This document shows positions 1 to 64,000 of a stretch of DNA of 64,000 nucleotides, piece by piece. The notes beneath the pieces were generated by a model. That model saw only the letters and a program-made list of their open reading frames with translations, did not search any database and was not told where the DNA came from. The stretch is from Ulva prolifera (lineage: Eukaryota > Chlorophyta > Ulvophyceae > Ulvales > Ulvaceae): assembly GCA_023078555.1 (NCBI GenBank), contig CM041204.1, forward strand, positions 3,936,430 through 4,000,429. The letters run 5' to 3'. The first letter of the stretch is position 1. Each line of letters opens with the position of its first letter. The translations under genes were made by a program, and so were the position numbers.

Positions 1-1901
1 GCTCGAGCTCGTCCTGCTGCACGTAGTGGTACCACATCGCGGGCAGGTACAGCACATCCCCCGCATACACTGTCACCTGCAGCCACACCTCCCACATCTG
101 GCACCCTTCTGCTGCAGTGGTGTCCCACAGGCAAGCGAAGAAGACAGTCTCGTGTGTGGAGCGGCACAGAGGAGAACTGCCTCCAAAGAAAGAAAGAAAG
201 AAAAGGGCCCGAAGGAGCAAAGCAGTGACACCGCTGTGTTGGAGCAGGGCGTCCCTGCAGACCTCGACTCAATAGCTCAGCTCAAATCTAGGCTACGTCA
301 GCTCAGAGGAGCCTGCAGGGCCTGCACCTACAGAGGCGGAGGCTCTTACACCGCGGCGCACACAGAACTGCAACAGCGAGGCGGGGCGAGCTGGCCTGCA
401 CTGTGTTGATGACGTTGTGACACACCTGCAGTGGCGGGGGACCTTGAAAGTAGCGAGGGAAGAGCCTCTGCTGCTCTCGCAGCCTCGCCCCGCCCGCCTG
501 GATGCCCTCGACGTCCACCGGGCACCACCGCACGCGGCTGTGCTGAGCTGCGAACGCGAAGGAGCCGTCCGGCAGCATCGTTTGCTGGTAGATGGGGCAG
601 GCCCGGAGGTGCATGTAGGGCAGGTGGCTGGGGGGTCGCAGGGTGAACGTTTTGCTGCCGGAGATGACCGCGTAGATGTTCTCGTAGTGGTCCTGCACAG
701 CCCAAGGAGTGCTATTGCACTGGTTCTACCCAGCTCCAGGAGCACCGCCGCCGTGGTCCTCGATGCGGCACTGTTTTGCATGGCATGCAAGGCCTGGGTG
801 ACACCGTGGTCCCGTTGATTCGGAGTTGCCAATGTCATCTTCAGGATACGGCTCACTGGGCTCAGATTTTCTTTACTTTACTGGCATAGCGGTCGTGGGC
901 AAGACACTGCTGTGGTTGGCCTGGACAGCCCACGGAACACCTCGTGGCCATGCTAACCGCAGGAGCTGTTGATATCCATGTGGATCAGGCTATGCAGGCT
1001 GTGAAGAGCCAGGCTCGTGCGTGCAAGGCAGCTGCAGCGCGCTGCAGATTCCACCCAGTGTTGGCAGGTTCTCGCAGGCGTCAGAGTGATTGCGCAGGTG
1101 GTGGTGCTACCATGATGGCTGAAGCGTGCACCAGATGAGAGTGTTGTCCACCCTCTGCTCAAACAGGCGGAACAGACCCAGAGCATGCATGCTGCGGTAT
1201 GGTACGGACGAGGCACACAGGGCCAGCTGCAAGAACCTGAGAAAAGCAGCAGTGCCGGTGGTGGAGAGCTCGCATCAGGTCCTTCATAGTGCAGCACGCA
1301 TATTGGGTCCTTGTCGAGTCGACGTGGTGGAACTTGTGAACATTTGAGATTGAGGGCACACCTTGTGGAATGTTGTTGTGGATCGCTTGTCACCTATCCA
1401 CAGGTTGACAGCATCTGGTGTAGCAGCTCCGAACGCCTCGAGCGCCCATGCAAAAGATGTGTCGATGTCCTTGGTCAAGCTCTCAAACTCTGCCAAGTTG
1501 TTGTTCTGGTACTGGACAGAAGGCACGGGTGATGCGTTGGCTTTGGACTGCCTGAAGACTGTGACAAACTCTTCCATGGTCATCTTTCTGTTGTCTGGAA
1601 GCAAGAATCTGCTGGACCCGTCGTCTTGCTGCTGAATGGCGTCCGCTTTGCCGTCGCACGTGAACGTGCAGGTGACCTGTGCATGCCCCATGCGCTCCTG
1701 TATGCGGTCCAGGTCCCAGGTCTGAGTTGCAGGCCAGTGTGACACTGCACCTCGAACAACACATGGCCTGTTCCGTGACACAAAATCCCTGTACCATGTG
1801 GCGCTGTCCGGGATGGTGTCCAGCTCGGCAATCGAGTTGTAGAATTCATAGTCGTGGATGTCTTGCCCTAGCTGCTCGATTGCAGCAAGAACTTCATCCA
1901 T
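1..1901 (-). CDS. JMJD7: JMJD7-like JmjC-domain hydroxylase (3' end outside window)
   Basis: JMJD7 is a 2-oxoglutarate/Fe(II) oxygenase known in animals as a lysyl hydroxylase acting on DRG GTPases. I read three exons: 1362-1901 (ATG at 1901), 426-692 and 1-76. Introns are phase 0 with GTGTG donors and TGCAG acceptors. Exon 1 encodes an N-terminal region rich in the family pattern (PCVVRGAVSHWPA, VNLWIGDKRSTTTFHK). The first junction joins HK to DHYENIYAV, which rebuilds the iron-binding HxD pair (H179, D181) exactly as in JMJD7. The last exon supplies AGDVLYLPAMWYHYVQQ, whose WYH histidine is the expected third iron ligand. The C-terminus continues beyond base 1. The catalytic triad is complete, so the enzyme looks functional. 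It diverges from KRI1, with 495 bp between the start codons. Confidence 0.88.
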
Positions 1902-2396
1902 CTGGCTCCCCCCGATGCAGCTTTTTCATCAGAGGTGCAGAGGCTAGTACGGGTGTGTCATCAGATTGAACACGAGGCATTATTGCAGGTGCTCTTGAGC
2001 ATCAGAGAGATCACAAGTTCAACCATACACACCCACTGCATCTTGTAGACGTAAGCTGGCGCAGAGTTCACGCAAACTGTACCGACAGCTCTCGGGAAGT
2101 GATCATGGCTTGTTTCCCCAAGTTTTGGTGCTGTTTAGAGTTGCGCGCGTGCGAGCGCCATCGCTGGACACCCAAGCCACCAAGTCGGGCATCTTGTCGG
2201 CCGCGCGATTGCACCCAGCTGTTGATCGACTGTGGCAAAAAACAGTATAAATGTGGCAGATAGTCACATACTGTCAATTGTTGCCACACGCGCGCTGCCC
2301 GATGCCCTGATTAACCAGGCAGGTCTGGAGGCCAATAGGCTATTCCGACGGCGGCCAGTCCCGCAGCCGACTAGGCCGCGAGCCGAGTCCTCCGCC
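1902..2396. promoter_or_regulatory. Divergent intergenic region between JMJD7 and KRI1
   Basis: These 495 bp separate the start codons of two genes transcribed away from each other, so promoters and 5' UTRs for both should lie here. A TATA-like box (TATAAAT, 2246-2252) sits about 145 bp upstream of the KRI1 ATG on its strand. No equally clear box was seen for JMJD7. The promoter role is inferred from the arrangement. Confidence 0.4.
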
Positions 2397-5113
2397 ATGA
2401 GCGCCTTGAAGTCTGAACTGTTTGATGAAGACTCTGAGCAGGAAGATCTCGATGCTGACCCATCGCTCCTGCGTGTGAACGAGGAATACGCCAAGCGCTT
2501 CGACGTAAGCTCTCTTCCTTGACTGCCTCTGATGTGTCCTGCGCATTTGATTCACACACACTTGATGTAAATGGTCTATTTTGCCTGCAGCATAACAAGA
2601 AGCGCGCAGAGCTACACCGCCTGCAAGAAAAGCATCCTGAGGTTGCGGCGCGCATCCAAGCCCGGGGCCTCGACGCCAGCGATGGGCACGAGTCCACTAC
2701 TTCTGAGGAAGAGGTGTGCTGCTGACCACTTGTTGTTCACCGTGTCACGAATTCGCAGGGTATATGATGATTCATCCGGATTCCCCTTCAGGAGCGTGTC
2801 AATGACCGATTATCCTATTCTGATGCCCTACGCGTGGCACCGATCCTTGCACATGCGTGAATTCAACGTTATCGATCGTCTACACGTGTCTCTGATGCAC
2901 CGATGGTCTGGTTTACATATTGCTTGGCTGACTGCAGGACGAGGGCCAGCTGAGCCCTGAGACGGAGCATGAATGGGCACAAGCTCTCCTCAAGATCCGC
3001 AAGAAAGACCCATCCATCTACGATGCCTCCACCACTCTGTTCAATGAGCCCAGCGCCGCCGCGTCAGATGATGATGGCGATGATGATCAAGAGCCAAAGG
3101 AACCAAAGAAGAAGTCCAAGAAGACGTTGCGTGACATTCTATACGACCAGGTATGCATCCACACCCAGTCTCCACTTCCATTCTGAGTTGTGTTCAAATT
3201 ATCAAACAGTACCCTTGTCCATGCTGCTAGCATCATGCCACCTGTCCACTGCATGAGCACCACCTGGTGTGGCTGTTACACCTGAAAGGTGCTGCCCGCC
3301 TTGCTTGCTTTGTCCTTGTAACAAACACCTGAACGGCTGTCACGTTGTCACTGACACCTGCATGCCGTGGCATCGCCTATCTCCGTGCATCCCGCATCTG
3401 TGCTCAGCCCTGTCGCCCGTCCTTCTCGTCATCATCGCTGCACATCCTGAGCCCACCAACGCATGCCTCATCCCACTCGGTATCTGCAGGCCGTTGCTGA
3501 AACAGAGGGACATGAAGACGATGCCGACACCGACATGGACCGCAAGAAGCGGCTACGCGCCGACAAAGCCGAGGCGCTCGCGTACGACCCCGAGCAGCGT
3601 GCCCTCCGCGACGCCCTCAAGTCCCGCTTGAACTCCGACGCGGCTGGTGACGCTGGCGTACAGGCAGGCGGCAGTGGCGAGGAGGACGACATGGGCGGCC
3701 TTACCGTCCGCCAGCGCGCCGCGCCCGACAATGCCACGGTATGTCCCACCCCGCATCACTGCAGGACACAAACCCCTGCCCTGTGTCCCGTATCACATGT
3801 TACAGCCTCAAAGCAGCAGCACACACCTGCATGCACCTTTTGTGCGTGTGTGTGTGTGTGTGTGTTCTGATAGGACTCGATGCAGGCATGCTCCTATCTT
3901 GGGCACATGCTGTGCTGTTTTTGTCGCAGCAATGCATGCTCGATCTCCATGTGCCAAGTCGGTGCATGTTAGCCTGTCGGTTCTCAACTCATGCCCGCAG
4001 GCCCCGCCAGGGTGAGCACGTGCGGCATGCGGTCATGCATGCAGCATGTTTACAGGCCGGCCGTGCGAGCAGGACAGGGCAGGCGAGGCGCCCCCCAGCA
4101 TCGCCGCAGCTGCCGACCTCGACACCTACTTCGCCTCGGCCGAAGCCACCCTGCCCGGCGGCAACGCCACCTTTCTGCGGGAGTACTTCCGGCGGCGGCT
4201 GTGGGAGGAGCCTGGTGATGACGGCGGCGAGAGTGCGGCCGCTGGCCTTGATGGAGGGCCTGCATTTGGGGACGGGGTGGGGGATGATGGTGCGGCGGGG
4301 CCTGAGGTGGAGGAGGATGAGGAGTTCTTGACGAGGGCGGACCAGTTTGAGCACAGATATAACTTCAGGTATGCTTGCTTGACATTGCGGGGGCTTGCAT
4401 GCGTGGTTTCAAGATGTGGGTGTGCATCGAAGTTGGGCAAATGGCTGCTTTGTGTCCTCGACTGCATGTCACTTCGTGGTGGCAACGTGTGTACGCAAGG
4501 CGTGCCGCCTTCTGCCGATATACCAGAGGTTGTAACTAGTCCTGAGTGGTTGCGGATGTGTGCAGGTCTGAGGAGCCCGGTGGTACTGAGATCCGGTCGT
4601 ACCCACGGCAGATCGAGGGCCTGGCGCGGCAGGAGGAGAGCCGTCGCAAGCGGCAGCGCGAGGCGAAGCGCGCCCGGCAGGACGAGCGCGAACAGCAGCG
4701 TGCCGCCGAGGTGAAGCAGCTCAAGAACCTCAAGAAGCAGGAGGTCGGCGACGCGTGCGGCACCCTCTTGCGCTGTATTGCCAGTCAACCTGTTTGCCAG
4801 TCAAACGCCCTGATGGTTTCAGAGCCACGATCCTTGTGGCACGGCTGTGCCATGTCTGGGCTCTTGTGTTGTCTGGGTCGGTGTATGTTGCTGCTGTCTG
4901 ACTGGTGACTGCTGTCCGTTGGCATGCTCGCCCTGCTGGCAGATTTGGTGGCGGTGTACTTGGTTGTTTGCGGGCTCTGTTCAAAGCCTGAGAGGAGGAG
5001 TGCTGGATGATGACCAAAATCAATCTTAGGACACCTTCAGAAGCGGGCCTGCCAGCCCAACGCTCATGAGACTTATCGTTATCTCCTGACAGCACTCGGT
5101 GTCCTCAGCCCTG

Positions 5114-5144
<31 letters not shown>

Positions 5145-7236
5145 TTGGGGTGTCCATTCTTGCACGCGGCCGATGATGCTCAAACAAACTTTCGTTCTTC
5201 CGACCAGCTGCAAAGCTCTGTGGATACAAGTTTGGAGACCTGATCTGAAGGCCTGTGTGCACGCCCTCCCACTGCTCAGTACACTACGTCTGCTCAAAGT
5301 TCCTGCTGCTGATTGCTTGACAGCTCCTGTGTCTGTATGCAGGATATCCCAGCTCGCGTCGGTGTCTGGCAAGGGCGCCCCAAGCAAGAGCCTGCTTAAG
5401 CAGCTGATGGACACCGACTTTGACCCGGATGCATGGGACAAGCACATGGCCAGTGCCTTCGGTGATGACTACTACGCCGAGGCAGAGCCCGAGATGGATG
5501 TTGTTGGCGCCGCTGATGATGCGATGCGGGAAGCCCATCGGTGGCAGGAGACCGCCGCTGCCGCCCGGGACGGCGAGGGAAGCGACAGCGGCGAAGAGGA
5601 CTCGAGTGATGATGACGGGGAGCCAGGCAAGGCCACGGGGCAGACGTTTGATGCTGTGCACAAGAGGCTCACTGGGAAGGAGGCGGAGCTGCTGCCGGAG
5701 ACGGACTATGCGGACCCGGCGAAGCAGGGTAGGAGTCGAGATGATGGCAGTGCGGGCTCTGGGAGTGAGGATGATGAGGAGGGTGAGAAGGTTGAGAAGC
5801 TGGCTGCGACGAGGAACAAGGTGTGCAGCGGCCGCCTGTTCTGGCTCCTTGTTTTTTTTAAGATTCTTCTGGAGCGTGAATTTTATGCAGAGCAACTTTG
5901 CCTTGGTGATGTAGCGTCAGCCATGACCATCCCCATACTTAAGTTGCTAACAGCACTGGTTAGCTTCCACTGTGACCCTTGCACCCCATCGAGGAGCCAC
6001 TACTAAGGGCAGCCTACATCTCAGAACCCCTGCAGGGTTCCTGACCCTACACTACATGACAGGATTCCACACATGCAGCAGAACCAGTCCATTACATGCG
6101 TAATTGTCCATTACATGCGTAATTGTTCCTATTGTTCCGTCCTTCAAACCCATGACGCCTGCGATACCACAGGCGGTTTTCGTGGCGGCCGCCGTGATCT
6201 GTGTCTGCACATACGCCGTGAACTGTGCTCGACCCATCCCCTGACTAGCCTCCCCTGTGTCCAGATCCACACGCTGCTGCAAGAGTACTACCGGCTCGAC
6301 CACGAGGACGAGGTCGGCGGAGTGCGCACGCGCTTCCGCTACCGCGCCGTCGAGCCCATCAACGACGGCCTCACCACCGACCAGATCCTCGCGCTGCCTG
6401 ACCAGGACCTCAACGCCATTGTTGGCCTCCGCAAGCTTGCACCATACAACCAGGACACCCACCGCATCCGCCCGAACTACAAGGCTTTGTCGGAGGCGCG
6501 CGAGAAGCTCGTTGCGCAGGGGCTGATTGTGCCAAAGGGGGGCCGCGATGGGGGAGACAGGCGTGGCGGGAAGAAAGGGAAGCATGGGCAGAAGGGGGAT
6601 GTTGCCAAGGGGAAGTATAAGCTCGGGAGTGCTGCGGCTGGGGGGGAGGGGAAGGCGGGTGTTGGGATACAGAAGGGGGGTGTGGTGAAGAAGTTCGTGG
6701 TGAAGGCGAAAGCATCGTCGAAGGAAAAGGGGGATGGCGATGCGGCAGGGAAGGCTGGGAAAAGACCAGGGCCGCGGCTTCGGAGAGCCCTGAAGGAGGC
6801 GGCAGCTGCTGCAGCGGGAGGGGGGGAGGCGACGGAGGACGGTGGCCTGAAGGCTGCCGGGGAGCATCGATCAGCTGGAGAAGATGTGGCGGACAAGGGC
6901 AAGAAGAAGAAGTCGGGAAGTGCCCGAGATCATCGTAAAGCCCTGAAGGAGATGAATGCAGATGAAAAGAAGGCGGCCCGGCTCGCATCGTATGCACCTG
7001 TAGCGCCCAGTGCTGCTGGCGGCCCTGTCCGACACGCATCTGGTGGACCATCTGGAGGGATGAAGCAGCAGAAGGTCAAAGCCTCTGGTGGTGGCGGAGG
7101 TGGCACAGGGGAAGGTGGGCAGGATGGTGCTGGGGATGGGGAGTTTGCAGGCATGTCCAAGGCTGCAAAGAAGAACCTCAAGCGGAAGCTTAAGAAGAGG
7201 CAGTCTGGTGAGAAGGCCGGGGCCGAAGCTGCGTGA
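2397..7236 (+). CDS. KRI1: KRI1 homologue, ribosome biogenesis factor
   Basis: Yeast Kri1 is a nucleolar protein that works with Krr1 in 40S subunit assembly. Exons: 2397-2504, 2591-2713, 2938-3150, 3490-3738, about 4045-4368, 4566-4754, 5343-5820 and 6265-7236, roughly 890 residues. Family marks appear in order: acidic N-terminus with LRVNEEYAKRFD; FLTRADQFEHRYNFR then EEPG..IRSYPRQ; a basic coiled segment ending KNLKKQE; DTDFDPDAWDKHMASAFGDDYY; and the C-terminal Kri1 domain (LLQEYYRLDHEDEV, FRYRAVEPINDGL) followed by a lysine/glycine-rich tail. The ATG at 2397 follows GCC and begins MSALKSELFDEDSE; an upstream in-frame ATG at 2232 is less likely. Between exons 4 and 5 an 11-nt mini-exon (4001-4011) would restore phase, but this is uncertain. 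Confidence 0.9.
3846..3866 (+). repeat. (GT)n microsatellite in a KRI1 intron
   Basis: About ten GT units lie in the intron after exon 4 of KRI1. This is a simple repeat with no sign of function. Confidence 0.9.
5119..5144 (+). repeat. (TG)n microsatellite in a KRI1 intron
   Basis: About thirteen TG units lie in the intron before the exon at 5343. It is a second TG array in the same gene. Confidence 0.9.
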
Positions 7237-9564
7237 TGATTGTGTGTTTGATCATGCACTGAGCGGATCGTTACTGTTATGATCAGTGTTGGTACCGTTC
7301 AGATGTTTTTCATCAGGTTCATGATGTACCTGCCAGTATTTAAAGCAAGTTGTGAAACATCGTCTACAAGCTGAAACATGCTTGTTTCTCCTGATGTAAT
7401 GCGGGTTGCTCATTTAACGACGTACACCATTGAAATTGTGAGGAACTCAAGCGTGTTAGGTGTCTTTTGTGTTGTGACACGATGAGTCTCATGTGTTTCC
7501 ATTGCACAGATCGATGATTTTATAGATTCACGTATCTACCTCAGTGTACGCAAAGGCACGAGTCTTTTGCAAGCACATGTGAACATCCCACTCAATCATC
7601 GTAATCCAATCAAGCAGTGCATGGGTGTGACAAGTACATAGCCAACGGAGCTATGTGCAGTAGAAGGCATGCCCTGGTCCACCAGGTCCGCGTGGAGTGT
7701 ACATCACGATGTGGTCTCATGACAACACCAGCATCCGCAGGAACACCCACAACGGCAGGTGACGACCTGGAACGAACCAGTCACAGGAAATCGCCATGCC
7801 TCGGAGGCGCCTGGGCTGGTTACACAGACCCAAAGCAGGCACTTTCAGCACAGGGGCACACAGGAACATCATGCAGCCGATTGAGGGCAGCGCTGATAAG
7901 ATTGGGATGCGCTGTTTCGCTGTGCGATGCTACTTCGCAGACTCTGTTGATGCAACACACTGCAACGCTTCGAGAGCACCAGGACAACCATGTATTATTC
8001 CAGGGACGTGAATTCTGCACACATCTCTCCTTTGGACCCCTCCGCTTTTGCACCCAAGCACATGCCTCGCTTCACCTGCAAGTTCTCCCCCTCCCTCAAG
8101 TGGACACAGCAGGGAGCCTGGAACATCGCCACGCGGCAAAGAGCGTCAGAAGCACCATCAGGCATAGTTTAAATCCTTAGACATATTCATCATAGCAACT
8201 CATGTCACGGTGGTTCTGCCAACCACCGTGAAGGTGCCCCGCTGCGGGGCAGGGGGGAGGCTGTCGCTACTTGGATGTGCTGACCGATACATTTGTCTCT
8301 GCCACCAAGGTGGCGTATGCTTACTCAGAAAGCAAGCCGACTGCGCACAGACTCAGACAGCCAACTTATGGGTGCGGCAGGCGAAACCCAGGCAAACGGC
8401 CGAACGAGGACCACCTCAAACTCGTCTTCACGCTGCACAGCGTGTGTGTTTGTGGCCAGATGCATGTGCCGCCATGCAGGAGCTCGTACTGCGATATATC
8501 GCCAATTCTGCTGCTTTCCTGGGACCGCAGCAGAGCGGCGGCGGGCGCTCGCAAAGCGGGCTGAAACAGCAATTGTCAGGGAACGAGCAGCAGTAGCTGT
8601 GCTTGCTAGCTCTGTCCTCCTCGCCGTGCGCCCTCACCAGTCCTCCCAACACCAGCTGCTTGAATCCAGCCAGACGCCCTACAGTGTGCTGCATCAGCGG
8701 GCAGCCATCGGCTAGCGATGTGAAGCGCCGAACCATGGTGCAGCACGCGCGTGGCATGCAAGGGACTCGTGTACCGCACACATGGGGATTCATGCACAAT
8801 GGCTGGATGCGGCGGGCGCCGAAGTGCTCCGGCGGAGTCGCCGGAGCTGCGCCGTGGCCGCGAGTGGCTACGGCGGCATCTGCGGGACGCTGCTGCTCGT
8901 CGGGCTGAGGCTGCTGAGCTGCAGCTGCGAGCCGGCGGGCGCGTCGTGGTGGAGCGCGGCCGCAGATGGCCGCGTCGAGAGGCGCGACGCCGACGACGGC
9001 GTGCGGCTGTGGCGGCCCGCCCGCAGCGCCTTCAGATTGAGCACCCCCGACGCCGACTCTGCACGCCCTGGCCCCCCGTGACCAAAACTTGAACGTGAAA
9101 TATCACACGCACCCTCGGGATGCATGCATGCATGCAGGCACGCTTCGTCGCAGCATGCACGCACGGCCGGGGGGTGCCTGTTCCCATGCAGCACGGGGGC
9201 CGCGCAGAACGCAATGCGGAGTACGCAGCACGGAGGGGAGGTGGGGCGCACCCCAGAAGCCACCGGAGGAGGAGGCGGTGGTGCGCGCGGAGGGCGCGAG
9301 CTCGGAGCGGCTCTGCACGAGCACCTCCTGCACAGCGAGCCCCGCCGCCTCAGTTCACAGCCGCCACCACAATTCGCAGCCCGGCGCGCCCGCTCACAGC
9401 AGCAGCAGGTGTTTTGTAGACCTGGCTGGTGTTTGTGGAAGTGGTGCGTGCGCACAGGCACGGACGAACGGCACCAGCGCCTGTTGAATGTCTGCCTGTT
9501 CCGGTGGTGTCGTGCAGGAGACCACCGCTCGCCCCTGCTCAAACGCGGCGCCCCGCGCCGATGC
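7237..9564. other. Gap: KRI1 3' flank and unassigned GC-rich exon-like stretches
   Basis: The first ~1.2 kb is AT-richer 3' flank without convincing coding sequence. From about 8500 to 9570 GC-rich open frames appear, for example 8530-8715, 8830-9060 and 9190-9408 on the plus strand, the last ending CAGCAG before GTGTTT. A short candidate terminal exon at 9519-9568 opens in the matching phase. Minus-strand frames in the same stretch (8868-9542) are also open, so the strand cannot be decided. The composition is Arg/Ala/Glu-rich and no family was recognised. A (TGCA)n run lies at about 9120-9137. Confidence 0.25.
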
Positions 9565-10593
9565 TTAGCACGGTGTCAGCACGTGATGCAGCAGACCTGG
9601 CAATGTGAACGGAAAATTAGGTATGACTCTCGCCGGGTCATCAGAGCGTGGCCCATCACACGTCCGACGCGCAGCTGCAGCGGCGAGCTGCAGCAGCAGC
9701 AAGGGGTTCCACTTCAACGGGATGTATTGCAGCACTGCCGGATGGCCCCTCCAGTGTATGGAGGCAGCGGAAGCAGTGGAAATGCGGTGGGGGGGGGGCC
9801 GCACCGTCATGCTGCGAACCGGCAGGTCATCGCCCTCCTTGCGCTTGGTGGTGTAGCGGCGCTCGAGCGCGAGAAACACAAGGGGCACGGTGTACCACGC
9901 CACCGTGACGTCCACGGTGTAGTGTTTGTGCGACGCGATGATGAGCAGCGACAGCGTCAGCGCCAGCACCCACGCCACGACCTTCGGCGCCAGCGGCTGC
10001 ATGCATGCGGGCCCACGTCACCGGTCGTACCACCGCCGCGGGATCCTGTACCTGGTGACGGCGGAACAGGCCGCGGCGCCAGCGGGGCACGTAACTGCTG
10101 CGGGGATCTATACTCTACTTCAAGAGTCAAAGGCTTTGCACATTGGCAGGTGAGACGGACCGGCAGAGGCCAGTGTACCAGCAAGGCAAACATAAAACAA
10201 CATCAACAACGACTATAACAACAACTGTTTCATCTTTGACTTGAGAACAAAGTACTGAAGAACGATGATGTCTCTACAAAACCAGCACCGACTAGTTCCC
10301 GCCATGAACTGTGACGCGGGCTTATTGCCACAGGGCGCCCCTCACCTTGCTGTAGTACGTGTGGCAGATGACGAACGAGAGGATGAAGGTGATGTGGGAG
10401 CTGAAGATGAGGTCGCCGCAGCTGTGCGCTGTCTGGCGGCCAAGGTCGACGAAGAGGTGCTGCCACCAGTGCCGCGGCCACGGCAGCGTCGCCGTCTCGG
10501 CGTCAGCGAGGCAGTGGTGCGCCGGCCCCGGCAGCACGGTGCTCATGAACGACACAATGCGTAGCGCCTGGCAACCTGCAGGGTGTGGAGCGT

Positions 10594-10627
<34 letters not shown>

Positions 10628-12110
10628 CTTCATGATGGTGTGCGTGCCATCGCTATAGTATACTTGCATGGACACAGTGGCGGGGCCCCCCGGGGCAAGG
10701 TGTGCTGTGCAGGAGCGCTGCATGGCGCAGTGAGTCGCAGGCAGTCACAGCTGTGCACGCGCCTGTTGAGCAGGCTGACGATTGGCTCGAGGTGGAGGTG
10801 CCTCAGCGGCTACAGTGGAATATTGAGGGGCCGGCTTACACTGCTCTCGCCAGAATTTTCAGGTACACTGATAGGAAGCCTGCCCCAAAAATTCACTTAC
10901 GCGATCTGACAACACACTGCCGACGTGCATGGGTGCCCCGACTGTCGGGACGGGTGGCGTCGGTGGCGCACGAACGTAGACAATGCCGCTGGCCTTGCGA
11001 GAGCTGCAGAGTGGCACGCAAGGCACTACATGCTCCGCCATTGCTGTCACGTGATCCGTAGGGCGTTGGGGGGGGGGGGGCTGAAATCGCGGGAATGTTC
11101 AAAACAGAGTTGCGGAGTGGCTTGAAGCGCACAGCAGAGGTGTACGAGAAGGCGCTTCGCGAGGACGGCGGTGTAGAATGTCTTCCTCTCGGTGAAAAAC
11201 GGCGAGATGACCCACAGAAGGAAGCTGCCAAAGAGCGCCATAAAGAGCGCCTCACTGACCCAAAAGTGCCTCGGGCCGAGCTCCTGCAAGCCACACACGC
11301 CCCTCACCGTTCCTGCAGCAGCCAGCTGTGGCGCCATGCCGACATGGAATGCTCCGCCTGGCGGCAATCTGCGGGGCGTGCATGTACCTGGCGCATGGGA
11401 TGCCTGGCGATCAAGCATGAGGTACTTTGCAAGAGTTGAAGCCAGGCTTCTGTGCGTGACGGAATGGTGGGAATGTCGAGCTCCAGTTGCTGCCGTGCTC
11501 ATGGTTTCGATGATACAAGAGCGCCGTGTGGCATCAGCAGCTCCTTGCTGCACGAAGGACAGCTAGCTCTTACGGTCTGGCTGCATGCTTACCAGGAAAC
11601 GAGGATACCGTGCTCATCGACGACGAGAGTCTGTAGCTGGCATCTACTGCCACATGCAGCACACAGATGACGCGGCTGACACGTGAGTTTGCAGGTATAT
11701 CACCATCGACATCAATCTGCCGCGATGGAACGAAAGGCTGCTGAGCACGGGCTTCTCAGTGTTGGTGTGTGCGCTTGAACTGCGTACTATGCGATCATGC
11801 TTGGTGTTAACACTAAACTGGTCAGCCTTCAGCACCATGAGCAACAGCTGCAGGTATTTGTGCACCAGATAGTATACGAGACCGCTTGCGGCCTTACTTT
11901 GTGAGGGCGCACTGGTAGCAGCTGGAAGCCAGTGTCCAACAGTGGCTCGGGGGTGGGAATGTGCCGCCTGTATACGAGCTGCGTGAAGATTCCGTGCACG
12001 TACTGAAATAGAAGGCATCCCAGGATAGCTTTCCATCTAGCCTTGAGCATCGGAAACTGCAAGTTGACGCTGCAGGCGTGTTTGAATGCCACGGTGGAAG
12101 AATCGGCGAC
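9565..12110 (-). CDS. Plant-type inositolphosphorylceramide synthase (5' end unresolved)
   Basis: This matches plant phosphatidylinositol:ceramide inositolphosphotransferase, a Golgi multi-pass enzyme of the PAP2-like sphingomyelin-synthase superfamily. Exons: 11913 to about 12110 ([26 protein letters not shown]), 11133-11283 ([24 protein letters not shown]), 10346-10575 ([34 protein letters not shown]) and 9565-9996 ([21 protein letters not shown]). The catalytic residues are all present: H of SSH, and H and D of HYTVD. The donor at 11132 and acceptor before 10575 were chosen because they give the same spacing as plant enzymes between YTAV and CQALRI. The junction of exons 3 and 4 is about three residues short. 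The start exon was not found, and the tail after residues DDLP may be spliced differently. Confidence 0.82.
10594..10627 (-). repeat. 34-base homopolymer G run (poly-C on the gene strand)
   Basis: An uninterrupted run of 34 G on the plus strand reads as poly-C on the transcribed strand of the IPC synthase gene. It ends 16 bases before the CAG acceptor of the exon starting at 10575, the normal place for a polypyrimidine tract. A shorter run of 13 G at 11068-11080 lies in the same intron. Confidence 0.9.
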
Positions 12111-14746
12111 CTGGGTTCATATATCAACGCACAAGCACACAAAAAATTCACCTATCTCAGAGACACACTGCTTCGTGCGGCACTTCGCTCCTTGCGACTA
12201 TCTGCTTCGGTCAGTGCGTTACCGATCGCACAGCAGGACGTACCTCTACTTGCCATTCAGATACTATCCGATCACGAAGTATACCCACCCACTCCCATGG
12301 TGTCGATGGACTCGCGCATCTTGAGTACGAAGCAGCGATCGTGCTCGCCACGGTGTTAGTGCTGAATCGCAACATGACCACACAGCGCTATCCGCTCCTA
12401 CCTGTATGAATAAACTACCACGCAGGCACAACATATAGTTGTATTGATAATCATCTTATGGTACGTTTCGCATCTCGCTGAAAGCCGCATCCTGCCATCG
12501 GAAATGTGACACATGTGAACAACAGTCAAATCGAAGCCACTCCACTGCCCCGAGCTCAAGCGATACCATAAGTCACGCAAGAGTTTTGTTTGTATGCAGC
12601 TTGCACAGCGTGCACTTCCGCGCTTTCTGTCCGCCGCGAACAGCCCTGCCGCAAGAGCCCTCCTCGACACCGGTATCAGGCCAGCTGCGAAGTCTTACAC
12701 GCTAGACACTCACGCGAGAATATCAAGCTACTCGTACCATCAGGTCGTTTTCATTTTCAGGCTGTGTCAATTGCTGTTATACATTACTGACGCCGTCCCG
12801 CTTGAACTATACTTTGTTCACGCCTGACGTGCCCTCGCTTAGGCTCTTGTTTCAAACATGGCGCAGCGCATGTTAGAACATATATCCATAGAAGATATGT
12901 TCCTGATTTCTGTGGCCTTTGGCTATCAGGCGTCAACGAACCACCGCTGTCGGTACAGATGACGCTCGCTAGCAGCATTTCCGTAGCCCCAGTGCTGAAA
13001 CATACAGCTTGCTGTGGAGTGTCTCGAGATACGCAGGATGCGTCAGCTCATAACAAGGTTCCATGGGCCTACCTTGCTGCTGTTGCACGGGAGATGGCTC
13101 CTGTCGCGTGACCAGGCAAGAACACCCCAGTCCCGCCATGATGAAGAGATCCTGTCTCACCCACCAGGGATGTAGAGCGCCTGAAATTGCGTGATCTGCT
13201 TATCACCTGTGACTGTATCATTTCGTGCCTGGTATGCGAAACAATGAGAAAAGATTTCAGGACATTCGTGCATCACTGTTTGCATGGAGGTGGCCCCCAC
13301 ATTCATGGGGTGCTCACATGTTGGTTGCAGAAGGCAGGCCTGACGCACGACGTGTGGCTCACCTTACTTGTATATGCCAGCAATTCTCCGCGCTGAAGGC
13401 ATGCCACCACTATCTCTTCGCTGGACGTGCACGATGCTCACTGTGTGGCTGACCGGCATGGCAAATAACACCACGCACCAACGCTGTCTTCACAGAGAAT
13501 AGAATCAATTTGTGGTGCTCCATGTCCATGCCCTACAGCCACGTCCGTGCCTCACAGCTACTTGCTATAACCACTGGCACTGGACTGTCCATTTCATGCG
13601 TGCAAGGTTGGAACTGCATGCCACTTGTACTCAAAAATTTAAGGGCCACTGTGAGGGCAATTCAAACTTCCCACATTTAACACAGCACCCACACGTTTTC
13701 GAGATCCACACTCTTGCGACCGCACAATGAGACCATTAGCCACCATGGCGCCATGCTGCTTCCCAAGGGATGGCAAATGGTTTAGCAGGAATGCAATACA
13801 CTGTCGAGCTTGGTGAATTGGTTGATGACGCGTCTGCGCGACTTGAGCTGCCTGTGCGATCTACTCTGCCTGTGTGCAATCAAGAGATGCTTCAAAGCCA
13901 AAACTGTTGACAAGATCCATGTGGTAGCATCTGCCTCGCTTCGTTGGTCCCTTTGACACGCTGTTGTGACAGCTGGTGTGCTGCCTGGCATGAGGTTGAA
14001 ACGCAACAGTGTGTAAGCAAAGGTAGCTCTCACATGCAACTTCTGCAGTCACTACTCTCCCATGTCACTCCAGAGTATGTCCGATGTGACCCCACATGTG
14101 GATACATGAGTGTCTCATGTGTCCGATAGGCATAGATTACACTGATGCACACCATCGCATATGTGTCGTCTGCGCGTAATTCAACAGGCATTCATGATGG
14201 CAGTCGACTTCTAGCCAGCCAGGCTATAAGAAACACAGGAGGGACGAGCACCACAGACCAAGGACCGACTAAGCTTTCTGGGCATGGGCACCGTTCCAGT
14301 CCATCGTATGCATGTCACCATTCTTGCATCCACAATGTCTGAAAGTCGCCAGTTGTTACAGGTCGCTTTCCATTTGTCTAGCAGTCACCAGCATTGCTGC
14401 AATCAGTGTTGCTTGACAAGCAGCAGTAGCAACGTAGTATTCGAGGAGGGTACTGCATCTGCCATGCACCACTTCCTGGTGCTGCGAACCGCACACCGGC
14501 TGCCGGGTCGCACACATTCCCAATGCAGCCCCATCCTCACCTCCAAGACATATCCTGCAGGATCTCAATGATGTCATAGCATCATCAGCAGGTCCCGGTG
14601 TGCCTGAGCTCTGTGCCCAGAGGTGCAACGCCAGTCTATTTATACCTGCCCACTTGACTCCCGCTTCCCAAACCTGTTCCACCAGCCTGCACGCTGAGTC
14701 GCTCCCGCAACAGTCTTGTCCTTGTCTATCAATGCTACCGTTGTCA
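12111..14746. other. Gap: no recognisable gene
   Basis: This stretch should include the 5' end of the IPC synthase gene (minus strand, above 12110) and the 3' flank of the first TMEM151 gene. A frame around 12540-12620 on the minus strand (KLLRDLWYRL) loosely recalls the N-terminus of IPC synthases, but no ATG and splice pair was convincing. From about 14340 the sequence resembles 20140-20660, the same position relative to the second TMEM151 copy. Nothing else was seen. Confidence 0.3.
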
Positions 14747-17739
14747 TCATACTCCGATGAGCTTCCTGATCTTATGGTTGTGAGCTACCACAGCGCGGTC
14801 CAAAGCCATCCGGAACGGAAAAGAGCAGCAGAAAACCGAGGCCAGGGCGTAGCATCCAGAGCTGACCCACCACGGCGAGCCAGCATCTCCGAGGTGGCAC
14901 AAAGTGTGCTCCTTGAAGCCATCCACTGAAAGCTTGGTTGAGAAGTCCATGTTTTTGTCAATTGGCGTCCTGCGCTTGAAGTCATCCAAAGCACGGTGGT
15001 ACTGGGCTGTGGCTGCGGCATCCTGGAAGCCGTATCTCTTGGTCAGGTACAGCTTGGTGAGGTCGCGGCCATCGAGCACAGGCAGCGGCGCCGAGTCGTC
15101 TGACCACTTTGTGAACATATACGGTTCATTGCCTGCACGAGCGTATTGTGTCATCATGCCAGCAGGCTGCACCTGCTGTGCAGAGCGCCTTGCCGACAGT
15201 GTGTATGTTTCGCATGAACACGGAGTGGAGGTCCTCTCAGCGGCACATCTGCTTGAGGCCATTGGGTATTAAGGCAAACCACAGAGTAGATTTGAACAAT
15301 CACACTATCACACCATACTGTTTTAAATTGTTCAATGGTGGCCACACGAGATCCGGGAATTATGTGACATTTTTTGGAGCCCATGCCAGCTCACTAGCTG
15401 CAGCTGCTTTAGAGCAGTGGCGGTCGCCAGGTGACATGCTTCTAGAACGAGCACGGGTGGCAGTGCCAGCGATTAAGCCGGATGCATCAGCAAACTGATG
15501 CCGAGGACAAAAGGACAAGATATCGGACCATGGCTACCTGCAGCGGTCAGCTCATGCCTGCCAACACGAATCACGGTTTCTGTCCCCTGTGACAGGAAAA
15601 CTCTGTGGTACCGCTGTTGCACTGATCGAAACAACATGGGGCACGTCACGTGCCTAAATGCAACCGCAGTACATGAGCCATCACAATGCCAAGGGCTCCG
15701 GCTCCAGTGGCAGTGTCAACCCCACACAGCATCTGCAGCAGAGGAGGCGGCATACGTGTGTGAGAGACGACCTTCACGATCTGTGTCTCAGTATCAGTGT
15801 AGCTGTTGCCGTTGGAATCAGTTTTGTGAACCTTGTTCACGCGCTTCTCGTCGTGCCAGCATGAAACATGGAAGTGCAGGGTGGGCTTTGCCTGGCGAAG
15901 CGCCTCAACGTAGTGGAAGAGATTGCTCTCCTGCTTCTGATTCGAGAGGAACTTCCGGGTGCTGCTCTTGATCCACTCCGGAGTGTAGAATGCCAGGTAC
16001 AGCAGGCAGAGAACCACCGGAAGGATGACCCTCAGCGACGTGTCCTTGCCAGAGACCACGATGACCACCCAGCCAATGGTGACGAGAAGCATGAGAATCT
16101 GCACCAGCGCCACCACAAGTTCAGGTAATGGCATGACAGCCTAGTCCTATCCTCGAGTACAGCGACAGCAGTGATGCTATTGGACAGCTGCGCAGATGCC
16201 CAATGGGTATGCATACAGAAGTGGATGGACACATTCACTGAGGCACGACGTGCGTGCGACCGCCATGTAGCAGTCCATGAACATTGCAATATTGCAGCAC
16301 CCACAAGTGTATAATCGGCAGAGCTAGCATCATGTGATGCTCTCGCCTTTCAAAGCATGACTGCAGGTCTCCCACCAGGGCGCGACCTACACAGGACTGC
16401 AAAGCGGCTGCCGCGCTCATGTGATTCGGTGCTGCTCCGACAAGAACAAGGCCATGCAGCATGGTCATAATCACGTTCTGCACATTGCGGAGACTGCCAT
16501 CCGGATTCGCATGGATTCATGGCAAATCGCAGCCTGTACAACACCACCGACTAGATGTCTAGCAGGTTTTGTATATCTCCCTGCAAACTTGGCTTGGCGT
16601 ACACAGATCAACGAATCGCACTAGAAGGTTGGTACACAGCAGCAGCAAAAAATCACACAGATCGTTGCAGGCAGAAGCACACAAGTGCCCACGCACTCAC
16701 ATGTACTAGTGCACAATCTTATGTACACGTCAGTGCAGCGTTAAGACGTATCAATGATGTTACATGCGTGCATCTTGTCTAGCAGAGGCTCGGGAAACCT
16801 ACACAGGCGAGGGGGGCATACTGTTGGCACATAGCTGCTCCATTTCGTCAGACGAGAGCGGCGTTGGTGGGCCTCTGAGTCACCACTGTCGGCGGCTGCA
16901 CAATCCATGTCAGGATCGTTATGTACCTGCCGCGGCGGTTGATATTGCTGCTGGTGGTGTGCCTGAGAATGTATCGGTGAAGACCCCATCATCTGATGCT
17001 GGGTGTATCCCTGGGGCGGGACTGCTGAACGTCCATACATCTGATGTGGCCTGTGGGCTTGAGGCGGCTGCTTATGCATCCGCTGGCCGTATGGTTGAGA
17101 CGGCATTCCCGATTGTTCATACATTCGCTGCTGGCCGTATGCTTGAGGTGGCATGCCCGATGGATCATACATCCGCTGCTGGCCGTATGCTTGAGGTGGC
17201 ATCCCCGACTGATCATACATCCGCTGCTGGCCGTAATCTTGTGGCGACATTGCGGAAGGATCATACATCTGATGCTGGCCGTATTCCTGGGGCGGCATTG
17301 CTCGAGGACCATACATCTGTGGCTGCCCATTTGCCTGTCCAGGAAGTGGAGCTGACACTGACATTGCATTGGGCACACCCCAGGGGACCTCAATGGCGGG
17401 TGGAGAGGCTGCTGCACCCATTGAGGATGCGTCTGTGCAAAACGGCAGGTACGGTGGCTGCTGTCCATCTGCAGGAGTAGCAAAGCCATCCAGCGGTGCC
17501 CCATCAACAGTTGGTGGTAGCGGCATCGGTGTGTTGGCATCACTCATAGGGTCTTCTGATGGAGGCGTCTCCAGGAAGTGCTGTTCGGGGGGAATCTCAT
17601 ACTCCTGTGGCATGTCTGGGGAGAACGGCATTTGTTCTACAGAGGCTTCCTCAGGTCCTGGCATGGGCGCTACTGCTTCGTGATTGAGTGCCTCTTCCAC
17701 GTGGCATTCTGCATCATTTTGAATGGCTTCCGAATCCAT
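14747..17739 (-). CDS. TMEM151-family membrane protein with repeat-rich N-terminal tail (copy A)
   Basis: Clear exons: an N-terminal exon from ATG 17739 down to about 16780 (M-D-S-E-A-I, Pro/Gln/Met/Tyr-rich); one ending near 16347 (LQSCVGRALVGDLQ); 15756-16098 (two membrane segments, VQILMLLVTIGWVV and VILPVVLCLLYLAFY, then SNQKQESNLFHYVEAL and CWHDEKRVNK); and 14747-15132 (MFTKWSDDSAPLP, LTKLYLTKRYGFQD, a membrane stretch at SFPFRMALD, end HNHKIRKLIGV). The CWH-plus-basic, SHTR, KWSDDS and C-terminal PFR...HNH pattern follows the TMEM151 family, whose molecular role is unknown. The junction 15756/15132 is phase 1 and gives SHTRNEPYMF. Boundaries between 16130 and 16780 are not settled. A paralogue with the same exon plan lies 5.9 kb upstream on the same strand. 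Confidence 0.75.
16960..17328 (-). repeat. 48-bp coding tandem repeat (16-residue units, GQQRMYDPSGMPPQAY)
   Basis: Five successive 16-residue units beginning at residue ~138 of copy A follow the pattern GQxxMYxxSxMxPQxY. They are followed by two to three degenerate units (HRPHQMYGRSAVPPQGY, TQHQMMGSSPIHSQAH). The unit is 48 bp and stays in frame. The segment is low-complexity, probably disordered and cytoplasmic, ahead of the membrane domain. Copy B has lost these units: its sequence passes from the LPGQA motif almost directly to the later tail. Confidence 0.85.
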
Positions 17740-18002
17740 CACAGTCACTACCGAATTCTCAGCAGTATGAAATACGTCACGTGTTCAAGCCCCTGCAGAA
17801 AGCCGGGTATGCTGTTCTGAAACATATTCGATGCAGTGTATGATGGAGCAACCTGCACGTCTGACCTGCCATCAAGCACAGATTGGAGAGCACACAAGGG
17901 ATCCATGAGACAAGCTGATGCATCCTGAAAACATGTGCTCTTGCATCTGCATGCAAACCAACAGGCACCAGCACAGAACATGTGGCGTCAGAAGATCAGC
18001 AA

Positions 18003-18692
18003 ATGCATATCAATCCAGAACCAGCGCGTCATCTAGATCGTCAGCATAACGCACGTCATGAAGGTAAATTTTTGGTTCGGCAAAGTACACTAAAAAATCC
18101 ATGGGAAATTAGTCGGGGCCCATGGAGCAAAGCATCAACGTTACTTGAGGAAGAGGTTGCCATCGCTGTTGAAGCACATTCGAGGCTTAAAGCAGATGGG
18201 CTACAAGTATGGGCTTGCAAGCAGTGTGCTATCGGCAAACGTGATGTTAGTGAGCATGCAGAACAACTAGGACGTGGACTATCCCTGAAGCATCACGTGG
18301 TTGACACGTACGGGCCCGATGAGCCGACCGAATTGATGGAACTAGACTGTATGAAGCGATTGTATCGGCCGAATGGGCAATGCCCGTTGGGCATTGTCCA
18401 GCAGAGGTATCGGTTGTTCAAATGTGAACCATATGTAAAAAAGAGTGCGCTGAAACGACAAGCTCAAGATAACGATACACAAGCTTGCTGCTATACAGAT
18501 GACAGACCACTTGTCATCCGGTCAACACGATGCGTGGAAGTTGCCTTGGTCGAAGTACCGGCGATGCTACTGCGCATGTATGGCTCAGCACTTTCGAGCT
18601 CAAATCATTGTCCATCCTCAATGAGAGTCACTGATGCGTTCATGAAGGGTGTGACACCAAAGTTGTTGATGCTCAAGCGACGCGACAGGTAA
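18003..18692 (+). CDS. Hypothetical protein exon, divergent from TMEM151 copy A
   Basis: This is an open frame of about 230 codons in a fairly AT-rich region, too long to be likely by chance. It starts at ATG 18003 (the frame is open from GTG 17982) and runs to CGCGACAG before GTAATG, which looks like a 5' splice site at 18690. The stop at 18692 would then be intronic. It includes a C-x2-C (WACKQC) and several basic patches; no known family was recognised. A possible next exon at about 18816-18870 (AQSAGNYLHEGW) resembles one at 26198-26250 (AQSEGDYFYEAI), and the exon end resembles 26040-26100, so a diverged second copy may lie beside TMEM151 copy B. Confidence 0.4.
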   Translation: MHINPEPARHLDRQHNARHEGKFLVRQSTLKNPWEISRGPWSKASTLLEEEVAIAVEAHSRLKADGLQVWACKQCAIGKRDVSEHAEQLGRGLSLKHHVVDTYGPDEPTELMELDCMKRLYRPNGQCPLGIVQQRYRLFKCEPYVKKSALKRQAQDNDTQACCYTDDRPLVIRSTRCVEVALVEVPAMLLRMYGSALSSSNHCPSSMRVTDAFMKGVTPKLLMLKRRDR

Positions 18693-20662
18693 TGTCCGTT
18701 CTCGTCGGTGCCCAGCTGCTAAGAAAGCTGGGCATCCATCGCAATAAAATAGAGGAGTAGAACAAAATCAAGAAACGAAATCATGGAATGGCATTAAATC
18801 ACGCACCGTTCAGCCGTTGCTCAGTCGGCGGGCAACTATCTCCACGAGGGCTGGGCAAAGGTGTAGTTGCCAGCGTTCGAGCCTGTGCAGAGCAGGAAAA
18901 CGTTGAAATTTTGCTGCAGGAACATGCGCTAGCCGATCTGAGCCAAAGGGTCCGCCTGACTTGTTTGTCTCCTGACGAGAACAAATTTCGAAACCGAAGC
19001 GATGGGTCGGTACACGCGTACGCGCAGTTCTGAAGAACGGCTGTGCTGCAGCTACATATGTACGTCGGAGCAACTTGGAGTAGGCGGGCAGATAATGCTC
19101 AAGCGTGCCGGATCAGCACAAACATATACTCATGCATGCCATGGATGATGCTGCTGACCGCGCATCTCGCATCAGGCTGCTTTTGATTTTTGTATCTAGT
19201 CCAGCAGCTCCGTTTCCAAGCCATGGTCGAGGCAGGCCTATAGCTAGGCAATCCATGTCAGAACATGCTGGAGGCCATCAATGCCAGTAATGAAGCTTGT
19301 GCAACAGCCTGTGCAGGTTCGTTACAGAATGTGGCTGGTAAATCTGCTCTGCAGTTGTGTGAGACGGTCTATCTATTTGTACATCTAGCTATCTCGAAGC
19401 CACGGCGGTGACCGCTGCATGCAGTGCGCGTGCACCAGCAGTCTCTACTGCACTAGTTGGCAGCTGGCAGTCAGGAGGTGCATCCAATGTTGCAGCCGAC
19501 TGATTACGATTGAGACTGACATTGGTGCGGTGTCACCTGCCACGTACTTTCGGGATGTTTGATCGCTGTTTGTTGTGGCAGAGGCGATGTGCTGCTTGTC
19601 ATGACATGAGCTTGCGTTTTCCACAAGGCATGCCACGTGGCGTACGCAAGCTAATGTGTGAGCAGCAGGAGCTCCAGCATGCACCTGACTGCAATGTGAC
19701 CCGGACATCCCTGTTGATTCACACCGCTCTGCTTCCTGGCCCGTGCTATGTGTAGAGTGTGCTCTACACAATCGCCCCCAAACAAAGGGCGGCCAAAAAC
19801 CGTTGGATAGTCTAAAAGCAGCCGGAAGAGTGTACTCTACACAATCTAGACTCATCTTGTACAAAAAAGACTCACAAGTTTCTGATGTGTTTGGCAGGCA
19901 GGCATGGACTGTGCTGATCCACATTGTTGCAATTTCGGCGTCCGTGCCGAAGAGCAGACTTCTCAGCCAGCATGGTGGCAGTCAGCTTCGAAGCTCCTGG
20001 CTCGCCGAGCTGCTGGAAGCAGAGCAGGGGCGAGCACCACAGGGCAGGACTCATGCATCATGATCAGGAGAGTCACCTGGACATGTACCACTTCTAGTAA
20101 ATTGGATGCTTTCCGACTCACACGCACTGATAGCAATGCTTGAAAAGCCCGGTTTGTTACAGGGTGCTCGTCAGTTTGACCTGGAATCATTAGCATTGCT
20201 GCTTTCTTCGCTACCTGGCCTGAAGCCTCACAGTGTGTAAGGACGGCTTGGGATGCTGCCTTGCAAAGCACGCTGGCACCATTTCCCAGCGCCTCACACT
20301 CGAGTGATCAGTGTTCTGCCATCCAATGGCCCAAATGGATGGCAGAAAAGGCCCTGGGTTATTTGTCGAATCCCTGGCAAGGTAGATCTGGAGTTGCCAA
20401 CAGCACAGTTGCATTGTTTCCCTGCACGATCCACATGCGGCCCCGACCATGTTCCCAGGACGTATCCTGCAAAAGCCCAGTGACATTCAAGCGTCATCAG
20501 TATCTCTTGGCCTGGCTGAGCACTGACTGAAGAGGTGATAACCCGTCCATGCAAGATTGCCTTGATGACCAAAGATAACCCCCACTCCCAAGACCAAACC
20601 ACCAGCCTGGACCATGAAGAGCTCCCACATACGGACTTGTCTGTTCCAGAGCTGCATCGCAC
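18693..20662. other. Gap between hypothetical exon and TMEM151 copy B
   Basis: It holds a candidate second exon of the divergent gene (18816-19033 has an open frame) and otherwise no recognised coding sequence. Near 19752-19842 a short direct repeat occurs twice (GTGCTCTACACAATC and GTACTCTACACAATC, about 70 bp apart). From about 20140 the sequence resembles the 3' flank of TMEM151 copy A. Confidence 0.3.
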
Positions 20663-23537
20663 TCACATTCCAATCCGCTTCTTGATGCTGTGATTGTGAG
20701 TCACCACTGCATAGTCCAAGGCCATGCGGAACGGCAGAGAGCAGCAGAACCATGAGGCCAGGGCGAAGCATCTCGAGGTGACCCACCCCGGCGGGCCACC
20801 GTCGCTGAGGTGGCACAGAGTGTGCTCCTGGAAGCCGTTCACTGTAAACATGGTCGTGAAGTCCATGCAGTCGTCCTCCAGAGTTTTGCGCTTGACCTCC
20901 GCTAGCGTGCGGTTGTACCGGTCTCTGGCCGTGGCATCCTGGAAGTCGTAGCTCTTGGTCAGGTACAGCTTGGTGAGGGCGCGGCCGTCGAGCACAGGCA
21001 GCGGGGCGGACTTGTCTGACCACTTGGTGAAGGCGTATGGCTCCCGTCCTGTACAAGCATGCGTTGTTCATGCGTCATTCAAGCAGGCCTCAGCTGCAGG
21101 GCAGATCTACTGTGCAGGGCGGCTTCCCAAGACTGCCCATCAAACGCGTGTGCAGCGGAGGCTACCTCCAATATGCTGGGGGCGATTGTGTTGGCTACGG
21201 CGTAGATACTGTAGGCTTGGCACCGGTAGACACCGCGGGTGCTCCGGCCGTCCCGTGTCATTCGTGTGACCTTGCAATGCAGCATTAACGGCGGTGCCAG
21301 CAGAGCGTGGGGAACATGTTGAGCCTTACTGCAGACCGCGCCAGCCTGACTATGCGCAGCCATGTTGAATCAACGGTGGTCCAATGTGCCAGGACGGTGC
21401 GAATGCCATGGAATAGAAGTGATGGATCATGGCATAACCACAGTCGTGTGCACCAAGGCGGGCCATGGCAACTTGCAGCTGCCAGTTCAGGCCTGTCGCA
21501 CAGACGCACATTTGCCTCCCCATTCGACAGGCACACTCTGGAACTGTTAATGCACTGCTCGCCACAACATCGCAGCCTCCCCATTTGACAGGTACACTCT
21601 GTGGAACTGTTAATGCACTGGCCCCCACAACATTGTGGAAGCCAATACCTCTTTTAGATGGGAGCCATCACCAACGCCTCCACAGATCTAGAGTATCAAT
21701 AGCAGTGCAGGCCCAACACAGCAAATACAACAGAGGGGGCAGCGGACGTGTGTGAGAGGAGACCCTCACTGTCACTGCCTCCGTAACCTCTTGGATGTTG
21801 CCCTCACCATCGGTGCGGGTGACCTTCTGGGTGCGCTGCTCGTGGTGCCAGCAGTTCACAAACAGCTCCAGGCTGGGCTTTGTCCGGCACAACGCCTCGA
21901 CGTAGTGAAAGAGGTTGCTCTCCTGCTTCTGGTTCCAGAGGAACTTGTCGGTGCTGCTGCTGCACCACTCTACAGTGTACCAGAAGTATACGAAAACGAA
22001 GAGCAATGGCAGGATGCCCCGCAGCGGTTTGAGCTCGCCAGTGACCAGAACGACCACCCAGCCAACGGTGAGAGCCAGCATGAGAACCTGCACCAGTGTG
22101 GTCTGTAAAGTGAGTGACTGCAGTCTAGTGCTTGCTCGGACAACAGCATAAGCACGCCTGTGAGCAAGTGCACGATAGTACGCATACAGAGAGTCACACA
22201 AAAACCCAATGCCAAAGTACACACTCAGGAACAGGGCAGGTGAACACGGTCACTGAGGAATCAGGTGCACAAGAACGCCGTGTAGCAGTCCACATGAGTG
22301 GCATGGCATGCGGCTCCCAGACTTGTGTAGCCGCCAGAGCTCGCAACAGGAGACGCGCTCACCTGTCAAAAAAGCGCTGCAGGTCTGGCTCCATGGCACG
22401 GCCTACACAGGACCCCAGAGCGGAAGCCGCACACACGTGCTCTGGCGCTGCTCTACCAAGGGCAGGGCGACGCAGCATTGTTGAGATTCACATGATCAAA
22501 ATGCTGATATTTCCGTTCGGACGAGCGCGAAAGGATGGCAAATTGCAGCCTGCAAAATACCGCCACCTAGATGTCTAGCAATTCCTGGCACACCCTCTCT
22601 CACGCCGCACGCTGAGTGACGCGACTCAGCTTGACGTACGGAGGCTGAGAAAACTGCACAAGGCAAGACGGACGGCGGAAGAGTCACAGCCGGTTTCCTG
22701 CGGCAAGACGGCAGAGGTAGCTGCACATGCGGGCATGCAGATTGCACACTTCTGTGTACACAGCAGGATAGCCATGAGATGATGTGTGCGCTGCAGCTTG
22801 TCTGGCAGAGGCTGAGGAAGTACGAAAGGCTACGGGAGCACTCTGAGGGCACGTAGCTGCTTGGTTTCTTCAAACGAGTCCATTTGCGCTTCGTCTTGGT
22901 GGTCCCTGTGGTACCAGTACCGGTAGCTGAACAATCGAAGCCAGGATTGTTGTGTACCTGCTGCGGCGGTTGATCTGCTGCTGCTGAGGTGGGTCCGCTT
23001 GCAGCTGGTGCTGTGCCGAGGGTACACCGGTGAAGCCTCAGTCGTGTGATTCTGTGCGTACGTTTGGAGCGGCATCACCAGGTGATCGTCCATCTGCTGC
23101 TCGTCGTGTTTCTGGGGCGGTAATGCTTGTCCAGGAAGATGAGCTGACACTGACCTGGCACATGGCGCATTCCCGGGGACCGCGATCGTGGGAGAGGCTA
23201 GTGTGATTCCTGAGGACGCACGGACCGGCACAGGCGGCAGCTGTTGTTCGTCTACAGGCACGGTGAAGCACTCCGGTGGTGCCCCATCAGCTCTGGATGG
23301 TTGCGGCATCGATGTATTGCGGTCATGCACGGGGGCAGTTTCTGATGGCGGCGGCTGCGGAAATTGCTGTTCGTCGTAAAGAGTCCCTTGATTCTACTTC
23401 CCCGTCTGGGAGGACAGTGCCAGAATTTCCACACACACACTGCTCTCAGGTCCTGCCGCATACGCCTATACATCGGACTCGGATGGCACTGGGCCGTTGC
23501 TGCATTCCGCATCATTGGCATTGGCTTCTCTGTCCAT
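20663..23537 (-). pseudogene. TMEM151-family protein copy B, N-terminal region disrupted
   Basis: This is the tandem paralogue of copy A. The C-terminal exons are intact: 21748 to at least 22087, probably to about 22223 (VQVLMLALTVGWVVVLVTG, WNQKQESNLFHYVEAL, CWHHEQRTQKV), and 20663-21048 (AFTKWSDKSAPLP, end HNHSIKKRIGM). The last exon is 386 nt in both copies. An exon ending at 22363 (LGSCVGRAMEPDLQ) has a GT donor. The copy-A start is conserved at ATG 23537 (MDREANANDAEC) but meets an in-frame TAG at 23466-23468 after 23 codons. Further homologous segments (EQQFPQPPPSE, then VHNNPGFDC, then LPQPLPDKL) lie in different frames, so the N-terminal exon has at least two frame changes. It is either a decaying gene or one using an internal start. 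The membrane domain itself shows no damage. Confidence 0.65.
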
Positions 23538-23770
23538 CAGGCACGATAGACGCCAACTTCTCAACTCGTTTGTGGAACGCAGAAAGCCTCACGAAATCAC
23601 GGTTTTGGACACAGACATATTTGCTGCTCTGAGTGGGACACGATCGACTCGAATTGCAGCACTTCGAAGCTCTGCTTCTGCAGCTGCAAAGAACTTCCCA
23701 TCAGAGAACGGACGTGGAACTCATGGTTTTGAAGAAAGTTTATGAATCCCAATGCGATGTGACCTTGCAG

Positions 23771-23777
23771 CGGCATG
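23771..23777 (+). repeat. Left target-site duplication, CGGCATG
   Basis: The 7-bp word CGGCATG immediately precedes the left inverted repeat. It recurs at 25643-25649, directly after the right inverted repeat. Confidence 0.8.
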
Positions 23778-25642
23778 AGGGGGTCATGCACTCCCGCTAA
23801 AGGGTGGGGCCAGTAAGGGCGCGCAAATTCGACAGCGAATTTGCCAAATTGGGGAAGCATTTGAATATTGTCTATGTTGTTTGGGCACTCTGGGAGGTCG
23901 ATCCCAGAGCCTCCCCAACGCGATGACCCATTTCAGCGAGAACGGGCGATTCTCCCCAATCGCGCTTATTTGTTCCCCAATCGCGCGGCATCGTGTCCAG
24001 TGCACGGAGAGCATCAAAAATGACATACAGCACACGATTTTGTGCTTCTGTTGGTGCTCGGTGCATTTTCGTTGTGTGTGTGGGTGACCTCACCATGTGT
24101 AACGACGTTGGGCTGCCGTGAACCTGTCTGACCATCGCCGGCTAGCGGTTATCTGGCCGTCAATTGTTAAATTATAGTGTACTGAATGTATGTGCGTATG
24201 GCATACGAAGATTACCAACGTGATCCCGTGAGATGCCAAGCCCCTGCGCGCGCATGCACCAGCAATGGTAATGCCAGATTAATCTGCGATAGGACCATGC
24301 GGTAACATATTGCAGTTTTGCCAGACAGTAGCGCCTGCTGGCAAACTGGGTTGATGAATTGCGCATCGGTGAGAGCAGAATGCGGTGATCATTCGCAACG
24401 CGACACAACTGCGACACATAAAATCATTCCACGGATACGCCGGAGACTTATCAGCTGAAATATGCTTCATTCATGTAGCCTCCTTGCGAAAGACTGGACA
24501 CACATGGTGCATGTACTGAAAATGCACATGTTGCAAGAGACTCGCCAAGCCTACTCACCACCTCCCAATATACAGCGATGAGACTACACAGGGCAGTCCA
24601 GGAATTCAGTGGAGTAAGCATTGATTCATGAGCTGCACGATCTGCGAACTATTTCCAGCTCTGTAGCTGCATGGAGGCTTTCACATTGCAACCACAGTCT
24701 TTTCTTTTCAATCGATGTCCACATGACACCGAGGAGACAGCTGGTTGGACAATCTGCTAACCCGCTTCAGTCAGCCACGAATCCACACCAGCGCACATCC
24801 ACACTGGGCTACAGTGCATTGCAGCTGCCTTATCAAAGAGGCATCAGCTCAACGGATGTGACACCTTCTATTACAAGCACCCAACACGTGCATATGGCGC
24901 GGATGACTCTTCCTTTTATATCAGACAATGTCGATTGGCAGCATTGTATCTTAATGCAGCCGGATATGGTAGATGGTTGCCATCGAGGCTGCTCATTGGC
25001 AGTGATAGTGATGCTACATTGCGATCATACGGTCCGCAGAATTGTGACTCATAGCTCTAAATATAAGTGAATGAAATTGATTGAAGAGCTCTGACCTGGA
25101 TGAGCAGAGTGCTGCGATGGTGAATGACAACAAATCATGCACAGCTGTCTGTCAGCTGATACGTGCTCCAACGGGAGAGAATGTATGCTGAACTGAGGTA
25201 CATATTTCATGCCTTAAATAGGTATCACACAGGTATGTACACATTGAGTTCCGGGACGTAGTGGCATGATGGTCAGACTTCAGACTAAAACGTCACCACA
25301 AGAGCACCTGGCGGGGCCATAGAAACAGGCGCGACCCCCCAGGGGCTCCTAAATGCAATTATAGCCTACACAGATATGGATTGGTAAGGATTGGGAAAGC
25401 GGCTGTGCGACTGGGAAGGATCGGGGAGGATTGGGGAGCCGCGTTCCCCAAATGGCGATTCTCCCCAACCCAAGAAACCTGATCGGCGAATACGGGCCGA
25501 ATTCCCCAATCGAACGAGTGAGACCTCCCAGATTGTGCATTGGACGCAAACAATAGTCAAAAGTTGCCCAATCAGTCAAAATCGCCGTCGATTTTGCGCG
25601 CCCTTACTGGCCCCACCCTTTAGCGGGAGTGCATGACCCCCT
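23778..25642. mobile_element. Non-autonomous DNA transposon, 50-bp terminal inverted repeats
   Basis: The 50 bp at 23778-23827 and 25593-25642 are perfect reverse complements (outer end AGGGGGTCATGCACTCCCGC). Weaker complementarity continues inward for about 15 bp. The element is 1,865 bp and flanked by CGGCATG on both sides. Subterminal repeats of a TTCCCCAATCG / GATTCTCCCCAA type occur in both orientations near each end, a layout common in hAT-like elements. The 7-bp duplication is one short of the usual hAT 8 bp. No transposase frame was found inside; the longest internal frame (24621-25070) has no recognisable motif. The perfect inverted repeats suggest a recent insertion. Confidence 0.88.
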
Positions 25643-25649
25643 CGGCATG
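25643..25649 (+). repeat. Right target-site duplication, CGGCATG
   Basis: Second copy of the 7-bp word flanking the transposon, matching 23771-23777. Confidence 0.8.
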
Positions 25650-25722
25650 CCAACAAGCATCAGAGGGCATTGAACCTAGAGATGGGCAACCCAGCGCTGC
25701 ATCGGCTGAGACATGTGTTCCG

Positions 25723-27719
25723 GTAATCCGACCTGTAGTCAAGGTGTACGGAACAACAGTCGTCAGCAAACAGGAATGTTGTACTTTGGCTGAAGTGCAA
25801 CTTCATAGAACATCACCACAGCTCATCAAGAATAGCAAGAACATGCCAGCATTCCTGAAGGCAGCGATTGCGAGATGCGATGGCCATTGCTGCAAAGAAA
25901 CGCCGCACAAAACTGAGCTGAAACGCATGTACTTGTGTTGGCTGCCATGTGTTGGTGGGAGTTGCTGTGAAACAGCTAGATGCTGCACAGCCACGACAAA
26001 CGATGTCCACGACTGCAATTGATATCGAGCCATAGCGAGAGCTGTCCATGCGAATCAAGGATGCCATATCAAACTTCTTGATCGTCAATTTACGCGACAG
26101 GTCATTTGTTTCCGCATCAGTACGCAGCTGCGACAGTATAACAGAAGCATAAATGGATGAAGAGCATTGATTCTGGGTTACGAAGCATACCGGTCAAGCT
26201 GTGCTCAGTCAGAAGGCGACTATTTCTACGAGGCCATTGCACAAGCACACTCGACAGCTTGTGGTAAAGTGGGGTGGGCCCATTTCCCGGGAAATCACTC
26301 AGCAAGATGCTGCAGAAAGCTGTCATCGTCCGTGATATTCATTAACCTCTCTACACTGGTTCGTACTCTTGAACTCAAGCGAGAGGCTGCTGCACGCGCG
26401 TTGGCGAAGCACGGAGCCCGACATCATAAATTACGGAGCCCGACACATTCCGCCACGAGCAACATGCACGATCGATGTCTTGCTAACTGTGCACAGCATA
26501 CGGTGCGCAGCGAAATCTCACAAAGTTTCACATCATGAAAGTTCACATATTTTGCCAATCAGACGTCTGGGCGCGGTGTTTCATACCTGCACGCTGCCAT
26601 TGAGAACGTGACGTGGCATAAAACAAACACATGTACAAGCCACATCGCTTGCGCTACACATGCGCGCCAGCTCTCTACGCCGTTGACATCGCCGAACGAC
26701 TTTTCAGGTCAACGTCATCTGCAGAGCGGTAACGGCTGCGCAGCGCGCGTCGCTGAAGAGAGGGGACTTGCAGAGGCACTGCATGAAGAGCGCCGCGAAG
26801 AATTCGATATGTGTACAGAGTTCGATATGTGAATTGTGTGCCACTTGCAGATTCTCGATAGTATCAGATGCAACAGGTGCAGAAGCCTGATGCGCAAGTG
26901 GCTTAGGCCTGAGGAAATGTCGCATGGCTGGCGCACACAATGCGCGAAGATAGAGCTGCGACACGGAGACAAAATGTTCTTACTCGAGGGAAAGAGAGAA
27001 CTATGAGCATTTACGATGGGATTTATCTGCCCACGCGCCTGTCCGCACTTGCAATCGATATCCGAGACATCTCGTGATGTGCAGCTGGCTGCACAGGCGG
27101 GCACACCGATATAAGTTCACGATCTGGTGCACGCCTATGAGACGAAGCGAAATTCATTTCACATCCACATGCGTCTGATAGTTCATTACAAGATTAGTTT
27201 GCTGACTGCAGTATCGGCACTACGGCGCGGCACTGTGCACCTGTCAACGGCAGGACCAACAAACGCCGCAATTTAGCACAGCCAGGCTGACCTGGCCGTA
27301 CCTCCAAGAGATAAACCTGACCTGCGAGCGAGAATTGGCTAGGGGTGCGTACACGCACGTAGTTGTTGAACAGGCATTCCAGATCTAGAGCTCTGATTGC
27401 AATTGCTTTCGCAAGTGCCCAGCGGAGCACAACGGGCGAGAGCCACCACCACTCGGCAGCTGAAAGCTCACAGTGACACTCGTCACATTACATTCATTTG
27501 TTTCGAGGGATATCTCCTGTTGCGTCCACGGACATCGGCCGATACAGGTTGTGTCCCCCAAGCCACATTGCCATGACCCTTGGTGTGCGCATGCGTTGCC
27601 ACGTCCGAAAACGATTTGTGCAATTATGTATGATGGATACCGGTGTATGCATCGAGACCAGATGTCGGTGTATGCATCGTGACCTTACAGTGTATGACGC
27701 AGACCTTGTGCTGCTATCA
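25723..27719. other. Gap: possible diverged plus-strand exons, otherwise unassigned
   Basis: At about 26040-26100 a frame with S-M-R-I-K-D-A ends CGCGACAG before GTCATT. At 26198-26250 another reads AQSEGDYFYEAI. Both resemble the hypothetical gene at 18.0-18.9 kb. A minus-strand frame at 27194-27430 is open but unrecognised. No gene model can be built, and nothing else stands out. Confidence 0.25.
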
Positions 27720-27739
27720 GAACATTTATATAAATGTTC
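27720..27739. repeat. 20-bp perfect palindrome
   Basis: The 20 bases GAACATTTATATAAATGTTC are their own reverse complement. They lie 10 bp before the left 14-bp direct repeat that bounds the hammerhead unit. Confidence 0.85.
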
Positions 27740-27749
27740 AATTTCTGAT

Positions 27750-28017
27750 CAATGAGGGGGTTGTCAGTCTCGCGATCACTGAATATTAGTGAACTTGCGA
27801 GCTAGTTCGGTGTTGGTTGCTTGGCTCACGTAGGCGTCTGATGAGGCCCTTTGTCAAGGCCGAAACATGTTATGCCGGTCCGTGATGTTCATGTAATATA
27901 GCATCAACCAGTACTAGTGAACTTTCTACCTCAGATGAGATTCGGTTTCGGTGTTTGTTTTCTCCCGTTCACTCTTTTGTAACACTTTCTACCTCAGATA
28001 GTACAATGAGGGGGTTG
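27750..28017 (+). repeat. Short unit bounded by 14-bp direct repeats and carrying a hammerhead motif
   Basis: The word CAATGAGGGGGTTG occurs at 27750-27763 and again at 28004-28017, 254 bp apart. The hammerhead motif lies between. The motif TTCTACCTCAGAT also repeats inside the unit (about 27925 and 27988). The arrangement fits either a ~240-bp insertion with a 14-bp target duplication or one period of a former tandem array. There is no coding sequence. Confidence 0.6.
27826..27885 (+). ncRNA. Type I hammerhead ribozyme motif
   Basis: All core elements occur in order: CUGAUGA (27838-27844), a stem II hairpin from GGCCCUUUGUCAAGGCC (27845-27861), GAAA (27862-27865), then a very short stem III (AC, loop AU, GU) ending in the cleavage triplet GUU at 27869-27871. 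Stem I is formed by GGCGU (27833-27837) with AUGCC (27872-27876). Beyond a small internal loop it continues with UCACG (27826-27830) and CGUGA (27881-27885). Hammerheads with minimal stem III are known from Penelope-like elements and retrozymes, where they probably act as dimers. Self-cleavage here is inferred from structure only. Confidence 0.75.
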
Positions 28018-28639
28018 CGCAGTAATGCATGAGACTACCCGAGTGCAGCCCGCCCTGGCCATGCATACCTCGAGACAACCATGTTACTTGCTCAGGTTCA
28101 ATGCTGCGAGATTGATCTACACACGTAAATTGAGATGCAGCTCTCAAAATGCAAGCTTTAGATGTCGTTTCCTGATCCGGATTTTCGCCGGTTGCATGCA
28201 CCAGCGATCTCCATGATCGACATTTCCGCAGTGCTGCTTCTTTGTGCTTTCCAGCTTGACATGCCTCAGAGATATCCCACACTCTGAGTGTTTTGATCTA
28301 TTGCAATTGCGATTGACGGACGAGCGACAAAGATCTCCATGTATGCATCGTTGTCCAGCTCATGACAAATCTGTGATGGAAGCATCATGATGCTGCAGCT
28401 AGCTACACCGTGTCGGTCAGCTGCAGCCATCATGCCAGGCACGCCACCGATTCCGGTGCTGGGTAAAGAGCAAACACCCTCACGATCACAGCGTTTACCT
28501 GTAACTCATTCGGCACTTACAACATGCTCCGCTGCATGTATACTATATTATAAGCTGCCCTCATGATCAGGCGATCCCCTGCGTTTGCAGGTGAGGCACA
28601 TCTGCTGCTCAAATCTCCTGGACCACCACATCGACAACG

Positions 28640-31600
28640 ATGGCGCCATACCGATGGGACACATCAGGGACTCAGCGGCGCCTCGCTGCAGCAATCAGGC
28701 TGGCAGCCCTCATGCTGGTGGTGCTCGTGGGCTTTGCAGTAGGGCAGAGCGGCTGCGCAGGCACGCTCGCCGGCGGCAATGCGATCGCCTTTTCCCTCGA
28801 CTCCTCGAGCTCCATTTCAGCGGCCGACTATCGCGAGGCGCTGTCGCAGGTGACCCTCGCATCTGCCGCATGGCCCTCTTGAGCTGCCTTTGTGCTGCAG
28901 CCCAATTTCAAGCCCGGCGCGGGCACATGTTCCTCATTAATTGATCAATTCGGTCCTGGGGATTTGCATCTGCTGTACACACGTACCGCGAGGTACGCGA
29001 GCTTGGCTGCACCGACGTCATGCTACCTCTCAACCTGGTACCACAGCGACTGGGTGGCCTGAAAGATTCATCTGCCACCTGCTCAGCAGCCGACTCTTGC
29101 TCTTGCAACGCACATGTTCGTCTTGCATGGTCCTGGAATTCCAATTAAAGCTGGATGTACAACATACGCTTGGTATCGATCCGAGCGGACCACCGACGTA
29201 AGAAGCATTTGCTGACGCATGCTGTGCTGGATCAGAAGCGCAGGCATGCACCAGGCCTGGCAGGCCAGGTCAGACTTGTGTACATGCATGATCGCGACTG
29301 TTCGTGTGTGGTGTGTCCACCCCTGTGTGAGTGATTTTTCCACGCCAGCGTGTACACGCGTTGAATCTGCCCTCCCCTGCGCGTGCATGTGTGTGGTCTG
29401 TCCGCGGCTGCCAGCCCTGCGCCGCTTGCCTGGGTCGGTCATGTGGTCTGTCCGCGGCCTAGGTGCTGAGGCCGATGCCTTGGTCGGTGAGGCATGGTCG
29501 GTGATTTAGATCTTGGTGTCCGTCACTCACGCCGCCTCCGTGCGCATGCAGATTGCAACATTCATCAACCAGACTTCCGGCGTCAACACCGCAGAGGGAG
29601 TCAACAGCAACGCCTACTACCTCAACGTATTCACCTCCGCCCTCGTGCGCAGCACTGGGAGCTTCACAACAAACTCTGGGGGCCAAGCCGCCGCGGCCGT
29701 GGCCGCACTCCCCAGGTTCAGTGGAGGCACGGTCATCGCGGCAGGGATCGAAGACCTGACGGCCCAGTTCCAGGCCCTTGGCGGAACTGCAAACAAGCTC
29801 GCCATTGTGCTCACAGATGGCAACGGCGGCGCTGTGCTTGATGCGGCGGACGCGCTCCGCGCAGAGGGCGTCACCGTCGTGGCCGTGGGCCTCGGCGGCG
29901 GCCCGAGTGTGAGGACCCTGGAGGACATCGCGAGCACCGGCAGCGACGGCTCGGAACTCGTGTTTGCCAACTCAGAGTTCAGCGAGATTGCGGCGCTGGC
30001 GGTGCGCGCGCTCGAGGCGATCGGTGCGCAGTGCCTACCTTCGAAAGCGTGCTACTTATGGAATGCATGGTCGGTGCAAGGCTTTTGTGCCACTGAGAAA
30101 CGGGCGTGTATCTACACTGGGCAGTGGAGTTCATGCATTGAACGCATCAAAATCTCAAAGCCCCCACCGGCCCGGGAGGGCTGCTCAAGTGTCTGCTTTC
30201 TACCTGCCGTGTGACACCCACTCAAAGATCTGTGAGGTCCGGTCAGCGCTGGTGCTGGCGCGTCAGCTGACGCCGGATGACTAGACCGCCCTCTGCTCCC
30301 AAAACTGCAGCTGTAGTGCTGGAGCTTGTCTCAGGGGCGTATCGGTGGGCGCGTGTGCAGACTCAGACGGGGACGGCGTGAACGACTGCGAGGACGGCTG
30401 CCCGGATGACCCCGCCAAGTCGGAGGCTGGCGTTTGCGGCTGCAACGCGCCGGAGGTGCCCCGCTGCGGCCAGCCGCCGCCAGAGGACGTGGCCTACGCC
30501 GGCGGCAGCGCCATCGGCCTCGCGCTCGACTGCTCCGGGGCGTTGAGTGAGGCCGAGTTTGCGATCACCATCCGCCAGGTGCCCCCCTCTGACTCAGCAT
30601 GCGCTGCCAACATTGAGACCGGCGCCGTGGCATCGGCCGGCACTGCCAGTGGGAGATGCGGCATTCGCGATAGATGCACGCCTGGCTTGCCAGATCTCAT
30701 AGTTTCTGCTATCTGCAAGACCGGACGCCTGTGGCAGGTGGTACCAATGGCGTTGCTGTGATTCCGCTTTCATCATCATCATCAACAGCATCTTGTTGGC
30801 ACTGCTTGTGAGCTTCAAGTTTTTTGGTGCGTGAGGTCCGATATGTGCATGCGTGGCAACGTGCAGGCAGTCGCCTTCATCGACGCCTCCTCCGGAGCCA
30901 CCTCCGCAGCAGGCACCAACACCAACCTCTACTACGTCAATTGCTTCTCCTCGTCCGTCTCCACTTCGACCGGCACCTTCCTCACCAACGCCAACCGCCG
31001 CGTGTCCACCGCCGTCGAGCAGCTCGCGTACGCAGCAGGCTTGACCAACATCGCCGCCGGCCTCGACGATCTCGCACTGCAGTTCCGCTCCGTCTCAGTG
31101 ACGGTATCGGCGATCGCGTGTGTCGTGACGGCGGGGTCCTCCCCCCGCGCGAGCGTCGTCGCGGCGGGCGCGCGGCTCGCGAGCAGCGTGGCTGGGGGGG
31201 TGTCAATCTCGGCGGTTGCAGTGGGCGACGGCGCAGCGGTGCAGACGCTGACGGCAATTGCGAGCTCGTCGGTGACCGGCGTGCCGCTCGTGTTCCAGCC
31301 GACAGTGTTCACGCGGATCTCGCTCCTGCTGACGGCGACATTCATCAGTGTTGGTGCGCTGCCGCGGATTACAACACAGCAATCTGAGCCCGTTGAGATT
31401 GAGATTGCTGTGTTTGCATCCAGGACCTTAAGGTTAGATGCCAGGCATTGTAGGGTGCGTCAGTGCTCTGTCATGCAGTAGCGCGCGCTCCACGACCGGT
31501 ACACCGACCGCAGATTGGTGTGTGTCAAGAATTGCATGACATGAGCATGAGGACGGCTGTGCACTCACTCAGCACATAATGACCTGTGCCTGAACGTGAC

Positions 31601-34600
31601 TTGCCAGAAGTCAGCGCTGACGATCGCGAGTGCCCATTCTTGCGTGTGTGGCGAGTTCAGGCAGCAGTTCCGGGTGTACTGCCAGCACCCTGATATCCAC
31701 TCGCCACATGCATGCAGACAGCGACGGCGACGGCGTGCCTGATGCGGAGGACGGCTGTCCCGCCGACGCCGCCAAGACCGCCCCGGGGCGGTGCGGCTGC
31801 GGCGCGCTCGAGCAGCCCGGCTGCGCCGAGCCCCGCGACTGCAGCGGCGGCAACGCGATTGCTCTCACCATCGACGGCTCTGGTTCCATCGGGAGAGTCA
31901 ACTTCAACGAAGCACGTCGACAGGTGTGCCGGCGCACACATATGCATGCTGGCAGGCTCACACCGGTGGCCACCTACAGTGAGCTTTATAAAACAGTGAT
32001 CTGGAGAAGACAATCACCAAAACCGAATCTCATCCAAATCAACAGCAACACATACAGTGAGATGTTGTTGACTACATCTACAGTACTACCAGTAGCTCCA
32101 CCGTCCTCTGCACTGACGAACGCCCACCCACTGACTGCGTGAGCCTTTCTGAGAGCGTTGCCGCTGCTGTGTCTGCCAGATCTGCTCACTCTCTTGTAGC
32201 ACAACTGCATGAGCTCTGGGGTGCAGATGGTTGCCTTCATCGACGCAACCTCGGGCGTCAACACCGCCTCGGGGGTCAACGACAACCTCTATTACGCAAG
32301 CACCTTCACCTTCGGTGTCGATGCCTCCACTGGCGACTTCATGACGAACGACGACCGTCGCGTGTCTCGAGCCCTCGAGGCGCTCCAGTACCCGGGCCGC
32401 TCGGCGAATGTCATCCAGGTCGCACTGGACGACATACGCGGCAAATTCACCAACCTCACCACGCCTGCTGCCGGCCTTGCGGTCGCGATTACCGACGGCC
32501 AGCTGTCCGGGCAGTTGAACCGGGCACGTGGGACGTCGCCGGAGCTTGCGGAGGATGCGGCGGATCGCTTGCGGGACGCCGGGGTGACGGTGGCGACGGT
32601 GGGCATCTCGTCGGTGGACCGGCCGACGCTGGAGCTGATCTCGAGTGCGGGCGCAGACGGCGAGGAGCTCGTGTTTGAGGCTGCAGAATTCACCGACATC
32701 GGTGGCCTGCTCTCTGATGCCCTGTCCAGCATCGGTGCGCAAACTTCTAGTGACTTGGGTAGGATATGCAGGGTGCGATATGCAGTGGATTACCCGATTC
32801 TTGCGCATAAACTGAATTGACGTAGACCTGGGGATCTAGTTTGTTATATCCAGAGGTCGACATTGACAAGCCTGATCGAACGGGACCACCTGCCAAGGGT
32901 CTTCTTTTTTTTTTCCTGCCAAAGGGTATACTACTTAGAACTACGTAGTTCATGTGGAGATCTCAGAGTCGAATCTCCTCACATCACCCTGCTCGGCCCT
33001 CCTCCTGTGTGACACCAGATATGCAGCTGCAGGCACATGTTCACAGGGCCGGCATGCCGCACACAGCAGCAGTTTGTCATGCATGACTGCCACCTGAACC
33101 GTGCACACTACGGTGCTGCCGCTGTGCGTCAGCAACCCGTGTTCAGCTGCCGACGCTCCTACGCCCACAGCGAGATCCGAACACATACACTGTTCCTGCT
33201 GGTCAACCATTCCGCGGCGAATTCACCTCAGGGAATTGCCAATCCCTACCCCCTCGCAAGGGCTCAGTTCCACAAAGCAGCACCCAGCAGAGGTAGCCGT
33301 GGTCAAGTGGACACGGTAGGATGTGGCTGCGGTGCAGATACTGATGGGGACGGAGTGGATGACTGCCGAGACGGCTGCCCGGACAACGCCGCGAAGACCA
33401 CCCCCGGGCGCTGCGGCTGCCTGCTGCCAGAGACCCCCACCTGCGGCAGCCCTGTGCCGGTATGTACCGGCGGCAGCGCCATCGGCATCTCGCTGGACAG
33501 CTCTGGCTCAGTAGACATGGACGACTTCCTCGCTGCCCGCCGCCAGGTGCGCCCCTTGCACATGGACTTCGTGTCACCTTGCAAATGGCTTCACATACAT
33601 ACATGGCTGCTGTGCTCCGTGCGGGGCTTTCTATGTTGGGCTGGCATCACCGGCAGGGCTGTGGTACGCACCCGTGCCCGGCGTAGTGCCATGACTGAGT
33701 GAGTGGATTTGCGAGTGGATTCTGAGAACCCTCTCGATGCCCGGCCTCTGTCCTTTGTAACTACACACATGGCAGGTGAGTATGAAAGAGTGAATCGGTT
33801 TGCGAATGACGTCCGAGACATGGTAGCACACCCGGCCTCTGTCCTTTGTAAGTACATACAGTGGCGGTCTGAATGTTCGTGCCGGTTGGTGGGGACTCTG
33901 TGGGTCTTGTGTGCGCTGGTTGCGACTGTGGCGTGGGTGCGTTGGGCCGGGCTGGTGATTGTGTTCGTGCGCTGCTCGCTGGTTTTGCGGTGCTCCCCGA
34001 CTCGCCGGCTTTGTCCTTGTAACACACCCACACGTACAGGCATGCACTGTGACTGACACACGTACAGGCATGCTCTGTGACTGACACACGTACAGGCATG
34101 CACTGTGCCTGAGCGGCCGCCGTCAGCACGGCTGCAGCTATATGCAGCCCTGCTGTGATGTATCTGACCCTCTCGTGCGCCCCCTCTTCAGATCCAGCAC
34201 AGGCGGGGCCTTGCCCGACGTGCGCGCAACGCACTGCACTTTCGTACCCACCAGTTGCACACATCCAACTCCTCGTACATAAGGCAACGGATGTGATCAG
34301 CGAGAAAGTCTAGATGCTAGCCAGGCAGTGCACGCTGTGAGTTCGCACCGTGAGATCACGACAATGGCGGCGGCTGTGAAGTGATGTCAAATCGGCTGCA
34401 CTGAGCTTATCCTTGACGGGCCTTAGCAGTTCCGGAGTAATAGGACTGCATGCATATGGCCACAGTCATGGCGTGGTGTGTGTGCAGTTGGTGGACTTTG
34501 TCGATGCCACGTCCGCAGTCAACTCGAGCCGTGGTGCCAACAACAATCTCTATTATGCCAACATTTTCACCACGAGCGTGCGGGACACTACCGGTGCCTT

Positions 34601-35743
34601 CCGCAACAACGCCGGCGGCGCGGCGTCCGCAGCCATCGAGAGCAACCTCTTGCGCCGCAGCGGCGGGACCAGCATCGCCAGCGGCCTCGACGACCTCAGC
34701 GATGCCTTTGCGGACCTGGACGACGCGGGCACAGCTGCGGGAGTCGCGATCGTGATTACGGACGGCCAATCGGCCCGCGCTCCCGCCGTCGCCGCGGCCG
34801 ACGCGCTGCGCGGGCAGGGGGTGACGGTCGTGGCGGTCGCGGTCGGTGGCTCGCTGGACCGCGAGACGCTGGAGGCTGTCGCGAGCGCGGACAGCGATGG
34901 CACCCCGCTGGTGTTTGCGGCGGACGAGATCGGCGACATCGCGCAGCTGCTAGGGGAGGCCGTGGAGACGGTCGGTGCGCGTGCTGCTTCCTAAGCCGTG
35001 CTGCTTCCTTCAATCTGCACTCTCTGTGCGAGGCCCCTGAGAGCGCTGCGCTGCCTGCTGGTGGGGTGGCCTGCCACTCTGTTCGTGATGCCTGCCCGGT
35101 GGTGGACCCGGCGATCTACCTCCGGTGTGCAGCAGCCCCGCTTTGCTTACAGCAAAGCAGTTTGAGGATACTCAGCCGTAGCCTGATCGGACGTTCGCGA
35201 CTCTGAATCACCAGAACCACATGCTGAAAGGGTATGCCATGTGAAAACCCCCTCGTTCAGGAGCTTCTGCCGTATGCAACTCCTCCTGAGCTGAGCGGGG
35301 GGCTACGTGTTGAGTGCAAGTCGCCCACGGCACCACCGATCGTTCGGTTTTGCTGCAGTCGGTGCTGCAGTCGGTGCTGCAGTCGGTGCATCAGGAGCTG
35401 CTGGTGAACCTCACGGCACAGCGCTGTCACTCTGGATAGCTCCAGCTGCTGCATGCCATCACTGTCAAGCTATTGAAATTGTTGAGGCAAGCCGGCAAGA
35501 GGTTTCATTCCGGTGCCTCAGCGCTGAAGCGGCCTCAGCCTGTCAGCTGCCCATGCGCAGAGCACTCGCGATGCCATGTGCTCAATGCATGCACCACAGT
35601 GTCGCGCCATGTTTTAACACCTGCATGGGGGGGTTATCTGTGCAGATAGTGATGGTGATGGAGTGCCCGATTGCGAAGACGAGTGCCCTTTGGACCCTAC
35701 AAAGACGAGGGCCGGCAGTGCCGGCTGCGGCTCTGGCCCGTAG
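28640..35743 (+). CDS. Secreted protein with four vWA domains and thrombospondin-3-like segments
   Basis: Exons: 28640-28849, 29552-30023, 30361-30578, 30867-31353, 31718-31923, 32227-32734, 33338-33546, 34488-34974 and 35646-35743, about 964 residues. A signal peptide (ALMLVVLVGFAVGQS) precedes vWA domain 1. Each vWA is split by a phase 0 intron after the DxSxS strand. Each is joined to the next by a phase 1 intron and a DSDGDGVxDCEDGCPxDPxKT-type calcium-binding stretch ending CGC. Metal-site residues: domain 1 DSSSS, GGT, TDG; domain 3 DGSGS and TDG; domain 4 DSSGS, GGT, TDG. Domain 2 has DCSGA and TAG, so its site is probably lost. The protein ends with a half calcium repeat and GCGSGP. 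It is likely extracellular matrix or surface adhesion; no exact relative is recalled. Confidence 0.88.
33613..33772 (+). repeat. Dispersed intronic repeat, copy 1
   Basis: About 160 bp, from TGCTCCGTGCGGGGCTT to TAACTACACACATGG, closely match 49502-49664. A degenerate partial second copy follows at about 33780-33855, sharing CCGGCCTCTGTCCTTTGTAA. It lies in the intron before the fourth vWA half-exon. Confidence 0.85.
34031..34112 (+). repeat. 28-bp tandem repeat, about three copies
   Basis: CACACGTACAGGCATGC recurs with starts 28 bp apart (cores at 34033, 34061 and 34089). Each is followed by ACTGTGACTGA or a close variant. It lies in the same intron as the dispersed repeat. Confidence 0.85.
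35351..35386 (+). repeat. 12-bp tandem repeat, three copies
   Basis: TGCTGCAGTCGG is repeated three times without change in the last intron of the vWA gene. Confidence 0.9.
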
Positions 35744-36521
35744 TTGCCGAGACCGGCTGCCGGGGTCGACAATAACACGCCAGAGATTGGCACTGCTGCC
35801 TTTAGCTGGGGCGGCAGTCGAGGCGGCGCTGCAGTAGCTGCCTGGCAGTGCAATGATGTGAACGCTTGGATACTGTCTGTTGAACTGCAGACGTGGTCAC
35901 AGGCTACTTTGATCCTTCTTTCGGTTTCTGAATCTGAATCTCCATGTTGATGATACGGGCAGATGTTCGATGCTGCTGCTGGTTTTGGCCTTCCGCCGGT
36001 CTTTGGAATCTTTTCTGCATGAATTCATCACATCGTTTTACTGATGTGTCAAAGTCCGATGTAACGAATTGATCATTGTGTATGCCCTCCGTTGCAAGCT
36101 GACCAACTGTGCGGGCACGCCTGACGTATGAGTTCTGTGGGACCATGTTGGTACTCTGATCAGCAGCGGCTGGCCACACTGATAAGCAGCTGTCCGTGTA
36201 GCACACTGATCTGCAGCTGGCCTTATCGCTCCTAAGCAGGGACCTTGACAGTATGAAAAAAGCCTGGCATGAGGGCCACATCCTTTTGTACTGGGCTTGT
36301 ACGCTGGCCGCAATGTCTGCTTTTATGCTGGCGGACGCTGTGTTTCTGAGTCTGTGAGATTCATGACTGGTTGGAAAACGTCCACATCTTGGTAAGCAAG
36401 TGCTTGGACTATTACACCTCAAGAGGTATTAACCACATGATCCGTAAAAGGAGATATGAGCCACATGATCCGTGACAGGAGATATAAACCACCTAATACA
36501 CGAACGGGGCGAAAATGAATG
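35744..36521. other. Gap: one unassigned minus-strand open frame
   Basis: A minus-strand frame from 36422 to 35904 stays open for 172 codons (internal Met at the motif MVPQNSYVRRARTVGQL). It lacks an ATG at its head and matches no family recalled. It may be an exon or chance. Confidence 0.2.
36433..36488 (+). repeat. 28-bp tandem repeat next to the tRNA
   Basis: CCACATGATCCGT recurs at 36433 and 36461, each followed by a GGAGATAT-containing stretch. It is just downstream of the tRNA-Cys 3' end. Confidence 0.75.
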
Positions 36522-36593
36522 AGATACGAGACAGAGTTGAACTGCCGACCTGCTGAGCTGCAATCAGCCGCTCTACCACTGAGCTATCGCACC
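36522..36593 (-). tRNA. tRNA-Cys (anticodon GCA)
   Basis: The reverse strand folds as a complete 72-nt cloverleaf. The acceptor GGTGCGA pairs with TCGTATC; the D stem is GCTC/GAGC; the anticodon stem GCTGA/TCAGC closes the loop TTGCAGC with anticodon GCA; the T stem is GGCAG/CTGTC around TTCAACT. The discriminator base is T, the usual identity element for tRNA-Cys. There is no intron, and CCA is not encoded. A TTTT run (gene strand, at about 36515-36512) follows within 10 bases and should end Pol III transcription. Confidence 0.95.
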
Positions 36594-39508
36594 GTGTTGA
36601 TGTACGATCAGCGAATCATACTTTATATAATTTTGGTAATGTCCACTTGCAGCTTTGGTCGCTGCAGTGCTAGCATTTACCTGTGCCCTGCAACGCACCT
36701 CGAACTGCCAGACAGCATAGCGTAGACCTGACATGGTAACAGATGCACATGCGGACCTCTGTTACACTGTTTGCAAACAAAAGCTGCCCCATTGTACTAG
36801 TGATGCCTGCGCACATTGTCTTTCAACACCTCTGCTGCCAACAGAAACAGCGAGACTGGTATAAGCCTGGTCGGGGGCGTGTCCAGCGTGCATGGTTGCT
36901 GGTCAAACAGATTGCAAACTGTGATGGTTCATGTAATGTCTTCCTCTTTGTGTTGCTGTCTTTGCTTCACGGGTGCTTCGATGTAGAGCTACCCTTGATC
37001 TCCGATCACATCGCTACTGTACTCTAGGTCACATGCACAGTGGCCGATACGAAGACTGCGACGCCTTCACAAAGTATGGCAATGACTACCGATTCAAAGC
37101 TGGTAGTAATGGGGGCACATAGCCTACAGTATACATGTACAGAGTGTTCAACTCCAGATACTTCAAACCTGATACACAAACCACAGAGCTTCCAGTACTC
37201 ATGCGCACTCCTGGTAAGCAAACACAATACGATTTCACACTGCCCTTGCTTGGTTTGAATTGGACAGCATGTGCCAATCGGCAGTGGCAGGCCACCAGAC
37301 CGTGACTGGTAGCGATGGCTGTGGTGCCACAGGGCAGGCCGGAACAATATGAGTAGAGACATTTAGAAGCTATGTTGTAGCGATTTCCGTTAGGTTGGGG
37401 TGTGCAGAGCAAGCACGCGATGTTAACCTCGCTGTGTGTCGCAGGCACTGCAAGGCTACTGCTGTCGCGTAGCAACGAGAGCATGCTACAATAAGATCAG
37501 GCACCACGAAGATTCAAATGGCAAGCTGTTGCTGTAGCTACAGTGAAATCGGATTGCTGATGCCCGGCTGGCAAAATCATACCTGGTGTGAGCATGTCCC
37601 GCCAGCTGTCTCCGCAAACTTTGCTGACAGCCGTCTTCTGCGAATACAACAAGCACAGGCGTCGACTTGTACAAATACAAATGCTCAGTATATTCCTGGC
37701 TTCAGGACGGACGGCCAGCTGTGCCCGCGACTACGCAGCTGCTTCGGTAAGCCTAACAACATCTCTCCCTTGCATTTGAATCGCATAATACACTTTTGAT
37801 CGTCATAATTAGATCAAACACATCTCAGATGTAGTATTCTGCGTGCTTTTTAGTGTTACGTTGCACATACGTGCTGTGCTACCTCTGGCTGCGGAGCCAG
37901 TTATGTGTGCCTGCACGGCTTGGCGCCTCAAGCTGCAGCCACGTGGCGTCTGTGAGCCCCCGTCGCCGCAACATATTCTCAACTTTCACGCTTATTGTGT
38001 TTTCGACTGCAGCTATAAGAGTCATGCGGTGATGTCCACTTCGTTGGCGCATTATGGTTTCGCCTTTTACTAAACCATACCGGGATTGTGCATCGTAACA
38101 CCGTCTCTACCATTTTTTGGGAGCGCTTCTGCGCTACTATTCCAAGCATTTCATGTCAAGTTGCCCTGCTGTCACCATCATTTCACTTCAGCACGAGTTT
38201 GTCACTGCACGCCCACGGGACGCTTGAGCTCATCAGATTGGGTAGACTGATCCTATTACATACGACAGCTTTGTTACATCTTCTGCCATTTGTGGTTTTT
38301 TCCACACGACAATTCTAAGTTCGCAGGTGTTGTGTTTCAACAACAGCACCACATGTCGATTACTATACTGCCTCGGCGTGTGTACATTATAATTACTTAC
38401 ACTGATGCTGAGCGCCGAGTTGGTTTGTCTTGGCCTGGATGAGCCTCCTCGATGTGGGGGGATGCTGACCCTGCATGTGTCCTTCACCGACTGCAGGACT
38501 CAAGGGGGACGGGATGATAAGTTCTCTTGATTGTACCCGGGGTAAGCGAGTCCTGTCGAGACTGGTCGCTGAAAGTGGGCTGGCAGATGAGCTGGTCTGC
38601 AGTTGTGGGCAGGTGGTGAGATGGCCACAGCCCGCCACACGTACTACCATCGATATACCCCTCGGATTTGACCAAGTACATCGGAAGTCCTGTCTTGGAA
38701 AATCGGCGCTACAGGAACCTGCCTCAGAGCCCCACCCCTCCCCACACACAATTACCTTGCAACATCCTCACTGCCACACTGGTCTTTGTCTCGTTCCTGC
38801 ACAGCCGCCCGGCAGAGCATCAGCGCTGGCCCTTTAACGGCCACAGCTCAACGGCCACTGCATGCCGGGCAGAGCTGACAGCCGGAGGTGGAGGCCACTA
38901 CTGAGCTCAGTTCGCTCAGAGGGGTGGCGCGTTGCTCGGGCCAGCGTCCACTGATGTTCCCGCAAAGCAACACAGTGTGCTAGCTGGCTGCGTTCTTATG
39001 TTCACGCCGCTATCTGCAGCTCATGCAATGCCCAGTGTTCAGCGTACCGATTCACCGCGATTTTAGGCAGTCATCAGGATGTGGGTGTATGCAAGTATGC
39101 GTAGACTGCGCACCACCTAGAACGCAAAGGTGCTATGGCTAGATAGGTCCTTGCGAGCGCGAGGGCACATACTGGAAGCGTCGGGTGTCTACAGGCTCAT
39201 CGTGATCGCCGAGAGCTATTGCACTCTGATCAGCGACATTCCTCAGCGCCTGCAGTATGTCATGTGCCGACTTGAGCGTACGCAACACAATGCGCTCCGG
39301 TTGCTGTAGTGAGCGAACTGTTCTCGTGCGTATCGTTCAAGTTCCCCCAAGAATGAAGCCTTTGGCCGTTCTCGAATCAATCGGTATTGTGCGTGTCATG
39401 ATGAGCGTACGTCCAAGTACAAGCTGTAGCACATACATTTGTGTATGAAGGTATTGAGATGCTGCCGCTCATATTTCAGGCTGCCCTTGCTTAGCGCACA
39501 GATACTCA
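36594..39508. other. Gap: no convincing gene
   Basis: This stretch is mixed and moderately AT-rich. A frame at 38475-38837 on the plus strand and one at 38393-38749 on the minus strand overlap, and neither has recognisable motifs. It may contain promoter and 5' UTR of the polycystin-like gene near its right end. Confidence 0.3.
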
Positions 39509-42500
39509 ATGGACCAGGAATCCGCAAGCTACTCTCAGTCAGAGAAACGCGGATCCGACATCCAGGTCTGCATCAATCGACTTTGTGTCATCAGCGCATT
39601 CACGATCGCATCCATCAGTTGAGATGAGTTCTGCAGATCGCCGATCACAAGCTCCTCAAGGAGCTGAGCATTCGCTTTGAACGCCAGCAACGCCGGTGGA
39701 ACAGCTATTCTCAACTATGTGGTTTCTTCGCTATTGTTATCTTACTCCTGTCCGTCCTTTGGCTGCAGCGGGGTGCACAGGTCGGATTCCAGGTCCACAA
39801 AACAGTGCGGATGAACATCGTTGATTCATTCCAATATTCTCGGTTCAACTCACCTACAGAAATACTAAAATGGTTGGAGCGCCTGGCGGATGAGCACTGG
39901 GTTGACCCACCTTGCGGGGATGGACAGTGTGACCAGCCTTTCGAGTTTCCATCATACTCGCGATTTGGATGCAGAGCGGACTGCTCAGCACTGTCCATGG
40001 TGGCCTTGGACGTCCATCCACTACAAATTGATCTTTACTTCGACTTTCTGCACTCAACAGATGGTGCTGTCGTTTCGCTGGCGCCTACTGCACTACTGGA
40101 CCTGGCGTCATGGAATGTTTGCCCTGTTGATGCTCCTCATGGTGCGACCCAGCGCTCCGAGTGTTACAGTGGTCTTCTGGTTCGTCCGATTTGTCTTTCT
40201 GGCCGATCTGATTTTCTGGTAGCAAGCACCCGTTTCCGGAGGAAAGTGGCACAGCCACACACACTTCTCTGCTGATCTGTGCTGCCTTGCAATGCCACCG
40301 CCTACGAAACCGTAATGCGCCACAACATCGATGTTGTCCTCGACTTGCCAAAACGAAGAGGCTCTCTCGTGGTCAGTTGTGGTTGAGATCTAGTCTCACT
40401 AACTGGGGCTGAAACTGCGAGGTAGCCATCCACCTATCACTCGTCTAGCTGGAAATTTATGCACATGCGGGATGTGGCCTATACAGGAGCAGCATGCATA
40501 TTTGCGACAGACCAGAAGTTCCCCTCACTGAAAGGCCACGTCAGTGAGGTGATCGAGGCGGTTCCACCTGGCAACTACTCGCTTGTCTTGAAGCGAGACT
40601 ACTTCAACAAAGTAAGAGGTGCGGTTCGAGACCAGTCCAAGCTCGCCCAGCAAGTCCGCGAGCACGTGCGCATAGACCTTGCGCTCCAAGCTGCATCAGC
40701 TGGATGGGACTTCGAGATTCAGCAGCTTCAGGTATGAGTCCAGATTCTGGACTGGCACACTGTCTCGAGATATGAGAGCAGACAGCGCCAAGTTCCAGAT
40801 GCCGCCGATCCTTCGCATTCATATGTGCATGTCGTAAGCATTATAGAGTCAACGCAACTACTCTGCACATGCTTTTGAGTTCATGTCACAGCAATTGCTG
40901 GTGCTCCCTGTGCTGACAAACATTGTAAATAGCCAATCTGAGACATGTGCCATTACACTTTCGAGCTCCTTGCAATTCTTCTCGTAAAGGTAACCATCCT
41001 GCTTCATACAAAAGTGGGACAGAACGGCTCCAGCCAAAACTTCTGTAGTCGTCTGGAAATCAATCGCCTAGTGTGTCCTGTCTGTGAGGCTGCTCGTGTT
41101 TGAAGTTAAACGGAATGGAGGAAATGATGTTGTACGTCTGCTTGGGCTTTGCTAAAGTCAGAGCAAGGCCACGTCTAGAGTGGGTTGCTGACACTGTGGC
41201 TGGTGTTGCCGCGATCACTGTGATGATTTTCACAATGTGTGATCTCGTACAATCCTTGCAGCTGGCCAAGGACGCAGCTCGTGCTAGCCTCGAGTCACGG
41301 GTGCTCTTGATGCTGGACACAGAGTTTCGAAGGCGGCGCATCAGCATCATTCGCAGCCGCTCTGATACCGCTGTGTATCCCACAGAGGCAGACTACAGTG
41401 CAGCTCTGGATGCGCTGAATGCGACCTACGTACAGATTCAGGACAACGTGCAGCAGCATCGCCACAGTTCTGTCTGCGAGGCCACCCTAGCTCCCATAAA
41501 TCTGCCAGCACTTGGAGTCATTCCAGAGGAGTTGGCTTGGGACGCTTCCCTCTCTGCAGGTGCGGCAAAGCTGGTCGTTGCCTCGAACATTTAGCATCTG
41601 CTGGTATACATGGTAAGAAGTTTGCTTTGACCTGAGTGGCACTCCTCTGCACTTGCCATCATGACATGAATAACGTGACACACAGAGCATGGATTCTGCA
41701 ACTGCTGTACACATGTGTTCAGTCATTCGTGCCATCCATATGGACTTTGGGAAGGAGTCGGCACTCGCAATGTTAGTGCGTCGTAAGCCAAGGGCAGAAC
41801 GGCACACGCCCGCACAGTTCAGGTGGTCACTTCATCAGTCTCTGCGGCGGTCTCGGGCGTGCCCCTCAGCCTCAGAAAGCTGGAATAGAAAGCTGGCCCG
41901 GCCGAGTGCACCACACAAATCGAGGTTCAGCAGTCATGGACCATGCTCACTGCTGCAGTCTAAAGTGTGGCAGCACATGCATGTTTTAGTGAGCTACACT
42001 CATGCTCATTGATGCATGCGTGCCCCACATGCACATCAGTCCCTGCATGCCATGTGGTGCTCGAGGAACCGCTGAGATACGCTGCTGCTGTCAGCCGCAA
42101 CTTTTGCTTTTGCCTTCTCGATGTTCAGGCTGAACCTTTGATATCATCGCATCTGCAACTCAACCTCGATTTGATTTCCACGGTAGTTCTTGTGATAGTT
42201 GTTATGGCCCCAAGAAAAAGACACTCCTCCTTCACACTGTGGTAGGTGCTGCAGCCGCAAGTGCGCCAGTCCCTGTTGTGTGGGCAAATTCAACGCAGTC
42301 TCCATCTGCCGACCTGGACTGCACAGCCGCTGCTAATGGCACCACGCCAGCAGAGTGTGAGTGCGGGCGCTTGGCCTCCTTCTTCACTGAGGCAGAGGTC
42401 GCGACGTATGAATTCGTTGAATCCACCATCGTCCAACGGCTGGACCCCAAGCGCACGGCTGCAATGACCACCAACGCTACGCTACAGGTGTGCCGCCCGC

Positions 42501-45500
42501 CCCCACTGGCCACGTCATGGGCTTAGGCCCTGAGACAGTTGACCTGCGATACACAATTCCTGTGAAATGATCAGATACAGGATACTCGTGTCAGCTTGCC
42601 TCTGGCGTTTCTCTTGCAGAAGACTTCGCGGCCATGCCCTTCAATCCTTGCTTACCGAGGCAAGCCATTGCACACATCACACCACCATTCCCTGTCATCA
42701 CAGAGATATGATCGGGTAGGTTCAGCGCATCCTCTCCATCTACAAGTGGTCTGTGTGTAGATGGAGCTTATCAGGCAAACCAATCCAGAGCAGATTGCGT
42801 TCATCGGGGCACTGACCGTCGGCTCAGACTATAACAACCGCACCATGCTGAAGCTCACAGACCTGATCTCCTACTATTTCAATGGCCCACTGATCAAAGG
42901 GCCTCGGGGAGGCGTAAATCTGGCTGACGAGTGGCTGATGTACCAACCAGTATGCTCCTCACTGTTGAAGCAGTTGTCACTGCCAGTGCATGGCGTGGCG
43001 GTCACTGCTACAGTGTGGGCATGGTCATTCCTTGATGTTGAGGTTGTCTACATCTTAGTCGGTTCTGCCGTCACCTGAGGTCTGCTGCACTCATGTCTCC
43101 AGGCATGCCACACGTAACATAATGGCCAGGCACACTGCCAAGTCAGTCGCATGCGTATCCCCCACAAGGCAGCTTATGCTTCCGGCCATTCTCAGGACAG
43201 CCCTCTTAACCACGGCGGATATGACACGCAGAACGCCACGAAACTTGCAATGCGTAGTCTGCAGCATATGGTGTTGCCTACCGTGACGGCACACCCGTGC
43301 TCAAAGCTCATGTGGTGCAGGTGACCCGCCTGAACAAGAGCACTGTGGCAGAGCGCCTCGAGACGCGCAATGAGCTCGTGACCCGCATCAACTTACGGCT
43401 CCTGGAGGTGGAGGTCGTCAAGTCATCTGTGGAACAGCTGCCAGAGGTCGAAAGTGTGCGCGCCAAGGCCCCCACTTGGCAGGTGGAGTACAATCTAGCT
43501 GCATGGCACGGCGGCATGGACGCGTACAAGTGCGCCCTGCCATATGCATGCAATGCTCCTCATCTGTATGCAAAACACTTGCCCTGGCTGAACAGATGAC
43601 GGCACGGGCACTGTGGGGTTGGGGGCGAGATTCGGGACGCCACTTGCTGCAGATGGCCCCCGATCGCATCAACCAATGCATCGATGGGGCCATGGTGGAG
43701 TTCTGTGGGTACTGGTAAGCGATGGCGGCCGGTAGCCCCAGGTAAAGGAGTTCGGGACGACTGGTCGCGCCGAACGATCTAGCACTGTGCATGCAGACGA
43801 GCAGCACCTGCTGCGCATGTATGTGTAATTCCGCAGTTGCGAGCAACATGCTTCGACGACCTATTGTGCTGTGCAACCGCTGCAATGTTTGCATGCACAG
43901 GGAACAGCTGATGTGCAGCAGCTGTCATACTACCGCAAAGCAGCTGTTCTCTACTGCACAGTAGCTAAGGAGCGCTGCGTTACTTGCTGGGGATAGAGTC
44001 TCACAGACGATGGCACCAACCAGAATCTGCTCACCGTCCCGGCCGGATGATTCATGATGGCCAAGAGCGTGAACTGCCATGCAGGACGTGCAATGTCGCG
44101 GAGCGGGCACCGGAGTACAGCGGAACCTGCAAGCCGGCGATTCCGTACACAGTCGTCGGCTCCTCCACTACTGCGCCCTACGCGTGCGAGGTCAGCAACG
44201 TCACCACCACAGCCGCTGCGGCAGCGGCCTCGGGGGCGGCACTCGCCGGGGAGGAGTGCGCCGCCGAAGTGGACCGCCAGCTCGACTGCGACGCCCTGTG
44301 CGTGTGCGCGGCGTCGGTGCCGAACAGCATGGGCGTCACAACCGGCTGCAGCGACCCCGTGGCGGCGCAGGCGGTGGCAGGGCCGATGTTTTGCCACTGC
44401 CCGGCGTGCGACGAGGTGCCTCCTGTGGCAGACGACCCGTCCTACACGACTGTGACTAGCCTGAATGCGACCTCCACGGGCATGGCCGCGACCTCTTCTA
44501 GGCGCCTTCAGCAGGTACAGCCATCCTCACAGATTGTATATTGTGTGCATTTTGCATGGGCTGCAGCCTCAGAGAGCCTTGTCAGGAAGGTGAGTGCATA
44601 TGCACTGACTCGACCCAACCCTTGACACACATCATGCTCAGCTCCATTCAATCCAAGCGCAATATCAACCTCACGTGGCACGTCCATGTTTGAATTGGTC
44701 ACTGTGGTGCAGTCAACAGAGGAAGAGCAGCTGGCGGAACTCAAGGCGAGTGTGGACCGCCTCGAGGCGACGCAGACACGCATCGAGGGCACCGTGTCGT
44801 CATTCACGGCGTCGGTGCAGCAGGCCAACGCGGACGCGGAGGCGCGCGCCGCGGACCAAACCCTGCCGCAGCTGATTGAGCGCAGCCGCCTGCAGCTCGC
44901 GGCGGACGAGGCGAAAACGCAGCGCCTACTGACTACCATCATTGGCAACCAGAATGCGGTCCGTCCCTGTCGGCCACAAGCGTTTGAATGCAACTCTGGC
45001 CCACAAGCCGTATCGATTAAGTGTCTCTGGTGACAAGTCGTGTGTGCTGTTGACACCCAGGGTAAGCACGCGTGTTGCTGTACATGCTAGTTTATGCCAG
45101 TGGTGGCTTAATTGAGGTACAGTTCGCGTCCATGTGCGGTGACAGTATTGCATGCTTGACCAGAATGCATCTGTGCCATCGATACTGAGTGCAGGAGAGG
45201 ATCGCACATGTGTCTGCGCGTCTTTCATTGTGGGCTTACAGGTCCAGGGCTGGCGGTCGAGCCCTCTTCGTAGGAAGCACAAGGCTGCCACACCTATGGC
45301 AGTCTGTTTCAGCACCGATACGATGCCATGATGTCCTGTGCAACTGTACAAAGTACGTGAAACGTGCAATGTTGTTAATGATCTGAAGATCCTGTGCTAA
45401 ACGAATCTGTGTCATGCAGGCTCTCGAGCTGGTCGAGCTGTCGCAGCGGTCCATTGCGGCGATCCGGGAGCTCTCGCAGGGCACCGCGGCATCTCTCGCA

Positions 45501-48500
45501 AACGTCGCGTCGGAGTTCGCGACGACGATGACGGCGATCAAGACCGCGATCACCTCGTCCGTGATCGGGCAGGCGGGTGCGGTCGCGCTGTGGAAAGCCG
45601 CGCGGCGCCGCCGCCTGGCAGCGGCGCGAGACGCGGAGCTCGTCAACCTGCCGTGCTCATATGCCGAGCCCGCGGCGGCGGGCGGAGCGGAGTCTGCGGC
45701 GCTGCCGGGCATCGCACGCGTCGGCCACCGCGTCGAGCGCCGGTTTGAGACCGGGGGCGTGCTGCTGGCGGATGAGTCGCAGCAGCCGTGAGCTCTCCTG
45801 TCCTGAATTGCGTGCTGCCTGATCAAGTCACAATGGAGCGGATGTGATGTCGGCTGAGGGGCGTAGCTGCTGCTCCTGCTGTGACCAGACGCTCTCCAGT
45901 CAGTCTGGACCAGGAGCGGGATTATGCCGTGCATGGTGCCTGTGTGCTTTGACACAGCTGCCGCAGTCGAGCAGATGGCCAGTCGAACAGGCGCAGCCGA
46001 CTGCGCTCCGCTTCAGGAATGTACATTTCTGGCGCAGCGCCAGAAGCGTTCTAGCTGCGCTACCGAGTGCATTCTCAGCTCACGTGAACGTGCAGCCCAC
46101 GGCGCCTGTGCAGGAGCGTGGCTCGTCAGCGGCTGGTGGGAGGCTTCAACCGCATCATCGGAGGCATCCTGCTGCACTCCGTGCGCCGGGACGCCTCCAT
46201 CTGCGACGTGACCCGCTTCCCCGAGATCCAGAATTTTTGCCTCGGCGACTACGTCGTGGAGCCGTTTGGCGTGGACCCCGTATTCAAGCCGGCCACGGAC
46301 TCGTTCAACCCCGATTTGTCGGAGCTGGACATGCTGCGGGCGTACAACTGCACCGAGGACTTTGGCAGCGACGCGGTGCGGCCATCGAGCTTCACGGGCT
46401 CGCTTGGTTGTGTGCCACCTGCAATCAACTCATTTTTGCGGAATGCAGACAATGTAGCATTCCTCTTGTGCTTGGTGTTCTTTGGTCTGCTGAGCTTCTA
46501 CACGGTAACAGCAAGAGGGCTGCTCCCATCGTGACATGTGCACTGCAACAGACGTGTGGAGGCATGCTCAACGAACCTCCCGGGCAAGTGCAGGAGCATG
46601 CATTGTCACCGGCAGCGAAGGATGTGTTGTTTCTGAATGCATGCTCAATGCTGCACTCTGCTGCACTCCCCCCTATTTTCAGGTAATCGTCCGTGCCCCA
46701 GCAACATGTACAGACAACACCATTGCGCTGCAGGTCTTCGACATCGAGCACCCGACGATCCCCGGCCAGACGGCCAACCCGCGGCCGTACTGCGCACAGC
46801 ACTTCAACAAGCTCGGGCAGCCCTGGGGTTTCAAGTCGCTGCCGATCCCGGGCCACCGGTCGGGGTACCCGGTGTGGCTCGACATCAACCTCTCGCACGC
46901 CGAGATGCGCCGCTGGGTCGCGCTGCTCGATGACGGGCTGTTCTTTGACCCCGCGACCGTCGCCGTCACCGCGGAGGTGCTCACGTACAACGCGCACACC
47001 AACCTCTTTGCCAAGGCGACGCTGCTGTTCCAGTCGGACAGCGGCGGCGCGTTCCAGACGTACAGCAACGTGAATACGCTCAAGGTGCGCGGTCTTACGG
47101 CCCTGCCGTTGCTGCTGCTGCTGCGTGATTGTGTGGATGGTTCATCGAGCATCGCAGGAAGGTCTGCTTGCTGGTGCGATTGGCGTGCATCTCGCAGGCT
47201 CGTGCGGCTGTGCCTGACGCCACCGGCCCGAGAAAAACTGCACCGTATCCACGCACAGCAATCCTTGTGCTTGAGCTGCACGCTTAACCTTGGCCCACTC
47301 TCCAGCCTCTCCACATTGCTTGCTAATACTCTGGAAGAGTTGGGGCACACCTCGTCACGTCCGACAGCCTTGAAACGGGAGACAGGGGAACTCGTACGCA
47401 GCAGCATGATGGTACAGTCGCTGCATCACTCCCCCGGCACGCCGTTGCGGAAAGTCTTTGTGCACCTCCCCAGATCTCAAGTTCACCCATATCATCAGCC
47501 GCCCCCTCAATTTGCCTGATTACACTCCACAGCCCCTTCCTGCTGGTCGGAGAGTTCTGTACTGCAATTGTTCAGACCTGTTACCTCTTCGGCGTATGGT
47601 CCTAATGAAACAGAGTTGTCAAGTTCATGTCTGGTAAGGATCTGGCTGAGTAAATCCAGATTTACTTTACTTTACTCTTCTGTGGCACTGCTGCTGTGCA
47701 ACAAATCACCTAGTCGGGCACTGCGTGCAGGTGGAGGTGTACAAGGGCTGGCACGGCGCGGTGCAGGTCTGCGCCGAGGTGCTGCTCACCGCCACCGCCG
47801 CCGCCCTCGCCGCCTACCAGCTCCACCTCATGCTGCAGGCGCAGCGCCACGAAGGCAGCCCCCTCGCCTTCCACGCCGGCGGCCTCGACACCCTCGCCCT
47901 CCTCTCCACCGCCCTCCTCTGCACCACGCTCGCGATCTGGTGGACGTTCACGCGCCGCGCCGCGAACTTCCCGATGGATCTCCGCTTCCCCGTCTACGCC
48001 GACCTCACGGCGGATGTGTTCCCGATGGAGCTCGCGGACGGGGGGGCGGGGATGGTGGCGGCGGCGCGCGCGTTCGAGCGCGTCGACGAGGCTGTGACGC
48101 TGGTCTCGTGGTACTTTGCGCTGAACGGCGTGCATGTCCTCGTGCTCGTCGTGCGGCTGCTGCACCTCATGCACTTCCACCCGCGCCTCGGCGTCGTGAC
48201 GCGGTCCCTCGTCGTCGCGATGCCGGACCTCTTCAACTTTCTGCTTGTCGGAGGTGCCGCCCCGTGCGCAGCTGGGCAACGTGCCGCCCGCATGCCTGCA
48301 CTGAAGCCAGGGGGCTTGCTACCTGCTCTGTGGAGCGTCAGTGAGTGGTGCTTGCAGCTGTGGGTAGCCGCACCATCGCTGAATTGCAAGGCTTCCCTTT
48401 TCGCTGTCTGAGACCAATTTGTCCCCTTATGTCTGGCATTCAGGGCTCGTGAAGAACGGGCCAGGTATGCGTGCTGGGATTGGGCGCGGAAGGCAGGCGC

Positions 48501-50313
48501 AACACACGCCGGCGGGAGGAGGCGGCAAGGCGGGGCATTTCAATCCATGTAGAGTAGCTGGGTTGTGCAGGAGTGGTGTTCATGGGCTACGCAATGATGG
48601 GCCACCTCATCTTTGGCACCATGGTCATGCAGTTCAAGACATTCCCTGATGCCATCACGACCTGCCTCGAGGTCATCATGGGGGACCCCTCGATCAACAC
48701 CGAGCTCCGGAGCCTGCCAGGCCTCATGGTGCGCCGTCTGTCACTGTGTGTTTTATGATAGTGCATCACAGAATGCATCATGCCATGCTACGTTGGCAAC
48801 ATCACATTGGCAGAACGGTGGTCTGGCGCTGACCTCCGAGACAGCGGTTCTTCGGTACCACCTCCTCGCCAGTCGCTTGCTTCCTACTCTGACTGGAATG
48901 GATGCTCGATCAAGGTGATCCAAAGTGGCACTTGAGATAAAGCGCCAACCATTGTTGGTGTCAAGCTATGGCTCATTGGACACTGGAGCTGTTGTTTCCT
49001 GCTTGCTCAGGCGGTGTGCAGCTGCTGGACCTCAGCAGGCTGACGCCCTTGGGCCGCAAGCTTATACAACAAGCCACTCGCTGGGAAAGCGGGTCCATGT
49101 GCCAGTTGCAAGAGCGCCCGGCTGATCAGTGCCTCTGGGATTTGGATTACACACGAACCAGATCTGTGCAACTGTCAGCAGGTGCTCAGGGTGGGCCCTG
49201 CGACTTGAGCGTGGCCACATAGGTTCAGCACAAACAGCAGTCTTGTACTGGCACCGCCGTCGCTACCTGGTAAAGTGCGCTTGCAGTCGCGAGCAGACAC
49301 AGCTTGGACACAGTAATTTACAAAAGCACCTGTCTCCTTTTTATTGGGACGCCATGCCTGCTCAGCTGGGATGAACTTTGCTTCCCAGGTCTTGCAGCGA
49401 CATGATGCCAGGAAACAAGCAAGCCACATTGTCCCCGTGGACTTGGTGTATGCGAACTTGCATACATAACATGCGTACATACACACAAGGGAATGCTTAT
49501 GTGCTCCATGCGGGGCTTCAGTCTTTGGCTGGACTCGCCGGCAGGGCGGTGGTGCGCGCTCGTGCCCGGCCTAGTGCCATGAATGAGTGAGTGGATTTGC
49601 GAGTGGATTCCGAGATACGCCTCCATGCGCGGCCTCTGTCCTTTGTAACTACCTACACACATGGATTCCTGCAGAATACGGTCGGGCAGCTGTACTTCTG
49701 GTCGTTCGAGCTCGTCGTCTTCATGGTCCTCATGAACTTTCTCCTCGCCATCATCGTCGACGCCTTCTGCGAGGTCAAGGAGGCCACTTCCTCCTCCTCC
49801 AGTGTCCTCCAGGATCTCGCAGAAGTCGTTCGCGTCCGCAGCGCCGACGTCGCCGCGTACGCGACGGCCCCGCTCGCTTGGCTGCGCGGCACCGAGCGCC
49901 GCATCACGTCCGCTGAGGCCGGGCTCGTGCTGCGGCAGCTTGCGTACGCGGCAGAGGAGGCCGCCCGTGGCGCAAGCGTCGGCGACGGCGGTGCCGCCGC
50001 CGCAGTTGATGCCGGGCATGCACCGGTTGACACACGGGTGCTGCAGCTCGGCCTCGTGAAGCTGTCGATGTTTGATGTGGCGGAGGTGCTGAAGGACCGC
50101 TTCCGGGAGGCGCGGGCGGCCCGTGGGGCCGCCGGGGGGAAGAAGGGGGTGTGGGAGGTGCTGCGGGGGGGCCTGGTGGGCACGGGGATTCTCGGGCGGG
50201 ACGAGGAGGAGATGGAGCGGGAGGTGGAGCGCATGGCGTACTGGGTGTTTGAGCGGTTCTCGCAGGAGGACCGGATGAAGGAGGAGCCGTACAAGTTTGA
50301 AGACGGCGGGTGA
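39509..50313 (+). CDS. Polycystin-2/TRPP-like cation channel with very large ectodomain
   Basis: Exons: 39509-39565, 39637-40171, 40487-40731, 41262-41559, 42255-42487, 42761-42949, 43321-43482, about 44066-44514, 44713-44958, 45420-45787, 46114 to 46411 (or 46504), 46683-47084, 47731-48253, 48571-48728 and 49675-50313. The product is about 1,600 residues. Segment S1 is at CGFFAIVILLLSVLW. The ectodomain begins with the cysteine motif PCGDGQCDQPFEFPSYSRFGC and ends in a polycystin domain (YPVWLDINLSH, YNAHTNLFAKATLLF). S2-S4 lie in 47731-48253. The pore exon carries FPDAITTCLEVIMGD, where MGD stands for the polycystin filter LGD. S6 is LYFWSFELVVFMVLMNFLLAIIVDAF. A cytoplasmic tail of about 170 residues follows. 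Phases agree at nearly every junction; the start of the exon near 44066 and the end near 46411 are uncertain. Channels of this family often act in cilia. Confidence 0.88.
49502..49664 (+). repeat. Dispersed intronic repeat, copy 2
   Basis: It matches 33613-33772 over about 160 bp. It lies in the last intron of the channel gene and stops only about 10 bp before the 3' splice site of the pore/S6 exon at 49675. Confidence 0.85.
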
Positions 50314-51309
50314 GATCCGAGAGGCGGCGTCTCCAGACCGCCGGTTGGTTGCAGTGCATGGAGGTGGAGTGCTTGCAGGTGCTGTTGGGTGGTGGCCGTT
50401 GGGAGCTGCGGATGACTGACCAGTACCATGTTGATGTCGAGACAGGATGCTAGCCGAGTTTGGAATGAACCTGTTATCTATCGCAGCTGGTGGCTGTGGC
50501 ATGGGTGCTTGTAGTGGATGTGTCCTGGGTGCACGGTAGATATGGATGCATGAAAGATTGTTTCCTGAAGAGTCGCTGTTTAAATGATTGGGCTTGGTGT
50601 TACACAAACACGACCTGCACCGCCGGTAGCCTATGTATGAACCACCATGTGCTTGAATGTTGGCGATGTGACAGCTGGCAGCTAGCAGCCCATGGAAACA
50701 GCCGCAACTTGACCGGTTCTACCATGGAGATTAGTTGTGTACCGATAGCCATCACCAAGTACCGACAGCCATCACTCATCACCACTGGTATCAACGCCTG
50801 TGGACTTACAACTCATTAGATATATGTATACAGGTGTGACAGGGCTATATAGCCTGTCCCTTCGCCTGTATCTCTAGACTGTGTTCAGCGAGTGGACTTT
50901 CAGGCTAAGCAAGGTATCCTGGCAGCAGTACATGAGCTTGCCCGTACGAGATATCGAGATCACAGTGTTTTGAAAGTGAGCACGAGTGCTCTGCGGAGCC
51001 AATACCGCGCGCAGCTGCGCTTTTGACAGATGCACATCTCAGAAAGAGCCACGCTGAACTGCCAGACTGGATGATGATCTCCTCCGGAGGTTGTGATTGT
51101 GAGGCTTCGGGCCCGTAACGCCAAACCAGTGATGTAGTACCGGTGTATTAATATTGCAGCGTCACCGCAATGGTGGTTCCATCATCAGGTCCTCCGCAAG
51201 AGGAGGGAATCGACATAAATGAATCGGTGTGGTGCTATCAGTGATGCAAACGTGGCAAGTGTGGCCTTGACAAGTCGTTGTTCAGCAGGCTACATCTACT
51301 TGAGCGCAG
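50314..51309. other. Gap between channel gene and CCDC61
   Basis: It should hold the 3' UTR of the channel gene and the promoter and first coding exon of CCDC61, which was not located. One candidate start is the ATG at about 51219. No other feature was seen. Confidence 0.3.
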
Positions 51310-54300
51310 GTGTCAGCTTCTTTTCACGGGTCCAAGTATGCCGTGAGCGTGAAAACAGTTGATCAAGCTACATTGCGGGTCGTAGTCGAACAGGTATCCA
51401 GCGCGTCCGTTTGGAAGGGCACCTTCACGAGTCAGTGTACGCTTTTCCTGCCCGCGCCATCTGATGCCGATAGAGCACAGAAAATATGCTTTGTCAATCT
51501 CAGCTTTATCATGTTTCAGATGTGACGGAGATTACGAGCAAAACCGGGAATTTCAAGTCGTATGGTGTCTTTGTTAAGATGCTCATGAGCGCGCTGAGAC
51601 GCACATCCGACAGCGTTTGCGTCGACCTCCTGACGTACTCAGACCTAGAAGTACTGAAAGCTAAACGGCTGAGACGCTCTGGGCACGATGTTCCCATGCC
51701 CGCGACATACACGACCAATAACAAGCGGTACCTCATCCTGACGTACCAAGGGGAGTTTGACAAAGTCCACTATCCCTTACCGTTGCAGTTTGAGGAACAC
51801 CCCGATCCAGTCGACCTCAAGAAGACGATCATACAGCTGCGGGGTGTGTCCGTGTGTATGTAGCATATGCCAGTCGCAAGCTCAGGAGCTGACAATGTAT
51901 CACATGCTCATGTGACCTCGCAGAGCAGCTCTCGCAGTCCCAGTCGGCAGAAACAGACACGAACGAATTACTGGAGGAAATCCATCAGCTCAGAGCAGAA
52001 AATGATGATCTTCAGAGGCAGTTGGCAGAAGCTGCAGACAATCACGAAGAGGGAGCCTGTGATGTCAATGCAATGGCTGAAGATGCGTACCAAGAGGTCC
52101 AGGATCTAAAACGGGAGAACAGCTCCCTGCAGGTGAGTCCTGCAACTGATACATTTACTCAGTGCTAATTTGCGTACACGTCACTTTCACACGTTGTCAG
52201 CTGTTCTATGAGTCATAGACTATGACCTCTTCCAGTGCTTAGTGCAGGCCTAGCTACATGTGTGCAAAGCAACGTCTTGCAAACTCTCCTGCCTGAGTGC
52301 AAGGTGCATACATGATCCCGTGTGCCCTTCGGGCCGCAGTCACATTCCAATGTTACTTGCATCGATGGGGGATGATTGGCACATTTGAAGCTCGCTTAGC
52401 CTTGTATCACGGTGGTGCATGAGTCGAGGATGAGAAAAAAACCATGTTGGACCACCTGGAGCTGGTTCTCCAGGATGCCTTGCATAACGACTTGCATGCT
52501 TGAACATTTGGCAGCCTATAGACCTGTTACTGGTGCTCATGATATTGCAAGCCGTCCCCATGTGACATCCAGCAAGCTCAACCAAGTAACACAGCAGTAT
52601 GGGTGGCACTGCATGCTTTCAGGTTGCATGCACGAGCCTGCTCTGCACATCACAGCATCTATGACATGGTGCGACTCAGATGGAATGCATCACGTCACCC
52701 ATCTCACCCACCATGCAGGACACGGTTGAAGCTCTCCAGGAGCAGCTGCGGGATCTGAGGCTTGGGCACCGGCGGGAGCTGCGCCTGAAGGCCCGCGAGG
52801 CCGCCGCAGCCCACGAGGAGCTCCAGGCTGCCCGGGCCAAGGTGCGGGAGCTGAACACCAAGGCGCGGAACCTGCAGTCGGTGCGCCTCTCCCATCTCAA
52901 GATCCGTGTCGAGCGACAGAGTCACGCGGCACCAGCTGCAGCCATGAAGTCTGTTGATGGTGGGCGTGTGGCCATGCCAGACTTTTGTGTTGGCTGCATT
53001 GCAGCTGGTCAGATTCTTCCACGGCTAATTAATTTCAGGATCCCACTTTCAGCAGTATGCTAGTAATGCTCCATAATGTGATGGTGGTGATACTGGTATG
53101 CGCACATGAACCGCGTTCTCAGCTGCTGCAAGGACCTGGCGCTTGCTACTATGCCACTCAACCCAGGCCATTTGAGCACAATAGTCAATGCATGAACACC
53201 CTGCTAGTGCTGTTGTGCATTGTTTCGGTGGATTCCCGTCTGCATTGGCTGTTATCTTGGCCGTCGAGGTTGCCCTGGCGGCCGTGCATGCTGCATGCTG
53301 TCAGCCGAGCTCAGGTGGACAGCTTGTCGAATGCGCAGGAGGTTGACGTCCTGAGCAGCGCCACCCCGGGTGCACGCGGGCGGCCGCGAGGGGCTCCCCT
53401 CTACGCGGCGGCCGGGCGGACGCGGTCTGCCGGGGCCCGCACGGCCGACCGCGGCTCGACCCGGCCCCGCTCGAATTCCCCATACGTGCATGGCCAGCCG
53501 ACGCCGCCCCGGCCACCAAGCGGCCCCCGGCCACGCCCAATCTCTGGGCGCTCGTCAGCAGGTGTGCCAGCTTCAGCGCGATGCAACAGGACGCCCGCGC
53601 TGGTCGCTGCAGCATTGCTGCCGCACCAGATTTGGTCTTGCTGGCGGTGCCTGTGATCCAGAACTATCACAGCTGTCTGTCCGCAATGGACACTCGCGAG
53701 CTTGTCACGTGCTGTGAACAGTACGTCGTGTGTGGCCGGTCGTGTATGACTCTGCCTCTTGTGCAGTGTCAGAGGCTTCATCCCGCGCAAGCCTTGCGTC
53801 CAGGCCGCGCTCCAACGTGTCTCGTGCTGCTTCCGCGCCTGCACGCCCTGGGCGCTTCGACCCGACAGCGTACGTGCGGCAGAAGCGGGCCAAGGAGGCC
53901 GCGGGGAGCACCGCCGCCCGCAGCACCTTCTCGCCGTCCTCCGCGCACCCCCGCCCCGGCAGCCGTGGCCGTGCCGCGTCGCCGTGGTCGCCGCGCTCCG
54001 CCATCAGCGACGGGGGCCCTAGCGGCGGGTCCCCTGCGCGGCGGCTGCGCTCGCCGGCTGGGCCGCGGCCCCCGAGTGGCCGCACGGACCGCCGCGGCGG
54101 CGCCTCGGCAGGGTGTCAGGAGCGGCCGCGTGCAGACGGGAGCTCAGCTGCGGCGAGACGGGAGGCGGGGCGCCTGTCAGCAGACCGGCAGCGTGCGCGT
54201 GCACCGACGCCAGCGCGCGGCAGCACGCCAGAGGCTGCGCGGCGAAGCAGCGTTGATCGTGGACGGAGGCCTACGCCGAAGCGGCAACCGGAGTGGGACT

Positions 54301-54599
54301 CGCGCACAGCCTCTGTGTCCCCTGGGCGGGCGCTGCTGCAGGTGAAGGAGAAGATTGCGCAGTATCGGAACCAGGGCCGATTCGGGGGCGGGGGCGATGG
54401 TGACTCAGAGGCGGGGGGCTGCGGTGGGCTCAGCACGCTGGATGGGGCTAGCACCATTGAGCCTGGTTGTGCGGGACTGGAGCGGTCCAGTGATGACCCG
54501 CTTGGGGAACACAGCGCTGAAATTCAAGAGATAGACTCGCGGCTGCAGGCCTTGCAGGAGTTCCTGAGGTCTGCCAGGGCGGCCAACGGCCAGGTGTGA
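51310..54599 (+). CDS. CCDC61: CCDC61 / VFL3 basal-body protein (first exon not found)
   Basis: CCDC61/VFL3 is an XRCC4-superfamily relative of SAS-6 that assembles at centrioles and basal bodies and is needed for normal flagella in Chlamydomonas. Exons: 51310-51436, 51520-51843, 51924-52132, 52719-52880, 53315-53561 and 53767-54599. The head domain shows KYAVSVKTV, WKGTFTSQ joined to YVTEITSKTGNF, VDLLTYSDLE, KRYLILTYQGEFDKVHYPLPL and HPDPVDLK, all at family spacing. A coiled coil follows (NELLEEIHQLRAENDDLQRQL, VEALQEQLRDL), then a long Ser/Arg/Pro-rich tail with FDPTAYVRQKRAKE and the C-terminal EIQEIDSRLQALQEFL typical of CCDC61. The initiating exon, only a few codons long, lies upstream of the acceptor at 51309. 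Its presence implies centrioles and flagella. Confidence 0.92.
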
Positions 54600-54759
54600 G
54601 GGCAGGCAGCAGCCAAGCGGGGTTGCTGCCATGTGGGTTATCATGCGCAGACGTCCCCCCAATGTGTACTGCCTCAGGTTTGGAGGGCGCCTTTGTTTCT
54701 GTTGTGTCGCGCTAGTCTACTCAGCCGTCTGCAGCAATATTTCCGTGTTGCGGTTGCAG

Positions 54760-55017
54760 CAGTACATGTCCCTGACTGAGCGCCCGCCGCCAACCAGGGT
54801 GCGGATCATGCAGTGGGTTTCAGCTGGGTTCATGAATGCACATGATACTTGCACCGCACAATCCGAGGAATACGAGCGACTTCGGCACATGATTATGGCT
54901 GTGGATGGCGTGTCCAAGCTTGATCAAGGGCTAGGCTCTGAAGAAGAGCCACCCGAGGCATTGAGCTCTTGCCATTCATCGCTTGTCAGGGGTGGAGATA
55001 ATAATGTAGATAGCTAG
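54760..55017 (+). other. Candidate extra terminal exon of CCDC61
   Basis: The stop after NGQV at 54599 may be intronic, since GCCAACGGCCAG at 54591-54593 is followed by GTGTGA. A phase-0 acceptor (GCGGTTGCAG) precedes 54760, from which 85 codons (QYMSLTERPP..., acidic end) run to TAG at 55015-55017. Splicing here would lengthen the protein. It could also be 3' UTR. Confidence 0.35.
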
Positions 55018-55309
55018 TAGCAGCCCTGGAAGCTGTGTCCTTACATTTGATGCGATCTAGACGCTATAGCTACGGAGTGCGCTTCCTGGAGGCATGCTGT
55101 GATCGGTGCTGGGTGTGGTGTGGAAGTACACCTGAGCTGCATGACCAGCAAACACTCTGTACGTGTGCTAGTACAATCATTCCAGCACCATCGCATATAT
55201 GTTCATCCTGGCAAAATGTGGCGGCTTGGAACTGCCTGGGCATTGATGATTCTTGATCTGATCTGAGGAACACTGGTTGTGGCAGTGCCAGTCTGTGGCA
55301 GGTGTGATG

Positions 55310-56073
55310 TCACAGACCCTTGGTGAAACCCGCTCCCCTGCACTGTCTGCACGCTATCAGTCCAGTCCCTCCACATGGTTTGCACTGGCGAATGTTGCCG
55401 AACTGCTTCTTGTTGGCTGCTTGCAGCTCCTCCAACGGAACATCCCGTTTCCCCGATCCTTCGCATACAAAACAACGGGCGCCACCTGCGACAGACATAT
55501 GGGTCAAAACTCACCAATAAGTGTTTTTATAATCTCGTGGACTCGTGTAGGCTTTGCCGCCCCGGCGCGGGCCGACTGAACTCAACGAACTCGCAGCACT
55601 GCAGCGTGAACGCGATCAGGCAGGACGTGCCGCAAGGCCTAAATGAGCCGTAAAATGGCCTCATTGCCAATATTGTGCGTGTTAGCTACGCCGTATGGCA
55701 TCAGAGTGGCTTGAGTGCCGGCCGACAGCCCATGAAGGATCGGGTGGTGTGGTACGGAGGCAGATGTCCAGACTGGAGCACCGGCATGTGAAAGGGCACC
55801 GATGTCGATGCGGACAGTGAGAATCCCCTGCGCGTAAAGCAGGACTTCAATGACGTGGGACGCACCTACGCCTTGGCACAGATCGCACATCTCTGCTGTG
55901 TCGCTCTTGAGCCCGTTGAACACGGCTGCGCTCACGGCAGTAGCGACTGCGCTTCCCATAAGAACATCCTGCATGACTTCCGGGTTGACACTGCAGGAAA
56001 CATCGCGATGGATTTTCCGTGCTCCACAACTCCCGAAGGACGCATGTGACGTGGTGGATGCCGTGGCACGCAT
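55310..56073 (-). CDS. Small DnaJ-type zinc-finger protein, plastid-like leader
   Basis: Two exons, 55866-56073 and 55310-55485, joined in phase 1, give 127 residues. The first ~33 residues (MRATASTTSHASFGSCGARK) are Ser/Thr/Ala/Arg-rich, like a chloroplast transit peptide. After a small hydrophobic stretch (VATAVSAAVFNGL) come four CxxCxGxG motifs: CDLCQGVG, CFVCEGSG, CKPCGGTG and CRQCRGAG, which should bind two zinc ions as in the DnaJ cysteine-rich domain. There is no J domain. The organisation resembles plant BSD2-like plastid proteins that help fold or assemble photosynthetic complexes; the exact subgroup is not certain. The ATG at 56073 is the first in frame. It lies tail-to-tail with CCDC61. 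Confidence 0.82.
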
Positions 56074-56634
56074 CGAGCCTCTGGCGTACGCTGCTCGTCA
56101 ACGAGATGTCGATGTTAGTATTTTGATGCGTTATGGAAACTTTGATTGTTCAGAGCTCACTGCTGGGCACGTGTGTCAACCGTTCAAGCAGCAGAGGTGG
56201 TGACTGGCTGGGAGCAGATGCAGCTGATCCCAATGTGAGAAAGAACAACCAGTACGTTCATCGCACATGCAGAATTACCTGCCTTTTCGCGTAATGTACT
56301 GCAAATGGTCGCTGAGGCATGGGCTACGTGTTCGGTGTACACGCGTGCTCTGCGCACTGCCACCTCTCAGGACACCGTAGACACATCAGCAGGCCACGCT
56401 CGCAAGGCGCAAGGCGGCCGCCGCAGTGCCACTGATCTCTCACAAGCGACTTGGGCACCGACTCGAGCGTACCTGCATCAATGCGCTACTGGCAGTCTGT
56501 AAGATCATCAAATGAAGCGGCAAACAAGAGTCACAATTGAGTAAAGAAATCCTGAGCTACGAAGCATTTAGGCCGTAGACCGAGCGTGCCCTTTGGTCTG
56601 CTGTGCACACAGCATTCACTGTGCTACTTGATTC
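56074..56634. other. Divergent intergenic region, DnaJ-like gene and DDX54
   Basis: This 561-bp stretch lies between two divergent starts and probably carries both promoters. No clear TATA box or coding sequence was seen. Confidence 0.35.
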
Positions 56635-59600
56635 ATGGCTGTTCAAGCCGAGGCCAACATGGCAGATTCTGTCGCCGACATGGGTGAAGAAGAAGACGTC
56701 AAGAAGATGTCAGGTCGCCGCAAAAAGGCTGCCAAGGCGAAGCAAGCGAAGCCTGGCAGTTTTGGTACGGCTGTTTCCGCTCCACTGTCGCCCCGTCAAT
56801 TTCTTCCGGCAACTATCGACGACACATATCGTCTACTTTGTGTATATTTGAGCATTTAGACGTGGTGATGTTCGTGATATGGGAATCATGATCACAGATA
56901 CAGCGGCAGTGCAGAGAATATGGGCTTGTCCATCCCAATCCTCAAGGCAATCAAGCGCAAAGGCTTCCAGCTACCCACACCGATCCAGCGGAAAACGATT
57001 CCTCTCATTCTGCAAGGCGTGGATGTTGTGGGCATGGCGATGACCGGCTCAGGCAAAACTGGGGCGTTTGTCATTCCCATCGTGCACAGGTATGCCCGCC
57101 ACTCGCCCTGCACCCCGCCTCGTGGGCCACGATCGAGCCAGATGCCACGATTGAGCATTATACGCAGGTCATCATGGTGTTCGGCCTGGCTCTGTCCCGA
57201 CCATCTGCTGCTCTCTGCAGGTTGAACAGCCATGAAGCAGCAGGCGTCCGGGCGGTGCTGCTCGCCCCAGCTCGAGAACTAGCCCTCCAAACATACAAAG
57301 TCGTGACTGAGATCGCTAAGCACACGGACCTGCGCTCAGCGGTCCTCGTGGGCGGTGACTCCATGGCTGTGCAGTTTGCTGAGCTCTCAGCATCTCCAGA
57401 CATCATCGTCGCAACACCAGGCCGCCTCCTGCACCACCTGTCAGAGATCCCAGGCTTCAACCTCAAGAACACCCGCCACATCGTCCTTGACGAAGCCGAT
57501 CGCCTGTTTGAGATGGGCTTGGGCAGTCAGGTGCGCCTCAGACACCTCGTTGTTCTCGTTCCGTCCAGGCAGCTGTGTGACCAACCCGAATGGGCGCGTT
57601 TCTGCCCGACATTCACTGTATTCCCCCAGTAGCGGTATAGGTGTATTTCAGTGCACTGCAGCGTCAGGCTGCCACGTTCTCTTCCCCGAAATCGCATGCT
57701 GCTCATTCGACGCTCTCTCCGCCTCGTTGCATGGCACAACACCAAGACAGACTGCATAGCATTGCAATCGATGTCTCCGTCCCGAAGACGCCCAAGACAC
57801 AACCACCTGGGACCAATCACATGAGCTTGCACATCTAGACCAGTAGGAGGCTGTGATGCTGGCCGATGACTCGGAGGGCAGCCACGCACAGCCGAGGCGC
57901 TTCATGCTCCTACAATGCACAGCAGTACTCCGGCTGCTAGCATCGCCTGCAGCCCGCGGCCTGCCTGCAGCATACAGTAGCCACATCAGTCCACCCGCTA
58001 GCAGGGGGCGTAGCATACAGCCTGCCTGAAGCCTACCGCAGGCACAGCAGTCCGGACGCTAGCAGGGGTTGCATGCAGCTGCAGCTATAGCCAGGCCGCA
58101 GCGACAACGCTGATCGGCAACTTTGGCTGCAGATCCACTCACACACCCCCGCGGATACTAACACACACCGGCGGCCGCGTGTTCGAGGTGCGGGCTGGGG
58201 TGCATGCATGGTTGCTGTGTTGGGCGGCTGCTCGTGTTGCGGTGGGTGCTGTGTCTTGGGCGTGATGTAGTATGAAGCCTGTGCTTGTTCTGCATGCTGC
58301 TCCCATGGAGCTGTGTGCCTCCCCATTGCTGTCCATGCAAAACATACGCCCCACGTGTCTGGCCCCATCCGCACGACACACTACCCGCTGGCGCTTGTTG
58401 TATTGTTTCAGTGCATGTCAGCGCGGCGCTCGCGAAGCCCGCGGCCGTGCGACAGCACACTCCCGCACGGCCGCGGAGGCAGTCCTCGCCTGATCCTGCA
58501 ACCCCACGCCACCCCCGCACATGCCTTGAGCTCCATTTCATCGCTCGCCACAGCATTCATCTCCACACACCCCCACGTTCGGCACTGATGCCACTGCTCA
58601 CCACTTGCCCTCCCACTCCCCTCTCCCGCCTTAGTCTGTGCTGCAAGCAAACGGTAGATGAACAACGCGACGCCGATCACCCTCGCCGACCCGGCAGTGA
58701 GCTCTCATGCACGCGCATTGCAGCCTGAAGCACTCTCTGGCCTTGCCGAAGACCCCACCACGAAGTCCCCCTCTGCATCAGCTAGGTGACCCTGCACTCC
58801 ATCTGGACCAGCTAGAACGTAAGGCCCTGCCGCTGCAGGTCCAGGAGATCCTCCGCGGCACCGCCGAGACCCGGCAGGCGCTGCTCTTCTCGGCGACGCT
58901 GCCGGCCGCGCTCGCCGACTTTGCGGCGGCGGGCCTGCGCGCCCCACACGTCGTGCGCCTCGACGCCGACACGAAGCTCTCCTCGACGCTCTCCCTCGCG
59001 TTTTTCGGCCTGCGCGAGGCTGACAAGCCCGCCGCGCTGCTGCACACCGTGCAGGAGGTGCTGCCAACCGGCAGCATGACGATCGTGTTCATCGCGACGA
59101 AGCACCGCGTGGAGTACCTCCTCATGCTCCTCGAGTCGGTGCGCGCCTCCTGCACTGCCGTGTCTGCATGCATGCGTTGCTGCGGCGCAGATCGATGTTG
59201 ACGTACGCGGTGGTCTCTGGCAGCGCGCAGCTCTCGCATGTTCTGGTCGTCCCCCCTCGGCATACGCAGTCCTGTGGCCACGGCCGAATCACCGCCCATC
59301 GCCTCGACTCTTCAAATTCCTCGTGAAAACAAACTCCTCGGAATCCTTCCAGAGGATTGCGCGACCGCTGTGACTTATGGTGCATCCCGTGTAGACGGGT
59401 GGCATGTCAGGGAAGGATCCATGCATGAGTGCAATGCATGTGTGCGTGCAGGCGGGGGTGCCTTGCTGCGCCGTGTACGGCGCGATGGACCAGACGGCCC
59501 GCAAGATCAGCGTCGGCAAGCTGCGCACCGGCAAGGCGGCGGTGATGCTCGTGACGGACGTCGCGGCCCGCGGCATCGACATCCCGCACGTCACCAACGT

Positions 59601-62284
59601 GCTCAACTACGATTTCCCGCCGACGCCGAAACTGTTTGTGCACCGCTGCGGCCGCGCGGCGCGCGCCGGGCGGCCCGGCACTGCGTTTTCATTTGTGACA
59701 CAGGATGACATGCCGTACGCAGTCGACCTGCACCTATTCTTGTCGCGACCGCTGGTGCCGGTGCCGGTGGACGGCGGGGAGGAGGCCGGCATGGCCGAGG
59801 GGGCGTCGAGGTGCGGCACAGCCCTACTTGCGGCATGCGTGCAGGCCGGTGCTTGCCTTTTCAGTCGTCAGCGATGGCCGGGCAGCAGTTGCAGACGGTG
59901 CTCGACTGGGTTGAGGCATCGGCATAGCAGGATATGGGCCATGTTTGCGTCATAACTCCCCCCATTTGCCTGTGGGGCGCGTCGTGTGTCGTGGGTGCCA
60001 GGGTGGAGGCGTGCTGGGGGGCCCCATCACATGGCCTTGAATTGAAGCGTAGGCGGCCACGCCGCGGTGGCACAGCACAGCACAGCACATGAACGCTACG
60101 TGGCCGGGTAGCCCTGTTTCCGGGCACTCCTTGACTTACAGCCTGTGATTCCAAGACCGCGGTGGCGTGGCACCAGCGTTCGCATGTTGCAACACATAGG
60201 TTTGATGCTCTGTAGATGCGTAACACGCACGCCTCGAGGGTGTAGATTCTTCATTCTCACACGTGCAGCAGGGCGTATCTGCCCTCCCTGCACACCAATG
60301 CCTGTCGCGTTCCGTGCATGCCTCACCCTGGAGCCGCGGCTCCGGCACTGGCACACAGCGCCAGCTGCTCCCATGCGCTGCGGCGTGCAGGCTCGGCGCG
60401 TTCCCGGAGGCGCTGCTGGACATCGCGATCGAGCAGGCGCGCGCGCACCACGCGCTCAGCCCCAGCATGCAGACCCTCGAGCGCAGCTGCGACAACGCGT
60501 TTGGCCTGTACCGCAAGACGCGGCCCCCGGCCTCCTCCGAGTCCGTCCGCCGCTCCCGCGCCCTCGACAAGCCCGGGCCGCACCCGCTGCTGGCCGAGGT
60601 CGCGCAACGCATGGGTCTCATGCATACGGCCGCCGGGGACACCGCGCGGGCGGCAATCACAGGCTGGCTGAAGTCGTTCCGCCCGGCGGCGACGGTGCTC
60701 GAGGCGCAGGTGTGGCGGCTGCTGTGCTGCTGATGCCGATCTGCCTGTCCCAAGCATCTGCCTTTCCACGCATCCTTGGGTCGACTGGGACACGCATACT
60801 GTCCAATGGAGAGGCATTCTGGTAGATCTGGGGGGACTATCATCTGCACCAGCTCGGTCGTGCGTGAGCTCGCCCATGCAGAGCGCGTACCTGTAAGTGG
60901 CTACTGGGAGCTTGTGTGTGCAAAACCCACTCAACACGACTGCAATTCCGTGCAGGTTGCAGCGAACCGCAAGGGCGAGGGTGCGGGCTTCTGTGCTGTG
61001 CCGGGTGTGCGCAGCAGTACCGGGCCGGGCGGCGTCGTCGACGTCATGGCGCAGAAGCGCGCCGCCCACGCCACGTCCATTGCGGCGCACCACTCCGCCG
61101 CCGTGCACCGCGCCGCGACCCCCTCCACCGCTACCCTCGCCTCCGCCCCGGCGGCCGACGCGGCGCCAGCCGACGCCCCGCCGGCGGCGGCGGCGGCTGC
61201 GGCCGCGGAGCGGCCGCTCGGGCCGATCGTGCCGGACGTCGTCGGCAGTGGCGGCACGGGGCGCTTCCGTGATGCGGACTTCTTTGTGTCTGCGGAGCGG
61301 CCGGACCGGCACGCAGAGGAGGGGTATGCGGTTGGGGACCGTGGCCGGGGGGCCCTCCATGCGAATGTGCTTGACCTGACGGGCGAGGACGGCTCCGGGA
61401 CGGCGGCCGGCGGGCGCAAGACGGTGTGGGACAACAAGAAGAAGCGCTACGTGACGCTACAGAAAGACGAGACGATGAAGGCGGGGAGGCGCGTGAAGGT
61501 GCGGGGGGCGGTGGTGAAGGCGGGCGGGAAGGGCGGCGAGGCGGGCGAGGGCGAGGCGGGGGCGATCTACAAGAAGTGGCTGAAGCGGGGCGGCAAGAAG
61601 GCGGCGTCCGGGGCGGGGGGCTCGACGAAGGGTGGCACGTCTACCATGGGAGACCGGTGCGGCACCGCCTCAGGCTGTGGCTGCTGCCGGCTGCACGCGT
61701 GCTTTGGGTAGCAGAGCATCATATCCACCATGCTCTAGAATGGCACACACTGCGGGCCAGCAGTGAGGGCCTCCGGAATGGCTGGGTGCCACGCTGCATG
61801 TCGATGCCGCCAGCGCTGTCAACCACCCTGGGTCGGCCGCTGTGCGGAGTGGGGTGCTAGGACTGGGGTTTGCTGCGATCTGCGCTGAGCAGCCCAGCAC
61901 ACAGCACACGGTGGCTTGGGGGACCATCAGCCAACCCTGTGGTTGTTGCCGTGCACTTTGGCAGACCCCACACTGCGGGCCCCTCCTGCCAGCGGCAGTG
62001 GGGCGGCTGGACCCGGTTTTTGCGGTGGACACCGTGTGGCTGCACCGGCACCTGTGGTCCTGTATACTCAGCAATTGTACGTGTGGCGCAGGTTCAAGCA
62101 TGGCGGCCGGGGCTGGACGAACGAGTTCAAGGCGAAGCGCGCGAACAGCACGGTGAAGGACGACCTGAAGAGCGAGGGGCAGATGCGCAAGGACGCGGAG
62201 AAGAAGGCGCGCACGAAGCAGCACCTCCAGGCGAAGGCGAAGAACAAGGTGTCCAAGAAGAAGGGCAAGGGCAAGGGGCGGTGA
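56635..62284 (+). CDS. DDX54: DEAD-box RNA helicase DDX54/Dbp10
   Basis: Dbp10/DDX54 is a nucleolar ATP-dependent RNA helicase of 60S ribosomal subunit assembly. Exons: 56635-56764, 56915-57089, 57221-57530, 58839-59138, 59452-59810, 60391-60709, 60956-61656 and 62092-62284, about 828 residues. Motifs in order: Q motif [17 protein letters not shown], Ia PARELALQ, Ib TPGRL, II DEAD ([12 protein letters not shown]), [41 protein letters not shown]. The C-terminal DBP10CT domain shows FRDADFF and [13 protein letters not shown], and the tail is basic ([10 protein letters not shown]). The exon 1 to 2 junction gives GSFENMGLS, the family counterpart of GGFQSMGLS. All phases agree. Motif I begins MAMT where most members have MART. 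Confidence 0.95.
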
Positions 62285-63073
62285 GCAGGCCCGCCTCGGC
62301 TGCATGCCGCTGGGGCGCAGCACCTGTTGCAGCTCCGAAGCACGCAGCAGGCCCGCCTAAGCAGCACACTGCTGGGGCGCAGCAGGTGAAGCAGCTCTGA
62401 TGCGCCTTCGTCACTCCTTCGATCATGTGTTTTGACTGGTGCCATGAGTGGTTGTGTGAAGGGTGAGTGAATTTTTTTGTAAGGTCTTGTTTGGTGGTGA
62501 CTATGGACACCGTTTGCTAGACAAGCAGTCAGCGTTCAAGCTAGTGGAATATTCCCTCCTTGCCGCGTTCCACACAACCCTGTTTACAGACGGAGCATTT
62601 GAACAGAACCGTGAGCGTATCGATCAACCTAGGCCTACTGCATCACCACATGTGGGTGCCTCAACAGCATGTTCCACCATTCCACAAACGAACATCTCCC
62701 AGCAATATGATCGTATTCAAGGTGTAAGCAAGAGCACGGCAGAACGGCAAAGCGCAGTCCAAGCTATTGCAATCAAGGCCATCGACCCAAACATGCCACA
62801 CAAGCACACTCGACCAGCACAATATCACGCCCTCCATGCCAATGGCCAGAGGTTGGCAATTACATCTCAGTACAAGCTGCGGACTTCAGGGCAAGCTGTA
62901 CCCACCCAGTCATGCAAAGCACCTTGTCAGCACTGGCAGTGGCAAGGGCCCCTTAGTACGTGGTGCCCGGCAGGCGTGCTTATGTCGACGCCCGGAAACG
63001 GCCAAGCGCAGTAAATGGATACCACGAAGCTGTGTCATGAGTTGCAGCAGGCACAGTCCAACTCACGGCAGAG
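62285..63073. other. Gap after DDX54
   Basis: It contains the DDX54 3' flank, with a near-duplicate of about 40 bp around 62285-62395 (AGCAGGCCCGCCT... GCTGGGGCGCAGCA twice). A plus-strand frame 62463-63014 is open but unrecognised. No gene was called. Confidence 0.3.
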
Positions 63074-64000
63074 CTAGGCTGGAGGGTCTTCATCGCGTTC
63101 TCGTCTGAGCTGTCGCGCCTGGCACACGTGGAATCGTGCGTCGGGCAACTCAGCTCTCTCAGCGGGCAGGTTGATGAGGCAGTTGGCGATGGACTGCCTC
63201 CACCTCATGAGCCTCCGTTCAAACCCAGGAGGACGCTCCTCATCCCGCTGATCCTCCTGATCACCTGGCCCGGGTGCCGACTCGGGGGCGCTGGCGCCTA
63301 TACTGCCCGCTGCTCCATCGATGTAGTAATCATCAGAGATCACGTGAGCTTCGTCATACACCTCACGGAAGTCATAGGCGCCTCTGGACACAGGCCACCC
63401 GACCAACTGCATCTCCACCTCAATCGCATCGTCCGCACCCGAGAGGAATGCAGGCACGACCACCGCGTACGCCTCCTTCAACGGCGGTGCATCACCGGGC
63501 TCCGTGTAGTCAGAGAACGCGGTGCGTGTGACACCTTGCTGCTCCTCACGATCGATCACGACCCTGCGCTCGCCGGGGCCTGGCAGGGTGCCAGCTAAAT
63601 CGAGCTCGGTGACATTGCAGGGGCCTGAGCCAAGGCTGCGGCCGCCTGGAGCTACGATCTGGCATCTGCACACTCCAAGCGGGTACATCGGGCTGGTGAC
63701 GCAGCCTGGCAGGTACCGCGTACTCTCACAGGATGCTAGTTGCACTTCATACTGCTCCGCGGTGGCGTCGCCGCCGGGGTTTCGCACCCCCCGCGTGCCT
63801 CGGGCCGGGCACCCTGAGCCCTCGCCTGCGATCTCCGCACAGCCGATATACGGAGATGGCACCGTGACATTCATGCTGTCAAGGGGCTCGAGCCGGCTGA
63901 CCGGAATTTCATATATGTTCTCCTTGACGAATTCACAGAACCTGGCAAGTGCTGTTCTGCGTGTGCTACACGTGAACAGCTGTCGGCTGCGAGCACTAGT
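63074..64000 (-). CDS. Unrecognised cysteine-containing protein, partial at right edge
   Basis: A minus-strand exon runs from an acceptor (GCCAG, exon start 63941) to a TGA at 63074, about 289 codons; the gene continues upstream beyond base 64000. Its first part has paired cysteines (IGC, GSGC, LASC, LPGC, GVCRC, GPC), Asn-x-Thr sites (NVT twice) and a segment FSDYTEPG. This suggests a secreted or membrane ectodomain. The later part is acidic, then basic (ERRLMRWRQS). No family was recognised. The 3' end may be an intron read-through rather than the true stop. Confidence 0.5.
   Translation of the reverse strand, partial: TSARSRQLFTCSTRRTALARFCEFVKENIYEIPVSRLEPLDSMNVTVPSPYIGCAEIAGEGSGCPARGTRGVRNPGGDATAEQYEVQLASCESTRYLPGCVTSPMYPLGVCRCQIVAPGGRSLGSGPCNVTELDLAGTLPGPGERRVVIDREEQQGVTRTAFSDYTEPGDAPPLKEAYAVVVPAFLSGADDAIEVEMQLVGWPVSRGAYDFREVYDEAHVISDDYYIDGAAGSIGASAPESAPGPGDQEDQRDEERPPGFERRLMRWRQSIANCLINLPAERAELPDARFHVCQARQLRRERDEDPPA

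Follow-up and report, generated by a model that had tools for sequence, protein, structure and literature searches.

A candidate minimal type I hammerhead ribozyme in the 3′ untranslated region of a probable Penelope-like element of Ulva prolifera

A 240-nt insertion carrying a type I hammerhead motif was found in a window of 64,000 nucleotides of Ulva prolifera DNA (the whole stretch analysed; contig CM041204.1, positions 3,936,430 to 4,000,429). We consider it likely that this insertion is a 5′-truncated Penelope-like element (PLE) of the Chlamys type, with an N-terminal GIY-YIG nuclease, and that the element carries a minimal type I hammerhead in its 3′ untranslated region (3′ UTR). The features of the site, in window coordinates, are as follows.

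27750..27763, left target-site duplication, 14 bp, same sequence as 28004-28017
27764..28003, + strand, 5′-truncated 240-nt copy of the 3′ end of a PLE-like element (aligned to other copies, with the 14-bp repeats as bounds)
27826..27885, + strand, type I hammerhead ribozyme motif (sequence and descriptor match)
27826..27830, + strand, 5′ strand of outer stem I, TCACG, pairing with CGTGA at 27881-27885 (sequence and pair counts)
27833..27837, + strand, 5′ strand of inner stem I, GGCGT, pairing with ATGCC at 27872-27876 (two-sided changes in relatives)
27838..27844, + strand, CUGAUGA core, CTGATGA (sequence)
27845..27861, + strand, stem II, GGCC/GGCC (27845-27848 with 27858-27861) and its 9-nt loop (sequence)
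27862..27865, + strand, GAAA core, G12 to A15.1 (sequence)
27865-27866 with 27869-27870, + strand, stem III, AC/GT (sequence)
27865..27870, + strand, palindromic ACAUGU, 2-bp stem III within one molecule and possibly 6 bp between two
27871..27872, + strand, predicted cut between U17 (27871) and A1.1 (27872), from the hammerhead fold
27872..28003, + strand, tail downstream of the predicted cut, 132 nt
28004..28017, right target-site duplication, 14 bp

The hammerhead motif in the window

All the stems, both cores and the cut between 27871 and 27872 can be read directly in the sequence where the original prediction had placed them, and the motif holds CUGANGA and GAAA, U16.1-H17, three stems and an open stem I. 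By direct reading, stem III consists of 2 bp only, closed by a 2-base loop, and the duplex of two ACAUGU hexamers was computed at -4.6 kcal/mol. A descriptor written after the site had been seen required CUGANGA, a stem II of 4 bp or more, GAA, A15.1-U16.1 together with a stem III of 2 bp or more, H17, and a stem I of 5 bp or more. With both strands of the 64-kb window searched, it matched a single site, the motif at 27826-27885, and it matched nothing in 200 dinucleotide shuffles. Chance resemblance, for which a score under the Rfam threshold may be cited, is hardly credible in the face of 200 shuffles without a match and of a sister lineage, L077, in which the stems are re-paired.

The covariance-model check proposed with the original prediction, for both window and genome, came out negative. 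At the gathering threshold Rfam gave no hammerhead anywhere in the window, and at a loose threshold RF00008 scored the motif at 16.5 bits (E 0.71) against a gathering score of 48.5; in the genome-wide search with RF00163 and RF00008 there were 0 matches among the best 73 of 8343 and the best 68 of 12879 first-look candidates. We do not regard the gathering score as defining for hammerheads with a minimal stem III. Upon free folding, a 72-nt stretch around the motif was of ordinary stability (z -0.40), and its MFE structure differs from the hammerhead fold, whose free energy is 2.3 kcal/mol higher; the MFE structure of the bare 61-mer includes stems I and II.

The tail of the window copy is longer than the 59 or 63 nt of the usual copies, one reason being that its final 16-nt block occurs twice (27921-27936 and 27984-27999, with 47 other nucleotides between). 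The motif looks like a genuine self-cleaving RNA, situated close to the end of an old and truncated PLE copy.

The genomic family and its source element

The source genome comprises 88.9 Mb in 44 contigs, and 38 chlorophyll a/b-binding matches within it agree with the alga that had been proposed as the host. The DNA around the motif, over window positions 27763-27934, matches at least 40 places in this genome (the best 40 of 1301 first-look candidates scored). A genome-wide search for the core pattern returned 84 rows, corresponding to 78 distinct loci, of which 73 were judged to be family-like, and the reversed control gave 12 rows; this census was taken by sequence patterns, which select for the core. 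The further genomic copies that the original prediction proposed to look for are at hand as these 73 loci; in the loci read, none lay in tandem.

After alignment of 49 loci, the copies were found to vary in their upstream reach and to have the 3′ end in common, the 5′ ends lying at positions 1 to 4307 of the element. Flanking repeats of at least 8 nt were detected in 24 of 44 rows, compared with 6.4% of mismatched flank pairs, some of the rows representing one place twice (for example, L004 and L040, or L008 and L043). Two forms of the 3′ end, CTCAGTA and CTCAGTTAGTA, differ by 4 nt in length, possibly representing two source variants or two starts of reverse transcription.

The two longest copies, L074 and L075, begin at the same first base and span about 4.46 kb. 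A proline-rich ORF1 leads into ORF2 through an ATGA stop-start overlap (seen in L041, near 5526, and in L074), and the element carries an open reading frame of 1022 codons with a GIY-YIG domain at residues 118-200 (Pfam PF01541, E 3.8e-8), a CSC motif near the middle of ORF2, and reverse transcriptase (RT) motifs in the C-terminal part, beyond about residue 650 (FDVKNMF, RGAAMGGYMSP and YVDD). Three of the 52 matched rows are open across the whole protein query. With regard to an RT of the PLE/telomerase group, the RVT_1 match is weak (E 0.0064, below the Pfam cut-off), as is the match to group II RT (E 0.0012, below its own cut-off); a PDB sequence search gave no match, and AlphaFold gave no confident fold for the RT part (pLDDT 31.9). 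The ribozyme is located in the 3′ UTR; the distance from the predicted cut to the 3′ end is 63 nt, and 59 nt in the copies ending with CTCAGTA. The loci read showed neither pLTRs nor an arrangement in tandem, and the long copy L074 carries partial inverted tails at both ends (1764-1836 and 6252-6286).

The suggestion that the motif is a trace of a Penelope-like element is supported: the genomic copies place it at the 3′ terminus of an element that has GIY-YIG and RT motifs, 5′ truncation and target duplications. The accompanying statement that no protein gene explains the conservation does not hold as worded, since the repetition in the genome is explained by a protein-coding retroelement, even though the motif itself is non-coding. 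The permuted order of the domains, N-terminal nuclease followed by RT, looks like the Chlamys type: the Chlamys clade (Craig 2021) reportedly combines an N-terminal GIY-YIG, a C-terminal RT, a CxC motif between them and an algal host. The element here shares the host, the N-terminal nuclease, the C-terminal RT motifs and, as CSC, the CxC motif.

Retrozymes, named as the alternative source in the original prediction, are likewise retroelements with a hammerhead; they are described as non-autonomous, with paired ribozymes and circular RNA (PMC7761336), none of which was seen here. A retrozyme or hammerhead satellite would be a small non-coding RNA that replicates as a circle and is inserted by another element, and the many short copies, together with three of eight ribozyme-less tails whose first base directly follows the predicted cut (see below), would agree with such an origin. 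We nevertheless rejected it as very improbable: the 5′ ends are spread over positions 1 to 4307 along a coding element with common 3′ ends, LTRs did not show up, and L018 is the one locus of 49 to hold two ribozymes, 3,370 bp apart and with the same flanks. This locus (G000:C9:5195866-5202535), carrying two truncated copies, is probably a segmental duplication.

Conservation among copies and between lineages

Among the 40 best copies, 7 of 440 core positions and 50 of 3574 flank positions were changed; in these sequences the copies as such show no selection on the core, as is expected for dead insertions. Between lineages the ribozyme appears to be retained, as judged from one pair of sequences, L041 and its sister lineage L077, the latter found via its protein and not via the motif. 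Between the two, the core is unchanged (0 of 11 positions), the stems differ at 4 of 18 positions and the remainder of the ribozyme at 6 of 31, compared with 108 of 335 positions (32%) in the rest of the 3′ UTR; for the whole ribozyme (10/60) against the remaining 3′ UTR, p = 0.014. Inner stem I of L077 keeps all its pairs, with one G-C to A-U exchange and one extra pair outward, and outer stem I has lost one pair.

The A-U exchange is common to 11 of 37 rows, these being L077 and ten others selected by the core pattern. Changes on both sides of a pair were detected at pairs 3 and 4 of inner stem I and at pair 3 of stem II; in L081 a stem II pair is swapped (stem II of this row was counted by anchor, a gap in loop II displacing it in alignment A3), and in L082 one stem I pair is swapped, another is broken and stem II is longer. 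Because rows L081-L094 were chosen by a core pattern that also demanded A, C or T at H17, only stem I counts as evidence in these rows. For the 37 distinct rows, pairing was retained in 91.0% of cells, compared with 26.8-43.5% in slid controls, and the observed number of two-sided cells was reached by 1 of 500 shuffles, that of two-sided pairs by 272 of 500; the same shuffle test on the first 14 rows gave no signal. We thus regard the support from covariation as mixed, with few events. In another diverged lineage, L079, the core is broken, as it is in several single copies.

These data bear on a second reading of the conservation, in which the fold is retained as a binding site of the element protein, for 3′ UTR recognition in target-primed reverse transcription, with the core as a non-cleaving relic. 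A binding site would suit the position of the motif, 59 or 63 nt away from where reverse transcription begins, and its smaller share of changed positions compared with the rest of the 3′ UTR, as well as the normal insertion of ribozyme-dead RNA reported for the lizard PLE PAc (PMC11167929). The identity of the non-helical core positions between lineages speaks against it. So does H17, which is U, C or A and never G in 30 distinct strings, in agreement with the cleavage rule, a weak argument given that most strings are close copies. On balance, we hold a mere binding site to be possible but rather unlikely, and a ribozyme within the 3′ UTR of a truncated PLE to be the better account of the motif.

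Insertion template, tails and possible role

In order to identify the template of insertion, we used 23 places (30 loci) that were found via the protein regardless of the motif, and left out the 40 DNA-matched places, for which the query itself spans the ribozyme and the tail. Of the 23 places, 21 continue beyond the predicted cut, and at the cut itself no place ends; 20 attain the 3′ end (one of them, C5:7754, as seen in L080), and L069 continues for 13 nt beyond the cut, up to the edge of the locus. The two remaining places end well upstream of the cut, L055 at 4221 and the single place represented by L059, L062 and L064 at 4128. Since the inserted copies cross both ribozyme and tail, uncut RNA is the usual insertion template.

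We also examined hammerhead 3′ ends without a tail match at the usual distance, 29 in total, with C at H17 in 15, A in 1 and U in 13. Among the 13 ends with U17, four belong to the scrambled locus L095 and one, in L096, is followed by a 16-nt insert; the other eight to nine rows (L031, L050, L067, L069 and L108-L112) extend beyond the cut, their tails being diverged or interrupted. In locus L095 (G000:C3:1370060-1370330), a palindromic, scrambled array contains the 3′ halves of five hammerheads and resembles the product of repeated template switching.

Conversely, 32 of 88 tails lacked an exact ribozyme 3′ end upstream, 11 of them at places already read or matched. When the remaining 21 were read (37-73 nt upstream), 10 proved to follow a mutated or partial ribozyme, 8 had no ribozyme and 3 were ambiguous (L114, L115 and L122). 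Of the 8 ribozyme-less tails, three begin directly after the predicted cut (+1) and the other 5 within nine bases of it, for a tail pattern that detects no start beyond about +4. The +1 starts hint at cutting in the cell. Of these three, L097 and L106 have no target duplication, L100 has three extra bases between the duplication and the tail, and CATG, which is abundant in the genome and common to the element and its targets, blurs the tail junctions.

The same three tails could also be taken as a sign that the ribozyme processes tandem or read-through transcripts, the cut setting the 5′ end of a downstream unit. The tandem PLEs of animals, with hammerheads in their pLTRs (PMC11167929, PMC7761336), would suit this reading. 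The loci read contain no tandem units, and L074 and L075, which reach the 5′ end of the element, have no direct tail copy at the start; we therefore think processing of this kind unlikely here. For the single 5′-truncated PLE copies favored above, a different course may be envisaged. Self-cleavage of the element RNA would take place at U17, with 59 or 63 nt left up to the point at which reverse transcription begins. It would probably work best when the palindromic stem III joins two ribozymes, or with the help of the element protein, as reported for PAc. Such a cut would split the coding RNA from the tail at which reverse transcription starts, the more so at a high level of RNA, and the likeliest role of the ribozyme would be RNA processing in competition with insertion, not a required step of insertion.

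PAc is among the closest comparisons. Its cut is located at ORF +26 and its start of reverse transcription at +111 to +118, 85-92 nt on, compared with 59 or 63 nt here; its cleavage requires the protein, and ribozyme mutants still insert (PMC11167929). Because this arrangement is alike in spite of a different gene order, a link between the ribozyme and the site where reverse transcription begins is suggested. According to PMC7761336 and PMC6155905, minimal type I hammerheads occur in PLEs and dimers are reported for newt and PLE hammerheads, and the former source calls the role of the hammerhead in PLEs a mystery. The animal PLE hammerheads, including that of PAc, are like the present one of type I, with a very short stem III, and reside in a retroelement with GIY-YIG and RT. 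In contrast, their nuclease is C-terminal and here N-terminal, their ribozyme lies at the pLTR-ORF junction and here in the 3′ UTR of single copies, and the two-part stem I with an internal loop is unlike theirs. It is from Cervera and de la Pena 2014 and Lunse 2017 that minimal type I hammerheads are said to be known in animal PLEs.

The PLEs of Craig 2021 with an N-terminal nuclease (EN+, Chlamys clade) are said to be without canonical hammerhead motifs, in which respect the element here differs from the clade. If this is indeed what has been reported, the hammerhead here is a new variant. Our literature search of open-licence papers, made mostly by title, listed no paper whose title links a hammerhead to a Chlamys element or to a green algal PLE; a Chlamys group is used for the PLEs of a brown alga in PMC12477816. 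A hammerhead in the permuted, N-terminal-nuclease branch, in an alga, would widen the association of hammerheads with PLEs and suggest its old age, and would offer a system of fixed geometry, with ribozyme, 59 or 63 nt, and start of reverse transcription. As a speculative extension, to which we give little weight at present, PLEs with an N-terminal nuclease may keep an active hammerhead just upstream of the start of reverse transcription, so that the ribozyme would predate the split into the two PLE domain orders and go with the start site, not with the ORF; the palindromic stem III would then make cleavage dependent on RNA concentration, by which the element would limit its own copy number, and the 5′-OH tails set free would sometimes be inserted themselves, as the three +1 starts might show.

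Elsewhere in the window we noted a U5 spliceosomal RNA gene at 38025-38137 (+), a tRNA-Cys (GCA) gene at 36521-36593 (-) and, at 5119-7233 (+), two frames that contain Kri1 and Kri1_C domains and are likely exons of a KRI1 gene.
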